Below are positions 1-64,000 of a DNA stretch of 64,000 nt, in pieces (the first letter of the stretch is position 1; every line of letters starts with the position of its first letter). The notes below the pieces were generated by a model. It had not been told where the DNA came from and made no database searches. It saw only the letters and a program-made list of their open reading frames with translations. The translations under genes and the position numbers were made by a program. The DNA lies in NCBI GenBank assembly GCA_021325235.1, contig JAJPHN010000031.1, forward strand, positions 1-64,000, given 5' to 3'. Origin of the DNA: Terriglobia bacterium (lineage in GTDB: Bacteria > Acidobacteriota > Terriglobia > Bryobacterales > Bryobacteraceae).

Positions 1-57
1 AATCACCAGATGCTGTGGTGTTTTGGCTACTATCTCGGAATCCGGAAGGGCGATGCC

Positions 58-146
58 TGGTGCCCGGGGCGGGACTTGAACCCGCACTCGCCTTGCGGCG
101 AAAAGGATTTTAAGTCCTTTGCGTCTGCCGATTTCGCCACCCGGGC
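58..146 (-). tRNA. tRNA-Leu (UAA), CCA encoded
   Basis: Read on the minus strand, this stretch folds as a class II tRNA. The 5' GCCCGGG pairs with CCCGGGC, followed by discriminator A and an encoded CCA at 58-60. The anticodon stem AAGGA/TCCTT holds the loop CTTAAAA, so the anticodon is UAA (Leu). A long variable arm (cgccgcaaggcg) and a T arm with TTCAA are present. The long variable arm agrees with leucine identity. Confidence 0.95.
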
Positions 147-277
147 GCTTCTCGTTCATCATAGTCGACGCGGGTGCGGAGGGGCGTTTGCATCGCTGAA
201 ACCACGTCTGCACGGCCCGTTCACGCACTTTGATGCAAAAAAACCCTGCAAAAACGGCACTTTTTGACGTTTTCCGC

Positions 278-306
278 TTTACAACACGCGCCGGTCCGCG
301 TATCAT
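278..306 (+). promoter_or_regulatory. Sigma70-type promoter for the HU gene
   Basis: TTTACA at 278-283 and TATCAT at 301-306 are separated by exactly 17 nt. They lie about 95 nt upstream of the HU-like start codon, leaving a leader of roughly 85-90 nt. This is a sequence-only prediction. A nearby TTGACG at 264-269 has no correctly spaced -10. Confidence 0.55.
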
Positions 307-401
307 CGAGGTGACAACGAGGAGCCGGAACATTTTCTAATCGTTTTGTTTGATGAAATCGATCCGGATCCATCGCAGCAACAACCACTGGGAGAATTGA
401 A

Positions 402-713
402 ATGCCTACTGAAGCAAAACGAATGACTCAAACCGCGATCATCCGTGAACTCGCGGAGACTACCGGCGTCAACAATCGGGTCGCCAAGCACTTCGTCGAA
501 TCGCTGGCCGAACTGGCGGTGCGTGAGACCAAAAAGAACGGCGTGTTTGTGTTGCCGGGCATCGGCCGGCTGGTACGCGCCGAGCGCAAGGCTCGCATTG
601 GACGCAACCCTGCGACCGGCGAATCGATCAAGATTCCGGCTAAGAAAGTGGTCAAGTTCCGCGTCGCGAAATCGGTGAAAGATTCGATCGTGCCGCCGAA
701 GAAAACCAAGTAA
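402..713 (+). CDS. HU/IHF-family DNA-binding protein
   Basis: The product is a 103-residue nucleoid-associated protein of the HU/IHF fold, which binds and bends DNA as a dimer. The sequence shows the N-terminal helical dimerisation part (about residues 8-50) and the beta-arm signature region around GRNPATGESIKIPAKK, where the Asn-Pro tip of the DNA-intercalating arm sits. The C-terminus is lysine-rich (PPKKTK), a modest tail beyond the usual ~90 residues. The ATG at 402 follows a GGGAG purine run at 392-396, and a later ATG at 423 is possible. It is monocistronic, with its own promoter at 278-306 and a terminator-like hairpin at 731-757. Whether it is HU or a diverged IHF-like paralogue cannot be told from one copy. 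Confidence 0.92.
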   Translation: MPTEAKRMTQTAIIRELAETTGVNNRVAKHFVESLAELAVRETKKNGVFVLPGIGRLVRAERKARIGRNPATGESIKIPAKKVVKFRVAKSVKDSIVPPKKTK

Positions 714-730
714 GCAGTGCTGTTCCGCGC

Positions 731-771
731 GGCTCGGTTGGCGCTGGCGGCCGAGCCGTTCAGGATTTTTT
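731..771 (+). terminator. Rho-independent terminator after the HU gene
   Basis: GGCTCGG (731-737) pairs perfectly with CCGAGCC (751-757) across a 13-nt loop, and a run of six T follows at 766-771. It lies between the HU stop and the convergent tatA stop, so it mainly serves the HU transcript. Confidence 0.6.
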
Positions 772-933
772 GGAGTCGTCCTTCGAATCTTCTTCGCTCT
801 TCACCGAGCTTTTGAAGTTCCGAATTCCCTCGCCTAAGCCCTTCGCCAGCTCCGGAATTTTTTTGCCGCCGAAAAGCAGAACAAAGACGACGATGATTAC
901 TACGAGTTCTGTGGGGCCAATCGATCGGAACAT
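760..933 (-). CDS. tatA: Twin-arginine translocase subunit TatA/TatE
   Basis: This 57-residue protein is a TatA-family pore subunit of the twin-arginine translocase in the cytoplasmic membrane. Residues 8-22 form the single membrane helix with the characteristic short acidic N-terminus (GPTEL). The [17 protein letters not shown] motif follows and starts the amphipathic helix, then a charged Lys/Asp/Glu/Ser tail. The ORF is open far upstream, but the family start is the ATG at 931-933 (MFRSIGP). No tatB or tatC is in the window. At least one probable Tat substrate is present (the exported isomerase-like protein at 20188-21156, with TRR near its N-terminus). Confidence 0.93.
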
Positions 934-1040
934 CTTGGGTGGGTATCCGCTTCCAATTGTAGAACGGAAAGCCGTTGGCGGGACGCCGGACTTACGCCTC
1001 CCGGCTCTGATTCGAGCGAATCGAGAATAAGCTCGGGACG

Positions 1041-1763
1041 CTAGCGTTGGAAGGCGGCTCCGACGAATCGGAACAACAGGCTGACGATCACCAGCGGGAG
1101 CACCACCGCGAAGGCTTTCCCTTTGCTCACTTTGAAGGCCGCTGCAAAGATGAGCACCATCATGACAATCCACCAGATCTCGAAGACGGAAAAGTAACCG
1201 AGAAAGGCGGCCAGAAACTTGTTCGATCCCGCCGGCAGAAAAATGTCGAGGCCGAGCGCAGGATGCAGTTCAGCCTGCGTGCTGATGTCGCCCTTGGCTT
1301 TCAGGATCACGACGCCTGCAATCGAGGAAAGCGCCTGGATCAGGCTGCAACCGGTGACCAGATTGAACAGCTGGCGGAAGCCGGTCTTGACGGTCATGAC
1401 GGCGCTCGAGCCGAGCAGAATGGCCGCCTGTATGGCGAACAGGATAGCGGCCCAGACAGGCGCAAGATACATGCTCACCTTCATGATGGTGAGGCCGATC
1501 GACATGCCGCGCTGATATTGCTCAGGAGTGGTGTTGGGTGGTAACGGAGCAATCTCCATAACGTGCTGGGCGATCGGCATGATGATGAAGCTCGCCACCA
1601 GCGCGATGATAGAAAAGACGATCAGCGGCCCGATCCAGAACCATTTGCTATGCACGCGGCGCGCAGCACCGGGAGGATCGAGAAAGAAGCTGCCCATGCC
1701 GGCCAGATCACTGGCGAAATTCTCACCCGAGCTGGCGGGCAGTTCAGGCGCAAGAGTTCCCAT
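1041..1763 (-). CDS. Yip1-domain integral membrane protein
   Basis: The 240-residue product resembles the YIP1 family of polytopic bacterial membrane proteins, whose function in bacteria is not established. It has a soluble N-terminus with [12 protein letters not shown], matching the short segment that usually precedes the first Yip1 helix. About five hydrophobic segments follow, near residues 45-65, 90-120, 130-152, 185-205 and 215-235. A purine-rich AAGGAGA lies about 14 nt upstream of the ATG at 1761-1763. The gene stands alone, convergent with nothing close and divergent from the copper-binding protein gene. Confidence 0.75.
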
Positions 1764-1841
1764 GAGGATACGGTCTCCTTTTGTACAGGCTTGCTCGCAG
1801 CATTATATCGATTTTGCGGTCCGGTACGCTGAGGGATAAGC

Positions 1842-2147
1842 GTGAAAACTTTCGCCGTTGCTTTCAGTCTGCTTCTGGTTATGGCTTGCAGCCGCCACAG
1901 TGCGCCGACCGGCCCGGTACGGCACTACGCACTCACCGGCAAAATTGTGGCGCTCGACGAAAAGCACCAGACCGCGACCATCGATGCCGCCGCGATTCCG
2001 AATTACATGGAGGCGATGACGATGGATTACCCGATCGAGTCGAAGGACGATTTTCGCGCGCTCAAAGTGGGTGAAAACATAACCGGCACGCTGGATGTAG
2101 CAAGCGATGAGACCTACACGCTGACCCACATCAAGCCGGCACCGTAA
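1842..2147 (+). CDS. Small secreted copper-binding (CusF-type) lipoprotein
   Basis: A 101-residue protein with an N-terminal lipoprotein signal (hydrophobic stretch to LLLVMAC, Cys16), then a small beta-barrel like the copper-binding domain found in CusF and SCO-associated proteins. The family pattern is visible in TGKIVALDEKHQTATIDAAA, in the metal-binding region NYMEAMTMDYPI with paired methionines, and in the closing ITGTLDV segment. It would act in the periplasm or outer membrane, binding Cu(I). The start is the GTG at 1842 with GAGGG about 6 nt upstream. No copper pump or SCO gene is adjacent, so its partner is not visible here. Confidence 0.8.
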   Translation: MKTFAVAFSLLLVMACSRHSAPTGPVRHYALTGKIVALDEKHQTATIDAAAIPNYMEAMTMDYPIESKDDFRALKVGENITGTLDVASDETYTLTHIKPAP

Positions 2148-2162
2148 GCGAGGCGCCCGGCA

Positions 2163-2744
2163 TCAGGTCGCGGCGGCGAGGTTACCGGCCAAGCCCAGCT
2201 CAGCGGCGCGGGCGCGCATGGCTTCGATACAGAACGCAATATGCTCGTCGAGCGGCACGCCCAACTCTGCCGCGCCGTTGAGAATGTCGTCACGATTCAC
2301 GTTGCGCGCGAACGCTTTGTCTTTGAGCTTGCGCTTGACGGAGCCGACATCCACCTCCGCGATGCTCTTGCCGGGCTTCACATACGAGCAGGCGGTTAGA
2401 AATCCGGCCAGCTCGTCGCAGGCGAACAGGGTCTTCTCCAGGAGCGATTCGCGCGGCACGCCGCTGTAATTGGCGTGGGAGAGAATCGCGCGGCGGATCT
2501 GGTCGCTGACGCCGCGCTCCTTGAGAATCGGCTCGCCTTTCATCGGGTGATCGGGTGCGTTCGGATGAATTTCCCAATCGAAATCGTGCAGCAGCGCGGT
2601 GGTCGCCCAGAGGTCTTCGTCTTCACCGAAGCGTCGCGCGTAGGCGACCATGCAGGCTTCGACCGCGAGCATGTGGCGGCGCAGGCTCTCGTTCTGGACG
2701 AATTCGCAGACGATGTTCCATGCTTCCGAGCGAGTCACGCGCAT
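2163..2744 (-). CDS. HD-domain metal-dependent phosphohydrolase-like protein
   Basis: This 193-residue protein belongs to the small HD-domain hydrolases often annotated as HDIG-type. The metal motif is visible as RRHMLAVEACM (His), ALLHDFDWE (the HD pair) and later ILSHANYSG (His). The substrate is unknown. Its ATG (2742-2744) overlaps the TGA of the cyclophilin gene by one base (TGATG), so the two are probably translationally coupled. The reading frame stays open into the cyclophilin gene, but that N-terminal extension is out-of-frame shadow. Confidence 0.82.
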   Translation of the reverse strand: MRVTRSEAWNIVCEFVQNESLRRHMLAVEACMVAYARRFGEDEDLWATTALLHDFDWEIHPNAPDHPMKGEPILKERGVSDQIRRAILSHANYSGVPRESLLEKTLFACDELAGFLTACSYVKPGKSIAEVDVGSVKRKLKDKAFARNVNRDDILNGAAELGVPLDEHIAFCIEAMRARAAELGLAGNLAAAT

Positions 2745-3226
2745 CAGGCCTCTTCGATTTTTACGGACTTGAGCGTGTCGCCCTGCCGGATGGCGTTGAC
2801 CACATCCTGACCGGAGCGCACCTGGCCGAAGACGGTGTGCTTGCCGTCGAGCCACTCGGTTACGACGTGGGTGATGAAGAACTGGCTGCCGTTGGTGTTG
2901 GGTCCGGCATTCGCCATGGAGAGCGATCCGACTTTATGCTTATGCGGATTGCCCTTGGTTTCGTCCTCGAAGCGATAGCCGGGACCGCCGCGGCCGGTAC
3001 CGGTGGGATCGCCGCCCTGGACCATGAAATCGGAGATGACGCGGTGGAAGACGGTTCCGTCGTAAAAGCCCTCGCGCGCCAGAAACACAAAATTGTTGAC
3101 AGTCTTCGGCGCATCTTTGGCGAACAGATCGGCCACGATGGACCCTTTGGAAGTGTCGAGAGTGGCGGTGTAGCTTTTGGCGGGGTCGATGGTCATCGGC
3201 GGAGGGGCGGAATATTGTTTGCTCAT
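2744..3226 (-). CDS. Cyclophilin-type peptidyl-prolyl cis-trans isomerase
   Basis: A 160-residue single-domain cyclophilin with no signal peptide, so probably cytoplasmic. The active-site signatures are intact: [15 protein letters not shown] with the catalytic Arg, GSQFFI, and the Trp-containing [10 protein letters not shown] loop associated with cyclosporin binding. The gene starts at an ATG with TACACT 9 nt upstream and no Shine-Dalgarno sequence, and it leads a two-gene unit with the HD protein. Confidence 0.95.
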
Positions 3227-3352
3227 GCTTGTCCCAGTGTAGGAGAGCGATAAAGACGATAATATTGGGAACCAGCTGCGATTCCGCGGCTTCTAAGAAT
3301 GCAGCTTCGAATTTTTCGACGCTTCGCCGCGCTCGAAGGCGCGGAATTAACT

Positions 3353-4990
3353 ATGCCGTTCCGCATTGCCGCCGTCTTGCTTGCCGGGACCGGGATCTTG
3401 TTCGGACAAATTGCATATCCCTCAAACATCCCGCTTGTGCCGGCGCAGACGAACACCAATCTGCAGCCGAACGCCAACATTAAACGCTACACGGTTTCGG
3501 GCACGGTTTACAACACGCTGACGAGCGAACCGATTGCGCGCGCGCTGGTGCATCTGAACGGCACGGAGCAGCATGTCGCGTTTACGGGGCAGGACGGCCG
3601 ATTCGAAATTCAGAATGTGCCGGAGGGCCAGGTGTGGATCACGGCTCAGCGGCCGGGCTATTTCGCGCCGAACGATAACCGGGGCGGCAGCCGCTTCCAG
3701 GTCGGCTCGAGCTCGAACGATTTCCGCGTTCCGCTTACGCCCGAGTCGAAAATTACGGGCAAAGTGCTTGACAGCCAAGGTGAGCCGGTGGAAGGCATTC
3801 AGGTACAGGTGTTCGGCGCGCAGATTATCGACGGCCACAAGCAATGGATGCCGCGCGAGGGGAGCTCCACGGACGACGACGGCGAATACCGGCTGGAAGG
3901 GCAGATGCCCGGTGCGGTAATCGTCTGCACGGGCACACGGCCCCGAATGTACACGCGAGAGAGCAGGGAGACATATCCGCCGCGCTGTTATCCGAACGCG
4001 CCGGATGTAGAGTCGGCGCAGGCGATTCAGGTTGCTCCCGGCCAGCCGGCGCAGGCCGATTTCACGGTTGATCCGGTGCGTGCTTACCGGATCAGCGGCA
4101 CGGTAGCAGGCGTAAACGGAAACGTGGGCGGCTGGCTCGAGGGGCCGAGCGGATTGCCGGGAATGGGTGTGATGATCAATCCGCGCACGCATCATTTCGA
4201 CCTGGGACCGGTTCCGAACGGGACTTGGAAAATTCACTTTCAGGAAATGGAAGGGCGCGGTAACGCGCTGCAGACGGAGGAAGAGGTCACGGTAAATGGC
4301 GCGGATGTGACGAATCTGCAGGTTGTCTTATCGCCGGGTGTGGATGTGCCGGTGGAATTTGTTCAGCCGGCAGCAGCGACGAGCGAGCAGGCGAGTGCGG
4401 GCGCTGCTATGGTAAACGGGCCAAACGCGGGGCTGCCGGTGGTTCGCCTGCATCGTCCGGGGGAGAACGTATTTTTCGGTAATGTGCCGATGGCGGTACC
4501 CGATCCGAACAATCCGCCGGGAGCTCCGCCGCGGCAGATCTTCAAGAATGTTTCGCCGGGCACGTATAAAGTTTCGGTGCAAACCGTCGGCGGCTGCGTT
4601 GCGTCGGTGGCAAGCGGCGGAGTCGATCTGCTGGAACAGCCGCTTACCATTGCCGCGGGTTCCAGTCCGCAGCCGATTATCGTCACCCAGCGCAGCGACT
4701 GCGGTTCGCTCGAGGTTACGGTGCACAGCGATCATCCCGAGGACCAGGCCACGCTGTTGCTGGTGCCGGAAACGCCGGGCCTCGAGGCGAGCACGATGGG
4801 CATTGCGGGCGGCACGTTCACATTTCAGCAGCTGACGCCGGGGACGTATCACGTGTATGCGGTCTCGGATGCGAGCGATCTTGAATATTCGAACCCGGAC
4901 GCCATGCGCGATATTTCGGGGCAGACGGTTACCATCGATCCGAGCCAGAAGGCGACGGTGAATCTTACGGTGGTCGAGCGGAAGAAATGA
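3353..4990 (+). CDS. Secreted carboxypeptidase-regulatory-like domain protein A
   Basis: A 545-residue exported protein built mostly of beta-sandwich modules. The signal peptide is MPFRIAAVLLAGTGILFGQ. Two clear carboxypeptidase-regulatory-like repeats follow: YTVSGTVYNTLTSEPIARAL... ending in GRFEIQNVPEG, and KITGKVLDSQGEPVEGIQVQ... ending in GEYRLEGQMPG. Further Ig-like strands run to the C-terminus. Such modules are non-catalytic and common in acidobacterial surface proteins; the ligand is unknown. The frame opens at 3299, but that start would give an atypically long signal-peptide n-region, so I chose 3353. It overlaps the next gene by ATGA. Confidence 0.78.
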   Translation: MPFRIAAVLLAGTGILFGQIAYPSNIPLVPAQTNTNLQPNANIKRYTVSGTVYNTLTSEPIARALVHLNGTEQHVAFTGQDGRFEIQNVPEGQVWITAQRPGYFAPNDNRGGSRFQVGSSSNDFRVPLTPESKITGKVLDSQGEPVEGIQVQVFGAQIIDGHKQWMPREGSSTDDDGEYRLEGQMPGAVIVCTGTRPRMYTRESRETYPPRCYPNAPDVESAQAIQVAPGQPAQADFTVDPVRAYRISGTVAGVNGNVGGWLEGPSGLPGMGVMINPRTHHFDLGPVPNGTWKIHFQEMEGRGNALQTEEEVTVNGADVTNLQVVLSPGVDVPVEFVQPAAATSEQASAGAAMVNGPNAGLPVVRLHRPGENVFFGNVPMAVPDPNNPPGAPPRQIFKNVSPGTYKVSVQTVGGCVASVASGGVDLLEQPLTIAAGSSPQPIIVTQRSDCGSLEVTVHSDHPEDQATLLLVPETPGLEASTMGIAGGTFTFQQLTPGTYHVYAVSDASDLEYSNPDAMRDISGQTVTIDPSQKATVNLTVVERKK

Positions 4991-6627
4991 ACCTGTGGTG
5001 GATGGGCGCGGCTGTTGCTGCCATGCTGGCGGCTGCTCCCGTGCCATCGCCTGCGCCGAAGTACACGATCAGCGGAGTGGTGGTGAATGAGCACACGAAT
5101 CAGCCGATCCGGCGCGCGCTGGTCACCATAATGGAGAACGATCACCCGGACCGGACGGCTGCACTTTATACAGCGGCGGACGGGCGCTTTACTTTCACCG
5201 ATGTGCCGGCCGGAAAATTCACCATGCAGGCAGCGGTGCATGGCGTGGAACGGCTGCTCGATCAGGATGAGGGATTCTCGACCGGCATCGTCACAGGTCC
5301 GGGACTCGATTCCGAGCACGTCGTGTTCCGCTTTCCGGCGATGGCGAGCATCGGGCTGAAGATTCAGGATGATCAGGGCGAGCCGGTTCCCAATGCGCAG
5401 GTTTTTGTATTCGGCGAGCGCGTGAACAACGGCTGGCAGCAGATGAACTTCATCGAACAGAGCACGAGCGATAACGAAGGTGAGACGCGGCTGGCGCATC
5501 TCGAGCCGGGTACGCGTTATTACCTGGCGGTATCGGCGCGGCCCTGGTATGCGCAGGATCGAACCGGCATGCCGAATGCGGACCAGGCGGAACTGGCGTC
5601 GCTCGATGTGGCGTACCCGCTCACGTATTATCCGAATACGCAGTCGGCGGAGGCAGCCGCTCCGATCACGCTCGGTCCGGGCGAAAGAGCGACGCTGCAG
5701 ATGACCTTACACGCGGTGCCGGCGGTGAAGATCTCAATCGATGGCCTGCCGGGTACAGCAGAAGATCAGCCGGAGCGGCGGCACATGGTGCGCTCGTTTG
5801 TGGAAGCGGTGGGTCCCGGGGGCTTGCGGTTCATGGTGAACACTTTTGGTTACCAGGCGGGGGATGGCGATTTCGAGATACACGGCCTGGCGCCGGGAAG
5901 CTACCTGGTCTCTCTCTCTCGCTTCGGGATGCGCGGAGGCATGCCGCAAGCGCTCGGTACGGCGCGGGTGAATGCTTCCGGAGACACGCGCATCAGCGTG
6001 AACGATCTGCCGAAGACGAGCGTGAGTGGCAAGCTGACGATAGAAGGCGGCGGGACGCCAAACGGGCTGGCGGTCTGGCTCACGGAACCGGCAACGGGGA
6101 GTACGGCGATGTGCCGCGCCGCGCACGATGGTGCTTTCGATTGCCGGGAAGGACGCGGCTTCGGCGCAGTGGTCGAGCCGGCGCGATACCAGATCCGGTT
6201 GGCCAATACGAATGAGTATTATGTCAAATCGGTAAGCGTGCAGGGCGCGCGCTATGCCGGCCAACTGCTCGACGTGCGCGAAGGGGCTTCGATCACGCTG
6301 GCTGTGGTAGCGGCCAAAGGCGTGGGCAAGCTCGACGGTATTGCGCTGCGCGATGGCAAGCCGGTACCGGGCGCGATGGTGTTATTGGTGCCGCGCGATG
6401 ACAGCAGCGGGGTGGATGTGCCGCGCGATCAGAGCGACAGCGACGGAACGTTTACGCTGCCGAACGTGCATCCGGGGCATTATTATTTGCTGGCGATTGA
6501 TCATGGGCATAACCTGGCGTACCGCAATCCGCGCGTGCTGGCGCCGTATCTGGCGAATGCGCAGAAGCTGGATGTTCCGCTGCTGGGTGCGCAGCGGGTG
6601 AGCGTGAACGTGCAGCCGCGGCAGTGA
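4987..6627 (+). CDS. Secreted carboxypeptidase-regulatory-like domain protein B
   Basis: A 546-residue paralogue of the preceding protein, with nearly the same length and module order. It has a signal peptide (residues 1-23), a first module YTISGVVVNEHTNQPIRRAL closing in GRFTFTDVPAGK, and a second around DDQGEPVPNAQVFVFG. A last module closes with DGTFTLPNVHPGHYYLL. The ATG at 4987 overlaps the stop of protein A (ATGA), indicating co-translation of the pair. A tandem duplication followed by divergence is the simplest origin. No catalytic motif is visible. Confidence 0.78.
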   Translation: MNLWWMGAAVAAMLAAAPVPSPAPKYTISGVVVNEHTNQPIRRALVTIMENDHPDRTAALYTAADGRFTFTDVPAGKFTMQAAVHGVERLLDQDEGFSTGIVTGPGLDSEHVVFRFPAMASIGLKIQDDQGEPVPNAQVFVFGERVNNGWQQMNFIEQSTSDNEGETRLAHLEPGTRYYLAVSARPWYAQDRTGMPNADQAELASLDVAYPLTYYPNTQSAEAAAPITLGPGERATLQMTLHAVPAVKISIDGLPGTAEDQPERRHMVRSFVEAVGPGGLRFMVNTFGYQAGDGDFEIHGLAPGSYLVSLSRFGMRGGMPQALGTARVNASGDTRISVNDLPKTSVSGKLTIEGGGTPNGLAVWLTEPATGSTAMCRAAHDGAFDCREGRGFGAVVEPARYQIRLANTNEYYVKSVSVQGARYAGQLLDVREGASITLAVVAAKGVGKLDGIALRDGKPVPGAMVLLVPRDDSSGVDVPRDQSDSDGTFTLPNVHPGHYYLLAIDHGHNLAYRNPRVLAPYLANAQKLDVPLLGAQRVSVNVQPRQ

Positions 6628-6630
6628 GGG

Positions 6631-7002
6631 TCATGTTGATAGAGGTAGCTTACGAACGCGCAAGCGACCATTCCGGAACACCGCAATGCAACCCGCTCTC
6701 AGCGATTCCTGCAAATTAACCAGGGCCGGAATGAGTACACGTGCATAGTCTCCGGCAGTAACCAGCGACGGCTCGCGGAAGAGTACAAATGAAGCGAGGG
6801 CGAGATGGGGGCCTGCGAGCAAACTGCCGAAATGGGTATCAGCCGAGACGATAATTCGGCGCTCATCAACGGCACGATTGAGAATTGTTTCATCGCTGGC
6901 AGCCTGCATCGAATAGGCTCGCACGTGAACCGCATCGTAGCCAGCTTGACAAAGAAGAGTAGCCAGGGCTGGCGGCAGCGCGTTATCAATAAGAAATTTC
7001 AA
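6631..7002 (-). CDS. DUF5615 PIN-like toxin of a DUF433/DUF5615 pair
   Basis: The 123-residue product fits the DUF5615 PIN-like family, which usually sits next to DUF433 genes as a predicted toxin with an RNase-type fold. The opening KFLIDNALPPALATLL carries the first acidic residue, ASDETILNRAVDERRIIVSAD the middle acidic cluster, and DTHFG the next motif. I set the start at the TTG at 7000-7002, which overlaps the TGA of the DUF433 gene (TTGA) and places the protein exactly at the usual family N-terminus. The open frame continues to 7062 but only as out-of-frame DUF433 sequence. Nuclease activity is inferred from the family. Confidence 0.8.
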   Translation of the reverse strand: MKFLIDNALPPALATLLCQAGYDAVHVRAYSMQAASDETILNRAVDERRIIVSADTHFGSLLAGPHLALASFVLFREPSLVTAGDYARVLIPALVNLQESLRAGCIAVFRNGRLRVRKLPLST

Positions 7003-7232
7003 GCGGAGGCGGGTAGGGGCAGTTCGCCTTCCAGGAGAGTTGCCGCGGCGTAGCGCAGGCACTGGCGTATGTCTTCTGGTTCGAGATCCGGGTAATTCTG
7101 CAGGATCTGAGGTTCAGACAATCCGCTTGCCATCATCCGGAGCACGGTAGCTACCGGAATCCGGAGTCCGCGCACGCAGGGAACTCCGCCCATCTTGGCC
7201 GGATCGATCGTAATGCGATTGAATTGGTCCAT
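6999..7232 (-). CDS. DUF433 antitoxin-like protein
   Basis: A 77-residue DUF433 protein, a family of small helix-turn-helix-like proteins found beside DUF5615. The hallmark is visible: ITIDPAKMGGVPCVRGLRI, then the PVATVLRMMASGLSEPQILQ helix-turn-helix and a Tyr-Pro-Asp-Leu element. A purine run AAAGGG lies about 7 nt before the chosen ATG (7230-7232); an in-frame ATG 18 nt upstream is the alternative. It probably represses its own operon and neutralises the downstream partner, as inferred from the family. Confidence 0.82.
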   Translation of the reverse strand: MDQFNRITIDPAKMGGVPCVRGLRIPVATVLRMMASGLSEPQILQNYPDLEPEDIRQCLRYAAATLLEGELPLPASA

Positions 7233-7487
7233 CGCTCGCCCTTTTTTCATGATATTCCGCAGCGTGTGTTTTGAGACTGCGTAAGAGACGTGGGCGCGGG
7301 GCTCATCGGCTACACTAGGAGCTTTGAGTTTCAGTTTTGGGGTGTTCTTTCCGGCGCCAGGTTGCCAATAGGTTTGCCAGGTTTCTGCCTCGGTTGAAAC
7401 CGGCATCCGGCACCGAACGTCAGGGGATTGTCTTCCCGGCATGAATGGGACTCGCTCCATCGGCAACGAAAGGATTCGCTCGTAGAC

Positions 7488-10400
7488 ATGATTCACCACA
7501 GGCCGAAGAGCCTGCGTCTGTCCGCCCCGGCAGTTTGCCTTTTGGTAGTTTGCGGCGTATGCGCGACGAAGTCTTTTTCGCAGAGTGCGCCGCCTCAGAA
7601 TCAACAGGCCGCGCAGAATCCTCCGCAGCAGCAGAATCCTGCCCCGCAGAGCACTCCTCCGCAGCAGCCACAAAATACGCCGCAGCAGCCGCCGAAGCAG
7701 CAGAATCCGTTTGAAAATGTTCCCGAAGCGCCGCAGGCCCCTAAGCAGGGGCAGCAGCCAAGCGGGGTGCAGGAAGCGAAGCCGGCCGCGATTGCTCCGA
7801 ATGTGATTGAAGGCGTGGATTTCCGGGGTCAACGTAAAGTGCCGCAGGATACTCTGCGCGCGCTGATCTATACGAAGAAGGGCGATGTCTTCGACGAGGA
7901 ATCGATTCACCGGGATTTCATGCAGCTCTGGAATACCGGACGCTTCGACGATCTGCGGGTGGAACAGGAGCGCGGGCCGCAAGGCGGCATCATTCTGACC
8001 TGGTATGTGACCGAGCGCCGCACGGTGCACGTGATCGATTACACGGGCAATAAGTCGATCACGAAATCAGAGATCCTCGATCGCTTTAAAGAGCGGCATG
8101 TGAATCTGACGCCGGAATCGCAGTTCGATCCCGGTAAAGTGCAGCTGGCGAAGAATGTGCTGCAGGAGTACGAAGCCGAGCGCGGCCACCAGTACGCGAC
8201 GGTAACGCCGCAGATCCGGCAGGTGCCGCCGGGCGGCGTGGACGTGGTGTTTGCCATCGATGAGGGGCCGAAAGTAAAGGTTGGGAACATTCTGATCGAA
8301 GGCAATAATGCGTTCAGCGATCGCCAGGTAATTCGCGCGATGAAGAATCTGAAGCCGATTGGCATTCCGTATTCGATCCTGTTTGAAAACCTGTTTGCGC
8401 GCACCTACGATTCGACCAAGCTCGACGAAGACTCCGAGCGCATCCGGATGTTCTACATGGCGCACGGCTACTTTACGGCGCGCGTCATCAATCATCAGGA
8501 AAAGGTATACGACGTTTATGGGCGGCGGATTCTGGTGCCGTTCATGAAATCGAGCAAGCCCGGAAAACGGGTCGACATCACAATGACCGTGCAGGAGGGC
8601 GACAAGTATTTCCTGCGGAACATCAATTTCGTGGGCATGAAGCTCTTCCGCACGCCGGATCTGATTGCGCGCACGATGTTCCACATGGCGCCCGGCGATG
8701 TTTTCTCTACCGAGAAGATGCAGAAGGGGCTGGACGATCTGCGCAAGCTGTACGGCAACTTCGGCTACATCGATTTCGTTCCGACGCCGGATCCGGAGAT
8801 CGTTCCCGGCAAGGATCAGATCGACTTAACGGTCGATATCGATGAAGGGCATCAGTTCTTTGTGCGGCGCATCGATTTCCAGGGCAACACGACCACACGC
8901 GACAAAGTGATTCGCCGCGAGATGCTGATTGACGAAGGCGATCTCTACAGCAAGCAGCTCTTCGACACAAGCATCCTGCGGCTGAATCAGCTGGGATATT
9001 TCGAACCGCTGAAACCGGACGATGCGGCCACGATTACGCGCGATACCAAGAACAATACGGTCGATCTGCTGATCAAGCTCAAGGAACGCGGCAAGAATTC
9101 GATTCAGCTGAATGGCGGCGTGTCGGGCATCTCGGGAAGCTTCATCGGCTTCTCGTATTCGACGAATAACTTTCTGGGCCTGGGCGAAACGTTGAGCCTG
9201 AGCGCGCAGATCGGTACACTGCTCGACAATATTACGTTTGGCTTCACCGAGCCTTACTTATTCGACAAGCCGATTCAGGCCGGTTTTACGGTCTTTTATC
9301 AGCGCTACCGGTTCGATCAAGGCATTCAGGCGTCGATCTTCGCGGGCACAAATCTCACGGGTTATTACAACTCGCTGCCGAGTCAGGATCTGTTGAATTA
9401 CACGACGAACGGGCGCGGCTTCACGACATTCCTGAGCTATAACCTGCGACGCAGCTTTGCGCGGGTGGGGCTCTCGTACAGCTTCAGCGACCAGTCGCTG
9501 ACGCCGATCACGCAGGGCGCCATTGCGTACTTCAACTATCTCGATTTCCAGGGCATTAACGGACCCAACTCGCTGAACGGCATCAAGGCGAGTACGATTA
9601 CGCCGACTTACGCCTACAACACGGTGAATCATCCGATCACGCCGACCAAAGGCCTGCGCATCAGCGCCGGATTCGGGTTCACGGGGTCATCGATCGGCGG
9701 CAACGTGAATATGCTGCAGCCCTCGCTTGATGTGGCGTATTTCCGGCGCGGGATTTTCAAGAGCAATGTGATGGGTTTCCACTTCAACGGCAAGTTCATC
9801 ACGGGTTACGGCGGCCGGGTTCCGCCTCCTTACAGCCGCTATTACATGGGCGGCGAAGACGACGTGCGCGGATTCGACATTCTGACCATCAGCCCGTTTG
9901 CCTACATTCCGACGCAGGCGACGGTAAATGTCTATAACAATGATGGAAGCGTGCGTTATCAGCGCGCGGTGACCTCGACAGGCGGCATTACGTTCGTGCC
10001 GGTGACGGTGACCATCCCGTCGTATCAGTTCATCATTCCGGGCGGCGATACGTACGGAGTATTCAACTACGAGTACCGCATTCCGATCGTGGGCCCGGTG
10101 TGGCTGGCGCCGTTTCTCGATGCCGGCGTGAACCGGCTGTTTTTCCCGGGCCAGCTCGGTCTGAATCCGGATCGCGTGGCTCAGCTGAACGCGCTGTTCC
10201 CGCAGGCGAACTTCGGCAAGCAGGCTTTGATCGTACCCGGTACGCAGGTGCCGCGTGTCTCAACCGGTATCGAACTACAGGTACTGATGCCGGTCGTGAA
10301 CGCGCCGTTCCGTGTGTATTTTGCGTATAATCTCAGTGAAGCGCACACGACGATACAGCCTCCGTTCCCGGCGAGTTTAGGTTCGCTGCAGAACGACTAT

Positions 10401-10493
10401 ACCTATCGGCAAGCTTTCTCGGCTCTCGGCACGCCGTTTCCGTACGATGAGCGGAAATCGATTTTCCGCTTCTCGATTGGAAGGACGTTCTGA
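7488..10493 (+). CDS. bamA: Outer membrane protein assembly factor BamA (Omp85)
   Basis: The central subunit of the machine that folds beta-barrel proteins into the outer membrane. The 1001-residue product is longer than typical BamA (~800). It starts with a signal peptide (about residues 1-32), then a Gln/Pro-rich linker of about 45 residues (to ~80). A set of POTRA repeats spans roughly 90-500, with repeats such as VEGVDFRGQRKVPQDTLR, VGNILIEGNNAFSDRQVI and VRRIDFQGNTTTRDKVIR. A C-terminal 16-strand barrel domain follows and ends in Phe (FSIGRTF), the usual outer-membrane insertion signal. The frame opens at 7428, but the ATG at 7488 gives a proper signal peptide. It is followed by skp, its usual partner. 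Confidence 0.95.
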   Translation: MIHHRPKSLRLSAPAVCLLVVCGVCATKSFSQSAPPQNQQAAQNPPQQQNPAPQSTPPQQPQNTPQQPPKQQNPFENVPEAPQAPKQGQQPSGVQEAKPAAIAPNVIEGVDFRGQRKVPQDTLRALIYTKKGDVFDEESIHRDFMQLWNTGRFDDLRVEQERGPQGGIILTWYVTERRTVHVIDYTGNKSITKSEILDRFKERHVNLTPESQFDPGKVQLAKNVLQEYEAERGHQYATVTPQIRQVPPGGVDVVFAIDEGPKVKVGNILIEGNNAFSDRQVIRAMKNLKPIGIPYSILFENLFARTYDSTKLDEDSERIRMFYMAHGYFTARVINHQEKVYDVYGRRILVPFMKSSKPGKRVDITMTVQEGDKYFLRNINFVGMKLFRTPDLIARTMFHMAPGDVFSTEKMQKGLDDLRKLYGNFGYIDFVPTPDPEIVPGKDQIDLTVDIDEGHQFFVRRIDFQGNTTTRDKVIRREMLIDEGDLYSKQLFDTSILRLNQLGYFEPLKPDDAATITRDTKNNTVDLLIKLKERGKNSIQLNGGVSGISGSFIGFSYSTNNFLGLGETLSLSAQIGTLLDNITFGFTEPYLFDKPIQAGFTVFYQRYRFDQGIQASIFAGTNLTGYYNSLPSQDLLNYTTNGRGFTTFLSYNLRRSFARVGLSYSFSDQSLTPITQGAIAYFNYLDFQGINGPNSLNGIKASTITPTYAYNTVNHPITPTKGLRISAGFGFTGSSIGGNVNMLQPSLDVAYFRRGIFKSNVMGFHFNGKFITGYGGRVPPPYSRYYMGGEDDVRGFDILTISPFAYIPTQATVNVYNNDGSVRYQRAVTSTGGITFVPVTVTIPSYQFIIPGGDTYGVFNYEYRIPIVGPVWLAPFLDAGVNRLFFPGQLGLNPDRVAQLNALFPQANFGKQALIVPGTQVPRVSTGIELQVLMPVVNAPFRVYFAYNLSEAHTTIQPPFPASLGSLQNDYTYRQAFSALGTPFPYDERKSIFRFSIGRTF

Positions 10494-10621
10494 GGAAGCT
10501 GCGGGGCGGGTTGGCAGTGGCCGGGCGTACTTCAGGCCTCGGGTGTCCGAACGCTCCGGGGTGTGTCAGGATAAAGGGAACCCCGACAATTCGAATAATC
10601 TGGGAAGGATCTAAGAAGTAG

Positions 10622-11257
10622 ATGGTGATGAAAAGTAGTTTAGCCGCGCTTGCGCTCTGTGCGGGCCTGGCGTTTGGCGCCGACGCGCAGCAGCCTCCGA
10701 CCAAGGTGGGCGTGATCAGCGTACAGGGCGCAATTGTTGGAACCAAGGACGGCCAGAAAGCCTCGCAGGAACTGGAAGCGAAGTTCACGCCGAAGAAGAA
10801 GGAATTCGATGCGCGGCAGGCTGAGCTGCAGCAGCTGCAGGATCAGTACAACAAGGGCGGCAGCGTGATGAGCGAGGATAAGCGCAACCAGCTGGCCCGC
10901 GATATCGACGAAAAGAAGAAGCGGCTGGAGCGCGACATGCAGGATGCGCAGGAGGAGCTGCAGGGCGAGCAGCAGCGTGTGCTTTCGGGCCTCGGACAGC
11001 GCATGATGGCCGTGATTGAGAAGTATGCGAAAGATAACGGCTACACGATGATCCTCGATGTAGGCAACCAGAACACGCCGGTGCTCTACGCCTCGAGCGC
11101 GATCGACATCACGCAGGATATTATCCAGCTCTACGACAAAACGTCGACCAATGGTGGCCCGGCACCGACGAGCTCGGTAGGGCCGAGTTCGAATGCCGCT
11201 CCGGCGCGGACGCCTGGAACTCCGGCGGCATCACGCACGCCCGGAACCCCGCGCTAA
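10622..11257 (+). CDS. Periplasmic chaperone Skp/OmpH family
   Basis: A 211-residue Skp/OmpH chaperone that holds unfolded outer-membrane proteins in the periplasm. It has a signal peptide (MVMKSSLAALALCAGLAFGADA), a short beta strand VGVISVQGAIVGTKDGQKA typical of the Skp body, and a long charged coiled coil from about residue 45 to 130. The body closes with YAKDNGYTMILDVGNQN. The last ~40 residues are a Pro/Thr/Ser/Ala low-complexity tail, not part of the usual fold. Either ATG (10622 or 10628) could start it. It lies directly downstream of bamA, as in many bacteria. Confidence 0.9.
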   Translation: MVMKSSLAALALCAGLAFGADAQQPPTKVGVISVQGAIVGTKDGQKASQELEAKFTPKKKEFDARQAELQQLQDQYNKGGSVMSEDKRNQLARDIDEKKKRLERDMQDAQEELQGEQQRVLSGLGQRMMAVIEKYAKDNGYTMILDVGNQNTPVLYASSAIDITQDIIQLYDKTSTNGGPAPTSSVGPSSNAAPARTPGTPAASRTPGTPR

Positions 11258-11314
11258 ACGGGTTCGCGGCCAGGTATCGATCGCTTCGCTCTTGCAGACT
11301 GCCATCGGAGCCAG

Positions 11315-11332
11315 GAGCCACGGGCGTGGCTC
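11315..11332. other. Perfect short inverted repeat between skp and the ankyrin gene
   Basis: GAGCCACG at 11315-11322 and CGTGGCTC at 11325-11332 are separated by two bases. There is no following T run, so it is at most a weak terminator or a protein-binding palindrome. Confidence 0.3.
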
Positions 11333-11398
11333 TCGAGCTGGAGGGCCGGACACCCGGAGCGAAGCGATTTGTGTTTGTATGGCGCAAAGCAAAGGCCT

Positions 11399-12052
11399 AT
11401 GGCTGATCTAAACTCCTTTCACGACGCTGTAAAGCAAGGGAATCTCGAAGCGGTGCGGGCTGCGCTTGAGGGCCATCCGTCGCTGCTCAATCAGACCAAT
11501 GCATCCGGCCAGACCGCCTTTCTGCTCGCCAAGTACTACCGTCAGCCGGCTATCGCGGAGTATCTGTTGAGCCTTGGCCCGAAGCTCGACCTTTTTCAGA
11601 ACTGCGCGGCGGGGCGCACGGAAGCGGCTTTGGAGGAAGTCGACCGCGACCTGAAACTGCTCGAATCGCATAGTCCGGACGGCTGGACACCACTGCATCT
11701 GGCCGCTTTTTTCGGGCATGCGGAGCTGGTGAAAGCGCTGCTGAACCGCGGCGCCGGTATCGATGCGCGCTCGACGAATGCGATGCAGAACACACCGCTG
11801 CACGCGGCTGCGGCGGGAGCGGATCTCGGCACGATGGAGCTGCTTTTGACGCAGGGCGCGGATCCGAATGCACGGCAGCACGGCGGCTGGACGGCTCTGC
11901 ATGCGGCGGCTCAGACCGGTAATCGCGCGATGGCGGAGCTGCTGCTGGCGCACGGCGCGCACCGGCATGTGCAAGCCGATAACAATCAATCGCCGCTCGA
12001 CATGGCACTCTCTTACGGCCGCTCGGAACTGGTGGCGCTCCTCGAATCCTGA
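11399..12052 (+). CDS. Ankyrin-repeat protein
   Basis: A 217-residue cytoplasmic protein made of ankyrin repeats, a protein-interaction scaffold. Repeats are visible as GWTPLHLAAFFGHAELVKAL, NTPLHAAAAGADLGTMELLL and GWTALHAAAQTGNRAMAELL, with degenerate copies at both ends. I set the start at the ATG at 11399 (MADLNSFHDAVK, a natural ankyrin cap) with AAAGG just upstream, although the frame opens at 11369. It ends two bases before the pheS start, so the two are likely co-transcribed. The partner protein is unknown. Confidence 0.88.
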   Translation: MADLNSFHDAVKQGNLEAVRAALEGHPSLLNQTNASGQTAFLLAKYYRQPAIAEYLLSLGPKLDLFQNCAAGRTEAALEEVDRDLKLLESHSPDGWTPLHLAAFFGHAELVKALLNRGAGIDARSTNAMQNTPLHAAAAGADLGTMELLLTQGADPNARQHGGWTALHAAAQTGNRAMAELLLAHGAHRHVQADNNQSPLDMALSYGRSELVALLES

Positions 12053-12054
12053 AC

Positions 12055-13080
12055 ATGGTTGTGGACACCAGTCTCGAAGAACTCCGCAAGGCTACGCTGG
12101 CCCGCTTCGCGTCCGCCACGGCGCTGGACGAACTGGAAGAAGCGCGCGTGCAGGCGCTGGGGCGCAAGGGAACGCTGGCCGCGATCAGCAAGAATTTCGG
12201 CAAGCTGGCGCCGGAAGAGCGCGCGCATACCGGCAAGCTGCTCAACGCGGTGAAGAACGAGCTCGAAGCCGAGTACGAACGGAAGAAGGCGGCTTTCGAA
12301 CGCGAAGCGCTGGCGCAGCGGCTTTCGCGCGAGTGGATCGATGTGACGCTTCCGGCGCCGGGGATCCGGCCGGGCAGCCTGCACCCGGTGACGCAGATTC
12401 AGGAAGAAATTGAAGACCTGTTTACGTCGCTTGGATTTGCGATTCTGGACGGTCCCGAAGTCGAAACGGAAGAACATAACTTCGATGCATTGAACATTCC
12501 GCCGACGCATCCGGCGCGGGACATGCAGGACACGTTCTGGCTGACGAACGGGCACCTGCTGCGTACGCATACTTCGCCGGTACAGGTTCGCGGGATGAGG
12601 AAGTTTGGGCCGCCGCTGCGGATGATCGCTCCGGGGCGCACGTTTCGCAATGAAGAAGTGGACGCCTCGCACGAGCACACGTTCTATCAGTTGGAAGGCA
12701 TGATGATCGACCGCGATGTTTCGGTCGCGAATCTGATCTACTTCATGAAGACACTGCTCAGCGGCGTGTTCCATCGCGACGTCACGGTGCGGCTGCGGCC
12801 CGGTTATTTTCCATTCGTAGAACCCGGCTTCGAGCTCGACATCCAGTGCCTGATCTGCGGCGGGTCGGGCTGCTCGGTGTGCAAACAGAGCGGATGGGTG
12901 GAGCTGCTGCCCTGCGGACTGATACATCCAAATGTGCTGCGGTTGAGCAACATCGATCCCGACGAGTGGTCCGGCTTCGCGTTCGGGCTGGGCCTCACGC
13001 GCCTGGCCATGATGCGCTACGGGATTGACGACATCCGCCAGCTGCAGGGCGGAGATCTACGATTTTTGAACCAATTCTGA
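12055..13080 (+). CDS. pheS: Phenylalanyl-tRNA synthetase alpha subunit
   Basis: The 341-residue catalytic subunit of the (alpha-beta)2 enzyme that charges tRNA-Phe. An N-terminal coiled-coil tRNA-binding region (about residues 1-95) precedes the class II core. The core contains HPVTQIQEEIEDLF, motif 2 in FRNEEVDASHEHTFYQLEG and motif 3 in GFAFGLGLTRLAMMRYGI. The CxxC-rich CLICGGSGCSVC segment near residue 265-276 precedes the usual SGWVELL strand. Its stop codon overlaps a 24-codon ORF leading to pheT. Confidence 0.97.
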   Translation: MVVDTSLEELRKATLARFASATALDELEEARVQALGRKGTLAAISKNFGKLAPEERAHTGKLLNAVKNELEAEYERKKAAFEREALAQRLSREWIDVTLPAPGIRPGSLHPVTQIQEEIEDLFTSLGFAILDGPEVETEEHNFDALNIPPTHPARDMQDTFWLTNGHLLRTHTSPVQVRGMRKFGPPLRMIAPGRTFRNEEVDASHEHTFYQLEGMMIDRDVSVANLIYFMKTLLSGVFHRDVTVRLRPGYFPFVEPGFELDIQCLICGGSGCSVCKQSGWVELLPCGLIHPNVLRLSNIDPDEWSGFAFGLGLTRLAMMRYGIDDIRQLQGGDLRFLNQF

Positions 13081-13154
13081 TGCGCTTGCTGCTGGTCACC
13101 GGTATGGCGAAGTGGTGCGGCGTGCGCACGGAAGATGCGCGCTACCAACGATGA
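13080..13154 (+). CDS. 24-codon ORF bridging pheS and pheT
   Basis: The ATG at 13080-13082 shares its A with the pheS TGA (TGATG). The ORF runs MRLLLVTGMAKWCGVRTEDA plus four residues and stops at a TGA (13152-13154) overlapping the pheT ATG (ATGA). It has no known homologue I can recognise. The exact head and tail overlaps suggest that ribosomes finishing pheS could read through it and reach pheT by termination-reinitiation. Chance in a GC-rich gap of 70 bp is possible. Confidence 0.4.
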   Translation: MRLLLVTGMAKWCGVRTEDARYQR

Positions 13155-15514
13155 AATTCTCCTATAACTGGCTCCGCGAACTTGTTCCCGGACTCGCCAC
13201 CGATCCCTCCGCGCTCGAGCATCTGATCACGATGAAGACCGCCGAGTGCGAAGGCATTTTCCCGGCGGGTGCGCATTTCGAGAATGTGAGAGCGGCGAGG
13301 GTCGTCTCGATAGAGGCTCTGCCGAAATCCAAGAACAAGAAGGTGCGCATCGAGATTGGCGCGGGGCGCGAGGCGAGCGTGGTCTGCGGCGCGCCGAATG
13401 TGCGGGAAGGCATGATGGCCGCCTGGGTCCCACCGGGCACCGAGCTGGCCGGAAGAACGATCTCGCGCGCTGTGATCGACGGCATCGAGAGCGAGGGAAT
13501 GCTCGCCAGCGCTGACGAACTCGGCATCAACCGCGATCACTCGGGCCTGATCGAACTGGCGAATGTTGCACCGGGCCAGCGGCTGCCCGATCTTGCGCCC
13601 GACTGGATTATCGAGATCGACAATAAAAGTCTCACGCACCGGCCGGATCTGTGGGGGCATTACGGGATGGCGCGCGAAGTGGCGGCGATTACTCACAATG
13701 CGCTCCGCGATCCAGTAGATACGCAGGAACTGCCGGAGGGCGCAGGGGCGATCAAGGTCGAGATTGCGGACCACCGGCTCTGCCCGCGGTACAGCGCGCT
13801 GTGCTTCGATCAGATTCGCGTGGGGCCTTTACCGCTGGGGCTTCAGTTACGTCTGGAAAGCGTGGATCTGAACACGATCAGCAATATCGTCGATGTGACG
13901 AACTACGTGCTGGCCGAACTGCCACAGCCGATGCACGCCTTCGACCGCGACAAGCTGCACGGAGACACGATTTACGTGCGGCCGGCGAAAGCGGGCGAAA
14001 GACTGGCGGCGCTGAACGGCGAGACGTACACGCTGACGGAAGCCGATCTGGTGATTGCGGATGCGCGTGGTCCGATTGCGCTGGCCGGAGTGATTGGGGG
14101 CACCGAAAGCGCGATTTCGGAAACGACGACGCGCATTGTGCTCGAAAGCGCCAATTTCAACGCTGCCTCCGTGCGGCTCACTTCGGTGCGGCACAAGCTG
14201 CGGACGGACGCGTCGATTCGCTTTGAAAAATCGCTCGACCCGGAAAATACGATTCGCGGTCTTGCGCGTGCGGCTGCACTGATTCGTCAACTCTGCCCCA
14301 GCGCTGTGCACGCTGGGGGGGTGACGGACAATCGCGCTCCGGCGCACCTCCCGGCGCCGATCGCACTGCCGGTCTCCTTCGTTGGGCGCAAGCTTGGCAA
14401 GCAAATCAGCGGCGGCGAGATCAGCGAAATTCTGGGGGCGCTCGGCTTCGCTACGCGCGAATCTTCTGCCGGTCTGCTGGAAGTTACGGTGCCCAGCTGG
14501 CGCGCTACTAAAGACATTTCGCACAAGGACGATCTGGTGGAAGAGATCGGCCGAATGATCGGCTACGGCGAGATCACTCCGGCGGCGCCGCTGGTTGCCT
14601 CGGTGGTGCCGCCAGCGAATCCGATGCGCCTGTATCTGCGCCGGATTCGCCGGGTGATTGCGGATCAGGGCTTTACGGAAGTTTACAATTATTCGTTTCT
14701 CACGGCCGCGGACGCCGAGCGCTTTCATTTCGATCTTGGCGAGCACATTGGCGTGCGTAATCCGATTGCGGCCGAGCTGACGCATCTGCGGCGGAGTCTG
14801 CTGCCCGGAGTTTTCAAGAACATTCTCGGCAACGCGCGAAATTTTCAGGAGTTTCGGGTTTTTGAAATCGGGCATGAGATTCATCCGGACGGGAACGGCG
14901 CTTTGCCCGACGAAATTCCGCATCTGGCAGCGGCCTTTTATCAGCAGCACGCGAGCGAGCAAACATTCTTCGAGATGAAGCGCGTGGCCGAATGTCTGCT
15001 GCGCGAAGCGCGCTTTCGCGCGAATCCGAAGCCGGCGCCCTACATGCATCCCGAGCGCGCGGCCCTCATTTCGCTTAATGGGTCCGAGCTTGGAGGTGTT
15101 TTCGAACTCCATCCGTCCCTGCTAGCCGATGAGGGGCTGGAGGGACGGGCGGTGGTTTTGGATATTGATCTGCGGCTGGCTTTTGCGGCACAGGAAGCGA
15201 AACCCTTCCGCTACACACCACCCCGCCGATATCCGACCAGCGGCTTCGATCTTTCCATCGTGACGGAAAAGCGTACACCGGTGGGTCAACTGGAAGACGA
15301 ACTGCGCGCGCTGGCCCGCGAACATCTGGTGTCGCTGGATTTCGTTCGGCAGTATGAGGGCGCGCCGCTCGCGGCTGGGACAAAGAGCGTTTCGCACCAC
15401 CTCGAGATCGGAGCCGCCGATCACACGCTCTCGAGCGAGGAAGCGACTCGCATTCGCAGCGCGATTGTGAGCGGACTGCGCGCCAGAAACTACGAAATTC
15501 GCGGGCTGGACTAG
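13151..15514 (+). CDS. pheT: Phenylalanyl-tRNA synthetase beta subunit
   Basis: A 787-residue beta subunit, close to the usual ~790. Domains in order are the N-terminal helix (KFSYNWLRELV), the tRNA-binding OB fold (about 40-150), the B3/B4 editing region (about 205-380, with DVTNYVLAELPQPMHAFD), B5, the catalytic-like core (about 470-680) and the C-terminal FDX-ACB anticodon-binding domain (PRRYPTSGFDLSIV onward). The frame is open from 13112, but the family N-terminus begins at the ATG at 13151, which overlaps the stop of the 24-codon ORF. Confidence 0.97.
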   Translation: MKFSYNWLRELVPGLATDPSALEHLITMKTAECEGIFPAGAHFENVRAARVVSIEALPKSKNKKVRIEIGAGREASVVCGAPNVREGMMAAWVPPGTELAGRTISRAVIDGIESEGMLASADELGINRDHSGLIELANVAPGQRLPDLAPDWIIEIDNKSLTHRPDLWGHYGMAREVAAITHNALRDPVDTQELPEGAGAIKVEIADHRLCPRYSALCFDQIRVGPLPLGLQLRLESVDLNTISNIVDVTNYVLAELPQPMHAFDRDKLHGDTIYVRPAKAGERLAALNGETYTLTEADLVIADARGPIALAGVIGGTESAISETTTRIVLESANFNAASVRLTSVRHKLRTDASIRFEKSLDPENTIRGLARAAALIRQLCPSAVHAGGVTDNRAPAHLPAPIALPVSFVGRKLGKQISGGEISEILGALGFATRESSAGLLEVTVPSWRATKDISHKDDLVEEIGRMIGYGEITPAAPLVASVVPPANPMRLYLRRIRRVIADQGFTEVYNYSFLTAADAERFHFDLGEHIGVRNPIAAELTHLRRSLLPGVFKNILGNARNFQEFRVFEIGHEIHPDGNGALPDEIPHLAAAFYQQHASEQTFFEMKRVAECLLREARFRANPKPAPYMHPERAALISLNGSELGGVFELHPSLLADEGLEGRAVVLDIDLRLAFAAQEAKPFRYTPPRRYPTSGFDLSIVTEKRTPVGQLEDELRALAREHLVSLDFVRQYEGAPLAAGTKSVSHHLEIGAADHTLSSEEATRIRSAIVSGLRARNYEIRGLD

Positions 15515-15584
15515 CCGGCTGCAGCGCGCCGGCATGAGTCCGGGTAGGCGCTGAGAAAGCGCGCGCTTCGATAGACTGATCGCC

Positions 15585-16778
15585 ATGATGCGGACTGTGT
15601 TTACGCGTGTGGCGATGCTCGGGATGGCTGCGGGCGCGTGGTGTGCGGGACAGCAACAGCGCCAGCAGCCACCTGCTTTTGCGATGCCGAAGCCGACGCC
15701 CAACGATACCTTGCGCTCGCCGGAGGTGGGTGCGGACGGGCGAGTGACTTTCCGGCTGTATGCGCCGGATGCGCGTGAGGTGAAGCTGAACGCCGAGGGC
15801 CGGGAAGCGACACCGGGAATGACGCCGGAGGAGTTGCGGAAGATTGCAGGGCCGGTGGCGATGACGCGCGGGGCAAATGGCGTGTGGACGGTTGACTTTG
15901 GGCCAATTCAGCCGGGCGTGTATCGATATACCTTCGTTGTCGATGGCGTGCAGACGACGGATCCGCGCAATCCGGTTTCGAGCGAGTCGCTCAATTCGGT
16001 GCGGAGCATGTATGAGGTGCCAGGCGCCGCGTTTGAGGAGTACCGGGCGGATGTGCCGCATGGGGCGATTGCAACTGTCTGGTACCAATCTGCGGCGGTG
16101 GGTGGATTGCGGCGCATGCATGTGTATACCCCACCCGGGTATGAGCGGGACGGGCGTTCCTATCCAGTGCTGTATCTGCTGCATGGTGGCGGGGACACGG
16201 ACGATTCGTGGCCGACCGTGGGGCGCGCCGGAGCGATTCTTGACAACCTGATTGCAGCGAAGCAGGCCGTGCCGATGATTGTGGTGATGCCGGCGGGACA
16301 TGTGTCGCGGGAATTTTCGCTGCGCACGGGCATGAATACGATGGGGCACGACCAGTTCAATGAAGACCTGACGGGCAGTGTGATTCCGTTTGTGGATCAC
16401 ACGTACCGGACTGCGGAGGATCGTGAACACCGGGCGATCGCGGGGTTATCGATGGGCGGGGTGCAGACGCTGAATATTTCGCTGAGCCATCCGGAGCTGT
16501 TCGATTACGTGGGCGTGTTCAGTTCGGGCTGGTTCCCGAACGTGCGGGAGCAGGAAAAGAAGACGGATCTGGCGCAGTATAAGGCCAGCGGGCAGGAGTT
16601 CCGGCTGTATTGGGTTGGTGTCGGGAAGTATGACATTGCAAATGCGAACAGCGGGGCGACGGTGGAGCTGCTGAAGAAGTATGGGATTGAGCCGGTGACC
16701 CAGGAGAGCGGGGGATTTCACGCGTGGAACAATTGGCGGGATTATCTGCATGAGTTTGCGCCGCAGTTGTTCCGGTAA
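15585..16778 (+). CDS. Secreted esterase of the enterochelin-esterase/CE1 type
   Basis: A 397-residue exported alpha/beta-hydrolase. A signal peptide (to about residue 21) is followed by an N-terminal Ig-like (CBM48/E-set) domain with VTFRLYAPDAREVKL and GVYRYTFVVDGV. The esterase D-like catalytic domain carries VLYLLHGGG (oxyanion region), nucleophile Ser289 in GLSMGG, and a C-terminal His in GGFHAWNNWRDYLH. Family members cleave acyl groups from plant polysaccharides or siderophores. The missing catalytic acid would lie around residues 340-350 (WVGVGKYD). TAGACT sits 7 nt before the start, with no Shine-Dalgarno sequence. Confidence 0.85.
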   Translation: MMRTVFTRVAMLGMAAGAWCAGQQQRQQPPAFAMPKPTPNDTLRSPEVGADGRVTFRLYAPDAREVKLNAEGREATPGMTPEELRKIAGPVAMTRGANGVWTVDFGPIQPGVYRYTFVVDGVQTTDPRNPVSSESLNSVRSMYEVPGAAFEEYRADVPHGAIATVWYQSAAVGGLRRMHVYTPPGYERDGRSYPVLYLLHGGGDTDDSWPTVGRAGAILDNLIAAKQAVPMIVVMPAGHVSREFSLRTGMNTMGHDQFNEDLTGSVIPFVDHTYRTAEDREHRAIAGLSMGGVQTLNISLSHPELFDYVGVFSSGWFPNVREQEKKTDLAQYKASGQEFRLYWVGVGKYDIANANSGATVELLKKYGIEPVTQESGGFHAWNNWRDYLHEFAPQLFR

Positions 16779-16871
16779 TTGATCTGTTTTGCCAGCCAGC
16801 TTTAAGGCGCGTACGTTGCCGGCTTCGTTTCGAGATTGACAGATATTTCGGGGAAGAGCGTTGTGAGTCGA

Positions 16872-16877
16872 TATAAT
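16872..16877 (+). promoter_or_regulatory. Consensus -10 element close to the EEP gene start
   Basis: TATAAT lies 10 nt before the ATG at 16888, so transcription would start at or within a few bases of the start codon. The nearest TTGACA (16836-16841) is 30 nt upstream, too far to be its -35. Confidence 0.45.
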
Positions 16878-16887
16878 CACGAAGCTC

Positions 16888-18420
16888 ATGCGCTCATCAT
16901 TGGCGGCGTTCGTGGCTGGCGCGCTGGCGGTGTGGTGCTCAGCGGCAACTGTGAGAGCGCAGACGACGAAGCTGCCCGCGTTCACAATTGACGAGTTGAA
17001 ACAGTTATCGACCGAGGCGGAGCCGGGCGGCGCGTTAGCGACGAAGCTAAATAGACTTCTACATACGGTGGAAACGGGGTCGTATGTAGGTAAGCGGGAC
17101 AGGCCGGCGCGGCCGGTGCAGCAGGGAGTGCCGATCCTGCGCGCGGCGATGTGGAATATCGAACGCGGGCAGGAATACGACTCGATTCTGACCGCGCTGA
17201 CGGATGCGGACGAGTTTGCCAAGCTTTGCGCGAAGCGCGGGCTGAAACGGCAGCGGCTGGAGCTGATCCGGGAGGAAGCGCGGGTGCTCGAAGACGCGGA
17301 CCTGCTGATTCTGAACGAAGTGGACGGCGGGATGAAGCGGAGCGGGTATCGGGATGTGGCGCGCGAGCTGGCGCAAGCGCTGCATATGAATTATGCGTAT
17401 GCGGTGGAGTTCGTGGAGGTGGATCCGGTGACGCTGGGGATCGAGGTCATACCGGAAACGGCGCTCGAAGACGAGCTGCGGGCGGATCCGGCGCGCTACA
17501 AGGGGCTGCACGGGACCGCGATTCTGGCGCGGTACCCGATTCAGAATGCGCGGGTGCTACGGCTGCCGGTGTGCCACGACTGGTATGCGAACGAGCGGAA
17601 GCCGGTGCCAAAGATCGAGAAGCTGAAGCGGTTGGGATCGGAGAAAGTTTTTCTGGAAGCGATTGCGCAGGAGCGGCGGCGGGGCGGGCGGATTGCGCTG
17701 ATTGCGGAATTGGCGGTACCGGAGGCGCCGGGCGGGACGGTGCGGGTGGTGAATGCGCATCTGGAGAACAAGTGCAAGGCGCGCTGCCGGGTGGAGCAGA
17801 TGAACGCGGTGCTGGAGGACGTGCGGGGTACCAACGGCCCGTTGATTCTGGCCGGTGATTTAAACACCACTGGGGCGGACGGGAGCATCTTATCGGTCGG
17901 CTACATATTGAAGACGAAGATGCGAGATCCGCGCTTCTGGGCGGGCCAGGCGCTGAGCTATTTCAATCCGCTGAATTTGTACGGGATGGGGACGGCGGCG
18001 CGGTATGTGCATGGGTACGGGGATCCGACGCGGCGGGATCTGCCGGTGATTGCGAATAACCGCGAGTTTGGGCTGTTTGACACAGTGCGGAAAGACCGGT
18101 TCAGCGATGGCGCGAGTTTTGATTTCAGCGGAGAGAAGCAGTATACGGTGAACGGGCGCGCTGGCACGCTGGCCAACAGCAATGAGCGGGCTGCGAAGGG
18201 GTTCACCTACACGTTTGCGCTGCCGCGGGATTTTAAGGGAGCGATCGGGAGGTACCGTTTGGACTGGTTTTTCATCAAGCCGCCGGCGGGAGAGGAGACG
18301 CGCTTGCTGCGGCCGCAATTTGCGCGTACGATGCAGGCGTTGAATCAGGGGCTGGAGCCGAGATTGTCGGATCATGCGCCGATTACGGTGGATTTGCCGC
18401 TGGCGGGAGTGGAGAAGTGA
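16888..18420 (+). CDS. Exported endonuclease/exonuclease/phosphatase-family protein
   Basis: A 510-residue protein with a signal peptide (to about ARAQ, residue 25) and the DNase I-like EEP fold. Motifs are RAAMWNIERG (first metal-loop Asn), LILNEVDGG (metal-binding Glu), LILAGDLNT (Asp/Asn pair) and the closing LSDHAPITVDL (Asp-His). The substrate of secreted members may be nucleic acid, phospholipid or inositol phosphate and cannot be told here. The large insertion around residues 345-450 is longer than in minimal EEP enzymes. It precedes an amidohydrolase gene by 12 nt. Confidence 0.82.
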   Translation: MRSSLAAFVAGALAVWCSAATVRAQTTKLPAFTIDELKQLSTEAEPGGALATKLNRLLHTVETGSYVGKRDRPARPVQQGVPILRAAMWNIERGQEYDSILTALTDADEFAKLCAKRGLKRQRLELIREEARVLEDADLLILNEVDGGMKRSGYRDVARELAQALHMNYAYAVEFVEVDPVTLGIEVIPETALEDELRADPARYKGLHGTAILARYPIQNARVLRLPVCHDWYANERKPVPKIEKLKRLGSEKVFLEAIAQERRRGGRIALIAELAVPEAPGGTVRVVNAHLENKCKARCRVEQMNAVLEDVRGTNGPLILAGDLNTTGADGSILSVGYILKTKMRDPRFWAGQALSYFNPLNLYGMGTAARYVHGYGDPTRRDLPVIANNREFGLFDTVRKDRFSDGASFDFSGEKQYTVNGRAGTLANSNERAAKGFTYTFALPRDFKGAIGRYRLDWFFIKPPAGEETRLLRPQFARTMQALNQGLEPRLSDHAPITVDLPLAGVEK

Positions 18421-18432
18421 AAGGGTAGGGCG

Positions 18433-19761
18433 ATGAAGAGGCTGGCGACGGTGGTGGCGGTGCTGGGCGGGCTGGCGTGGGGCCAGGAGGCGCCGGTGAA
18501 GGCGGTGCTGTTTCAGAATGTGCGCATTTTCGACGGGAAGTCGGGCGCGCTCTCCGGGGCGTCGAATGTGCTGGTGCGCGGGAATGTAATCGAAAAGATT
18601 TCGACGGTGCCGATCGCGGTGGACCGGAGCGGGACGACGCAGGTGATCGAGGGCGGCGGGCGGACGCTGATGCCGGGGCTGATCGACGCGCACGCGCACA
18701 TCATGATAACGACGATTCCGATGGCGCTGGCGATGACTACGGATCTCGGTTATGTGGAACTGCGCGCGGGGCGGGACGCGACCGAGATGCTGCTGCGCGG
18801 CTTCACGACGATACGCGATATGGGCGGGCCGAGTTTTGGGCTGAAGCGGGCGATTGATGAAGGGATTGTGGCCGGGCCGCGGATTTATCCATCGGGCGCG
18901 ATGATTTCGCAGACTTCGGGGCATGGCGATTTCCGGTTGTTGAGCGAGCTGCCGAGAGAACCGAACTCGCAGTTGAGCTATACCGAGCGCATCGGGCTGG
19001 CGGCGATTGCGGATGGAGTGGATCTGGTGCTGGTGCGGACGCGGGAGCAACTGATGCGCGGCGCGAGCCAGATCAAGGTGATGGCGGGGGGCGGAGTGAG
19101 CTCGGCATATGATCCGCTGGACAGCACGCAGTACAGCGAGGCGGAGATGCGGGCGGCGGTGGGTGCGGCGGAGGACTGGGGGACGTATGTGGCGGTGCAT
19201 GCGTACACGCCGCGGGCGATTCAGAGGGCGCTGACGGCAGGAGTGAAGTGCATCGAGCACGGGCAGCTGGCGGATGAAGCGACGGCGAAGCAGATGGCGG
19301 AAAAAGGCGTGTGGTGGTCGCTGCAGCCGTTTCTGAGTGATGAGGATGCGAATCCGAAGAGCGATCCGGTGGGGAAGGCGAAGCAGGAGGAGGTGAGCCG
19401 CGGGACGGAGCAGGCGTATGGGCTGGCGAAGAAGTATCACATCAAGACGGCGTTTGGGACGGATACGCTGTTCAGCGCGAAGGCGGCGGCGCGGCAGGGA
19501 GCGCAACTGGCCAAGCTGACGCGCTGGTACACGCCGGCGCAGGTGCTGCGGATGGCGACGTCGGAGAATGCGGAACTGCTGGCGATGGCAGGGCCGCGGA
19601 ATCCCTATCCAGGGAAGCTGGGCGTGGTGGAGGAAGGCGCGCTGGCGGATTTGTTACTAGTGGATGGCGATCCGCTGACGAACATTCAGTTGATAGAGGA
19701 TCCGGTGAAGAATTTCGTGATGGTGATGAAGGACGGGAAGGTGTATAAGAACACGCTGTGA
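18433..19761 (+). CDS. Secreted amidohydrolase (imidazolonepropionase-like)
   Basis: A 442-residue metal-dependent hydrolase with a signal peptide (MKRLATVVAVLGGLAWGQ). The amidohydrolase metal ligands are in order: H86 and H88 in GLIDAHAHIM, the probable bridging Lys in QIKVMAGGG, His in AVHAYTP, His in CIEHGQLADE and Asp in AFGTDTLF. The C-terminal LGVVEEGALADLLLVDGDPL strand is typical of the composite beta sandwich. Related exported enzymes act on N-acylated amino acids or dipeptides (prolidase-like); the substrate is not determinable. It probably forms a unit with the upstream EEP gene. Confidence 0.88.
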   Translation: MKRLATVVAVLGGLAWGQEAPVKAVLFQNVRIFDGKSGALSGASNVLVRGNVIEKISTVPIAVDRSGTTQVIEGGGRTLMPGLIDAHAHIMITTIPMALAMTTDLGYVELRAGRDATEMLLRGFTTIRDMGGPSFGLKRAIDEGIVAGPRIYPSGAMISQTSGHGDFRLLSELPREPNSQLSYTERIGLAAIADGVDLVLVRTREQLMRGASQIKVMAGGGVSSAYDPLDSTQYSEAEMRAAVGAAEDWGTYVAVHAYTPRAIQRALTAGVKCIEHGQLADEATAKQMAEKGVWWSLQPFLSDEDANPKSDPVGKAKQEEVSRGTEQAYGLAKKYHIKTAFGTDTLFSAKAAARQGAQLAKLTRWYTPAQVLRMATSENAELLAMAGPRNPYPGKLGVVEEGALADLLLVDGDPLTNIQLIEDPVKNFVMVMKDGKVYKNTL

Positions 19762-19773
19762 GCCGGGTGCTGC

Positions 19774-19983
19774 TCAGGACCGCATCGCCTCGGCAGAACA
19801 CGTCGAAGTCTTCATAGCTCCGTCCTCGTTGGCGGGATCTTTGGCCGCCGGGATCTGACCGGCCATGGTGAACTGATCAATAACGTACGACAGGCTAATC
19901 GAAACCCAGGACCGAGGGCCGATCCATGAGATGAGAGTGCAGATGAGGCGCCGAGGTATTGCCGGAGTTGCCGGCGGCCCGAT
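19774..19983 (-). pseudogene. Decayed 3' fragment of an M23-family metallopeptidase gene
   Basis: On the minus strand two frames together give the C-terminus of an M23 (LytM-type) peptidase. The first frame reads AAGNSGNTSAPHLHSHLMD then RPSVLGFD and a TAG stop. After a one-base shift, SLSYVIDQFTMAGQIPAAKD continues and ends at a TGA at 19774-19776. GNSGNTSAPHLH is the family's catalytic HxH region, and SYVIDQF is how such proteins often continue. A stop codon also precedes the fragment, and no start or zinc-binding N-terminal half remains. I read it as a relic with at least one frameshift and a 5' deletion. Confidence 0.7.
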
Positions 19984-20187
19984 TTCAGTTAGGTGTTGCT
20001 GTATGTCGATGGGCGTGATGGCGTAGCTGAATGGTGCGGGTTCGTGGCGCCGGGAGAACCGCCGAGCAATTCGAAGCGATGCACAAGGCGGCTAGGTGCG
20101 GCGGGAAGAGAGCGAAGGCAGCGAACTCCAGGGAGGACCGGCGTGCGCGGCCGTGGATGTTCGCTCCACTCCGATAAGATTGTCGGC

Positions 20188-21156
20188 ATGACGAGACGGA
20201 CGTTAGTGGGATCGCTTGCGGCAGCGGCGGTGATGAAGGGCGGCGCGCGCCGGGAGGAAGAAAAGGAGCCGGTGGAATGGAAGCCGCTGCTCGGGGTGCT
20301 GGGACCGTATACGAAGGCGAATGTCGAATTTGCGCGCTCGGCGGGATTCGACAACATGATTCTGGGCGGCGGGCCGGGGTCGACGCTCGACGCGAACAGG
20401 ATCACCGATGCGCAGATCGCCGAGATCAAGCAGGTGCTTGCGGCGAGCAAGATGCATGTTTCGGCGTTTCAGATCGACGGCAGCCATATCGACCCAAATC
20501 CGGAGAAGCGCGAGCGGACGAATGCCTACTTTGTGAAGGCAATTGAGCTGGCCGGGAAGCTGGGCGTGCCGTATATCGGGACGTGTTCAGGGAAGGATGC
20601 GTCGAAGCCGTTTGAAGAGCAGGTATCGGAGATTGTGAAGGTCTATCGCGCGAAGTATTTCGATGCCTGCGAGAAGAACAACGTGAAGCTGCTGTGGGAG
20701 CCGTATCCGGGGAACCCGAATATTGCGACGAGTCCGGTGGGATATCGGGCGTTGTTCAAGGCATTTGGGGATGCTCCGTATGTGGGGTTGCAGTATGATC
20801 CCTCGCATCTGGTGCGGCAGTTTATGGACCCGATTGCGACGGCGCGGGAATTTGCGGACAAGATTTACGACGTGCATCTCAAAGACACGGAGATCCTGTG
20901 GCCGGTGTTGCGGGATGGCGGGATCAATCCGGTGAATCATGCGAGCTGGTGGCGGTATCGGATTCCAGGGATGGGATCGATTTCGTGGCGGGACTTTTTC
21001 AGTGTGCTGCAGGATCAGGGGTACAAGGGCGCGATGAGTATCGAGCAGGAGGATCCGCTGTATGGAGGCGAGACGAATCGCGGGCCGGATTTCAGTGAAG
21101 ATTTCAAGACCGGGTTTGTGATGGCGAAGCGGTATCTGGCGCAGTACGTGCCGTAG
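20188..21156 (+). CDS. Tat-exported sugar phosphate isomerase/epimerase-like protein
   Basis: A 322-residue xylose-isomerase-like TIM-barrel protein. MTRRTLVGSLAAAAVMK is a Tat-type signal (Thr-Arg-Arg then a hydrophobic stretch), so a folded, perhaps metal-loaded enzyme is exported. The barrel shows GLQYDPSHLVRQ (metal-binding Asp-His), DVHLKDTE (His/Lys) and MSIEQEDPLY (Glu). The open frame runs upstream to 19993 but is Arg/Gly-rich shadow sequence; the ATG at 20188 follows a TAAGAT-containing segment. The sugar substrate is unknown. Its 3' end overlaps the convergent CheW-repeat gene by 53 bp. Confidence 0.85.
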   Translation: MTRRTLVGSLAAAAVMKGGARREEEKEPVEWKPLLGVLGPYTKANVEFARSAGFDNMILGGGPGSTLDANRITDAQIAEIKQVLAASKMHVSAFQIDGSHIDPNPEKRERTNAYFVKAIELAGKLGVPYIGTCSGKDASKPFEEQVSEIVKVYRAKYFDACEKNNVKLLWEPYPGNPNIATSPVGYRALFKAFGDAPYVGLQYDPSHLVRQFMDPIATAREFADKIYDVHLKDTEILWPVLRDGGINPVNHASWWRYRIPGMGSISWRDFFSVLQDQGYKGAMSIEQEDPLYGGETNRGPDFSEDFKTGFVMAKRYLAQYVP

Positions 21157-22525
21157 GGGCCTGAACGGTCAGGAGATCGAGTACGCTTACGTTGCGGCGG
21201 GTGCCTTCGCCCGGAAGCTGGATCATGTGGGTGAGGCCGGGATTGTCTTTGCGGGCGATAGGAGGCACGGGCTGCGGGACGGCCATGACGAGCGATTCGA
21301 CGCGCGGAACAACGTAGCCGTGAAGTTCGTCGGAACTGCGAGTGATCAGGACGGATTGAGAGGCGTCGAGCTGTGGGAGCGGGTGGCCCAGGATTGCGCC
21401 TAAATCGAGGACGCTGACGCTCTGGGCGCGCCATTCGAGGAAGCCCCGAAAAACGGCGCCAGGCCGGCCGAGTGAGGCCAGTTGCGGGAGCGGAATAATG
21501 CCTTCGATATCGCGCAGGGCGGAAGCGACGGTGCCGCGGCCGGATTCGTAAACAACAAAGGATTGCTGTTCGCCGGTTTCGCTCGCATTTGCGGAACAGG
21601 AGTGAGCAGCGACGGTGACGTTGCGGATGTGTTCGTGTTGGAGCAGGGCGCGGGCGTCCAGTACGAGCATAGAATCGCTGCCGCGGCGCAGAAGACCGCC
21701 ATAGACTTCGGCGTTTGGAATGCCGGAGTGCGCGACGGAGCTGATCTCGCTGCCGGGTATTTCGAGCGCGCCGAGAACGTCGTCGATTTCGATACCGATC
21801 TGGCGGCCCTGGTGTTCGACGAGCAGACCGCGTTGGGCAGCAGGTTGCGCACTGCCGGGCAGATGCAGAAAACGGGGCAGGTTGAGCATGGGGAGCTGCC
21901 GGTTGTCGACGTTCCAATACGTCCGGAAGAAGCTGCCGATGGGTGTGGCCGTGTTCTCGCCGGCGGGAATGGCGCGCAGTACGTTGGCGATGTCGAGCGC
22001 GAAGATGTGGCCGGCGCTGCGAAAACAGGCGAGCTTGCATTTCGGGGAGGAAGCGTTCGCGGTTGAGGCGCAGGGCCGGGCGGCGAGCGTGCGGATGCCG
22101 TTCTGTTGGAGCAGAGCGGCGAGATCGAGGATCGAGACAGCTTCGCCGGTTTCGGGATCACGGAAGAAGCGCGGGAAGAGAGCGCGGTTATGGGCGGCGC
22201 TTTCGAATTCCGAGAGAGCGAGTGTGCCGGGACGGGCGACCTTAACGATGGCATCGATCGAGAGCGCGAGCAGACGATTCTCTGTACGGACGATGAGGGC
22301 GAGTTCGGCCGGCTCCTGGACGGAGCTGCCGGGCGAAAGCAGTGTTGCGAGCGAAATGAGCGGAATGAGCTGATCGCCGCGGCGGAGCGCTCCCGAGCAA
22401 TAGACGCCGGGATCGGGGATCGGCAGGATCTCGGGGCGAGAGACGACCTGCTCGATGTTTTCGGTCGAGAGCGCGATCTGGAAACTGGCGGCGCGCAGGA
22501 CGCCGTAGACGTCCGCAGTGGTCAT
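21104..22525 (-). CDS. Protein with three tandem CheW domains
   Basis: The 473-residue product consists of three CheW-like SH3 double-barrel modules, about residues 8-145, 165-305 and 320-455. Each ends with the CheW-type closing strand ([32 protein letters not shown]). CheW couples chemoreceptors to the kinase CheA; a triple version could crosslink arrays or bind several partners. No CheA, CheR, CheB or CheY gene is nearby. Its ATG overlaps the stop of the upstream chemoreceptor gene (ATGA), so the two are made together and presumably bind each other. Confidence 0.85.
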
Positions 22526-24690
22526 GAGCGCAAAGCGAGTTCCGATTGCGGCTGAGCGAGCTGGGAGTTCAGGCGCACGAGGGAGCTGGTCTGTTCGGCA
22601 GCAGCTTCGCGGGATTGGGCAGGCGACACCTCGTCGATGGAACGCGTGAGGCGATCGGTGGTGGCCGACTGCTCTTCGGCGGACTGACGGATGCCGGAAG
22701 TGGACGAGATGGCGCCGGCTGTGTTCTTCGCAAGCGACGAGAAGGTGTTCTCGATCTGGCCAGTGATTTCGAGGCTTGATTCGATGTGGCGTGAGGACTC
22801 CTGAATCAGGCGCGCGATTTCGCGGGTGGCTTGAGCGGAGCGTTCGGCGAGTTTGCGGACTTCGTCGGCGACGACGGCGAAACCGAGACCGTGCTGACCG
22901 GCGCGGGCCGCTTCGATAGCGGCGTTGAAGGCGAGCAGGTTAGTCTGGCTGGCGATTTCCCCGACCGTTTTGGCGATCTCGCTGACGCCATCGGCGCTCG
23001 ACCGGATCTCGCGGATGACTTCGAAGGAGCGTTTGGCGGCCTCGGCGCCGCCGGCGGTCTGCGATTCGGCGGAAGAGAGCAGAGTTTGCGAGCGCGCGGT
23101 TTCGTTTAGAATGGCCGAGGTTTTGGACGCAATCTGGGCACTATCGGCGGACATCTGGCGAGCAGTTCGGGCGAGCTTGTCTTCGCGTTCGACCTGATAG
23201 GTGATATCCATGGCGAATTTGACGACTTTGTAGGGCTCGCCTTTGGCATCGAAGATCGGGTTGTAGGTCGCCTGCAGGCAGACGCGATGGCCGTGCTTGC
23301 CGACGCGGAGCACGCGCCCCGAGTAAAACTCGCCGCGGCTTAGACGAGGCCAGAAGCTGCGGTATTCAGGCGAGGCGACGTACTCGGGTTCGCAGAAGAT
23401 TTTGTGGTGCTTGCCAACGACCTCGCGGGCGTTGTAGCCGAGCAGTTCAAGGAAGGCGTCGTTCGCGGAGAGTACGTTACCTTCGAGATCGAATTCGATG
23501 ACGGCCTGCGAGCGGCCGATGGCGGCGACTTTGGCCTGGTACTCGGCGTTCTGCTGTTTCTGCGCGGTGATGTCGGTGGCGAACTTGACGACTTTGACGG
23601 GGCGGCCTTCGGCGTTGAGGATCGGGTTATAGGAAGCCTGGATCCAAACGTCCGTTCTGTTTTTTGAGAGGCGGCGGAATTCGCCGGCGTGATACTCGCC
23701 GCGGCGGAGTTTGTTCCAGAAATCGCGGTATTCGTCGCTGGCGGCGTAGACGGGATCGCAGAACATGCGGTGGTGCTTGCCGCGGACTTCCTCGAGGGTG
23801 TAGCCGAGGGTATCGAGAAAAGCTTTGTTGGCATTCAGGACGATGCCATCGAGATCGAATTCGATGACGGCCTGGACGCGGTCGATGGCCTGCATTTTGG
23901 CCTGGTATTCGAGGGTCTGGAGCTTGGAGGCGGTGACGTCGGTGGCGTATTTGACCACCTTAACCGGCTGCCCTTCGGCATTGAAGACCGGATTGTAGGA
24001 GGCCTGGATCCAGATCTCTTTGCCGTTTTTGCCGTAGCGTTTGTACTCGCCGGAGTGGTACTGGCCTTCGGCTAATTTGGCCCAAAAATGGCGGTAATCG
24101 TCGGAGCGGGTATAGGAGTCCTCGCAGAAGATCTGGTGGTGGCGGCCCTTGATCTCGTCGAGCGAGTAGCCCATGACGTTCAGGAAGTTTTCGTTGGCGT
24201 GGAGGATGAAGCCTTTGAGATCGAACTCGATGACGGCCTGGACGCGATCGAGGGCTTCGAGCTTAGCGGAGAATTCGGAGTTGCGAAGCTTGTGATCGGT
24301 GATGTCGGTGGCGAATTTGACGATTTTGACGGGTGAGCCTGCGGCGTCGAGGACGGGGTTATAGGAGGCGGAGAGCCAGATGGAGGAGCCGTCCTTACGG
24401 AAGCGCTTGTATTCGCCGGAATGGAACTGGCCGCTGCGGAGATTTTCCCAGAATTGACCGTATTCGTCGGACTCGGCGTAGGCCGGATCGCAGAAGATGC
24501 GGTGGTGCTGGCCGACGATCTCGTCGAGCTCGTAGCCGGTAGTGTTCAGAAAATTCTGATTGGCGGTGAGGATGGTGCCGTCGACATCGAACTCGATGAG
24601 GGACTGGACACGGTTCAACGCGGTCCAGAGAGAAGAGAAGTGGGCAGAAGCGGCGGGTGCGGATAGTTGCTGGTCGTACTTATTCGGCAT
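22522..24690 (-). CDS. Soluble methyl-accepting chemotaxis protein with four PAS modules
   Basis: A 722-residue chemoreceptor without any membrane segment. Four PAS-PAC units of about 122 residues (starting near 24, 146, 268 and 390) repeat the pattern [10 protein letters not shown]-x-HH-x-[IM]-FC, SGEYKR and [12 protein letters not shown] cytoplasmic signalling hairpin follows, with a canonical tip ([17 protein letters not shown], then [16 protein letters not shown]). PAS domains commonly bind heme, flavin or small ligands; the cofactor here is unknown. TACTCT lies 9 nt before the ATG, without a Shine-Dalgarno sequence. It is the first gene of a two-gene unit with the triple-CheW protein. 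Confidence 0.93.
23158..24621 (-). repeat. Four tandem 366-bp PAS-PAC coding repeats
   Basis: The chemoreceptor gene carries four in-frame units of 122 codons with constant period and recognisable DNA-level similarity. Shared words include the segments encoding VIEFDL, GKHHR-FC and [12 protein letters not shown]. The equal spacing and similarity argue for recent or conversion-maintained internal duplication. Confidence 0.75.
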
Positions 24691-24767
24691 GGGAACAGCA
24701 GAGTAGTGGATTTACGCGGGGTGAAATATCAGGCCGACCCTTTCGCCGGTGCTGAAAAGCTTGGCGG

Positions 24768-26051
24768 TTACGCCTGGGAATTTGCTGGGGCGCGGAGCGG
24801 GCGTTCGGGATGGACGAAGAGCCAGACCACTGCGCCGGAGGCACAGAGAAGGGCAGCCGTGAGGAAGGAGGCGGTCCAGCCGTAGCGGGCGGCGATGGCG
24901 GGGGTGAGGGAGGCGGTGAGCGCGCCACCGATCTGGCCGCCGGCGTTCATGAAGCCGGAGACGGAGCCGGCGAACGGGCCGCCGATATCAGCTGAGATCG
25001 ACCAGAACGAGCTTTGGGAAAGGTAGAGTGCGCCGGCGCCGCCTGCGAGGACGACGGTGGCGAGCAGCGCGCTTTGGACCTGGGTCCCGAGGGCGACGAA
25101 AAGCGCGGCCAGAGCGATGCCGAAGAAGGCGATGCCACAGCGGCCGATACGTTTGTTGAAAGAGGCGGTGAGGCGGTCGCTGAGCCAGCCGCCGATCAGA
25201 GAGCCGACGGTCATGGCGAGGAAGGGAAGCATGGCATAGGTGGCGCTCTGCTTGAGATTGAGGCCGCGGACCTGGTTGAGATAGAGGAAAAACCAGCTGA
25301 AGAAGATATAGGCGACGTAGCCGTAAGCGAAGTAGCTGAAGGTGATGAGCAGGATGTCGGGGTGGGTGAGGATGCGGGACCAGGGTACGGATTGCGGGCT
25401 GTTGGTGGGTGCGGCAACGGGCAGGCCGGATTCGACGCGGTCGAGTTCGGTGGGTGAGATCCAGGGATGGCGGCGCGGATCGTTGCGCGCGATCCAGTAC
25501 CAGATGGCGCCGGCGATAAGGCCGAGCGCGGCGCTGGCCCAGAAAGAGCTGCGCCAGCCATAGGTGGACATGAGCCAGGAGATGAGCTTCGGCGTGACGC
25601 CGGAGCCGAGCCCGACACCCGAAAAGATGAGGCCGTTGGCTTTACCGCGTTCGATGGACGGAATCCAGCGGGCGACGATCGTGTTGGAGGCCGGATAGAC
25701 GACCGCTTCCCCAGCGCCGAGACAGAACCGGATGAGGATGGCCATCCAGAGCAGGCCGCTCATAGCTGGGGAGAGCGCGGTGATGAGGGTTGTGAAGACG
25801 GCCCACCAGATAGCGCCGAAGAGAAGGATGGAGCGGGCGCCGAAACGGTCGGCGAGCCAGCCAGCCGGTGCCTGGCCAGCGGCGTAACCAAGGATGAAGG
25901 CGCTGAAGACGAAGCCGAGCTGTTGCTGCGAGAGATGAAACTCACGGGCGATCGCGCCGCCAGCTATGGAGATGTTGACGCGATCGAGGTAGGCGATGGC
26001 GCTGATGATGAAGATCCAGAATACGAGGAGCCAGCGGACTGGAAATTTCAT
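24768..26051 (-). CDS. MFS transporter, anion:cation symporter (hexuronate-like) family
   Basis: A 427-residue 12-helix major facilitator. The motif after helix 2 (GWLADRFGARSILLFGA) and YLDRVNISIAG in helix 1 are typical of the ACS family (ExuT, galactonate and glucarate carriers). The gene follows a 2-keto-3-deoxygluconate-type kinase, which fits uptake of a hexuronate or aldonate. I chose the ATG at 26049-26051 (MKFPVRWLLVF). An almost identical 17-bp copy of this start region lies immediately upstream and provides an out-of-frame ATG. Confidence 0.88.
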   Translation of the reverse strand: MKFPVRWLLVFWIFIISAIAYLDRVNISIAGGAIAREFHLSQQQLGFVFSAFILGYAAGQAPAGWLADRFGARSILLFGAIWWAVFTTLITALSPAMSGLLWMAILIRFCLGAGEAVVYPASNTIVARWIPSIERGKANGLIFSGVGLGSGVTPKLISWLMSTYGWRSSFWASAALGLIAGAIWYWIARNDPRRHPWISPTELDRVESGLPVAAPTNSPQSVPWSRILTHPDILLITFSYFAYGYVAYIFFSWFFLYLNQVRGLNLKQSATYAMLPFLAMTVGSLIGGWLSDRLTASFNKRIGRCGIAFFGIALAALFVALGTQVQSALLATVVLAGGAGALYLSQSSFWSISADIGGPFAGSVSGFMNAGGQIGGALTASLTPAIAARYGWTASFLTAALLCASGAVVWLFVHPERPLRAPANSQA

Positions 26052-26068
26052 CGGACCGGAAACTTCAT
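26034..26068 (-). repeat. 17-bp tandem duplication around the transporter start
   Basis: On the minus strand ATGAAGTTTCCGGTCCG (26068-26052) is followed directly by ATGAAATTTCCAGTCCG (26051-26035), two mismatches in 17. The first copy encodes only MKFPVR before a TGA that overlaps the true start ATG. The first ATG itself overlaps the kinase stop (ATGA). Confidence 0.8.
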
Positions 26069-27108
26069 CGCTGGATGCGGCCGGAACCACCGCCCGTGAC
26101 GAGGGCGTTTACTTCGGCGGCTGAGAAGCGGGCAAAGTCGCCGGGGATGGAGTGTTTGAGAGCCGAGGCGGCGACGGCGAATTCGAGGGCTACACGGTCG
26201 TTTTCGAGATAGTTGAGGCCATAGATGAGGCCGGCGGCGAAGCTGTCGCCTCCGCCGACGCGATCGACGATGTGGGTGATGTCGTAGGCGCGGCTCAACA
26301 GGAAATCGCGGCGGTTGTGCAGGCAGGCGGACCAGCCGTTATGCGATGCGTTGCGGGATTCACGCAGAGTAATGGCAATCTTTTCGAGATTCGGGAAGCG
26401 GTCGAGGACGAGCTTTGCGAGTGCTTCGAATTTGGCGTGCTGGAGGGAGCCGGATTCGACGTCGATATCGGTGTCGATACCGAGACATTTCTGGCAGTCC
26501 TCTTCGTTGGCAATGCAGAGGTGTGCGTACCGGAGGAGATCGGGCATAATCTCGTGGGCAGTGCGGCCCCACTTCCAGAGATTTTTGCGGAAGTTGAGAT
26601 CGATGGAAATTTTGAGGTTGGCGGCGCGGGCGGCTTCCAGTGATTCACGGGCGAGCGCGGCGGCGGATTCGCTGAGGGCAGGGGTGATGCCGGTAAGGTG
26701 CAGCCAGGCGGCACCGGCGAGTGCGCGCGACCAGTCGATCGTGCCGGGTTGGGCGAGCGCGATGGCGCTGTAGGCGCGATCGTAGACGACGGTGGAAGAG
26801 CGCTGGTTGGCGCCGGCTTCGACAAAGTAGACGCCGAGACGGCCGGAAGCGCGGACGATGTGCGAGGTGTCAACACCGAAGCGGCGGAGCTCGGCAATGC
26901 AGGCGTCGGCGAGCGGGTTCTTTTCGGGGAGGACCGTCAGATAGCGGCTGGAGCCGCCGAGTTGAGCGATGGAGACGGTGACGTTGGCCTCTCCGCCGCC
27001 CCAGGTTGCGACGAACTGTGGGGATTGAAGGAAGCGCTCGAAACCGGGCGGGGAAAGGCGGAGCATGATTTCGCCGAAGGCGGCGATGACGGGTTCGGAT
27101 GAGGGCAA
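26065..27108 (-). CDS. kdgK: PfkB-family sugar kinase, probably 2-keto-3-deoxygluconate kinase
   Basis: A 347-residue ribokinase-fold kinase. The N-terminus [19 protein letters not shown] and the [17 protein letters not shown] segment are typical of KDG kinases. The PfkB C-terminal signature is [17 protein letters not shown], with the catalytic Asp in GGGDS. It would phosphorylate 2-keto-3-deoxygluconate for the Entner-Doudoroff-type aldolase. The start codon appears to be TTG at 27106-27108, with TAACCT 6 nt upstream. Its stop overlaps a decoy ATG just before the transporter gene. The exact sugar is inferred. Confidence 0.82.
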
Positions 27109-27136
27109 GCAGTTAGGTTATCGCAGCGGGGGTTTT

Positions 27137-28330
27137 ATGGGCCGGAAAGTGCTCCGGATTATGCCCATGGAGTCGCTCTTTCCGAAAGATGAACAGGTGA
27201 AACCAGTGCCGGCCAGCGGGGAACTCGAGGTGCCAGTGGAAGTAGGGGCAGACTTCGCACGACTGCTCGACTGGTACGCGCCAACAGTTTTTGTTTCGTG
27301 GATTATCCTCGCGGTCAACGTGGTCGTGTTCGTGTCGATGCTCCTTTCGGGATTCGATCCGGACCGCGCGACGCTTTCGAAGCTGCTCGGCTGGGGCGCG
27401 GATTACGGACCGGCGACGATCGGGCGCGGCGAGTGGTGGCGGATGGTGACCTCCATGTTCGTACACCTGGGTTTCATGCACGTGCTTTTCAACATGCTGG
27501 TGCTGGTGCAGATCGGGCCGTTTATGGAGCGCCTGCTGGGAAACGTGGGCATGCTGATCGTGTATCTCGTCTCCGGGATTGCGGGCGCGCTGTGCAGCCT
27601 GGCGTGGAATCCGTACATCGTGAGCGCTGGCGCGTCGGGAGCGATTTTCGGCTTGTACGGAGCGCTGATTGGGTTTCTGGTTCTGCGGCGGGATTCTATT
27701 CCGAAAGCGGCGCTCGCGAACCTGATGAAGGGCGCGGTGGTGTTTCTGATCTACAACGCCGTCTGGGGTGTGCTGCATTCCGGGACCGATCTGGCGGCGC
27801 ATATCGGTGGGCTGCTTGGAGGGCTGGCATGCGGCCTCGCGGTCAGTAATCCGATCACGGAGGGGTTTGCGCGGAGGCGGCTGGTGCGCGCGGTGGCGGC
27901 AGGCCTGGTGAGTACGGCAGTGGTGCTGGGATTTGCGATAGCGCTGCCTCATCCGCTGGATCTGCAGAAAGAGATGCTGCAGGTAGCGGAGCTCGAGAAG
28001 AAAACGGACGCGAAATTCCGGACGATCTTCGAGGAATCGAAGGCGGCGCACCTGAGCGACCGACAAGTGGCTCAACGGGTGCAGAACGAGATTTTGGCTC
28101 CATGGTCCGCGGAACGCAAGACGCTCCTGAACTTCAGGGGATTGAAGGGGCGACCGGGTGAAATAGCGGGCTTTGTGCTGGCATATGTGACGGCGCGAGA
28201 ACAGGCGCTGATGAAGCTGGCAGAAGCTTTCCGTGCGGGGAATCGGGAGCTCGTGACAGAGGCGCTCAGCGACCAGCAACGGGCGCAGGAGAATCTGAAG
28301 GCCTCTCTGGGAAATACGGCGCGCAAGTGA
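27137..28330 (+). CDS. Rhomboid-family intramembrane serine protease
   Basis: A 397-residue rhomboid with the Ser/His dyad. S167 lies in GASGAIFG and H222 in AHIGGLLGG, and the HVLFNM motif near residue 115-120 supplies the oxyanion-region Asn. A soluble N-terminus of about 45 residues precedes the helices. After the membrane domain (ending near 270) there is an unusual 120-residue charged helical C-terminal extension with LQVAELEKKTDAKFRTIFEE. ATGs at 27161 and 27167 are alternative starts. The gene is divergent from the kinase with only 28 bp between, so the promoters overlap. Confidence 0.87.
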   Translation: MGRKVLRIMPMESLFPKDEQVKPVPASGELEVPVEVGADFARLLDWYAPTVFVSWIILAVNVVVFVSMLLSGFDPDRATLSKLLGWGADYGPATIGRGEWWRMVTSMFVHLGFMHVLFNMLVLVQIGPFMERLLGNVGMLIVYLVSGIAGALCSLAWNPYIVSAGASGAIFGLYGALIGFLVLRRDSIPKAALANLMKGAVVFLIYNAVWGVLHSGTDLAAHIGGLLGGLACGLAVSNPITEGFARRRLVRAVAAGLVSTAVVLGFAIALPHPLDLQKEMLQVAELEKKTDAKFRTIFEESKAAHLSDRQVAQRVQNEILAPWSAERKTLLNFRGLKGRPGEIAGFVLAYVTAREQALMKLAEAFRAGNRELVTEALSDQQRAQENLKASLGNTARK

Positions 28331-28408
28331 AGTTTAGAGTGGTGCGCGGCCTGAGCGCAGGGCGTGGTCCAAGTCGAGCGGAGGGCGCGGTTCAAGCTAA
28401 TAGGAGGG

Positions 28409-29464
28409 ATGAAGATACGAACGCGCGTGTGGGCGGCGGCCCTGATATTAGTCGCAGCGGTTGCGGTAGTGGTCTGGTACGCGAGCAGGCGGGAAGACAA
28501 GCAAGAGAAAACCACGGTAACCGAGCCGCAGGCGGCGGGCGCGCCGAAACCGGCGCAAGACAACGGCGCGACGCGTATTCACGCGCATAATCTGTTATTG
28601 CGCAAGGGTCCGGATTTTCGAATTTATGTGCGCTGGCTGGATGGCAGGCTGGAGCGGACACGGCGCAATGTGGATCCGTCGTTCGACCGGCCGGACTCTT
28701 TTGTGCTCGGCGTCGAGTCGGGCGTGATCCGGGTCAACATCGGCGATATTGCGCATTACCTGAACTCGGTGTTGACGGATGCGCCACTCCAGAACATTGC
28801 GCTGGTGGCGGATGGCGCGAATCTGAAGCTAACCGGAACGCTGCATAAAGTGGTACCGCTGCCGGTTGAGGTGAGCGCATCGGTTGCGGCTGATCCGGGC
28901 GACCGGGTGCGTGTGCACATTCAGAAGATCACGGTGCTGAAAGTGCCGGTAAAGGGGCTGATGAAGGTGCTGCATATTTCGCCGGCGGATCTGGTGAAGA
29001 GCAAGATTGCCGGGCTGGAAGTGCAGGGAAACGACATTGTGCTGAACACCACCGAGCTGCTGCCTCCGCCTCATATACGTGGCGAACTGACCAAGGTGCG
29101 CGTGGATAGTCCGGACGTGGAGGCGGTTTTCGGAGATGCGGCGCAGGACCTGGAGCGGGTGGAGATGTGGCGGAATTTTTTCAGCCTGAAGGGCGGGCGC
29201 ATCGATTTCGGGAGCCTGACGATGCATCCGGTGAATATCATGATGATCGACATATCGGCGAACCCGTGGTTTGATCTGGACCTGGTGAACTATCGGGACC
29301 AGTTTACGAGCGGCTATACGCGGATGACGGCGGATTCCGGGTTGCAGGTGTTCATTCCGGATAAGCGAGATGTGCCGGTGAAGGTGGAAACCGACAATGT
29401 GCAGTGGTTCAAGGACCGCAACATTCCGCCGCCGCCGCAGATCGTGAAGAGCGCCGGGCGCTGA
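28409..29464 (+). CDS. Membrane-anchored LmeA-like (DUF2993-like) protein
   Basis: A 351-residue protein with an N-terminal membrane anchor (residues 5-27). The extracytoplasmic domain, with LVADGANLKLTGTLHKVV and VPVKGLMKVLHISPADLV, recalls the LmeA/DUF2993 lipid-binding fold (related to TULIP proteins). The match is by eye, so the assignment is tentative. Residues 45-70 are a polar linker. The ATG at 28409 directly follows AGGAGGG with almost no spacing, so initiation may be weak or the GTG at 28364 may be used. It follows the rhomboid gene in the same direction. Confidence 0.55.
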   Translation: MKIRTRVWAAALILVAAVAVVVWYASRREDKQEKTTVTEPQAAGAPKPAQDNGATRIHAHNLLLRKGPDFRIYVRWLDGRLERTRRNVDPSFDRPDSFVLGVESGVIRVNIGDIAHYLNSVLTDAPLQNIALVADGANLKLTGTLHKVVPLPVEVSASVAADPGDRVRVHIQKITVLKVPVKGLMKVLHISPADLVKSKIAGLEVQGNDIVLNTTELLPPPHIRGELTKVRVDSPDVEAVFGDAAQDLERVEMWRNFFSLKGGRIDFGSLTMHPVNIMMIDISANPWFDLDLVNYRDQFTSGYTRMTADSGLQVFIPDKRDVPVKVETDNVQWFKDRNIPPPPQIVKSAGR

Positions 29465-29476
29465 GAGGCGGTCGCC

Positions 29477-29806
29477 TCAGCTGAACTTAAGCAGCTTCTT
29501 CACGCCGCGGCTGACGATCTTCCAGTTATCGCGTGCTTCGGCGAGGCGCTTCTTGCCGGCCGGTGTGAGGGTGTAGAGCCGAGCGCGCCGGCCGTTATCG
29601 GTGATGCGCCAGGTTCCACTAACCAGTTTGTCGCGCTCCATGCGATGCAGCGCGGGATAGAGCGAACCCTCCTCGATCTGCAGCAGACCTTCGGAGGCTT
29701 TTGCAACATGCGAGCTGATTCCGAAGCCATGATTGGGCGCGTGGTCGAGCGCTTTGAGGATGATCAGGTCGAGCGCGCCCTGCAGGTTATCGGGTCTTTT
29801 CGCCAT
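29477..29806 (-). CDS. PadR-family transcriptional regulator
   Basis: A 109-residue PadR-type winged-helix repressor with LIILKALDHAPNHGFGIS and the wing region IEEGSLYPALHRMERD. The C-terminal dimer helix is short (KKRLAEARDNWKIVSRGVKKLL), as in the small PadR subfamily. It usually responds to small molecules or stress, and the ligand is unknown. It lies 12 nt downstream of the NYN-domain gene and is probably co-transcribed with it. In acidobacteria such regulators often control adjacent ABC permease genes, but none is here. Confidence 0.92.
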   Translation of the reverse strand: MAKRPDNLQGALDLIILKALDHAPNHGFGISSHVAKASEGLLQIEEGSLYPALHRMERDKLVSGTWRITDNGRRARLYTLTPAGKKRLAEARDNWKIVSRGVKKLLKFS

Positions 29807-29818
29807 CCCAGCGCGTGC

Positions 29819-31117
29819 TTATTCGGGCTTGCGTTTACGCGGACGGCGCACACCTGCTCCGGCCGATGGACGCTTGCGCGTCGGAGTCTTCTTCGGCTTG
29901 GGCGGGGGCGGATTGGGCTCGAAGATAGTGGGCTGGCCTTCGACAATGGGCTGCGGCTCGTCTTCTTCCTCTTCGGGCAGCGGCTCGGGAGCTTGCGCGG
30001 GCAGCGCGGGAGGATAAAACTCGGCACCGAGCTGCACGATCAGGCCACGCTCTTCATCGGGCTCGAGACGAACGACCGTTTTGTCCTGTGCGTAGTTCAG
30101 AAATTCCGAGAATTGCTGAAAGCCGTATTTGGGCAACTGGAATTCCGGATACTCGGTCTGCATCCACTGTTCGAGTTCTTCGGCTGTCGCGCCCTCCTCG
30201 AGTTCCATGCGGTGGGTCTCGAGCACATCGCGCAATTGGGGCAACGCCTCTTCCGGGCGCGGAACAAATTTTTCCGACGTTCCGCCGGAACCCTTGCGCT
30301 CGATCAGATAACGGCCGCCCGAACCGCTGACATTGATGAAATCGGCTTTTTTGAGTTTGTCGACGAAATCCGAGAAGCTGCCGGCACCGTAGGCACGTTC
30401 GCTGAAAGCCGGATCGAGCTGCAGCATGGTGCTCTTTAAAAGGCCGAGCTGAGGCTGTACGGCGCGGCGTTCGAGCACCTGCAAAGCGCGCTCAACCAGC
30501 GGATAAGCCTGCGAGAGCTCGAGCGGAGCCGGACGCGGGCCGCGCTCTTTCTTATCTTTGCGATCCTGCCGGTCTGGGCGATCCTGGCGATCTGGCCGGT
30601 CCATGCGCTCGCGCCGGTCGGGCATGGGCTGCGGCACAATCCGGTCGCCATCTTCGAGCAGCGACTCGTAGCTCACGAATTCGTGGCAGTTCTGCTGAAG
30701 AATGGTGCTGGTGAATGCCTTTCCCCCGACCACGAAAACGGTTTTGCCGTATTCCTTTAGCTTGTTGACGAGCGGAATGAAGTCGCTGTCGCCGCTCACG
30801 ATGGCGAAGGCGTTCACATGCGCATGGGTGAAGGCCATCTCGAGAGCGTCGAGGGCGAGATTGATATCGGCTCCGTTTTTGTCGCCGCGCGGCGACGGAA
30901 TGCGCTGCACCATTTGTACAGCGTTTTCGGCCATCTGGCGGGTGGCACCCTCCTGGCGGCCCCAATTCGCGTAGGCGAATTTGGCGACGAGATCGCCGCG
31001 CTCTTTCAAAGCGCCAAGCGGGAGCGATACGTCGAATTCGCGGCGCAGCGTCGATTTCACGCCAATCTCAATGTTGTCGTAATCGACGAATACCGCGATG
31101 CTTAATCTGTCCTGCAT
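29819..31117 (-). CDS. NYN-domain putative RNase with OST-HTH/LOTUS domains
   Basis: The 432-residue product starts with a NYN (LabA/DUF88, PIN-like) nuclease domain. VFVDYDNIEIG holds the first Asp, ADINLALDALE the middle Asp and IVSGDSDFIPLVNKL the last acidic cluster. A hinge rich in Arg/Asp/Gln (RPDRQDRPDRQDRKDKKE) follows. Two LOTUS/OST-HTH-like winged helices come near residues 220-285 and 300-370, then a Pro/Glu-rich tail ending in basic RKRKPE. The combination suggests RNA binding and cleavage. The start is the ATG at 31117 preceded by AAAGGAAACAG. The frame continues upstream to 31198 without coding character. Confidence 0.85.
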   Translation of the reverse strand: MQDRLSIAVFVDYDNIEIGVKSTLRREFDVSLPLGALKERGDLVAKFAYANWGRQEGATRQMAENAVQMVQRIPSPRGDKNGADINLALDALEMAFTHAHVNAFAIVSGDSDFIPLVNKLKEYGKTVFVVGGKAFTSTILQQNCHEFVSYESLLEDGDRIVPQPMPDRRERMDRPDRQDRPDRQDRKDKKERGPRPAPLELSQAYPLVERALQVLERRAVQPQLGLLKSTMLQLDPAFSERAYGAGSFSDFVDKLKKADFINVSGSGGRYLIERKGSGGTSEKFVPRPEEALPQLRDVLETHRMELEEGATAEELEQWMQTEYPEFQLPKYGFQQFSEFLNYAQDKTVVRLEPDEERGLIVQLGAEFYPPALPAQAPEPLPEEEEDEPQPIVEGQPTIFEPNPPPPKPKKTPTRKRPSAGAGVRRPRKRKPE

Positions 31118-31194
31118 CTGTTTCCTTTTCCGTCCGCTGCCGGTGTTCGCGTCGAACGCGCGGCGCTGCGGACCGTTTTCCTGCCGGGTTTCCC

Positions 31195-31596
31195 TCAAGC
31201 AATTTGTTTTACTGAATCGCGAATAAAGTGGACGATTTTATCGAGAGAGGCACCGGGTTGAAAGACCTCGGCCACTCCCAGCTTCTTGAGCTCGGCGGCG
31301 TCTTCATCGGGGATGATACCGCCGACGATGACGAGCACGTCATCCATCTGCTTTTCCCGAAGCAATTCCATCACGCGCGGCACAATGGCATTGTGCGCGC
31401 CGGAGAGAATTGAAAGTCCGATCACCTGGACATCTTCTTCGAGAGCTGCATTCACGATCATCTCCGGTGTTTGCCGGAGACCGGTGTAGATGACCTCCAT
31501 TCCGGCGTCGCGCAGGGCACGTGCGATGACCTTTGCGCCGCGGTCGTGTCCATCGAGGCCTGGTTTGGCGACGAGCACACGGATGGGGGTCTGCAT
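31195..31596 (-). CDS. Free-standing cobalamin-binding domain (methylmalonyl-CoA mutase small-domain type)
   Basis: A 133-residue B12-binding protein equal to the C-terminal domain of methylmalonyl-CoA mutase. The corrin motif D-x-H-x-x-G is LDGHDRGAK (His17 is the lower axial ligand), with [10 protein letters not shown] and [15 protein letters not shown] as the other signature loops. Alone it would pair with a separate large mutase subunit, not in this window. The start is the ATG at 31594-31596; a second ATG lies five codons upstream. It is 77 bp upstream of the NYN gene on the same strand. Confidence 0.93.
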
Positions 31597-31740
31597 ACCT
31601 ACACTATGCACACAGCATACTACGAGGGTAGCGCAGGAACGTGGCGAGCAGAGGCATATCGGTGTCAGACTGTGCGCATGAAGATTCGCGGCTGCGTTGT
31701 AGTGGGGTACTTGGGACTTGATCGATGAGCACCGATAGCT

Positions 31741-32316
31741 TTAGCGCGTGAGTTTTGGAGGCAGGGAGCACAATGTATTAATCCCATCGAATTTCGGCAC
31801 GCTCATATTCACCCAGCCTTTGCGGCCCGATTCGAGCTCAATTTCAGCCCACCAGACCTTCTTGCCAGGCGCTATGTAGGTTGCGGCGCAATGATCACCT
31901 CCGCAGCCGAATCCGTCCGGCCACTTTGCAAAGGAGATGTCGAACTCGGGCTCATAACGGCCGTGGAACCACACCGCCGAAAATCCCTCGCCTCGATAGC
32001 TGTAGGTCAGAAGTCTATCGCCGCGCTTCAGACCTTGTTCCGGCAGATCGCGGTCCATGCGTATGATGCCCGGGCGAAACGTGACAACCAAACCTGTGAT
32101 CGCGGTGACTGTATCGCCATTCGATAGTGCAGCGATGCGCTTACGGTGCGCTGTCCATCGATCGTAAACATCGACGTGCCCGAGCGCAGTCCAGCGGCCA
32201 TACGTGCAGCCTTCAAATGGACACGCTTTCCAATCGACAAACGGGAGTGCTGGCGGGGGTGCCGCGGGCAAGAAAGCAACCGCAGTGAACAGAACTGCTG
32301 CGCACCGGGCCGCCAT
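31741..32316 (-). CDS. Small secreted protein of unknown function
   Basis: A 191-residue protein with a signal peptide (to about residue 20). No family is recognised with confidence. It has Cys pairs (CPFEGC and GFGCGGDHC) suited to disulfides and a C-terminal strand set (WWAEIELESGRKGWV) that looks like an SH3-like fold. It starts 7 bp after the sugar transporter stop, so it is likely the last gene of the TonB receptor-transporter unit. Confidence 0.6.
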   Translation of the reverse strand: MAARCAAVLFTAVAFLPAAPPPALPFVDWKACPFEGCTYGRWTALGHVDVYDRWTAHRKRIAALSNGDTVTAITGLVVTFRPGIIRMDRDLPEQGLKRGDRLLTYSYRGEGFSAVWFHGRYEPEFDISFAKWPDGFGCGGDHCAATYIAPGKKVWWAEIELESGRKGWVNMSVPKFDGINTLCSLPPKLTR

Positions 32317-32323
32317 TGCCCTA

Positions 32324-34093
32324 TTATGCGCTGGCTTTCGCTCCTTCGAAGTACTCTTCGATCTCCTCCAGTGTTTTGCCTTTCGTCTCGGGCAGGAAGA
32401 ACGTGGCGGTGACGAAGTAAATCACCGTAAACCCTGCGAACAGGAAGAAAATTGTCGAATAGCCGTGATTGGCCACAATTGGCAGGAAGATGGCCGCCAG
32501 CGTGGTCGAGACCATCTGGTTGATCACCAGTGCGATGCTCATGCCATTCGAGCGGATGCGCGTCGGCATCAACTCCGAAAGCGCGAGCCAGACACAAACG
32601 CCCGGCCCGATGGCATAGAACGACATAAAAATGTAGAGCGTGATCGCCACCAGCCAGCCATGCGAGGCGTCCGGCAGCGGACTGACCAGCGCCTTCTCGA
32701 TTTTGAGCGGAGCGGTGCGGGCGGCTGTCACGTCGGCGAAGGGATTCTTGAAGAAAGCTTCGATCTTGTTGGCTGGAACGGCGCTCTCGCGTGATACGTG
32801 GATCACGGGGGCGCCCTCTTCGTTCGAATGGGCGACGGTGCTTTCGGCGGTGAAGTCGCCGTACGAGTAGACAACGACTAATGAGGCTTTGGCGGGATCG
32901 ATGCGGCTCTCAGCTCCAAGCAATTGCGCGGCTTGGGCAGGGTCGAAACGCACACTGAGCGTCTGATCGGGCTGAATCGCGCTCTGCAGACGGTCATGAA
33001 CGTCGATATTCGATTTCTCTGTGCCCAGGAAGAGAAGAGCGGTGACGGTGAGCGAAACAATGATGCCGGCCGTGCCCGTGATCAGCAGAAACCGGCGGCC
33101 TTTGCGATCGACCAGAGTAAGGCCGATGATCGTCATCAGGAAATTGACGACGGTGAAGATCACGTACCCCCAGTGCGCCTGTACATCGGAGAGTCCGCTC
33201 TGCAAAAGAATGTTGGTGTTGTAGCCGATGATTGAATTGATACCGCAGGCGGTGTTGCAGAAGAGAACGATGCAGGCCAGCACGAATGGCACAACATATT
33301 TGCGCTGCAGCAGCGACTCGCGGATGGCTGCGCCGCGCGAAAGATTGGCCTGGGCGGTCTCCTGCATTTCGTGCAGCTCACGATCGGCCTCTTCGGGAGC
33401 ACGGGAGCGAAGCAACGCTGAATAAGCCGCCTCGCGTCTGCCTTTTTTGAATAGCCAGCGCGGCGATTCGGCGACGAGAAAAGCACCGGCGACGAAAAGC
33501 ACGCCGGGCGGCAGCGAGACCCAGAAGATGCGTCGCCAGGCCTGATCCTTGAAGGCGAAGAGAGCGGCGGCGCTGGCGGATCGCGCGACTTCCTCCACGC
33601 GATAGCTGTAGTAAATCCCGATCAGCGCGGCGGCGACGATGCCGAGCGTGAGCAGCCACTGGAAAACTCCGGTGCCTTTGCCGCGCGTGGAGGCGACCAG
33701 GCATTCAGCCAGGTAGAGCGGCACGACGACGCCTATGAATCCGCCGCTGATGCCTTGCAGCAGACGTCCGAAGAAGAGCGGCCCGTAGCCGTGCGAGAGC
33801 GCGATGACCGGAATACTGATGACGAAGCTGGTTCCGCTCAGGATCATGAGTGCGCGGCGGCCCATCCAGTCGGCGAGCATACCGGCAAAGAGCGTGGAGA
33901 AGACGCTCCCGAGCAGCACGGCGGCAACGATGATCGAAAGCTCGCCGGCGTTCAGGCCAGAGGTCGCTTCGAGATATGGCAGCGCGCCTCCGATGATGCC
34001 AACATCGATGCCGTAGAGCAGACCGCCGAGTCCGGCGACCAGAAGCAGAAAGCGGTTGTAGCCGGCGCGCGAGGCGACCGCGTTAGAACTCAT
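32324..34093 (-). CDS. MFS sugar:proton symporter with a large extracytoplasmic insertion
   Basis: A 589-residue sugar-porter-family transporter (typical size ~450-480). Sugar-porter motifs are visible: GGLLYGIDVGIIGGAL, ADWMGRRALMI, the PESPR-like AESPRWLFKKGR and the C-terminal PETKGKTLEEIE. Between the late helices an extra segment of about 120 residues (coded near 32660-33025) interrupts the second half of the carrier. It reads as a soluble alpha/beta domain (SLVVVYSYGDFTAESTVAH). The ATG at 34093 overlaps the stop of the TonB receptor gene by 11 bp. Confidence 0.88.
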   Translation of the reverse strand: MSSNAVASRAGYNRFLLLVAGLGGLLYGIDVGIIGGALPYLEATSGLNAGELSIIVAAVLLGSVFSTLFAGMLADWMGRRALMILSGTSFVISIPVIALSHGYGPLFFGRLLQGISGGFIGVVVPLYLAECLVASTRGKGTGVFQWLLTLGIVAAALIGIYYSYRVEEVARSASAAALFAFKDQAWRRIFWVSLPPGVLFVAGAFLVAESPRWLFKKGRREAAYSALLRSRAPEEADRELHEMQETAQANLSRGAAIRESLLQRKYVVPFVLACIVLFCNTACGINSIIGYNTNILLQSGLSDVQAHWGYVIFTVVNFLMTIIGLTLVDRKGRRFLLITGTAGIIVSLTVTALLFLGTEKSNIDVHDRLQSAIQPDQTLSVRFDPAQAAQLLGAESRIDPAKASLVVVYSYGDFTAESTVAHSNEEGAPVIHVSRESAVPANKIEAFFKNPFADVTAARTAPLKIEKALVSPLPDASHGWLVAITLYIFMSFYAIGPGVCVWLALSELMPTRIRSNGMSIALVINQMVSTTLAAIFLPIVANHGYSTIFFLFAGFTVIYFVTATFFLPETKGKTLEEIEEYFEGAKASA

Positions 34094-37000
34094 ATCGGAG
34101 CGCAAATTGCATGATACGAGGATTCGTCAGCAATCCCGAGTAATTACCGAAGCTGGTGACGTTCCCCATGGTGAGACCGCCCGAGATCAGGCTCGACTGC
34201 ACATCGAAGCGGACCGAGTTGGTGACGTTGAAAACCTCCCAGCGAAACTGCAGGCTCTGCTTCTCGCTCCAGGGCATGAGCCAGCGCTTGGCGAGACCGA
34301 GATCGATGCCGAAGTAGCCATTGCCGCGGATCTGGTTGCGTCCGCCTGCCTGGCCGGGATAGGCGTAATCGAACGAGCTGATAGCAGCGGGACCGTTCTT
34401 GAAGATGTTGATTGCGCCGGCATCGGGTCCGCTCTGTACGGTGTAGGCGCCGGTTTGCACAGGGGCGACGAGGTTCGCGTTGCCTTCCTGCTCGAAATTC
34501 GTCGGATAGTTGCTGTAGCCGTTATCGACATTGACAGGGAAACCGCTGGTCCAGCGTGCGAGTCCGGAGAGCTGCCAGCCGCCGATGAAGGCGTTGAGCA
34601 GACCTCCAGCATTTCCGCCCAGCATTTTGCCTTTTCCAAACGGCAGCTCGAGCACCCAGTTAGCGTTGAACTGGTGGGTCGCATCGAAGGAGGAAACTGC
34701 TCGCTGTTGCTTCGGGTCCCAGGCGTTGATGATGACGTTATTCAGGCTGCTGGTCGAACTCGCCGGGCCGACGCGCTCGGCATCGGAGGCGAGATCGATG
34801 GAGCGCGATAGCGTGTAATTCAGCTCGAACTGCAATCCATGAGAAAGCCTGTGGCGAAGCGTCAGCTCGCCTGCGTTGTAACTGGCGTTGGTATTGGCGC
34901 GCCAGGCATAGAGCGAGGAATACTGCGGGCTGTAGTAGCTGTATTGACCAGTGGTTGGGAAGTAGACCTGGTTCGGGATGTTGGCGTCGGGAATGCCGTA
35001 CGTATCGAGATTGTAAAGCGCAAGCGATTCATTCAGGCTGATTCCGCAGAAAAGATCGAATGCAGCGACGACCGGGCTCGTGGTTGAACTCGCCGACGAG
35101 CATGATCCGATCGAGTATGCGCCTCCGGGAGCAAGCGGCTGAATCGTATCGGTCCAGAACTGGCGAACATTGGCCGGAAGTTGCGACGGATTGAACGAAT
35201 TGGTGGGCGCGCTGTTGCCAGCCTTCAGCTCGGGGCGATAGATTTTGGCCAGAGCCGTGGCGGCCGTGAAATAATCGACGCCCGATTTCTTGTCGAACAT
35301 ATCGAGCGGCATCGCCATGTCTTCCTGCGCCAGCAGCCGGTGCGACAAGCGGCCCACGTACGCCATGCTGACGGTGAATCCGCCTTTGAGCTCGCGTTCG
35401 ATGGCGAAGTCGAGCGCGTAGGAATACGGCGTCTTCATTTTGTCGTCGATGCCCCAGGTGATGGCCGAGCCGCCGGTGGCGAGGCTGCTTGGGTACGGCT
35501 GCGGGAAGTGCTCCTGCGGCGCGGGAATGAAGATCGGCGCGCCGGTGTAGTCGGTTGTCGGGATGACGTTCATGTTTGTCACGCGCGGCGCGGTTTGCGA
35601 CGTCTGAACAGCGGACGGATTGGTGAGCTCGGTATACAGGCCGAACGAACCGTTCTGATCGAAGGTGTCCACCAGGCTCTCGCCCAGCCGATCGTAGACT
35701 ACGCCGAAGCCTGCGCGGATGCTGCTCTTGCCTGCATCGCCGAAGATCTTATGCAGCCAGCCGTTCTGAAAATCAGGAGCATAGGCGAGCGCGAGACGCG
35801 GTCCGAAGTTATGGAAATCCCAGTCGTAATAACCGCCGCCTCCGTTTGCGGGACCGGACCAGTTGTAGGCGACCAGCGGCTGCGCGCTCGAAGGCACGCC
35901 GTTCCACATGCCGGTGGCGCGCGCGTTGAAGTAGTCGCTCAGGCTGCGTGTGGGTGTGACTTCCAGGCCATTGGTCTCCCAGGGCGGCGAAAAGAGCGAA
36001 TAGCGCAGGCCGTAGGTAACAGTGAAATTCGGCTTCACTTTCCAGGAGTCCTGGATGTACATCTCGTAGGAATCCTGCGCGAAATCGCGCTTCACGGGCG
36101 TGCCCTGCGGCAGCGGCAAGCCATTGCGCTGGTAGTTGTAGTTGGCATTCACCAGCGTGACCATGCCGAGCAGCGCGGTCATCGGGTAATCGTAGGACGT
36201 ATTGAAGTCCTGGGCGACGGCCGGATAGTTGTTGGCGGCGGGATCGAGCGCAACGCCCTTGCCGGCCATGCCGGAGTTGTACATCCATTCGGGATTCGTC
36301 ACGCCGTTGCTGAACGACTGATTCGAATTCGTCTCGGGATTGCGCAGAAGGGAGATCTGAAAGCCGAACTGCAGCGAATGTTTACCGCGCACCCAGGAGA
36401 TGTCGTCGTTGAAATTGTGAATGGGCCGCTGAAAGGCGGATGAATACGTGATGCCCTGATCGATCTGAGGGAACTGAACCCAGGGCTGGGTGGAGTCGCC
36501 CGCAATACCGTTGCTTTGGCGGATGAAGCCGTAGCGGAAATTGTTGAGCAGCGCGGGTGTCAGTACGGCCAGGTACTGCGTGATGATGCCCTTGTTGTAA
36601 TTGACAGTCGTTTCCTCGGGCGGAGTGCCGGGCAAAAAGGGCGCGCCCGCGTCGCTTTCGTTGGCCAGCGCACCGCTCACCGAGACCCGATGCTTCCCGT
36701 CCCGCGTGATGTTGTAGTCGAGCTTGGCGATGTACCAGTTCTTAACCGTGTAGGTGGGAGCTCGGAAGCGGTAGCCGGCGGTGTTAAGCAGATCGCCGGT
36801 GGTGTTGTCGTTGGGCAGCGGGTAGGTCGAGTTCAGATACTGCAGAACCGCCGGATCGGGGCCGTGCGGTCCGAGGCTGGTGCTGTCCATCGCCGTGATC
36901 TGCTGCGGACTGAGCGCCATGTTGCCGGGCGCGTACGTATGCTGCTTACCGCTGATTCCGGTGACTGTGCCGCCCGGGCAGGCGGTCGGATCCTGGCAAA

Positions 37001-38021
37001 CGTATTGAATGATGCCGTCGCGCAGAGTGGCGCTAGGAACGGTACGCAGCGCACTGATCGCCTCGGCATCGCGGTAGCCTTCGTAATTCAGGAAGAAGAA
37101 CACGCGATTTTTGAGGATGGGCCCGCCCAGGCTTACGCCGAAGATGTTGCGATTCAGCTTGGAAGGCTCGTTCGGCTGTCCGGACTCCAATTGCGCGCGC
37201 TTCACGAAGTAATCGTTGGCGCTGACGAACGAATTGCGGTTGTATTCGTAGGCCGATCCGTGGAAGGAGTTCGTTCCGCTCTTGGTGATCAGAGCAACCT
37301 GCGCACCGGAGGCGCTGCCCTGATCGGCGTTGTAGTTGGTGGTTGTGACGCGAAACTCTTCGACTGAATCAAGCGTTACGGGCAGGACCGACGTGAACGC
37401 GTGGCCTCCCTTGTCGTTGACAGCAATGCCGTCGAGGGTGACGTTGCTTTGATCGCTGCGTGCGCCGTTTACCGAACCACTGCGGGTATCGATGCCGGTG
37501 TCGATATCGGGCCGGTTGCCCGTGTAAACCACGCCGGCCTGCAGACTCAGCAAGTCGGGCACATTGCGGCTTTCGAGCGGAAGCTGCTTGATCTGGTGCT
37601 CGCCAATGGCGTTGCCGAGAGACGCGTCGGTGGTGTTGATGGCCGCCGCCTGCGAGGTGACTTCCACCTGCTCGGTAACGGAGCCGACTTCGAGCGCGAT
37701 GTTGCTGGTGGCGGGATTGTTTACCAGCAGCGCCAGGTTATTTTGATGGGCGGTTTGAAAGCCCTGCTTTTCGACAGTCAGATTATAGGTGCCGGGCGGC
37801 ACGGAGAGAAAACGATACTCGCCGGAATTATTGGTGACGGCTTTACGCTCCGTGCCCTGGGATGGATTAACAAGCGTGATGGCCGCGCCGGGCACGGCTG
37901 CTCCCGAACGATCGGTTACAACCCCGGCAAGCGAGGTGGTTCCGATCTGGGCCAGGCAAGCGGCTGCGAAGAACAAAAGAAACGCGAAAGCCGAATACCC
38001 GGCACGTGCTGGACGGGTCAT
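34083..38021 (-). CDS. TonB-dependent receptor with carboxypeptidase-regulatory-like N-terminus (Oar type)
   Basis: A 1312-residue outer-membrane receptor. The signal peptide (about residues 1-25) is followed by a carboxypeptidase-regulatory-like module, TSLAGVVTDRSGAAVPGA closing with GEYRFLSVPPGTYNL. A plug region follows with RNVPDLLSLQAGVVYTG and NVTLDGIAVND. A very long barrel ends in LRYEF, the C-terminal aromatic signal. Such proteins dominate acidobacterial genomes and import or bind oligosaccharides and other polymers. GGGGG-rich Shine-Dalgarno bases precede the ATG. It is divergent from a GH38 alpha-mannosidase and overlaps the sugar transporter gene, indicating a glycan-uptake unit. 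Confidence 0.93.
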   Translation of the reverse strand: MTRPARAGYSAFAFLLFFAAACLAQIGTTSLAGVVTDRSGAAVPGAAITLVNPSQGTERKAVTNNSGEYRFLSVPPGTYNLTVEKQGFQTAHQNNLALLVNNPATSNIALEVGSVTEQVEVTSQAAAINTTDASLGNAIGEHQIKQLPLESRNVPDLLSLQAGVVYTGNRPDIDTGIDTRSGSVNGARSDQSNVTLDGIAVNDKGGHAFTSVLPVTLDSVEEFRVTTTNYNADQGSASGAQVALITKSGTNSFHGSAYEYNRNSFVSANDYFVKRAQLESGQPNEPSKLNRNIFGVSLGGPILKNRVFFFLNYEGYRDAEAISALRTVPSATLRDGIIQYVCQDPTACPGGTVTGISGKQHTYAPGNMALSPQQITAMDSTSLGPHGPDPAVLQYLNSTYPLPNDNTTGDLLNTAGYRFRAPTYTVKNWYIAKLDYNITRDGKHRVSVSGALANESDAGAPFLPGTPPEETTVNYNKGIITQYLAVLTPALLNNFRYGFIRQSNGIAGDSTQPWVQFPQIDQGITYSSAFQRPIHNFNDDISWVRGKHSLQFGFQISLLRNPETNSNQSFSNGVTNPEWMYNSGMAGKGVALDPAANNYPAVAQDFNTSYDYPMTALLGMVTLVNANYNYQRNGLPLPQGTPVKRDFAQDSYEMYIQDSWKVKPNFTVTYGLRYSLFSPPWETNGLEVTPTRSLSDYFNARATGMWNGVPSSAQPLVAYNWSGPANGGGGYYDWDFHNFGPRLALAYAPDFQNGWLHKIFGDAGKSSIRAGFGVVYDRLGESLVDTFDQNGSFGLYTELTNPSAVQTSQTAPRVTNMNVIPTTDYTGAPIFIPAPQEHFPQPYPSSLATGGSAITWGIDDKMKTPYSYALDFAIERELKGGFTVSMAYVGRLSHRLLAQEDMAMPLDMFDKKSGVDYFTAATALAKIYRPELKAGNSAPTNSFNPSQLPANVRQFWTDTIQPLAPGGAYSIGSCSSASSTTSPVVAAFDLFCGISLNESLALYNLDTYGIPDANIPNQVYFPTTGQYSYYSPQYSSLYAWRANTNASYNAGELTLRHRLSHGLQFELNYTLSRSIDLASDAERVGPASSTSSLNNVIINAWDPKQQRAVSSFDATHQFNANWVLELPFGKGKMLGGNAGGLLNAFIGGWQLSGLARWTSGFPVNVDNGYSNYPTNFEQEGNANLVAPVQTGAYTVQSGPDAGAINIFKNGPAAISSFDYAYPGQAGGRNQIRGNGYFGIDLGLAKRWLMPWSEKQSLQFRWEVFNVTNSVRFDVQSSLISGGLTMGNVTSFGNYSGLLTNPRIMQFALRYEF

Positions 38022-38048
38022 TGCTCACCCCCTGAAAACGATTCGTCC

Positions 38049-38076
38049 AGTATACGCGCTTTACTGTTTACGCAAA
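38049..38076 (-). promoter_or_regulatory. Promoter of the TonB receptor gene
   Basis: On the minus strand TTTGCG (38076-38071) and TATACT (38054-38049) are 16 nt apart, ending about 28 nt before the receptor start codon. The -35 overlaps the palindrome at 38066-38077. Confidence 0.4.
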
Positions 38077-38077
38077 C
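38066..38077. promoter_or_regulatory. LacI-family-like operator in the receptor/mannosidase intergenic region
   Basis: GTTTACGCAAAC is an inverted repeat of GTTT/AAAC around a central CG, the arrangement typical of LacI/GalR-family operators. A second partial site, TGAAAGCGCT, lies at about 38085-38094. Both lie in the 93-bp divergent control region. No LacI-family gene is in the window. Confidence 0.35.
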
Positions 38078-38114
38078 TCGCATCTGAAAGCGCTGCTGTA
38101 AACTACGCCATGTC

Positions 38115-41100
38115 ATGCCGGAAAAGAGATTTTCATGTTCTCCGCACGTCATCGCGGCACTGCTCTGCTATGCACTGCCCTTTCATACGCGCGCCCAAAC
38201 GACGCAAAAGCCCGATTTGACCAAACAGCCAACACTTTATGTAGTTGGCTATGCGCATCTCGATACCGAATGGCGCTGGGAATATCCGCAGGTGATCAGC
38301 GAATATATCCGCAAAACGATGGAAGAAAATTTCGCGCTGATCGATAAGTACCCGCACTACATTTTCAACTTCAGTGGCGCGAATCGCTACCGCCTGATGA
38401 AGGAATATTTTCCGGGCGACTTCGCGAAATTGAAAACGTACGTCGACTCGGGGCGATGGTTTCCGGCAGGTTCATCGATGGAAGAAGGCGATGTGAACGC
38501 GCCCAGCGCCGAATCGATCATCCGCCAGGTGCTGTATGGCAACGACTGGTTCCGCAAAGAGCTCGGCAAGGCGAGCGCGGAATACATGCTGCCGGACTGC
38601 TTCGGATTCCCGGCTTCGCTGCCGAGTATTCTGGCGCATGCCGGAGTGCGCGGCTTTTCGACGCAGAAACTGGTGTGGGGCTCGTCGGCCGATGGAGGCG
38701 GCCCGGAGTCGCTCGAAAAGACACCCGAGGGGACACCGTTCAATGTCGGTGTGTGGGTAGGGCCGGATGGCAAGACGGTGCTCGCGGCGCTGAATCCGGG
38801 CAGCTACAGCGGCGGCATTGAAACCGATCTGAGCAAGCCGCTTCCGCCCGCACCTCCGAACGTGCAACTGGCAGACATTCAGCAGAAGACCGAAGCGGTT
38901 CAGCAGAAATTGCGCGATCAGCGGCGCAATGGGAAGCCGTTTGATCCGAAAGATATTCAGGAGCTGATGAACCTGCGCCAGCAGCAGGAGGCGTTCACGA
39001 AATTCCAGCAGGAGCAGGAGGACAACCGATTTCAGGGCGACTGGGCGGCGCGCGTCGAGAACAACGGCAAGGTGACGGGTATTTTCACGGACTATCACTA
39101 CTACGGCACCGGCGATACGGGCGGTGCTCCCGACGAAGATTCAATCAAGCGTCTGGAGGCAATTGTGACGAAAGGCACGGCCAGCCTCCCGCCTCCGGGC
39201 CAGTTCTTTTTCCGTGGAGAAGCCGAGCCGCAATCGCCGGCCGTGCAGGTTGGCGATGGTCCGGTGCATGTGGTTTCGTCAGACGCCGAGCAGATGTTTC
39301 TGAATATCACGCCTGAAGAGGCTGCGCGGCTTCCGCACTACACGGGAGAGATGGAATTAACGAACCACTCGGCGGGGTCGCTGACATCGCAGGCGTATCA
39401 GAAGCGCTGGCTGCGGAAGGAAGAAGTGCTGGCGGATGCGGCGGAGAAATCGTCGGTAGCGGCGGCTTGGCTGCATGCGCGCGAGTATCCGCAGACCCGG
39501 CTGAACGACGCCTGGACGCTCGTCATGGGCGGCCAATTTCACGACATAGCAGCCGGGACCGCCACGCCTAAGGCGTACGAGTTCGCCTGGAACGACGACG
39601 TGATTGCGATGAATCAATTTGCGGCGGTTCTGAAGAGCGGGTCGGAAGGAGTAGCCGCTGCGCTCGATACGCGCGCCAAAGGGATTCCGGTTGTTGTCTT
39701 CAACCCTCTGAACATCGAGCGCGAGGATGTGGTGGAAGCAACCCTGCATTTTCCTGGCGGGTTGCCGGGTAGCGTTCGTGTCGCGGGTCCGGACGGCGCT
39801 CGCGTTCCCGCACAGATCGCAAATGGCAAGGTGCTGTTTCTGGCGAAAGTGCCGTCCGTGGGCTATGCAGTCTATAACGTCGAGCCCGGGCCAGCGGAGC
39901 AAAGCCCCGGCGGCCTCGAAATCTCGGAGCACTCGCTCGAAAACGAGTATTACCGCGTGAAGCTGAATGCGGATGGCGATGTCTCGAGCATCTTCGACAA
40001 AGCCCTTGGAAGAGAACTGCTCGCGGCGCCGCTGCGGCTGGCGATTTCGTACGACAATCCGCGGCAATGGCCGGCCTGGAACATGGATTGGGATCAGGAG
40101 CAGGCTGCGCCCCGCGCGTATGTGGGCGGTCCGGCGCAGATTCGTATCGTGGAGCAAGGCCCGGTGCGGATCACGCTTGAAGTTGCACGCGAGACGGCCG
40201 GCTCACGCTTTGTCCAGCGGATCAGCCTGTCGGTAGGCAATGCCGGTAAACGCGTTGAATTTGGCAACGCGATCGATTGGAAGACGAAGGAATCGAATCT
40301 CAAGGCGACCTTTCCGCTGCTGGCCTTGAATCGCATGGCGACTTATAACTGGGACATCGGCACAATCGAGCGCCCCACTGCGGAGCCGAAGAAGTTCGAA
40401 GTGCCGTCGCACCAGTGGATCGATCTGACCGACATGAGCGGCGAATTCGGCGCGACCATTCTGACCGATTGCAAGAACGGCTCCGACAAACCGAATGACC
40501 ACACGATTCGGCTCACGCTACTGCGCACGCCGGGAACGCGCGGCGGTTATCCCGATCAAGCTACACAGGATCTCGGACATCACGAATTTACGTACGGTCT
40601 CGCGGGGCATGCGGCGGGTTGGCGGGACTCGCAGACGGACTGGCAGGGCCAGCGGCTCAATACACCGCTGATTGCATTCGAGACGGCGAAGCATGCGGGC
40701 ACGCTCGGACACGAGTTTTCGCTCATGAAGGTCAGCAATTCGCGGGTTCGCGTTCTGGCGCTCAAGAAAGCCGAGCAGGGCGATGAGCTGATCCTGCGAA
40801 TGGTGGAACTCGACGGCAGGCCGCAGGCAAATGTGCGGGTCTCGTTCGCGGCTCCGATCGCCTCGGCGCGTGAGGTGAACGGGCAGGAACAGCCAGCCGG
40901 ACCGGCGACGCTCAGCAACGGTGCGCTGGTGACTTCTTTTTCGGCCTATCAGCCGCGCACGTTCGCGCTCCGCCTCCAAGCGGCGAAGAGCGATGTGGCC
41001 GCGGTTCATTCGGAGCCCGTTTCGCTGCGCTACGATGTTGCCGCAGCCAGCAACGACGGCGCGCACTCGTCAACGGGTTTTGATGGACACGGGGATACCT

Positions 41101-41699
41101 ATCCGGCCGAAATGCTTCCGGCCGATATAGCCTTCGACGATGTGCACTTCAAACTGGGGCCGAGAGAGACCGGAGCGCTCAACGCGGTCGCCGCAAAAGG
41201 TCAGACGATTCCGCTGCCGGCTGGACACTTCAACCGCGTCTACCTGCTGGCAGCCTCGACGGACGGCGATCACCGGGGAGCGTTCCAGCTCGGAAAGCAG
41301 CCGATCGATGTGAATGTGCAGGACTGGGGCGGATTCATCGGCCAGTGGGACGATCGCCAGTGGATTGCGAAGGATGTGACGATTCCGGCGGGCATGATGC
41401 GGCCGGCACGCACGGAGCACGACGATTACACCGAGATGACCGGCATTAAGCCGGGCTATATCAAACGCGCTGAGCTGGCCTGGTACGCGTCGCATCATCA
41501 CAATGCGGCCGGGGAAAATGTGCCGTACCGCTACTCGTATCTGTTCGCTTATGCGCTGGAGTTGCCGGCCGGCGCGAAGAGCATCACGCTGCCCAACAAC
41601 GACAAGATCCGCGTATTTGCGATTTCGGTTGCAGAAGAGAATCCGCGAATCGAGCCGGTTCAGCCCCTATACGACACGCTCGGGCGTTCCGAACCGTAG
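38115..41699 (+). CDS. Exported GH38 alpha-mannosidase
   Basis: A 1194-residue glycoside hydrolase of family 38 with a signal peptide (to about residue 28). Active-site landmarks are H48 and D50 in YAHLDTEWRW (zinc), MEEGDVNAPSAES, the nucleophile Asp161 in LPDCFGFPASLPS, and a His-Asp pair in GGQFHDIAAGTAT. A Gln-rich coiled insertion of about 60 residues (near 255-310) interrupts the catalytic half. Beta-sandwich domains follow, ending with a C-terminal galactose-binding-like module. It would release mannose from glycans in the periplasm or outside. TAAACT lies 10 nt before the chosen ATG; an ATG 5 nt upstream is out of frame. Confidence 0.92.
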   Translation: MPEKRFSCSPHVIAALLCYALPFHTRAQTTQKPDLTKQPTLYVVGYAHLDTEWRWEYPQVISEYIRKTMEENFALIDKYPHYIFNFSGANRYRLMKEYFPGDFAKLKTYVDSGRWFPAGSSMEEGDVNAPSAESIIRQVLYGNDWFRKELGKASAEYMLPDCFGFPASLPSILAHAGVRGFSTQKLVWGSSADGGGPESLEKTPEGTPFNVGVWVGPDGKTVLAALNPGSYSGGIETDLSKPLPPAPPNVQLADIQQKTEAVQQKLRDQRRNGKPFDPKDIQELMNLRQQQEAFTKFQQEQEDNRFQGDWAARVENNGKVTGIFTDYHYYGTGDTGGAPDEDSIKRLEAIVTKGTASLPPPGQFFFRGEAEPQSPAVQVGDGPVHVVSSDAEQMFLNITPEEAARLPHYTGEMELTNHSAGSLTSQAYQKRWLRKEEVLADAAEKSSVAAAWLHAREYPQTRLNDAWTLVMGGQFHDIAAGTATPKAYEFAWNDDVIAMNQFAAVLKSGSEGVAAALDTRAKGIPVVVFNPLNIEREDVVEATLHFPGGLPGSVRVAGPDGARVPAQIANGKVLFLAKVPSVGYAVYNVEPGPAEQSPGGLEISEHSLENEYYRVKLNADGDVSSIFDKALGRELLAAPLRLAISYDNPRQWPAWNMDWDQEQAAPRAYVGGPAQIRIVEQGPVRITLEVARETAGSRFVQRISLSVGNAGKRVEFGNAIDWKTKESNLKATFPLLALNRMATYNWDIGTIERPTAEPKKFEVPSHQWIDLTDMSGEFGATILTDCKNGSDKPNDHTIRLTLLRTPGTRGGYPDQATQDLGHHEFTYGLAGHAAGWRDSQTDWQGQRLNTPLIAFETAKHAGTLGHEFSLMKVSNSRVRVLALKKAEQGDELILRMVELDGRPQANVRVSFAAPIASAREVNGQEQPAGPATLSNGALVTSFSAYQPRTFALRLQAAKSDVAAVHSEPVSLRYDVAAASNDGAHSSTGFDGHGDTYPAEMLPADIAFDDVHFKLGPRETGALNAVAAKGQTIPLPAGHFNRVYLLAASTDGDHRGAFQLGKQPIDVNVQDWGGFIGQWDDRQWIAKDVTIPAGMMRPARTEHDDYTEMTGIKPGYIKRAELAWYASHHHNAAGENVPYRYSYLFAYALELPAGAKSITLPNNDKIRVFAISVAEENPRIEPVQPLYDTLGRSEP

Positions 41700-41721
41700 C
41701 GGACGAAGACTTCGGCGGACG

Positions 41722-42444
41722 CTATTTATGGCCGTAATCGAGCTTCGGATACCAGTCGGAGCCGCGTCCCTCGGGCGTCAAGTCGAGCATGAGCCAGAGC
41801 GGGTCCGCATCGGGTGCGCCGCGCGAGTCCTGACCCGGATCGGCCATGGCGCCGCTCATTTCGCCGCTGTAGAAGTGGTGAATGAGGCCGCCGCGTTTGG
41901 TGAAGATGCTGAAGCCGGGTATGTCCGCATCATCCGCGCTGACGTAGGCGCGCGTGTACTCGCCGCTCGTATCGGAGTAGAAGGGCAGGTTCAAAAAGCC
42001 GCGCTCCTGTTTGTACGCGAGGAGCCGGTCAATGGGCGAGCGTGCAGTAACGGCGATGGCGACGCGCTCGCGCAGATTTACCGCTGTACCGTTCCAGGAA
42101 CTCAGAAATGAGGTGCAGCTCGGGCAGGGCGCTTTGCGCTGCGGTCCGAACATCATGCTGTAGACGAGAAGCGTTGTCTTGTCGCCGAAGAGATGCGAAA
42201 AGCGCACGGGGCCCGTCTCGGAGGCAAATTCGAAATCCTTTGGTATTTCGCCGCCCAGCGGCAATGCGCGGCGCTGGCGGGCGAGACGTTCCAGCTGACG
42301 GCGAAGTTTGATCTCTTCCACCAGCAATGCATTGCGAGCCGCACGGTATTCTGCGCTCTCGTTCGGAAAATGCGCTCGATTGGCAGCGGCGAGTTGCTCG
42401 GCGGGCACGAGCGTTTCGGTGCCCGAAAGGTCGACGCGAGACAT
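41722..42444 (-). CDS. DUF899 thioredoxin-fold protein
   Basis: A 240-residue member of DUF899, a thioredoxin-like family of unknown biochemical role. It is recognised by the N-terminal helical hairpin (LLVEEIKLRRQLERLARQR), YSMMFGPQRKAPCPSCTSF with its paired Cys, and the C-terminal WLMLDLTPEGRG. Cytoplasmic, no signal. TACAAT lies 8 nt before the ATG, without a Shine-Dalgarno sequence. It is convergent with the mannosidase gene (22 bp between stops) and is not clearly linked to it. Confidence 0.9.
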   Translation of the reverse strand: MSRVDLSGTETLVPAEQLAAANRAHFPNESAEYRAARNALLVEEIKLRRQLERLARQRRALPLGGEIPKDFEFASETGPVRFSHLFGDKTTLLVYSMMFGPQRKAPCPSCTSFLSSWNGTAVNLRERVAIAVTARSPIDRLLAYKQERGFLNLPFYSDTSGEYTRAYVSADDADIPGFSIFTKRGGLIHHFYSGEMSGAMADPGQDSRGAPDADPLWLMLDLTPEGRGSDWYPKLDYGHK

Positions 42445-42479
42445 ACGTGGCTATTGTATTTCGCGATGGATCATCGGCG

Positions 42480-44582
42480 TCATACGGCCCGGAGCACGCG
42501 CTCGGAGCGTTTCTCGAATTGCACCGCGCCGTTCCATTGCGCCTCGAAGCTGGCGTCAGCGCGGAACTGGCTTAAAGCAAACATCACGGCCATCGGCCAG
42601 CCATGCTCGAAAGCGGCGCGAGTGTTGCGGGTCACCTCCGCAAGCGTCGCGGCGAGTGCGTCGCGAGCGGCCATAAAACGCGGATCGGCAGAGGGATCGC
42701 CCGAGACAGTACTCCAGGCGTCAAGCGCGATCTTCAATCGCGGACCCACCGCGGCAATCGCGTGCGCCCAGTGCGTGATGTCGTACCAGTCGCTGTACGA
42801 GGCGGGCGAGTTGGCCGGAAACTGTTGCTGTTCCATCTCGGCCCAGATCGTATCGCTCGCCAGAGCATTGATGCGAGCCGCGTCGATCGGATTCGTCTCG
42901 TCCAGCAAGGAGATCAGTACGGCGCGGCCGAGATGTTTCAGATCGCCTTCGGCGCGGGGTGCACGCGAAGCCACATCGGCAAAGAAGAGCTGCAGCAACG
43001 GCTCGCCTTCGTAGCTTGCGCGCGCGGAAAGCCGGTAATAACGGAAGTCCGGCACGGGAACGATGGCGGCCAGATCCTGCGCGTTTAACAGGCGTAATGC
43101 GGTGCCGAGACGCATTTCCTTCTTGAGATCGGCGTAGCTCTGATGCAGTTTATAGCTGAGGAGCTTTTGCTCGGCTGTGAGACGAAGGTTCCGAGTAGCG
43201 GTGCTGTAAACGGCAGTCGCGAGAAAGGATTCCTCCAGAACTTTGCGCAGCTTTTCGGAATCGACGGCAAAGGGCGCAGCCGCCGCGGCGATGCGTTGAG
43301 CCGTGGCGCGATCGCTGATGGTCACGGTTCCGTTGGCGAGATCGTGCAGAACCGTGCAGGCTTTGACGAAATCGTCGGCAGTCGCGTAGCTGTAAAGGCC
43401 GAGCAGGTTCAGCGTGGCGCGGAAGCCGGTCTCGCGCGTGTTGGTGAGAACGGTCTCGAGCTTCCTGACGCTCGGCAGCGTGTTGAGAGCCGTCCAATTT
43501 CCGGCGAACGCGTGATTGATCGCCGCATCGATTCCAGGCGCATCGGCACCGAGTTGGATTTCGTACAGGACAGCTGCTTCGTCGGCGCGCGCTGCCGTGC
43601 AGCTCAGGTTCAGGGCAATCGAAAGACCCTGATCGAGCGCTTTGCCGAGTGCACCCCGGATCGCCTTCTGATCGTCTTCCGGAAGATGAGCCGGATCAAG
43701 GTTCACGGCGCCGACGGCACGAAACAGAGGCGGCAGAAGATCGGTTGAGACAACGTCCGCGCTTGCGCCTGCCTTGGCCGTAAAGGCGGCGCTCAGGTCC
43801 GTTTCTTTCTTTTTGTACAGCCCGAGACGAGCACGGGTATCATCGACGCGATAGGCGCGGAACCGAAATTCGCCTGTAACGGCCAGCGTGCCGGCGAGAC
43901 TTAGCTCGAAATCGGGAACCGCCGTGAGTGTCTGATGAAGCGGCAGCTTGACGCTGGCGAGAGCCGTCGCATTCACCGCAAAGGGATAACTGTAGCTGCC
44001 CTCGAGGACGAAGGTACCGGCAAGCTCGCATTCCGAGATTGTGTTGCACACTTGTTCGCGCAGCGAAGCGGCACTGTGAACCAGGCGGAAATTCGAGATG
44101 GCGGTTGCAGCCGCGTCGCGCAGCGTCGGAAAACCGGCGCTTTTGGAAAAGCGAGTATAGACGGCCGCGCTGTGAACGGAGATCTTTTCGCCGGTGAGAC
44201 CAAATCCTGAAGGTGTGGCGACGCCGATGGCGGGTGCGAGCAGGGTGTCGATACGAAAAGACAGCCAGATGTCGCCGGGTTGAACAGGGAGCGCCAGTTC
44301 GCTTGCGGCCCCGGCATCGCGCAGCAACTCGAGCGAAGTATTGACTCCGGCTTTCAGCGTGAGCGTGAGGCCGCTCTCCAGGTTGAGCCCGGGCGTGGTG
44401 TAATCGCCGCCAAAAAGCGCGGAACGAAAAGCGGTCCGGTCGAGCGGCTCATCGGCGAACTTGGCGAATGCCCCGGTATGGCTGACCAGGTGTGACAGCC
44501 CGAGCCGTGCAGCATCGCTTTTGGAATCGAGATCGAGGTCGATGGTGATGCCGGCGTTGTCGGTGATCGGGATACGGGGCAT
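42480..44582 (-). CDS. Large orphan protein of unknown function linked to an ECF/anti-sigma pair
   Basis: A 700-residue soluble protein with no signal peptide, membrane segment or motif I recognise. It opens with PRIPITDNAGITIDLDLDSK. It is rich in beta-strand-like alternation in the first half (for example LTLTLKAGVNTSLELL and GDIWLSFRIDTLLA) and more helical in the last third, where several Trp/Tyr cluster (DWYDITHWAH). The start is the ATG at 44580-44582, 31 nt after the anti-sigma stop; the frame extends to 44738 only as shadow sequence. The position suggests the sigma factor controls it. No function is proposed. Confidence 0.7.
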   Translation of the reverse strand: MPRIPITDNAGITIDLDLDSKSDAARLGLSHLVSHTGAFAKFADEPLDRTAFRSALFGGDYTTPGLNLESGLTLTLKAGVNTSLELLRDAGAASELALPVQPGDIWLSFRIDTLLAPAIGVATPSGFGLTGEKISVHSAAVYTRFSKSAGFPTLRDAAATAISNFRLVHSAASLREQVCNTISECELAGTFVLEGSYSYPFAVNATALASVKLPLHQTLTAVPDFELSLAGTLAVTGEFRFRAYRVDDTRARLGLYKKKETDLSAAFTAKAGASADVVSTDLLPPLFRAVGAVNLDPAHLPEDDQKAIRGALGKALDQGLSIALNLSCTAARADEAAVLYEIQLGADAPGIDAAINHAFAGNWTALNTLPSVRKLETVLTNTRETGFRATLNLLGLYSYATADDFVKACTVLHDLANGTVTISDRATAQRIAAAAAPFAVDSEKLRKVLEESFLATAVYSTATRNLRLTAEQKLLSYKLHQSYADLKKEMRLGTALRLLNAQDLAAIVPVPDFRYYRLSARASYEGEPLLQLFFADVASRAPRAEGDLKHLGRAVLISLLDETNPIDAARINALASDTIWAEMEQQQFPANSPASYSDWYDITHWAHAIAAVGPRLKIALDAWSTVSGDPSADPRFMAARDALAATLAEVTRNTRAAFEHGWPMAVMFALSQFRADASFEAQWNGAVQFEKRSERVLRAV

Positions 44583-44613
44583 GGCGCCCAACGTATCAGA
44601 CTCCGCGCTCGGG

Positions 44614-45285
44614 TTAATGGCGGAAAACGATGGGCACGAACGAAATGCGGATATCGCCGATGGTGGGCCGCGCCGCGCGCAGCACGCTCGGAATCTGGGG
44701 CATGGTGATGTTGTTGTACTCGAGATGGCCCACGTCACCCACGAAATCGCGCGAGCCGTCGCGCACGGCGTAATCGGTGATATGGCCGTGGGTATCGAGG
44801 CTCAGCGTCAGCACCACGGAACTGCGCAGCTCGACCGGAACGAGATTGGCATCGGAACGATCGGCGTAGAGGACCGGTACGTCGTATCCCACGGGGCGCG
44901 CAGCGCTGGTGATGGTGAGGGCCAGCGCGCCGAACAGCAGCATGCTCGAGATCAGGCCGCCCGTGGCGGGAATGGTCACGGGCTGCATGAGCTGGCGCAG
45001 GCGGAATTTCCAGTTGTTCCAGAGGCGCCGCCAGCGGGAGCCGTCGGTCTCAAGCAGCAGCTGGCGCTCTTTGGAAGCAAGTACGAGCAGCCTGCTGTGC
45101 AGTGAGCGCGGCGCCGCCGGTCCCGGCAGATTGATCAGCGAAGAACGAACCGAACGCAGATCGGAGATAAGAACGGTACACTCCAGGCAGTCCCGCAGAT
45201 GGCCTTCTACCTTCGCGTGCTCGCGTTTACGCAGTCTGCCATCTACGAAATCCGCGCTGCGCCGCTTTATCTGTCTGCAGGTCAT
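44614..45285 (-). CDS. Zinc-type anti-sigma factor
   Basis: A 223-residue membrane anti-sigma factor. The N-terminal ZAS zinc finger has H29-x3-C33-x2-C36 in GHLRDCLEC. A helical linker leads to one membrane segment near residues 107-130 (TGGLISSMLLFGALALTI). The extracytoplasmic C-terminal domain (about 140-223) has VVLTLSLDTHGHITDYAVRD, resembling a TonB C-terminal-like fold. It would hold the adjacent ECF sigma factor until an envelope signal arrives. It lies 13 nt downstream of the sigma gene. Confidence 0.88.
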   Translation of the reverse strand: MTCRQIKRRSADFVDGRLRKREHAKVEGHLRDCLECTVLISDLRSVRSSLINLPGPAAPRSLHSRLLVLASKERQLLLETDGSRWRRLWNNWKFRLRQLMQPVTIPATGGLISSMLLFGALALTITSAARPVGYDVPVLYADRSDANLVPVELRSSVVLTLSLDTHGHITDYAVRDGSRDFVGDVGHLEYNNITMPQIPSVLRAARPTIGDIRISFVPIVFRH

Positions 45286-45298
45286 GGGGAGCAGCCGC

Positions 45299-45958
45299 TC
45301 AGGCCATCGCCTCCGAAAGTCGTTGATCGGGCCGTGCTGTGATTTCGCGCCGCAGTGCCTCGCGGCCGCGCAGGATTCGCGATTTCACCGTGCCGAGCGA
45401 CACCTGCAAAATTTCGGCGATCTCTTCGTAGCTCAGATTCTGGATATCGCGCAGCACCACGGCAGTGCGGAAGAGCGGATTGATGCGATCGAGGGCCTGT
45501 TCGATCAGCGTGCGGTTTTCGCTGTCGAGCGCCTGCTCATACGGCGAGCGCCCCGGATCCGCGGTGTAGGCCAACGGCCCGTGCTCGGCGCATTCTTCAT
45601 CCATCGACACCTCGCAGCGGCAGTGGCGCACAAACCAGCGCCGGTGATTATGGGCCTCGTTCACCGCAATGCGGTAAATCCAGGTACGCAGGCTGCTCTG
45701 CTCGCGAAACGAGTTGATGGTACGGAAAACCTTCAAGAAAACTTCCTGCACAACATCGGCCGCGTCCGTCGGGTTACCGAGCAGGCGGTAGATCATGCCG
45801 TAGAGTTGCTGCTCATAGCGGCTGATCAGCTCTTCGTACGCTTCTTCAATGCCCGACCGAAGTCCTCGCAAGATGCGAGCCTCGTCGTCGGAGAGTCCCG
45901 TCGAGCCGCCCGCCAGAATGGAAAGGCCGCTCGGATGCCCTGATAGGGAGTGCGCCAT
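45299..45958 (-). CDS. ECF RNA polymerase sigma factor
   Basis: A 219-residue sigma70-family ECF factor. Region 2 contains AYEELISRYEQQLYGMIYRLL, DAADVVQEVFLKVFRTI and SSLRTWIYRIAVNEAHNHRR. Region 4 has LSYEEIAEILQVSLGTVKSRI as the promoter -35 recognition helix-turn-helix. A Cys/His-bearing linker (RHCRCEVSMDEECAEH) between regions 2 and 4 is longer than usual and could respond to redox or metal. TAAAAT lies 7 nt before the ATG. The gene heads a unit with the anti-sigma factor and the 700-residue protein. Confidence 0.95.
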   Translation of the reverse strand: MAHSLSGHPSGLSILAGGSTGLSDDEARILRGLRSGIEEAYEELISRYEQQLYGMIYRLLGNPTDAADVVQEVFLKVFRTINSFREQSSLRTWIYRIAVNEAHNHRRWFVRHCRCEVSMDEECAEHGPLAYTADPGRSPYEQALDSENRTLIEQALDRINPLFRTAVVLRDIQNLSYEEIAEILQVSLGTVKSRILRGREALRREITARPDQRLSEAMA

Positions 45959-45980
45959 CGCCTCGATTTTAGCTCTAAGA

Positions 45981-45997
45981 AACCGCGCTTTGCGGTT
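45981..45997 (-). terminator. Hairpin between bshA and the sigma factor gene
   Basis: AACCGC (45981-45986) and GCGGTT (45992-45997) flank a 5-nt loop. On the minus strand the stem ends in TTTCTT, a weak U tract, just after the bshA stop. It could terminate bshA before the ECF promoter. Confidence 0.4.
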
Positions 45998-46022
45998 ACC
46001 GGCGGAGCCCTTTTCTCTTCAT

Positions 46023-47159
46023 CTAGTTGGACACCGCTGCCGAGCGGTAAGTTCCATTGGCCTGCATGACGGCACGATAGTAGGCTTCATAACGCGGGAT
46101 GATCAACTCGGTATTGAAGCGGCTTTCGGCGGTGGCGCGGGCGGCACGCGCCAGGCGCGTGTGCAGCGTTTCGTCGGAGAGCAACTCGATCAGACGGCGC
46201 GCCTGCGCTTCCACGTCGCCAACCGGCTCCAGATACCCATCGGCACCATTCGTAATCAGATCCGGCACGCCGCCCGTGTTGGTGGCAACGGGTGGAACTC
46301 CGCAGGCCATCGCTTCGAGTGCCGCCAGCCCAAAGGCCTCGGTTTCGCTCGGCAAATGAAGAGCGTGCATCTGGGGGATCAGACGTTCCATGTGATCCTG
46401 CTTACCGAGAAAGCGTACGTGGGAGGCAATGCCGAGCTCGTAGGCCAAGCGCTCGGCGGGACTGCGATCCGGACCGTCCCCGGCCATGACCAGCTCGGCA
46501 TCCACTTCCTTACGCACCAAAGCGAGCGCTCGGACGCAGTCGAGGACCCGCTTCACCGGCCGAAAATTCGAGATATGGAGAATGCGTTTCTTACCCTGGC
46601 GCTGCGCCGCCGGATCGGGCTTGTAGAGCGCGCAGTTCACGAAATTGTGGATCACTTCGATGGGCTTGTCGATGCCGAAGAAGTCCGCGGTGCGCTTGCG
46701 CATGAACTCGCTGATGGTGGTAATGCCGTCGGAGCGCTCGATTGAGAATTTCGTGATCGGGAAATAGGAGCGATCGGTGCCGACCAGCGTGATATCGGTG
46801 CCGTGCAGGGTGGTGATAAAGGGCAGCCGGCGGCGGGTGGTCATCTGCTGGGCCAGCAGCGCCGAAATGGAGTGCGGAATGGCGTAGTGGACGTGCAGCA
46901 GATCGAGCTGGTGCCGCTCGGCGACTTCGGCCATGCGCGAGGCGAGCGCTAGCGTGTAGGGCGGATAGACAAACAGCGGGTAATTGGAAACTTCGACTTC
47001 GTGATAGAAGATGCCGGGCGTACCGGGGTCGAGCCGGATCGGATTGGCGTAGCTGATGAAGTGCACTTCGTGGCCGCGCTGGGCGAGTTCGAGGCCCAGC
47101 TCGGTTGCAACGATGCCGCTGCCGCCGTAGGTCGGGTAACAGGTGATGCCGATCCGCAT
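46023..47159 (-). CDS. bshA: N-acetyl-alpha-D-glucosaminyl L-malate synthase (bacillithiol biosynthesis)
   Basis: A 378-residue GT4 glycosyltransferase. The opening MRIGITCYPTYGGSGIVATE is the hallmark of BshA, which joins UDP-GlcNAc to L-malate in the first step of bacillithiol synthesis. HVHYAIPHS, ITTLHGTDITLVG and the GT-B C-terminal EAFGLAALEAMACGVPPVA with its Glu-x7-Glu motif agree. The start is the ATG at 47157-47159; the frame runs upstream to 47309 as antisense of a pseudogene. bshB and bshC are not in the window. Cysteine for the final step could come from cysK at 61157. Confidence 0.9.
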   Translation of the reverse strand: MRIGITCYPTYGGSGIVATELGLELAQRGHEVHFISYANPIRLDPGTPGIFYHEVEVSNYPLFVYPPYTLALASRMAEVAERHQLDLLHVHYAIPHSISALLAQQMTTRRRLPFITTLHGTDITLVGTDRSYFPITKFSIERSDGITTISEFMRKRTADFFGIDKPIEVIHNFVNCALYKPDPAAQRQGKKRILHISNFRPVKRVLDCVRALALVRKEVDAELVMAGDGPDRSPAERLAYELGIASHVRFLGKQDHMERLIPQMHALHLPSETEAFGLAALEAMACGVPPVATNTGGVPDLITNGADGYLEPVGDVEAQARRLIELLSDETLHTRLARAARATAESRFNTELIIPRYEAYYRAVMQANGTYRSAAVSN

Positions 47160-47180
47160 GGTTACTCCAATGGATGCCTG

Positions 47181-47661
47181 ATTTTGCAAGGAGTTGCGAG
47201 CGAATGTCTGGTATTGGCGAATCTGCACGACGGCGACATTTATCATCCGGAATTGCTCGAGAATGGGGCCAGGCGCTGATCGAGGATCCGTCATGGCGGG
47301 CCACAGCATCTACGAAAAGCTCGGCTATTTCGATCCGCAGTACTCGTTCTGGGCGGATTTCGATATGTGGTTCCGTATCGCCGAGGAGCACGATGTGGCT
47401 TTCGTGGACGAAGCGCTGATCGACCTGCCGAGCAAGGAGATCATGCCGCACCTGTTTCAGTTGCGCGCAGTCGAAGCCCACCGGCAGATGCTCCGTGCCT
47501 TCTGGGCGGCGCGCCGGCGGCATTTTCGCGGGCGGCGGACGCGGCTGGCGTACGAGTTCGCGCGTCAGAACTCCCGGTTTGCGATCTCGAGAAGCGGCCG
47601 GCTGGCAGGAAGGGTCAAACGGCGCTTTAACGGACAGAAGCGCTCGTCTGCTCGTGGCTGA
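47181..47661 (+). pseudogene. Frameshifted, internally deleted GT2 glycosyltransferase gene
   Basis: Three successive frames reconstruct parts of a family 2 glycosyltransferase. The first reads LVLANLHDGDIYHPELLE (the Asp-containing donor loop). After a one-base loss at about 47262 the next frame gives WGQALIEDPS. Near the GGATCC at 47284-47289 the text jumps to GSVMAGHSIYEKLGYFDPQY and continues through SFWADFDMWFRIAEEHDVAF to a stop at 47661. The N-terminal nucleotide-binding part and roughly 50-60 central residues are missing. The last 35 bp overlap the convergent DUF2127 gene. The 3' half could still be translated as a 155-residue ORF, but it lacks the donor site. Confidence 0.75.
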
Positions 47662-48175
47662 TCCGTACCCGCCGAAGGCGGTTTTCCGCGATCCGTATCC
47701 AGAGCATGTAAAGGACGATCACGATATTGATGAGCAGCACGGCAATCCGGTCCCAGTCGGCGCGCTCGATCACTTTCAACATCTCCCAGGGCAGGTATAA
47801 GGCGCCGGAAAGCAGCGCGAACCATTCGGCCCAGACACGCCGGTTCCACAGTCCCCAGGCCTCGATGAAGCGAACCGAACAATAGGTGCCGACGGCGGCT
47901 CCGATGGCCCACCAGCGGGCATCGGTTATGGTCATGGCCGCATTCAGCATCATGTGACCGAAGCGGCGGTCGAAGTCGATGTGGAGATGGTAGAGGAGGT
48001 TTTCGACGATTTCTTCGAAGTGCGAGCGGACGGCCACCAGGGTGATGCCCAGTACCAGGACCGCGGCACCCTTCAGGGCTTCGAAGGCGGCAACCGTCCG
48101 GAGTCCGGCCGCGCTGGTGCGCTGGTCGACTGCGGTTGGATTTTGGAGGAGATCGGGCGCGGGTTCAGCCGCCAT
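47627..48175 (-). CDS. DUF2127-family membrane protein
   Basis: A 182-residue integral membrane protein with four hydrophobic segments, matching DUF2127 (AFEALKGAAVLVLGI in helix 1, RFIEAWGLWNRRVWAEWFA in the middle, and a last helix ending in basic residues). Function unknown. It lies between two damaged glycosyltransferase genes but looks intact itself. Its 3' end overlaps the pseudogene on the other strand by 35 bp. Confidence 0.85.
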   Translation of the reverse strand: MAAEPAPDLLQNPTAVDQRTSAAGLRTVAAFEALKGAAVLVLGITLVAVRSHFEEIVENLLYHLHIDFDRRFGHMMLNAAMTITDARWWAIGAAVGTYCSVRFIEAWGLWNRRVWAEWFALLSGALYLPWEMLKVIERADWDRIAVLLINIVIVLYMLWIRIAENRLRRVRISHEQTSASVR

Positions 48176-48343
48176 ACCCCGATGCTCTCACAGCAACTTT
48201 GGATGGAAGCGCTGGCAGCGATTACGGAAAACGGGAAAGTTCTAGGACTAAAACTACGTTTTGTTGTATCTTTTCCGCTTGCTCGCGGTACACTGTAAAC
48301 AATTACGGGCGGTGCGCACTCGCGCGTCCCGCCCCCTCCGACA

Positions 48344-48380
48344 CAGCAAGGGCTCCGTTCGGATGAGCGGGCCTTTGCTG
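48344..48380. other. Bulged hairpin in the 246-bp gap between the DUF2127 and glycosyltransferase-fragment genes
   Basis: CAGCAA (48344-48349) pairs with TTGCTG (48375-48380). GG pairs with CC and GCTC (48352-48355) with GAGC (48365-48368) around the loop CGTTCGGAT. There is no T run. The gap (48176-48421) is lower in GC than its surroundings and contains no ORF of note. A TACACT at 48289-48294 could be a plus-strand -10, so a small RNA is possible but unproven. Confidence 0.3.
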
Positions 48381-48421
48381 CGAAATTCCTTTCAGGTTGC
48401 TGATTTTTCAGCCCTTCTTGT

Positions 48422-49345
48422 TCAAGAGAATAACGCAGTCCGGCTCAGTTGGATTAGCCGGAAAGCACTGAAAAAACGCAATTTGTTGTCTCCGACGCGA
48501 ACATAAGTACTATAACCGCGATCCACAAAGGATTGCTTATACCCGCGTGGCGTTACAGCGCGATCTATCCGCCGGAATCTTCCGGCTCGTAGTTTGAGTC
48601 GTTGCTTGCCGCAGGAGCGGGAAAGCAGGCGCAGGACCGGCTCTCCGGTCGGATCCGGGGCTATTTCGCCGGAGGGCGAGGTCGTGCAGCCCAGCTCGTC
48701 GGAGGCGAGAATCGTGAATGCGGCCCGCCAGATACGGCGCTCTTTTCCGGTAAAGTCGCAGACGCGCTCCCCAGAACCGCGAATACCGGCCGCGCCGGGC
48801 TCTTTGGTCAGATAAGCCAGTCCGAAGAGAATGCCGGCTACAAGCGCCCAGCCCGCCGAGCGGCTCTTTTGCGCATGCACGAAGGCGATTGCGGCAGCGA
48901 GCAACGCAGCCAGCAGAACCGGCTCGGGCACGAGGATACTGCCGTAACGAATCGCAACGGCAAAGGTGGCCATAAGCAGCCCGGCTATCGCGGCGACCCG
49001 CCGTTCCGTTATCTCAACGCATAAGACCGCCAGCAAAAAAGGAGTGAGGATTGAGGCCGCGAGGGGAATGATCACCGTGGTCCACTCGTGCACCCCGAAA
49101 AGCCGATAAACGGCAGCCACCGGCAGCAGCAAACCGTATCGGATCGCGTAATGATGATGAACCAGCCGGTAGGTGCCGGCGGCTATCTGGCCCGCATAAT
49201 GCGAATACCCGAGATCATCAGAGGCGATCAGCCCGGTGTAGCTTGCAAATTCGAAAAGAGCCGATAGAGCAATCAGCAGGGTGGCAAATGACCAGACGGC
49301 TCGTCGGACGTTCCGGTCATCGGTCGGCAGAGAATCGAGAGGCAT
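48422..49345 (-). pseudogene. Truncated GT39/ArnT-like membrane glycosyltransferase with an unrelated C-terminal tail
   Basis: The 307-residue frame begins like a polyprenol-phosphate-sugar-dependent (PMT/ArnT, GT39) glycosyltransferase. A first helix is followed by the acidic loop ASDDLGYSHYAGQIA, then HHYAIRYGLLLPVAAVYRLF and five or six more helices up to GLAYLTKEPGA (about residue 190). Intact enzymes have about 10-13 helices and 450-550 residues. From there the sequence becomes a soluble, Arg-rich stretch with no membrane segments and lower GC near its end. I read it as a 3'-truncated gene fused in frame to foreign sequence. A functional short protein cannot be excluded. Confidence 0.55.
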
Positions 49346-49371
49346 CCCTCAAGTTCGGCGGAAAAACGGGT

Positions 49372-49632
49372 TCACCGCCCGAAAAAGGCTGCGTTCCGTT
49401 GGGTAAAGTCGGCCCACTTATCGGGAAGATCGTCGGCTGCAAAGATCGCTGAGACCGGGCAGACCGGGACACAGGCGCCGCAATCGATGCATTCGACCGG
49501 GTCGATATACAGCATCGGCTCACCCTCAAATTTCTCTTCGTCCTTCTTGGGATGAATGCAGTCCACCGGGCAGGCATCGACGCAGGCCGTGTCTTTGGTT
49601 CCAATGCAGGGTTCGGCGATTACATAAGCCAT
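49372..49632 (-). CDS. Seven-iron ferredoxin ([3Fe-4S][4Fe-4S])
   Basis: An 86-residue small electron carrier. C9, C17 and C21-Pro, then C25, and the second set C48-x2-C51-x2-C54-x3-C58-Pro supply cysteines for one 3Fe-4S and one 4Fe-4S cluster; the C9-x7-C17-x3-C21 spacing is the seven-iron type. It belongs to the FdxA-like group with a short C-terminal extension. The ferredoxin-NADP reductase at 57634-58344 is a plausible redox partner. Confidence 0.93.
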
Positions 49633-49786
49633 GATGAAATTCCGCTATTTCCTTATCGTTTTAGAGGGCTAAAGTTTACAAGTAGCACAGGCCGCCGCCC
49701 CTGACCAAGCAGCCCGGCGCGAGCGGCACCAATTGCGCACTGAACGGCGAATCTTTGCCGCGCACTTTCGAAACGCATGCTCCGCT

Positions 49787-49792
49787 TACAAT
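49787..49792 (+). promoter_or_regulatory. -10-like element next to the galU start
   Basis: TACAAT lies 8 nt before the galU ATG, implying a nearly leaderless transcript. I see no matching -35. Confidence 0.4.
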
Positions 49793-49800
49793 GGCGGGTG

Positions 49801-50688
49801 ATGACACCACGCGTGCGCAAGGCAGTTTTTCCTGCCGCGGGCCTCGGAACCCGATTTTTGCCGGCCACCAAGGCACAACCCAAAGAAATGCTGCCCTTGG
49901 TCGATAAGCCGCTGATTCAGTACGGCGTCGAGGAGGCGATGCACTCCGGGATCCAGAACATTATTATTGTAACCGGGCGCGGGAAGTCCTCGATTGAGGA
50001 TCATTTCGACGTCAGCTTCGAGCTCGAGCAATTGCTCGAATCGAAGAACAAGACCGACATGCTGTCGATGGTGCGCGCGATCTCGGACATGATCGATATT
50101 TCGTATGTCCGGCAGAAGGAAGCGCTCGGACTCGGGCACGCGGTGCTGCGGGCCAAGGAACTGGTCGGGAACGAGCCTTTCGCCGCGGTGCTTTCCGACG
50201 ACATCATCGCCTCCGAAATTCCGTGCATCCGCCAGCTGCTCGATGTGTACGAGTTCTACGGCGCTTCCGTGCTGGCGCTGATGGAGGTTCCGAAGGACCA
50301 GATTTCGGCATACGGGGTGGTGGATGCCGAGCTGATTTCTGATAACGGGCGGGAAAACCGGCTGTATCGGATCCGCAACCTGGTGGAAAAACCGAAGGCG
50401 GCAGATGCGCCGTCGAACCTGGCGATCATCGGCCGGTACATTCTGACGCCCGAGATTTTCCAGTGCATTGAATCGATCGAGCCGGGCAGCGGAGGCGAGA
50501 TCCAGCTCACCGATGCGCTCAAGTACATGCTGCGCAACCGCCCGATCTACGGCCTGAAGTTCGAAGGAACGCGCTATGACGCGGGCGACAAGCTTGGTTT
50601 CCTGAAGGCGACGGTCGAGTTTGCGCTGAGCCGGCACGATCTCGGGCAGCAGTTCCGCGATTATTTGAAGACGGTGTGCGTCGGATAG
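49801..50688 (+). CDS. galU: UTP-glucose-1-phosphate uridylyltransferase
   Basis: A 295-residue nucleotidyltransferase that makes UDP-glucose for envelope polysaccharides. The nucleotide loop is AVFPAAGLGTRFLPATKAQP with PKEMLPLVDKPLIQY, and the sugar-binding FAAVLSDDII and KPKAADAPSNLAIIGRYIL segments follow. KFEGTRYDAGDKLGFLKA is the typical C-terminal motif. I set the start at 49801 (MTPRVRKAVFP) rather than the upstream ATG at 49777. The 3' end overlaps the next gene's GTG by 13 bp. Confidence 0.95.
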   Translation: MTPRVRKAVFPAAGLGTRFLPATKAQPKEMLPLVDKPLIQYGVEEAMHSGIQNIIIVTGRGKSSIEDHFDVSFELEQLLESKNKTDMLSMVRAISDMIDISYVRQKEALGLGHAVLRAKELVGNEPFAAVLSDDIIASEIPCIRQLLDVYEFYGASVLALMEVPKDQISAYGVVDAELISDNGRENRLYRIRNLVEKPKAADAPSNLAIIGRYILTPEIFQCIESIEPGSGGEIQLTDALKYMLRNRPIYGLKFEGTRYDAGDKLGFLKATVEFALSRHDLGQQFRDYLKTVCVG

Positions 50689-51632
50689 CGGTCTGGGCGG
50701 GGCTGTTGCTGACGGCGTGCGCAGCGGGGCAGGAGCCGATTCCGCCCACCTACGGCCAGCCGCCGACGCCGCGCATTGTGGCTTACGTGATTGCTGAACT
50801 GCAGCAGGGCGATCTCGGCTCGGCCGTGGCGCTCGTTTCGCAATATCGAAAGCTGAATGGCGATACACCGGAGGCGCTCTACGCGCTGTCGTGGCTGGCG
50901 CGCGGGGAAGCGGCAGCGGGCGACATCGCGACCGCAACTCAGGATGCGGAAGAGATCGAACACGCGGCGAAAACCGCGCTGGCTACCAGAAAGCTCGATT
51001 CGGAACCGTACCTGCCGCTGGCGCTCGGCTCGGCTTACGAAGTGCAGGCGGAGATTCTGGCCAAAGAGAATAAGCGCAGCGAGGTGCTGCAGCTGCTACG
51101 CAGCGCGATGACCACCTGGCGCGGCACATCGCTGATCGATCGTCTGCAGAAGAACATCAATCTGCTGACGCTCGAAGGCAAGCCGATGCCATTGCTGCGC
51201 GCGACCGAATGGATTGCGGGCAAACCGGCCCATCCCAATGCCTGGCGCGGGAAACCGCTGCTGCTGTTCTTCTGGGCGCACTGGTGCGCCGACTGCAAAG
51301 CCGAGGCTCCGATCATCGCGCGCCTGGCGCAGGAGTTCGAGCCGAAAGGTTTGTATGTGCTCGCGCCGACTCGTCTATACGGCTACACCGCGCAGGACGA
51401 TCACGCTTCTCCGCAGGAAGAGCGAGCATTTGTGGAGCGCGTTTATCAGAAGTACTACGCCGCGATTCCTGGCGCAGAGGTGCCGCTCGACACAGGTAAC
51501 TTCGAGCGTTTCGGAGTGAGCACAACCCCGACAATCGTGCTGGCCGACCGGCGCGGCATCGTGCGTCTGTATCATCCCGGCGTCATGGAGGAGGCGGCTC
51601 TGCGTGACGCCTTGCAAGAGCTTACGCGATAA
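50676..51632 (+). CDS. Thioredoxin-fold (TlpA-like) lipoprotein
   Basis: A 318-residue protein with a lipoprotein signal (lipobox LTAC, Cys15). A TPR-like helical region follows (about 25-165; PEALYALSWLARGEAAAGD), then a TlpA/ResA-type thioredoxin domain. In that domain, C204-x2-C207 in FFWAHWCADCKAEAP and the cis-Pro loop VSTTPTIVLADRRG are seen. It would reduce or rearrange disulfides on the periplasmic side. The GTG start lies inside galU (13-bp overlap), so translation is probably coupled. Confidence 0.85.
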   Translation: MRRIAVWAGLLLTACAAGQEPIPPTYGQPPTPRIVAYVIAELQQGDLGSAVALVSQYRKLNGDTPEALYALSWLARGEAAAGDIATATQDAEEIEHAAKTALATRKLDSEPYLPLALGSAYEVQAEILAKENKRSEVLQLLRSAMTTWRGTSLIDRLQKNINLLTLEGKPMPLLRATEWIAGKPAHPNAWRGKPLLLFFWAHWCADCKAEAPIIARLAQEFEPKGLYVLAPTRLYGYTAQDDHASPQEERAFVERVYQKYYAAIPGAEVPLDTGNFERFGVSTTPTIVLADRRGIVRLYHPGVMEEAALRDALQELTR

Positions 51633-51639
51633 TCAGGGC

Positions 51640-52044
51640 ATGAAAACGCGGCGCTTTTTTCTGGCATCGGCTCTCTCAACGGCTCTTCTGACGGCTGCCA
51701 CAGAGAAAACTGCGCTTAAAGTCGTTCTCAAGAATCAGTACGGGAAGCCGGTTGAGAATGCGGCGGTCATCCTCGACTTCCTCGGTTCGCACAACGTGAC
51801 GAAACTGGGCAAGCGCAACAAGATTCACTGGGAGCTGCGGAGCAATCAGGAGGGAATTGCGAGTTTTCCGCCGGTGCCGGAAGGAACGGTACAGCTACAA
51901 GTGATCACGCAGAAATATCAAACCTACGGGGACAAAATCGAGCTCGCCGGCGCGGAAAAAACACTTGAGATCACGCTCAATCCGCCGCAGAAGCAGTACA
52001 GCGCCCATCCGCCGCTCAAGCCGGCCGATGCGCCGAAGCAGTAG
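51640..52044 (+). CDS. Small secreted carboxypeptidase-regulatory-like protein
   Basis: A 134-residue exported protein. The N-terminus MKTRRFFLASALSTALLTAA looks like a signal (two Arg, then hydrophobic). One beta-sandwich module follows, with LKVVLKNQYGKPVENAAVIL and EGIASFPPVPEGTVQLQVI. The tail is Pro/Lys rich. The ATG at 51640 lies 7 bp after the preceding stop, and GATAAT is just upstream. It overlaps the convergent heme A synthase gene by 29 bp. Function unknown. Confidence 0.72.
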   Translation: MKTRRFFLASALSTALLTAATEKTALKVVLKNQYGKPVENAAVILDFLGSHNVTKLGKRNKIHWELRSNQEGIASFPPVPEGTVQLQVITQKYQTYGDKIELAGAEKTLEITLNPPQKQYSAHPPLKPADAPKQ

Positions 52045-52975
52045 CTTCGCCGAGCACTGGCGCGTGAACAACCGGCTGAGTGCCGGCAGCGCGCTCGATT
52101 GACAAGACCACCACCGCCATCCAGAGCAGATCGGCGAGCAGCAGATGGATGAGCTGCATGGCGAGCGGTGCGAGCAACACGAGATTGAGCACGCCCGCCC
52201 CGACCTGAATGATGGCGGCCGCGATGACCGCATAAGCGCCCCGCGCCGGGCGCTCGCGATTGGCCAGCCAGACCAGATACAGCGCCACGCTGAGCGCAAG
52301 CAGCGGATGAATGACGCGCAAGCGCAGCAGTATGCCGCTGGCCGATGAAAAATCCTGCTGCACGCCGGAAGCGAGCGAAGCCGCCGGAAAAAGCGTATCG
52401 CCGAGAGCGGTAATGGCGCCCGTGATGCTGACGAAAACCGTAAGAGCAAGAGCACTCCACAGGCCTCTCGGGATGGCGCCAAGCCGCAGCCGTTCCCGGC
52501 TTGTGTAAGCCAGCCAGGCGGTGACCGTGAGCGCCGCGAGAAGAAGCATGGTGTTTGTCAGATGCCCCGAGAGATACCAGGCGCGCCCGGCCGACTGATC
52601 CTTCGCCACCAGACGAAACAGCACGAGTCCGGCGCCGAGGAGCGCTTCAATGAACAGAAACACCAGCGACCAGAGCGCATATTTTCGTATCGCGTGCTTT
52701 CTGGGAAAAGCCAGGAATGCCCACACCAGCAGAGCCAGCACGGCTACCGTATCGACGCTGGTCATGGCGCGATGGGTAAATTCGATAGCGGCGGGCGTGG
52801 TCAGTTTCTGCGGAACGAGCTGCCCGTTGCAGGTGGGCCAGTTTGCGCCGCAGCCATCGCCCGAAAATGACACCCGCACATACGCGCCCCACAGGATCAC
52901 CGGCAGGTTATAGAGCAGAACGGCGAGCGCAAAACGCGCAAACCATTTTCTCGAAACCGTACCGGCCAGGTTCAT
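52016..52975 (-). CDS. ctaA: Heme A synthase (CtaA/Cox15)
   Basis: A 319-residue polytopic membrane enzyme that oxidises heme O to heme A for cytochrome oxidase. It has eight helices in two homologous halves. The four heme-ligand histidines lie in EFTHRAMTS, LSGHLTNT, RVIHPLLAL and QLIHLLLAD. The extracytoplasmic Cys pair is in GDGCGANWPTCNG, as in Bacillus-type CtaA. Its ATG overlaps the stop of the Nudix gene (ATGA), making it the last of four overlapping genes. No heme O synthase or oxidase gene is in the window. Confidence 0.92.
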   Translation of the reverse strand: MNLAGTVSRKWFARFALAVLLYNLPVILWGAYVRVSFSGDGCGANWPTCNGQLVPQKLTTPAAIEFTHRAMTSVDTVAVLALLVWAFLAFPRKHAIRKYALWSLVFLFIEALLGAGLVLFRLVAKDQSAGRAWYLSGHLTNTMLLLAALTVTAWLAYTSRERLRLGAIPRGLWSALALTVFVSITGAITALGDTLFPAASLASGVQQDFSSASGILLRLRVIHPLLALSVALYLVWLANRERPARGAYAVIAAAIIQVGAGVLNLVLLAPLAMQLIHLLLADLLWMAVVVLSIERAAGTQPVVHAPVLGEATASAHRPA

Positions 52976-53517
52976 AACTTGTTCAGTCTGCGGGCGGCCA
53001 TTAGGATAGCCGCGATGCTCGAAACTTCTGTGATGCGGCCGTCGAGCGACATTTCAACCGCCTCCGAGAATGGACGCCAGCTGACGGCGATCTCCTCCTC
53101 GGGGTCGGGATTGGTTTCCACCAGCTTGAGGCCACGCGCGATATAGAGCGTCTGCACGTCGTTCACAACACCGTTGCAGCAATCGACAGCGCCGATATGC
53201 TCCCATTCTCGCGCGACCACGCCGGCTTCCTCGGCCAGTTCGCGTTTGGCGACCGCGAGCATATCGTCTTCGGCGTGATGCGACCCGCCGCGCGGAATTT
53301 CCCACGAGTAGTGATCGTGCGGATAACGCCACTGCCCGACCAGTACGATCTCATCCTGCTCATTCAAAGCCACCACGCCCACCGACGGCCGTATCTCGAC
53401 GACGCCATACAAGCCCGGCGTTCCATCCGGGCGCAGGACCTGATCCTCGCGCACGCGGATCCAGGGATTCTGGTAGGCGATGCGCGAAGAGAGCGTGCGC
53501 CAGGGACTTTTATGCAC
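52972..53517 (-). CDS. Nudix hydrolase (ADP-ribose pyrophosphatase type)
   Basis: A 181-residue Nudix enzyme of the ADP-sugar pyrophosphatase group. IPRGGSHHAEDDMLAVAKRE then LAEEAGV is the Nudix box. By my count, the position of the first conserved Glu is an Asp with a Glu beside it. The start is the GTG at 53515-53517, overlapping the threonine dehydratase stop (GTGCATAA). This start gives HKSPWRTLSSRIAYQNPWI, a normal family N-terminus. It sits third in a four-gene overlapping chain. Confidence 0.88.
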   Translation of the reverse strand: MHKSPWRTLSSRIAYQNPWIRVREDQVLRPDGTPGLYGVVEIRPSVGVVALNEQDEIVLVGQWRYPHDHYSWEIPRGGSHHAEDDMLAVAKRELAEEAGVVAREWEHIGAVDCCNGVVNDVQTLYIARGLKLVETNPDPEEEIAVSWRPFSEAVEMSLDGRITEVSSIAAILMAARRLNKL

Positions 53518-54466
53518 GCGCGCAGATCTCCGCCAGCAGATCGAGGTCGACGTTTCCACCCGAAAGGATCACGCCCACTCGCTTTCCGGCAAGATTGAGC
53601 TGGCGATGCAGTACGGCAGCGGCTGCCACGGCGCCGCTCGGCTCAACCAGCAGCTTGAGGCGCGAGAGTAGAAAGCGCATCGCCGCCTGGATTCCGTCTT
53701 CGGAGACGAGTACGACGCCGGCCGCGTTTTCGCGCACGATGGGAAACGTGATTTCGCCGGGTATCTGCGTGCGCAAACCGTCGGCCAGCGTGGGCGGCGA
53801 TGGGATGCGTTTGCGCTCGTTCGCGGCCAGTGACAGGTACCAGTCGTTGGCGGTCTGAGGCTCCACGCCGTACACCTGAATCGCCGGCTTGAGATGCTTC
53901 GCGGCAATCAAGGTGCCGGATAACAGACCACCGCCCCCCAGCGGAACCAGCAGCACGTCGAGCGCCGGCTGCTGCGCCAACAATTCGAGCGCGGCCGTGC
54001 CCTGGCCCGCGATAATCCACGGATGGTCGTAGGAGGGCAGAATCACAGCTCCCGTATCCGCGGCGATTTTTTTCGCAATCACTTCGCGATCTTCCGTGAA
54101 GCGGTCATGAAAGACAATCTCGGGTCCGTACGCCTGAGTCGATTCGAGCTTGGCTTTGGGCGCATCCTTCGGCATGACGATGATGGCGCGAACGCCAACA
54201 TGAGCCGCCGCGATTGCCACGGCCTGCGCATGATTGCCGGAGGAAAACGTGACCACGCCGCGCTTACGATCCTGTTCGGGCAGCGACAAGAGGAAATTGG
54301 CAGCGCCGCGAATCTTGAACGCGCCGCCGCGCTGCAGGTTTTCGCACTTGAAAAAGACTTCCGCGCCCGCAGCTTCGTTAAACAGGCGCGAGGTATAGAC
54401 CGGCGTCTCGCGCGCGAGTTGTTTTACGCGCGCTGCTGCGGATTGCACATCGGCGAACGCAACCAT
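53510..54466 (-). CDS. Threonine/serine dehydratase (PLP-dependent)
   Basis: A 318-residue fold-type II PLP enzyme. Lys51 in GGAFKIRGA is the Schiff-base lysine, FSSGNHAQAVA binds the substrate carboxylate, and VPLGGGGLLSG binds the PLP phosphate. It has no C-terminal ACT domain, like the short catabolic threonine ammonia-lyases and serine racemase-like enzymes. It would deaminate threonine to 2-oxobutanoate. The ATG overlaps the stop of the upstream dehydrogenase (TGATG). Confidence 0.9.
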   Translation of the reverse strand: MVAFADVQSAAARVKQLARETPVYTSRLFNEAAGAEVFFKCENLQRGGAFKIRGAANFLLSLPEQDRKRGVVTFSSGNHAQAVAIAAAHVGVRAIIVMPKDAPKAKLESTQAYGPEIVFHDRFTEDREVIAKKIAADTGAVILPSYDHPWIIAGQGTAALELLAQQPALDVLLVPLGGGGLLSGTLIAAKHLKPAIQVYGVEPQTANDWYLSLAANERKRIPSPPTLADGLRTQIPGEITFPIVRENAAGVVLVSEDGIQAAMRFLLSRLKLLVEPSGAVAAAAVLHRQLNLAGKRVGVILSGGNVDLDLLAEICARA

Positions 54467-55455
54467 CAGTAGCCCGCCTTCTTATCGACGACGTTAATCA
54501 GCGGCTCGCCTTCGACATAACGATCGAAATTTTCGAGGAAGACCTTCATGGCCAGATCGAGCCAGTCCGGTTCGCGCGTGCGATCCGTGCAATGCGGCGA
54601 AATCAGAACGTTGTCCATATCCCAGAGCGGACTCGAAGCGGGCAGCGGCTCTTCTTCAAAGACATCGAGCGCTGCGCCCGCGATACGCTTGTGCTCGAGA
54701 GCGGCAATCAAAGCGGCTTCGTCGATCACCGGACCCCGCCCGACGTTGATGACCAGCGCCGAGGGCTTCATCGTCTCGAATTCGCGCGTGCTCAGCAGGT
54801 GCCGGGTATCGCGTGTTAACGGCGCGGCGGCCAGCAGCACGTCGACCTCGGCCAGCATCTGCGGAAGATCGTGGGAGGCGAAGACGCGCTCGACGATCTG
54901 GTCGCCCGAGGATTGCTCCGGCTTGCGGCGTACCGCGTGGATGCGCATACCGAGCGCATGAGCCAGCAGCGCACATTCGCGGCCGATCTCGCCGTAGCCG
55001 ACCACGCCCATGATTTTTCCGGGCAGCCAGTCGACCGTGAAATCGTCCCAGCGATGCGCGCGCTGATTCTCGACCAGGCGGCGCCCGTGCTTGTAATGAA
55101 ACAGAATGCCGAAGATGGCGAATTCCGCGAGCGAGCGCTTGAAGACGCCTTTGGCATTCGTCAGCGGCACCGGACTCGCCACAAATTCGGGGACAAGCAG
55201 CTTCTCCACACCTGCCGAAAGCGAGTGCACCCATTTCGCGTGTTGCGCATGATGCCAGACATCGGCGAAGTCGACGGTCGCGCCGGTGAGGCCCGAGAAC
55301 AGAATGATCTCCGCATCGGGGGCGCGTTCATCAAGGGCCTGAGTGTCGTTGCCGACCCAGACGTTGGCGCGCTCGCTGATCGAGGCCAGATTTCGCAGCA
55401 CGTAATGGCCGGGCGGGCACACTACCAGAACGTTCGGTTTTTGATTGAGCTTCAA
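54466..55455 (-). CDS. D-2-hydroxyacid dehydrogenase family protein
   Basis: A 329-residue NAD(P)-dependent dehydrogenase. The Rossmann loop is IMGVVGYGEIGRECALLAHA. The catalytic residues are Arg in INVGRGPVIDEAAL, Glu in LDVFEEEPLP and His in LISPHCTDRT. Substrates of related enzymes include glyoxylate, hydroxypyruvate and branched 2-oxoacids, and the neighbouring threonine dehydratase makes a 2-oxoacid. The start is the TTG at 55453-55455 (an upstream ATG gives only three codons), with TAGCAT 6 nt before it. Confidence 0.88.
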   Translation of the reverse strand: MKLNQKPNVLVVCPPGHYVLRNLASISERANVWVGNDTQALDERAPDAEIILFSGLTGATVDFADVWHHAQHAKWVHSLSAGVEKLLVPEFVASPVPLTNAKGVFKRSLAEFAIFGILFHYKHGRRLVENQRAHRWDDFTVDWLPGKIMGVVGYGEIGRECALLAHALGMRIHAVRRKPEQSSGDQIVERVFASHDLPQMLAEVDVLLAAAPLTRDTRHLLSTREFETMKPSALVINVGRGPVIDEAALIAALEHKRIAGAALDVFEEEPLPASSPLWDMDNVLISPHCTDRTREPDWLDLAMKVFLENFDRYVEGEPLINVVDKKAGY

Positions 55456-55500
55456 AATACCATGCTAAACAGAGCCCGGCGCTGCCCTTAGAATGAGAAT

Positions 55501-56127
55501 GTGGAATTACGCTGTACCTGCGGTGCGTATCTGCCGAGCGACGCCCGCTTTTGCCACAAGTGCGGCAAGCCTCAGTACGAGGAAGATGCCGCGCGGCTGG
55601 CTGCCGAAAATACACCGGCGCCGGTGCAGGCGCCGCTCGATGTTCCCGGCACGGCGAAAACATCGCCGATCGGTTTCGGCAACCTGCGGGCGGTGACGAT
55701 TACGATTGCTGTGGCTGCGGTCACGCTGATTCCACTCTCGCTGGCGATGATCGCGCCGCCGCTGAGCCTGATCGTGCTGGCAGCTGCCGGATACTGCGCG
55801 GCGTATTTTTATCGCAGGCAGACGAGCCAGCCGCTCTCTGCCGGCGGCGGCGCCTGGCTCGGCGTGATGACTGGTATCTGGCTGTTCGTTGTCTTCGCTC
55901 TCTGCGCCGCGGTGGTCAGCGTGAAAGTGAGTTCTCCAGCTGATCTGGCGGTGATGAAAGCCACGCTGGCGCATGTGCCCGGGGCGGCTAATATGCTGGA
56001 CGATCCACATCAGTTCATCGTGACCATCGGCGAATCGCTCATTCTGCTTTTCTTCCTCTCCACTCTCTCCGCTGCATTCGGGGGAATGCTGGCCGCCCGC
56101 ACGCTGGCGCGCCGTTCGCAGCCCTGA
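55501..56127 (+). CDS. Zinc-ribbon membrane protein
   Basis: A 208-residue protein whose N-terminus holds a zinc ribbon (CTCGAYLPSDARFCHKCG, Cys pairs at about residues 5/7 and 18/21). A short Pro-rich linker follows, then four hydrophobic segments near 60-80, 82-98, 113-135 and 180-200. Function unknown. The GTG at 55501 has TAGAAT 6 nt upstream. It ends exactly where the sugar kinase begins (TGA then ATG with no gap), so the two are co-translated. Confidence 0.75.
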   Translation: MELRCTCGAYLPSDARFCHKCGKPQYEEDAARLAAENTPAPVQAPLDVPGTAKTSPIGFGNLRAVTITIAVAAVTLIPLSLAMIAPPLSLIVLAAAGYCAAYFYRRQTSQPLSAGGGAWLGVMTGIWLFVVFALCAAVVSVKVSSPADLAVMKATLAHVPGAANMLDDPHQFIVTIGESLILLFFLSTLSAAFGGMLAARTLARRSQP

Positions 56128-57072
56128 ATGAGCCGCCCCATCCTTACTCTCACGGTCAATCCGGCGCTCGACCGGATCACCACCGTCGACCGTCTGGTCT
56201 TTGAAGACCGCGCGTATATCGAATCAACAACCCAGGCTGCGGGCGGACGAGGAATCAATGCGGCGCGCGTGCTGACGAGCTTTGGCGCATCGGTGGTGGC
56301 CATCACGGTTTCAGGCGGCGCCGTGGGACGCAAGTTTGAAGAACATCTCAATGACGATAAATTCGACAAAGAGATTGTGAAGATCCGCAGTGGCATTCGC
56401 GTAAATCTGACCATCTCCGATCGTCAGGGCCTCTCGATCAAGCTGAACGAGCGCGGACCGGCGCTCTCGCCGCAGGAGCAGGACCGGCTGCTGAAGGCAA
56501 CTGAAAAGCTGCTGCCGGGCGCTGCCTGGCTGCTGCTCTGCGGGAGTTTGCCGCCCTCGATGGATCCGCATTTCTACACGAAGCTGATCGAGAAAGCCTC
56601 GCAGAACAAAGTGGAGACGCTGCTCGACACCGATGGCGATCCGCTGCTGCACGGCCTTGAAGCGCATCCGACGCTGGTGAAGCCGAATCAGTCGGAAGCT
56701 GAGCGGCTGCTCAATACCGCGTTGATCACCCGCTCGCAGCTCATTGATGCGGTCACGCGGATCAAGGCGCTCGGCGCGAAATCGGTGGTGCTTTCGCTGG
56801 GCAGCCGCGGCGCCATTGCGGCGACTTCGAGCGAAGGCGTGCTCGAAATTACGCCGCCGCCGGTCGATTCGCTGTGTCCGATAGGAGCTGGCGATGCCAT
56901 GTCAGCGGCTATTGTCTGGGCGCTTGAAAAAGGCGAATCGCTCGGAGAAGCTTTGCGCTGGGGAGTAGCGGCAGGCACGGCCTCGGCCATGCTGCCGGGT
57001 ATCGAGCTGGCAAATCTAGAGCAGACCAAAGAGATCTACCGGCAGACTACGATTACGCGCGTGGTGGTCTAG
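56128..57072 (+). CDS. 1-phosphofructokinase-family hexose-phosphate kinase (PfkB/LacC type)
   Basis: A 314-residue PfkB-family kinase. ILTLTVNPALDRIT and AAGGRGINAARVLTSFGA are the N-terminal motifs of the 1-phosphofructokinase/6-phosphofructokinase-2/tagatose-6-phosphate kinase group. The C-terminal signature PIGAGDAMSAAIVWALE contains the catalytic Asp. It acts in the cytoplasm on a phosphorylated hexose. Which one is unclear, since no PTS gene is nearby. Confidence 0.9.
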   Translation: MSRPILTLTVNPALDRITTVDRLVFEDRAYIESTTQAAGGRGINAARVLTSFGASVVAITVSGGAVGRKFEEHLNDDKFDKEIVKIRSGIRVNLTISDRQGLSIKLNERGPALSPQEQDRLLKATEKLLPGAAWLLLCGSLPPSMDPHFYTKLIEKASQNKVETLLDTDGDPLLHGLEAHPTLVKPNQSEAERLLNTALITRSQLIDAVTRIKALGAKSVVLSLGSRGAIAATSSEGVLEITPPPVDSLCPIGAGDAMSAAIVWALEKGESLGEALRWGVAAGTASAMLPGIELANLEQTKEIYRQTTITRVVV

Positions 57073-57127
57073 CTCGGCACAGCTCGCGTGAAACGCCGGG
57101 GTGCGCAGTCATGTCCCACGGTTGGAG

Positions 57128-57637
57128 ATGATCAACGTGCCCGAAAACGCGCACACCGACGAAATAAAAAAGCTCGCTGAGATGATCAAGGGCATCCGCT
57201 TTCCCATGCTGACTACGGCCGAGTCCGACGGCTCGCTGCGAAGCCGGCCCATGGCCACGCAGGACATTGAGTTTGATGGAGACCTCTGGTTTTTTACCAG
57301 AGCGGATTCTGCCAAAGTCGAAGAGACCGAGCAGCACCGGCAAGTGAATGTCTCGTTTGCCAATCCGGAGAAAAGTTCTTACGTCTCGGCCTCTGGTACA
57401 GCGCAGCTTGTGCGCGATCCGAAGAAAGTGGAGGAGCTCTGGAAACCGGCGTACAAAGTTTTCTTTCCGCAAGGAACAGACGATCCGGAACTGGCGCTGC
57501 TCAAAATCGCGGTTGAGAAAGCGGAGTACTGGGATGCGGCGAGTTCGCTGATCGGACGCGCTATCGATTTCGCCCGTGCCTATGTTTCGCGCGATCCATC
57601 GAAACTGGGCGAGCACGCCAAGGTAGAACTTCGCTAG
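57128..57637 (+). CDS. Pyridoxamine 5'-phosphate oxidase-like general stress protein
   Basis: A 169-residue split-barrel flavin-binding protein of the general-stress FMN-binding group. IKGIRFPMLTTAESDGSLRS and PMATQDIEFDGDLWFFTRAD form the FMN-binding strands, followed by VNVSFANPEKSSYVSASGTA. I chose the ATG at 57128 with GGAG just upstream. Its TAG stop overlaps the TAG stop of the convergent reductase gene (CTAG). Confidence 0.88.
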   Translation: MINVPENAHTDEIKKLAEMIKGIRFPMLTTAESDGSLRSRPMATQDIEFDGDLWFFTRADSAKVEETEQHRQVNVSFANPEKSSYVSASGTAQLVRDPKKVEELWKPAYKVFFPQGTDDPELALLKIAVEKAEYWDAASSLIGRAIDFARAYVSRDPSKLGEHAKVELR

Positions 57638-58344
57638 TCGTAGCGTTCGGAAATAATCTGCTTGCGATCGAAGCCGCGTTCGAGCAGCTCCTTGCGCACG
57701 CTCTCGACCATGTCGCGCAGACCGCAGATGTAGATATCGACGTCCTGTTTCTCGCCGGTTGCGGGCAGCGCCAGGGCTTCATCGAGATGCTCCTGCACGC
57801 GCCCAATGCGTCCCTGCCAGCCGGCATCGGGACGCGTCAGGGTGGGCATGAAAGTGAAACTCGGGTACTCCTTTGCGAGCGCTTCGAGCTCATCCCGATA
57901 GAGCAGGCCTTCTTCGTAGCGCACGCCGAACAGCAGCGTGATGCGCGGTTGCGTTCGCGGCAGATGGTCGAGCAGCATTGAGCGAAACGGAGCAATGCCG
58001 GTACCGGTGGCGACAAAAACGGCGCGGCGTTCCGGATGACGCAGTGTAAAGTGACCGACCGGTTCGCGAATATCGACCTCGTCGCCCGGCTTCAATTCGA
58101 ATAGCCAGGAAGAGACCATCCCATTCGGCACACGGTTCAGGCAGAGCTCAAACTGATTGCCGGCGCGCGGGGATGCAATCGAGTACGGCCGCTTGATCGC
58201 CTTCCCTTCTTTGTGTTCGATGACGCAGACAAACTGCCCCGGTGTGAACTCGAGATTTTTCACCGCCGGCACCTCGAAGCGAAACTGATGCACTTCGGGC
58301 GCGAGTTCCTTCCAGTCGAGCAGTCTGGCCTTGAGCGTGGTCAC
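57634..58344 (-). CDS. Ferredoxin-NADP(+) reductase-like flavoprotein
   Basis: A 236-residue FAD-containing oxidoreductase of the bacterial Fpr type. KRPYSIASPRAG binds FAD, GHFTLRHPERRAVFVATGTG and IAPFRSMLLDH form the NADP(H)-binding start, and YICGLRDMVESV is the pyridine-nucleotide strand. It ends in ERYD without a terminal Trp or Phe stacking residue. A ferredoxin gene at 49372 could supply the partner. It starts 4 bp after the Cys-rich protein gene. Confidence 0.88.
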   Translation of the reverse strand: MTTLKARLLDWKELAPEVHQFRFEVPAVKNLEFTPGQFVCVIEHKEGKAIKRPYSIASPRAGNQFELCLNRVPNGMVSSWLFELKPGDEVDIREPVGHFTLRHPERRAVFVATGTGIAPFRSMLLDHLPRTQPRITLLFGVRYEEGLLYRDELEALAKEYPSFTFMPTLTRPDAGWQGRIGRVQEHLDEALALPATGEKQDVDIYICGLRDMVESVRKELLERGFDRKQIISERYD

Positions 58345-58348
58345 CTTC

Positions 58349-58990
58349 TTATATGATGAGGCTCGGCGCGGTTTGGTCCGGGACGCTCTCCGGCGTCATC
58401 TGGCGCAGCAGATCGAGAAACATGCGTCCGCGCGGCCGGTCATTCCGGTGCTGCTGCCCGAGCCGGTGCAGAAAGACGAGGGTGCGCAGAATGTCGGAAG
58501 TGCGCGGGGCGCTGAGCGGCTCGCGTTCACTCTTCATTTTTTGGTACTCCTCTAGCGAGGTGTTGAAGGAGCGCTGTACTCCGAGCGCAACTAGATTATC
58601 GGGCCGGCTCTCGTAGATCAGTCCGGATTCGGCGGTTCGGTAGGTCTGAATGAGTGCCTCGAGCGCAGCCAGAACATCCGAATCGACCGCGCCCGAGGTT
58701 CGCACCGCGGCCTGCAGCAGCGCGTAGACGCAGAACAAAACCAGTTCCTCATGCCGCCGTACGAATGCTTCGCTGACTTCGACATCCGGATACGCGATTT
58801 CGTCTTCGGCGACCGCAACCGGCTTCTCGTGGCGATGTGCCTCCTGGAGATACTCGCATTCGAGCGGGCAGGAGAGCGATACTTCGCGTTCGGTACCGCA
58901 GCAGATCGGGCAGATATCGCCCTGCACCGCGGGGCAGGCGCGGCGAGCACGGCGTTTGCCGCAGATTTTGCAGAGGATCGGTTCGGGCAT
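58349..58990 (-). CDS. Cys-rich (zinc-finger-like) protein of unknown function
   Basis: A 213-residue protein with eight or more cysteines in the first 45 residues (LCKICGKRRARRACPAVQGD, then ICPICCGTE and CPLEC), probably binding zinc. A helical domain with no motif I know follows. A TAATAG-like element lies upstream, shared with the divergent 52-residue gene. It is co-directional with the reductase gene and separated from it by 4 bp. The closest description is a SEC-C/MYND-like metal-binding protein, but I do not assign a family. Confidence 0.7.
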   Translation of the reverse strand: MPEPILCKICGKRRARRACPAVQGDICPICCGTEREVSLSCPLECEYLQEAHRHEKPVAVAEDEIAYPDVEVSEAFVRRHEELVLFCVYALLQAAVRTSGAVDSDVLAALEALIQTYRTAESGLIYESRPDNLVALGVQRSFNTSLEEYQKMKSEREPLSAPRTSDILRTLVFLHRLGQQHRNDRPRGRMFLDLLRQMTPESVPDQTAPSLII

Positions 58991-59020
58991 TGACTACTAG
59001 CTATTATCGGAGCAGACAAG

Positions 59021-59179
59021 ATGAAGCGAGCGGACCTGCATATCAAAGTGACCATCGATCTGGACGAAGACGAGCAGCCAGAGCGGGTCGCACGCGAGAT
59101 TTGCAGACAGCTCGAGAAGATGTACGTAGTCCGCTCGGCGGAATTGTCGAGCGTCGTCGAGCGCGAAGCGGCAGGTTAA
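59021..59179 (+). CDS. Small acidic protein, 52 residues
   Basis: An ATG at 59021 opens a 52-codon gene, MKRADLHIKVTIDLDEDEQP then ERVAREICRQLEKMYVVRSA, ending at the TAA at 59177-59179. It looks like a real small protein: an alternating strand with paired Asp/Glu, then an amphipathic helix, then a second strand (VVRSAELSSVVE), suggesting a small alpha-beta fold. TATTAT lies 12 nt upstream, in a region shared with the divergent Cys-rich gene. The stop overlaps the convergent glmM stop by 4 bp. No family recognised. Confidence 0.65.
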   Translation: MKRADLHIKVTIDLDEDEQPERVAREICRQLEKMYVVRSAELSSVVEREAAG

Positions 59180-60558
59180 GACGCAGCGCCGAGTTCGCTG
59201 CGAATAGCGTCGGCGATGCGCGCGGTCCATTTTTCGACTGCCTCGGCGGATTCGGCTTCAATCATGACGCGGGCCAGCGGCTCAGTTCCCGAAAAGCGAA
59301 CCACCACGCGCCCAGCCGAATGAAACTCCTGCTCCGCGGCGGCGATCTCGGATTGCACTGAAGCAAGCTCTTTCAAAGGCCGCTTGTGTTTGACGCGGAC
59401 ATTGACCAGCTTCTGCGGAAAGGTTTTGATGGCGTCGCTTAATTCATCGAGCGAACGCCCGCTGTCGCGCACAATTTCAAGGACTCGCAGGGCCGTGAGC
59501 AAGCCATCACCCGTGGTGGCGTAGTCGGTGAAGATGACATGGCCCGATTGCTCACCGCCGAGCACTGCTCCGCGTCTGAGCATCTCTTCGAGCACGTATT
59601 TGTCCCCGACCGGCGTGCGCAGCATGGCGATTCCTTCGCGCTCCAGTGCTTTTTCGAGTCCGAGATTCGACATTACCGTTGCAACCACCACGTTTCCCGG
59701 AAGCTTGCCGGCGCGCTTCAAAGCGGTGCCCGCCAGATACAGCACGGCATCGCCATCGACAACCTTGCCCGACTCCGAGACAAACAGCGCGCGATCCGCA
59801 TCGCCGTCGAAGGCAATGCCGAGATCCGAGCCGTTCTCTTTCACGCGCCGTTGCAGGTTATCGAGATGCAGCGAGCCGCAGTCGAGGTTGATATTGCGGC
59901 CGTCGGGCGAAGCGCCGATCCAGTCCACCTCAAGCCCGAGGCGCTTGAAGAGCCGGGGCGCAACTTCAGTTGCCGCTCCGTTGGCGCAATCGACCGTGAC
60001 GCGCAGCGGAAACTGACCCGCGACCGTGCCGGCCAGGTAATCGGTGTAGAGGTTATCGAGCGTGGCATCGGGCTGCAGCTTCTGCGGCTCGGCTTTTTCG
60101 CCGCTCTCGAGCCAGTTCATCATGGCCTGCTCAAGTTCGAGCTCCACCTCATCGGCCAGCTTGTAACCGGAATGGCTGATGACCTTTAGTCCATTGTCGT
60201 GATAGGGATTGTGCGAAGCCGAAATCATCACGCCCGCCACGAAATGTCCGGTACGGGTCAGGTACGCAACTCCCGGTGTGGTGATGACACCCGCGAAACG
60301 CGCCTCGACGCCCGAACGCTTGAGGCCGCCGGCTACCTGTTCGGCGAGCCACGGACCACTTTCGCGCGTGTCCATGCCGATCAGCACTTCCGCCGGGCCG
60401 CCACTCAGCTCCTTACGCGAAGCGCGGCGCGCCCACTCGCCCAGCGCAACGCCCAGTGCATGAGCGGTACGTGCATCGAGCGGGGCCTCGCCGGCTACGC
60501 CGCGAATTCCATCCGTCCCAAAAAGCTGTCGCGTTGCGGTTTCCTGAGTGCTCGCCAT
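59176..60558 (-). CDS. glmM: Phosphoglucosamine mutase
   Basis: A 460-residue phosphohexomutase that converts glucosamine-6-phosphate to glucosamine-1-phosphate for UDP-GlcNAc synthesis. LFGTDGIRGVAGEAPLDA, the phospho-Ser loop GVMISASHNPYHDNG (Ser115), the metal loop FDGDADR (Asp251, 253, 255) and the C-terminal phosphate-binding RFSGTEPLARVMIE are all present. GTDGIRG with SASHN favours GlmM over phosphomannomutase. It feeds peptidoglycan, and also BshA through UDP-GlcNAc. Confidence 0.95.
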   Translation of the reverse strand: MASTQETATRQLFGTDGIRGVAGEAPLDARTAHALGVALGEWARRASRKELSGGPAEVLIGMDTRESGPWLAEQVAGGLKRSGVEARFAGVITTPGVAYLTRTGHFVAGVMISASHNPYHDNGLKVISHSGYKLADEVELELEQAMMNWLESGEKAEPQKLQPDATLDNLYTDYLAGTVAGQFPLRVTVDCANGAATEVAPRLFKRLGLEVDWIGASPDGRNINLDCGSLHLDNLQRRVKENGSDLGIAFDGDADRALFVSESGKVVDGDAVLYLAGTALKRAGKLPGNVVVATVMSNLGLEKALEREGIAMLRTPVGDKYVLEEMLRRGAVLGGEQSGHVIFTDYATTGDGLLTALRVLEIVRDSGRSLDELSDAIKTFPQKLVNVRVKHKRPLKELASVQSEIAAAEQEFHSAGRVVVRFSGTEPLARVMIEAESAEAVEKWTARIADAIRSELGAAS

Positions 60559-60662
60559 GGCAATTCTGCTTTAAATCTTCGCCTCGCTGATAACGCGCAG
60601 GCTCATCCTAGTTTAGCCACCGAAAGGCCGTTTACAAGGGGCAGATCTTTCCGATCGAATTA

Positions 60663-60677
60663 CCTTCCGTAGTAAGG
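60663..60677 (+). promoter_or_regulatory. Short inverted repeat upstream of the Rrf2 gene
   Basis: CCTT (60663-60666) and AAGG (60674-60677) are arranged symmetrically around CCGTAGT in the 160-bp gap before the Rrf2 start. TACACT at 60697-60702 could be the -10. It may be an autoregulatory site, but the arms are only four bases. Confidence 0.25.
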
Positions 60678-60718
60678 ACGTCGGCATTGGGGGGATTACA
60701 CTTGAAGGTGGTCAAGAG

Positions 60719-61153
60719 ATGAACATCTCGGTGAAGAGTGAGTACGCGCTCAAGGCGGTCTTCGATTTGTCGTCTCAATACCTGGCTTCCTCACAGACAG
60801 CCACCATGCCGCCGGTCAAGATTGCCGATATCGCCAAACGCCAGAAAATCCCGCAAAAGTTCCTGGAACTGATCCTCGCCGGGCTGAAACAGAGCGGGTT
60901 TGTGGACTCGCGGCGAGGAGCCGAAGGCGGCTATCTGCTGGCGCGCTCGCCGGATACTATTACGGTGGGCGATGTCCTGCGGGCGGTCGAAAACATCCGC
61001 AGCAGTCCGCGCGCCCACGATAACCCCTTTACGCAGATCTGGGACCGGGTCGATTCCGCAGTATCCGAAGTGCTGGACAAGACCAGCTTCGGCGAGATCG
61101 CCCGCGAATGGCAGCAGAAGAGCGCGAAGTACGTCCCCAACTGGGACATTTGA
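60719..61153 (+). CDS. Rrf2-family regulator lacking cluster cysteines (CymR-like)
   Basis: A 144-residue Rrf2-type winged-helix repressor. SVKSEYALKAVFDLS and IAKRQKIPQKFLELILAGLK (recognition helix), then SRRGAEGGYLLARSPDTITV (wing), are typical. The region that in IscR or NsrR carries three Cys ligands (about 90-110) has none, and the whole protein has no Cys, as in CymR, the cysteine-metabolism repressor of Firmicutes. It is 3 bp upstream of cysK, which supports the same role. The link to cysteine is inferred from context. Confidence 0.85.
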   Translation: MNISVKSEYALKAVFDLSSQYLASSQTATMPPVKIADIAKRQKIPQKFLELILAGLKQSGFVDSRRGAEGGYLLARSPDTITVGDVLRAVENIRSSPRAHDNPFTQIWDRVDSAVSEVLDKTSFGEIAREWQQKSAKYVPNWDI

Positions 61154-61156
61154 AAG

Positions 61157-62119
61157 GTGACAGCTTTGATTTTTCAGGACAACTCCTTCAGCATCGGCCG
61201 GACTCCGCTCCTTAAGCTGAACCGCGTAGTCGAAGGCGCGAAGGCGACCGTGCTGGCCAAAATCGAGGGCCGGAACGCGGCGTTTTCGGTGAAGGACCGC
61301 ATTGGCGCAGCGATGATCTGGGATGCCGAAGAGCGCGGCCTGCTGAAGCCCGGCAAGGAGATCGTGGAGCCGACCAGCGGCAATACCGGAATCGCCTTAG
61401 CCTTTGTGGCGGCTGCGCGCGGCTATCCGATCACGCTGACGATGCCCGAAACCATGTCGCTCGAGCGGCGAAAAGTGCTGAAGGTGCTCGGCGCGAAGCT
61501 GGTGCTGACCGAGGGCCCGCTCGGCATGAAGGGCGCCATCGCCAAGGCCGAAGAGATACTCGCCTCCGATCCCGATCGCTACTTTCTGCCACAACAGTTC
61601 AGCAACCCAGCCAATCCGCGCATCCATTTTCAGACCACCGGTCCCGAGATCTGGGAAGACACCGAAGGCAAGGTTGACGTGCTGGTTTCGGGCGTCGGCA
61701 CCGGCGGAACGATCACCGGCGTCTCGCGCTACATCAAGCACGAGAAGAAATGGCCGCTGCTCTCGATCGCGGTCGAACCCACCGGTAGCCCTGTGATCTC
61801 ACAAGCGCTGAAAAAGCAGGAACTGAAGCCCGGCCCGCACAAAATACAGGGGCTCGGTGCGGGTTTCATTCCCGAAAACCTCGATCTGTCGATTGTCGAC
61901 CGCGTCGAGTTGGTGACCAATGAGGAATCGATCGAGATGGCGCGGCGGCTGTCCCGGGAGGAGGGCATACTGTCCGGCATTTCGTGCGGGGCTGCGGTGG
62001 CTGCGGCCGCGAAAGTCGCGCGTGAACCGGAGATGGCGGGCAAGACGATCGTAGTGGTTCTCCCGGATGCTGGCGAACGTTATCTAAGTTCCGTTCTGTT
62101 CGAAGGCATGTTCGAGTAG
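61157..62119 (+). CDS. cysK: Cysteine synthase A (O-acetylserine sulfhydrylase)
   Basis: A 320-residue PLP enzyme of the beta-family. Lys46 in [14 protein letters not shown] forms the Schiff base, [20 protein letters not shown] is the Asn loop and [17 protein letters not shown] binds phosphate. It makes cysteine from O-acetylserine and sulfide. The GTG start lies 3 bp after the Rrf2 stop. A likely bidirectional terminator hairpin is at 62222-62266. Confidence 0.95.
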
Positions 62120-62221
62120 TTCTTATCGCCCAATAATAACGGCATATATCGAGAAAATCTGACCTGAACGTGCAACCCAAGTTCCGCTTTTCACGTTCTA
62201 ATAGGTACATCCCCGTAACGT

Positions 62222-62266
62222 GAGCGGGTGCTTTCACACCACCTACCAACCCAAAAGCACCCGTTC
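62222..62266. terminator. Bidirectional hairpin between cysK and the SDR gene
   Basis: CGGGTGCTTT (62225-62234) and AAAGCACCCG (62254-62263) pair perfectly. The stem extends three more pairs outward with one G-U, enclosing a C- and A-rich 19-nt loop. The genes on both sides converge on it. A T run is absent. Confidence 0.55.
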
Positions 62267-62275
62267 AATCTCACC

Positions 62276-63019
62276 TCACGCCAGCTGTCCACCATCCACA
62301 AATAAGAGCACGCCGTTCACGTACGCCGCGTCGTCCGAAGCCAAAAAGAGCGCCGGCCCGGCTACATCATCGGGCGTTCCCAGACGGCCCAGCGGGATCA
62401 CGCCGGATCCAGGGCCGTACTTCTTCTGAAAAGACTCTTCCTGCAGAATCGGTTCGGTGAGCCGGGTGCGGATGAGGCCCGGCCCAATGGCATTGGAGCG
62501 AATGCCGAATGGTCCGAGTTCGCGCGCGAGCGTCTTGGCAAGCAGATACAAGCCGGCTTTCGAAGCGTTGTAGTGCGCCAGCTGCGCTTCCCCATCCCAG
62601 GCATTGGTTGACGAAATAAAGACGAGTTTGCCGGAGCGGCGGCCAACCATCCCCGGCGCAAAGGCACGCGCCGCCAGATAGCCGCCGCGCAGATTCACTT
62701 GCTGCGTACGGTCCCAGGTGTCCACATCGAGATCGAGAAAGGGCACGGCGGGCGCGATCCCGGCGACGTACATCAGCACGTCGAGATGCCCGAAGCGGTC
62801 GAGATACTGCTGCGCCATCCGCTGTACCTGGTGCGTGTGGCGCACATCGCATTCGATCGCCCATGCGCGCATCTCCTCGGCGGCGGACTGGGCGGCGTCG
62901 AGATCCGCGTCTGCAATGGCGAGTTGGGCACCTTCACCTACCAGGCGCGCCGCGATCGCGCGTCCGATTCCATGTGCGCCGCCAACCACCAGCGCGTTTT
63001 GTCCTGCGAAGCGATTCAC
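62276..63019 (-). CDS. Short-chain dehydrogenase/reductase
   Basis: A 247-residue classical SDR. VVGGAHGIGRAIA (residues 12-23) is the dinucleotide loop. The catalytic Ser is in FISSTNAWD, and Tyr150/Lys154 are in YNASKAG. The usual NNAG motif is YVAG. ADADLDAAQS after the second strand suggests NAD(H). The substrate is unknown. The start is the GTG at 63017-63019, since no ATG fits the family N-terminus. Confidence 0.9.
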   Translation of the reverse strand: MNRFAGQNALVVGGAHGIGRAIAARLVGEGAQLAIADADLDAAQSAAEEMRAWAIECDVRHTHQVQRMAQQYLDRFGHLDVLMYVAGIAPAVPFLDLDVDTWDRTQQVNLRGGYLAARAFAPGMVGRRSGKLVFISSTNAWDGEAQLAHYNASKAGLYLLAKTLARELGPFGIRSNAIGPGLIRTRLTEPILQEESFQKKYGPGSGVIPLGRLGTPDDVAGPALFLASDDAAYVNGVLLFVDGGQLA

Positions 63020-63141
63020 TCTACTTTTAGACCACAGTCGCTTTCGAGCAGCTTCTGCGCCGGCCGACGAGGATGGGCTTCATGCTGGACAGGACGGGGA
63101 ACTGAAGCTGATTAGCGGAAAGAGAGGAAAGAGTTCGATTC

Positions 63142-63218
63142 TGGTGCGCCCGGAGTGATTCGAACACCCGACCTTCTGGTTCGTAGCCAGACGCTCTATC
63201 CAACTGAGCTACGGGCGC
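63142..63218 (-). tRNA. tRNA-Arg (ACG), CCA encoded
   Basis: On the minus strand GCGCCCG pairs with CGGGCGC, followed by A and an encoded CCA at 63142-63144. The anticodon loop CTACGAA gives anticodon ACG, normally deaminated to ICG in bacteria. The D loop (AGCTCAGTTGGATAGAGC) and T arm (TTCGAAT) are standard. Confidence 0.97.
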
Positions 63219-63291
63219 GCAATGCCTGACTGGATTCGCCCCGCGCGTGGTGCGCGGGCTCATTCAGAGTATAGCAGCGGGCCGGTCTCGC

Positions 63292-64000
63292 TCAGGTGGT
63301 CTGTGCGCCCAGGCTGGAATCCGCTACCGCCAGGCATTTCACGCAGTTGCGACCTGCGGCTTTGGCCTGATAAAGGGCCTCGTCGGCGACTCGCACCAGT
63401 TCGTCGAGAGTCCGCTCGGAGCCGTCGGAGACTGTCACGCCGAAGCTGGCCGACACACTGATTTCAAGCGCATCGACCATCATCTTGGTATTTTCTAAGC
63501 GTTGCCGCATGCGTTCAGCCTGGTGCGCCGCCTGCTCCAGGTCACAGTTGGGAAGGACCACCAGAAACTCTTCGCCGCCGTAACGGCCCACCTGGTCGTA
63601 GGTCCGCATGTTGCCGCGCAGGCGGGAAGCCGTCTCGCGCAACACCGCATCCCCGGCGAAATGCCCATAGGTGTCGTTGATCTTCTTAAAGTGATCGATG
63701 TCGAGCAGCACGACACCGACGGTCCGTTGATCGCGATGGCTGCGCGCCAGTTCCTGCTCGAGCACGGTCGAAATAGCCGAGCGATTGGGCAGCATCGTCA
63801 GCAAATCCTTGTTGGCACGGTCGCGAAGCTCTTCCCGCGCGCGCAGCAGATCCATCTGCAGATCCACGATTCGCTTGCCGACGCGCAGCCGCACCTGCAG
63901 CTCGTGCTGGTCGAAGGGTTTCACGATGTAATCGTCCGCGCCTGCTTCCAACCCTTCTACCGTCTCGCCTTTGCTGTTCTTCGAGGTCAGCAGCAGGATG
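63292..64000 (-). CDS. Receiver-GGDEF diguanylate cyclase (3' part; gene continues beyond the window)
   Basis: The visible part encodes the end of a response-regulator receiver domain (ILLLTSKNSKGET, then EAGADDYIVKPFD with the Lys-Pro signature). A short helical linker and a full GGDEF domain follow. The active site is GGEEF, and an RxxD inhibitory site (RTYD) lies five residues before it, so c-di-GMP synthesis with product inhibition is expected. The nucleotide motifs LLDIDHFKKINDTYGH and VADEALYQAKAAGRN are intact. The N-terminus with the phosphorylated Asp lies past 64000. Confidence 0.93.
   Translation of the reverse strand, partial: ILLLTSKNSKGETVEGLEAGADDYIVKPFDQHELQVRLRVGKRIVDLQMDLLRAREELRDRANKDLLTMLPNRSAISTVLEQELARSHRDQRTVGVVLLDIDHFKKINDTYGHFAGDAVLRETASRLRGNMRTYDQVGRYGGEEFLVVLPNCDLEQAAHQAERMRQRLENTKMMVDALEISVSASFGVTVSDGSERTLDELVRVADEALYQAKAAGRNCVKCLAVADSSLGAQTT

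Follow-up and report, generated by a model that had tools for sequence, protein, structure and literature searches.

A gene pair encoding a putative soluble PAS chemoreceptor and a protein of three linked CheW domains (CheW3) recurs in distantly related bacteria without a neighbouring CheA gene. The pair was analysed in the window, a stretch of 64,000 nucleotides from a Terriglobia bacterium of the Acidobacteriota phylum, and its recurrence rules out that it is an oddity of the window alone. With a probability of roughly 55%, we read the pair as a satellite sensory module, in which the cytoplasmic PAS receptor and its private adaptor CheW3 feed the existing chemotaxis kinase of the cell.

The receptor and CheW3 genes of the window

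The receptor gene (22522..24690, minus strand) encodes 722 amino acids with four PAS_3 domains and one MCPsignal domain in the Pfam annotation. The PAS modules are repeat units of 122 residues, all encoded on the minus strand: module 1 (amino acids 27-148, 24247..24612) with the motif HHRIFC, module 2 (149-270, 23881..24246) with HHQIFC, module 3 (271-392, 23515..23880) with HHRMFC and module 4 (393-514, 23149..23514) with HHKIFC. The HHxxFC motifs start at amino acids 62, 184, 306 and 428. The original prediction had described four near-identical modules with an HHx[IM]FC motif; modules and motifs stand, but the pairwise identity is 45-61%, with module 4 furthest from the other three. Among the nearest PAS domains of known structure are that of Aer (8dik) and that of a sensor protein (3ewk). 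No membrane helix was found in the receptor, the highest mean hydropathy over 19 residues being 0.95.

A single MCPsignal stretch (PF00015) covers amino acids 541-689 with 113 bits and an E-value of 1.5e-32 (22624..23070, minus strand). A consensus scan found no methylation-site consensus in this receptor, which is present in Tar and in both receptors of the che cluster in the genome. The hairpin-tip motif, a mark of CheW3-paired receptors, reads LAFNAA (amino acids 586-591, 22918..22935, minus strand). The three other receptors of the genome and E. coli Tar have LALNAA, so that the tip is conserved apart from one leucine replaced by phenylalanine (Phe588) and is not fully the canonical one that had been predicted.

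The CheW3 gene (21104..22525, minus strand) encodes 473 amino acids. Its ATG lies on the TGA of the receptor gene in a 4 bp overlap, ATGA. Pfam annotates three CheW stretches (PF01584) with 140.6 bits over the entire protein, namely domain 1 (22103..22495), domain 2 (21632..22030) and domain 3 (21173..21559), all on the minus strand. Together with the hydropathy profile, the Pfam annotation thus confirms both genes, the three-CheW protein and the absence of a membrane helix. The predicted structure model of CheW3 (mean pLDDT 78.7, pTM 0.42) has three domains with a CheW-like strand order, and Foldseek matched it to CheW and CheA P5 chains with E-values down to 1.4e-8.

Chemotaxis genes elsewhere in the genome

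The claim that no other chemotaxis genes accompany the pair is true of the window, where all frames of at least 60 amino acids gave no further match to CheA, CheR, CheB or CheD with proteins of the same genome as queries. It does not extend to the genome. A full che cluster with CheA, CheW, CheR, CheD, CheB, CheX and two receptors lies beside fliG and fliM on another contig (C22), and the CheA of this cluster is the only one in the genome. MCPsignal matches occur four times genome-wide, at four separate places. Both receptors of the che cluster carry 4HB sensor domains, and mixing of these resident receptors with the window receptor may fail.

Recurrence of the pair in two forms

A CheW3 gene was found at 17 of 79 loci retrieved with the receptor, 16 times directly adjacent to the receptor gene and once two genes off; none of the 17 has a CheA gene in the DNA stretch examined. 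CheA, CheR, CheB, CheD, MCP and PAS were labelled at the loci by phmmer with proteins of the genome that holds the window, and these labels were checked against Pfam for the Che queries, one form-B locus and two form-A loci.

Two arrangements can be distinguished. Form A is receptor-cheW3, with 42 loci by tally including the window, and form B is receptor-cheR-(cheD)-cheW3, with 22 loci. The form-A order is also present in seven Burkholderiaceae loci and, among the 25 strongly matching Micromonosporaceae loci, in 24; the stretch of the remaining one ends early on the receptor side. At 12 of the 18 form-A junctions read, a 4 bp start/stop overlap like that of the window is possible. One form-A receptor (L091, the same as L200) is split over two frames. 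The 20 form-B regions contain no CheA; CheD was recognised in 11 of them, or in 16 after adding a smaller scan, and one region (L177) has no receptor and CheR as a fragment only. The search for the pair in other genomes thus recovered it in distant bacteria, regularly without CheA beside it. The original prediction had set against itself a regular presence of CheA, CheR or CheB at homologous loci: neither CheA nor CheB is regular there, while form B regularly has CheR, in most cases along with CheD.

CheA adjoins PAS receptors with a single CheW at 18 of the 62 other loci. A different type of triple-CheW protein exists in the phylum of the window, with an Hpt CheA-type gene at three loci (L025, L026 and L030) and CheB at another (L029). 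Two further CheW3 genes break the pair pattern, that of Sphingobium lying inside a full che cluster and that of Novosphingobium having no adjoining receptor.

Divergence of the CheW3 domains

All 65 CheW3 proteins of three sets were compared at conserved CheW positions in E. coli numbering. We take Arg62 and Gly57 to be residues with a functional role in CheW; both are present in 20 of 20 single CheW proteins. The three linked domains of CheW3 are diverged from each other. The original prediction had also counted a loss of the receptor- and kinase-binding surfaces of CheW against itself, and such a loss is partial: in form A, domain 2 mostly lacks the Arg62-type residue, whereas domains 1 and 3 mostly keep it. 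Most form-A relatives retain more of the usual CheW residues than the CheW3 of the window does. In the window protein, the Arg62-type residue is kept in domain 3 only, as Arg366 (codon 21428..21430, minus strand), at an alignment position with at least 90% conservation across 18 family members. Gly57 is kept in domains 1 and 3, domain 2 keeps a Gly133-type residue, and the Glu38-type residue is present in none of the three domains. Because only one of the three domains has an Arg62-type residue and none has a Glu38-type residue, the fit of this CheW3 to an ordinary CheA is doubtful.

Judged by its residues, the CheW3 of the window is strongly diverged, so it could be a decayed copy. The pair might then be a decayed or drifting acquisition of little function in this host, in line with its long branches (3.38 in the CheW3 tree and 2.21 in the receptor tree) and with the lack of a close full-length CheW3 match in 101 family genomes and in 396 phylum genomes with at most four candidates scored per phylum genome, where partial matches had 20-32% identity. 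We consider this quite unlikely, since the two reading frames run uninterrupted through 722 and 473 amino acids, the overlap, the PAS motifs, the tip motif and Arg366 are all kept, and the structure model predicts three CheW-like domains. A search for the ancestral empty site, which followed the adjoining MFS gene through 25 relatives, gave 12 loci, all without any other neighbour of the window.

The divergence from ordinary CheW would also fit an output to a partner other than CheA, such as an enzyme of c-di-GMP metabolism or a different kinase able to bind CheW-like domains. Cyclase and phosphodiesterase genes lie near the Caballeronia M1242 locus; the neighbourhood scans themselves covered only che genes, PAS and MCP. 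Such an output does not predict the confinement to CheA-bearing genomes described below, and we regard it as very unlikely.

Receptor tip, methylation sites and descent

The LAFNA tip is present in 17 of 17 CheW3-paired receptors and in one of the 62 other receptors read, which exclude the six of the 79 loci without a receptor (L121, L122, L129, L131, L132 and L139). In a receptor tree of 65 rows with the tip column masked, the CheW3-paired receptors form one clade, with form A nested within form B. The tree includes 10 of 25 Micromonosporaceae rows and 26 chosen receptors without the phenylalanine, and leaves out one locus (L066, by a motif filter) and 18 near-duplicate module rows. The tip phenylalanine has a single origin on this tree, which rules out independent co-evolution of the tip with CheW3. 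The association is therefore one of descent and no independent sign of contact with CheW3.

The methylation-site consensus is present in 21 of 21 form-B receptors and in one of 26 form-A rows, which correspond to 22 loci by tally. The apparent loss of the receptor methylation sites accompanies the loss of cheR and cheD in form A. By annotation, the form-A pair is thus a unit without its own CheA, CheR, CheD and methylation-site consensus.

The CheW3 tree has 52 rows (32 of form A, 9 of the 22 of form B and 11 others), with long branches and without VC1402 of Vibrio cholerae. In this unrooted tree, a split with a support of 99 sets form A against form B together with the triple-CheW proteins of other clusters, and the Novosphingobium CheW3 is placed with form A. 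Since the tree does not show forms A and B as closest relatives, CheW3 may not have descended together with the receptor throughout. In these reconstructions, the receptor falls with the receptors of other pairs, and CheW3 likewise with the CheW3 proteins of those pairs.

CheA in the carrier genomes

CheA is encoded elsewhere in the genome for all 17 of the CheW3-bearing receptor loci, and in the genome of the window as well. Among Burkholderiaceae, all 27 genomes with a match encode it, compared with 187 of 249. Among Micromonosporaceae, it is present in 25 of 25 strong carriers and in 60 of 200 genomes overall (Fisher's exact test, 1.1e-15, a p-value that overstates the association because related genomes are not independent). 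The co-occurrence may reflect only a common motile lifestyle. The presence of CheA elsewhere in all tested hosts and the bias of the Micromonosporaceae carriers make it most likely that the pair draws on the resident CheA. The idea that the pair needs no CheA of its own, taken as independence from the kinase, is not upheld by these genomes.

Such independence would mean a kinase-free cytoplasmic array, in which receptor and CheW3 build a sandwich or filament and thereby serve as scaffold, sink or switch, titrating receptors or CheW or holding a client other than a kinase. CheA is absent from the 17 CheW3 loci and the 20 form-B regions, and two chains of three CheW domains each could close a six-membered ring. 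Furthermore, the F9 array of V. cholerae, which contains a triple CheW, is described in the available parts of the source as forming without its CheA, in fewer arrays (PMC7534058). The same parts state that this array depends on DosM, which spans the layers by means of its two signalling domains (PMC7534058), whereas the window receptor has one. A kinase-free scaffold would moreover not need CheA, yet every tested host genome encodes one and the strong Micromonosporaceae carriers all fall among the 60 of 200 CheA-bearing genomes. We therefore consider a kinase-free array unlikely.

In the satellite module that we favour, receptor dimers would assemble into trimers, whose LAFNA tips would bind CheW3. 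The three CheW domains would take neighbouring CheA-P5/CheW positions of a ring, or form a half-ring of CheW alone. An Arg62-type surface facing receptor or kinase would be offered by domain 3 and, in most relatives, also by domain 1. The complex would then join or edge an array with the single resident CheA, and the PAS modules, by sensing an internal redox or energy signal, would bias CheA and through it the flagella. As it is not methylated in this reading, the receptor would give an unadapted, absolute signal level.

Comparison with known systems

Receptors of the BdlA/AerC type are orphan soluble receptors with two PAS domains and resemble the window receptor in being soluble PAS receptors; we know of no multi-CheW partner for them. 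In CheV a single CheW-like domain is joined to a receiver, ParP links arrays to an anchor at the cell pole, and to our knowledge three CheW domains occur in neither. As far as the available parts of the sources go, CheV (PMC12691637) and ParP (PMC5706961) are additional proteins that join receptors into the array, which CheW3 would be as well.

The F9 class combines DosM with a concatenated triple CheW (VC1402 in V. cholerae), and sensory domains are missing from 98% of DosM homologs according to the available parts of the two F9 papers (PMC7534058, PMC9321776). These parts show the class to be like the window pair in its three-CheW adaptor, its soluble receptor, the lack of CheA in some sets and a sporadic distribution that suggests horizontal transfer. 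It differs by DosM with its two signalling domains, in contrast to a single one plus PAS sensors in the window receptor. A full F9 set also has cheA and cheBR in the cluster, neither of which is in the cluster of the window. In the tree, form-A CheW3 stands apart from triple-CheW proteins whose clusters contain CheA or CheB. Six other gammaproteobacterial genomes gave no clear case of a triple CheW among the matches listed. In the available parts of one source, Nitratiruptor and Nautilia have partial F9 sets without CheA that are thought to borrow the CheA of another class, and the authors report that they found no residue change to account for class mixing (PMC9321776).

In Agrobacterium fabrum, the gene of CheW2 (atu2617) adjoins that of a cytosolic receptor (atu2618), the genome has one CheA, and loss of CheW2 is the more severe of the two CheW losses for chemotaxis, according to the available part of the source (PMC12654446). 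The arrangement there, a cheW beside a soluble receptor gene, off the che cluster and in a one-CheA genome, is like that of the window, but CheW2 is an ordinary CheW and the adaptor of the window is CheW3. A literature search found no published account of the receptor-CheW3 module; Vass et al. 2023, on CheW-like domains, may cover part of it. CheW3 and partial F9 sets without CheA are already known; the pair of a PAS receptor and CheW3 lacks DosM.

Implications for array wiring

An open question about arrays is how receptors of a new class become connected to one that already exists. For this, the module offers a defined test set, with one receptor clade, a tip change, a multi-CheW adaptor and forms with and without the methylation machinery. 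Tentatively, and with a confidence well below that in the satellite reading, we suggest a widespread, horizontally moving module that brings its own adaptor, in which the private tip and the private CheW3 would build ring positions in or beside the host array and so wire a non-adapting foreign sensor to the CheA of the recipient. If tip and CheW3 fit each other better than they fit the parts of the host, the module would solve the compatibility block on receptor transfer between chemosensory classes.

The receptor and CheW3 gene pair

The soluble chemoreceptor (722 aa, positions 22522-24690, reverse strand) has four PAS stretches and one MCPsignal domain in the Pfam annotation and no membrane helix. 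Its gene overlaps by 4 bases (ATGA) with that of CheW3 (473 aa, positions 21104-22525, reverse strand), a protein with three Pfam CheW stretches. The four PAS modules of the receptor form a 122-residue repeat with a mutual identity of 45-61%. Upstream of the receptor lie the genes of a PfkB-type sugar kinase and, following it, an MFS transporter (positions 24768-27108, reverse strand). Since the MFS gene, preceded by PfkB, ends 77 bases before the receptor start on the same strand, the pair may be co-transcribed with this sugar-uptake unit.

With CheA, CheR, CheB and CheD of the same genome as queries, no other match was found within the 64-kb window. The assembly (5.03 Mb, 95.72% complete) encodes one CheA. 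Its gene belongs to a complete che cluster of contig C22, which adjoins fliG and fliM and includes one single-domain CheW. Genome-wide there are four MCP signalling domains, two in the C22 cluster, one on contig C5 and one in the window. With the single CheA in a full cluster away from it, the receptor-CheW3 pair is thus a satellite in a one-CheA genome.

The AlphaFold2 model of CheW3 (18 sequences) has a mean pLDDT of 78.7 but a pTM of 0.42. Each of the three units thus looks folded, while the model leaves their relative placement unfixed. A Foldseek search with this model matched CheW and CheA P5 chains.

Occurrence in other bacteria

Searches covering 101 family genomes and 396 phylum genomes gave just one close match to CheW3 over its full length, in the own genome. 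The other matches are partial, with 20-32% identity, and some of them are another triple-CheW type. At loci of the same phylum, different, less diverged triple-CheW genes precede CheB (L029) or, in L025, L026 and L030, a CheA-type gene whose product carries an Hpt domain. Searched at the protein level, plasmid records showed that Caballeronia and Paraburkholderia carry the same pair and Novosphingobium a CheW3 without an adjacent receptor. More distant triple-CheW genes occur in Ruegeria, together with a PAS receptor, CheR and CheD, and in Sphingobium, inside a full che cluster.

Genome contigs were scanned with the receptor alignment, and 17 of the 79 best-scoring loci among the matches listed include a CheW3 gene. 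In 16 of them CheW3 directly follows the receptor (form A); in Janthinobacterium the order is receptor, CheR, CheD and CheW3 (form B, in which CheD may be lacking). CheA was found at none of the 17, in stretches of at most about 13-15 kb. The hosts among the listed matches are Halomonas, Pseudomonas, Duganella, Caballeronia, a pseudomonadote, Janthinobacterium and five Micromonosporaceae actinomycetes, which adds two named phyla to that of the window. The form-A receptor of Nucisporomicrobium (L091, met again as L200) is split over two frames, either because the gene is broken or because of an error in the sequence. Very long PAS receptors were seen in Algicola (L102, 1550-aa frame, 8 PAS matches) and Nevskia (L105, 1537-aa frame, 9 PAS matches). 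Nevskia che clusters (L105, L107) have tandem PAS receptors adjoining CheW, CheR, CheD and CheB; the end of CheA is visible in L105 and none lies within the stretch examined of L107.

We also used tool-drawn samples of 249 Burkholderiaceae and 200 Micromonosporaceae genomes. They share some loci with the sets above: two Caballeronia and five Micromonosporaceae genomes recur, and two further genomes resemble the plasmid hosts, judged by position. CheW3 matches occur in 27 of the Burkholderiaceae genomes, seven of them as form A (stretch of about 4.5 kb). With wider flanks, 19 of the other 20 regions show receptor, CheR, mostly CheD, and then CheW3; the remaining one (L177) has a CheR fragment and CheW3, with no receptor seen. 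CheD was recognised in 16 of these 20 regions and CheA in none (at most about 13-15 kb). Of 33 Micromonosporaceae matches 25 are strong, and in 24 of these the receptor adjoins CheW3 (about 4.5 kb); the available stretch of the 25th (L209) is short on the receptor's side. Counting each locus once gives 42 of form A, including the window, and 22 of form B, including Ruegeria and Janthinobacterium. Four weaker Micromonosporaceae matches (L217, L218, L220, L221) are another type, in which receptor, triple CheW and CheB follow one another and CheA is matched at a distance of about 5 kb in all four genomes, much like a cluster of the F9 chemosensory class.

Receptor tip, methylation sites and gene junctions

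The hairpin tip motif LAFNA is present in all 17 CheW3-paired receptors of the 79 best loci among the matches listed, and in one of the 62 receptors read at loci of this set without CheW3. This exception, in Bacteriovoracaceae (L130), has CheR and CheD behind it, after which the stretch examined stops, and is probably from a form-B module whose CheW3 falls beyond that stretch. Second receptors at three CheW3 loci have the tip LALNA. With the tip column masked, one branch of the receptor tree separates 39 LAFNA receptors from 26 others (SH-aLRT 99.7), and form A, including the window, is a group inside the LAFNA side (support 99). The tip change is therefore a mark of single ancestry, and alone no proof of CheW3 contact.

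All 21 form-B receptors have the methylation-site consensus; of the 26 form-A rows, which include some loci twice, 25 lack it. The losses of methylation enzymes and sites thus go together. Of 18 form-A junctions, 12 would allow a 4-base start/stop overlap like that of the window; the remaining ones have a 1-base overlap or 1-28 bases between the genes.

CheW3 surfaces and phylogeny

Arg62 and Gly57 of CheW have a role in receptor and kinase binding; both, as well as Gly133, are invariant in the 20 single CheW proteins that served as reference (E. coli numbering). Form-B CheW3 proteins have Arg62 in 22 of 22 for each domain. In form A it is kept in domains 1 (27/32) and 3 (30/32) and in only 9 of 32 in domain 2, and Gly133 is kept in domain 2 (31/32), with 0/32 and 3/32 in domains 1 and 3; alignment identity is low, making single columns uncertain. 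The window protein has Arg62 only in domain 3 (Arg366), Gly133 only in domain 2 and Glu38 in none of the three. The domains thus diverged along different lines, and the window copy especially far. R117 and F122, described as interface-2 residues of CheW (PMC5181776), are rare in CheW3 and also unconserved in single CheW proteins (5/20 and 7/20).

The tree of 52 CheW3 proteins, which is unrooted and has several long branches including that of the window, splits form A and Novosphingobium from all others (support 99). On the opposite side are form B and the triple-CheW proteins of clusters containing CheA or CheB, the latter as their own group (support 100). This tree does not show the CheW3 of forms A and B as nearest kin, though their receptors share a clade.

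Relation to the resident CheA

The literature search, which left one key work on CheW-like domains outside it, found no account of the receptor-CheW3 module. Triple CheW and the receptor DosM of the F9 class are described to form cytoplasmic arrays (PMC7534058); in cytoplasmic arrays generally, a pair of baseplates sandwiches two receptor layers (PMC3964821). Partial F9 sets are reported in 8 of 2,781 species, with DosM and CheW3 both required (PMC9321776), so by the criterion given there this count would miss the module. A. fabrum follows a like logic, but with an ordinary CheW (PMC12654446).

CheA is encoded in all 17 genomes behind the CheW3 loci from the 79 best receptor loci among the matches listed. 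It is also found in 27 of 27 Burkholderiaceae genomes with a CheW3 match versus 187 of 249 in the sample (Fisher 2.6e-4) and in 25 of 25 strong Micromonosporaceae carriers versus 60 of 200 (Fisher 1.1e-15), both p-values being too small because the genomes are related. Motility alone could link the pair with CheA. No CheA-free CheW3 carrier was seen among the genomes checked. Judged by this gene content, the receptor-CheW3 pair would most likely feed the resident kinase. The F9 class is a close published parallel to this reading, as its CheA-less partial sets are thought to borrow the CheA of another class (PMC9321776).
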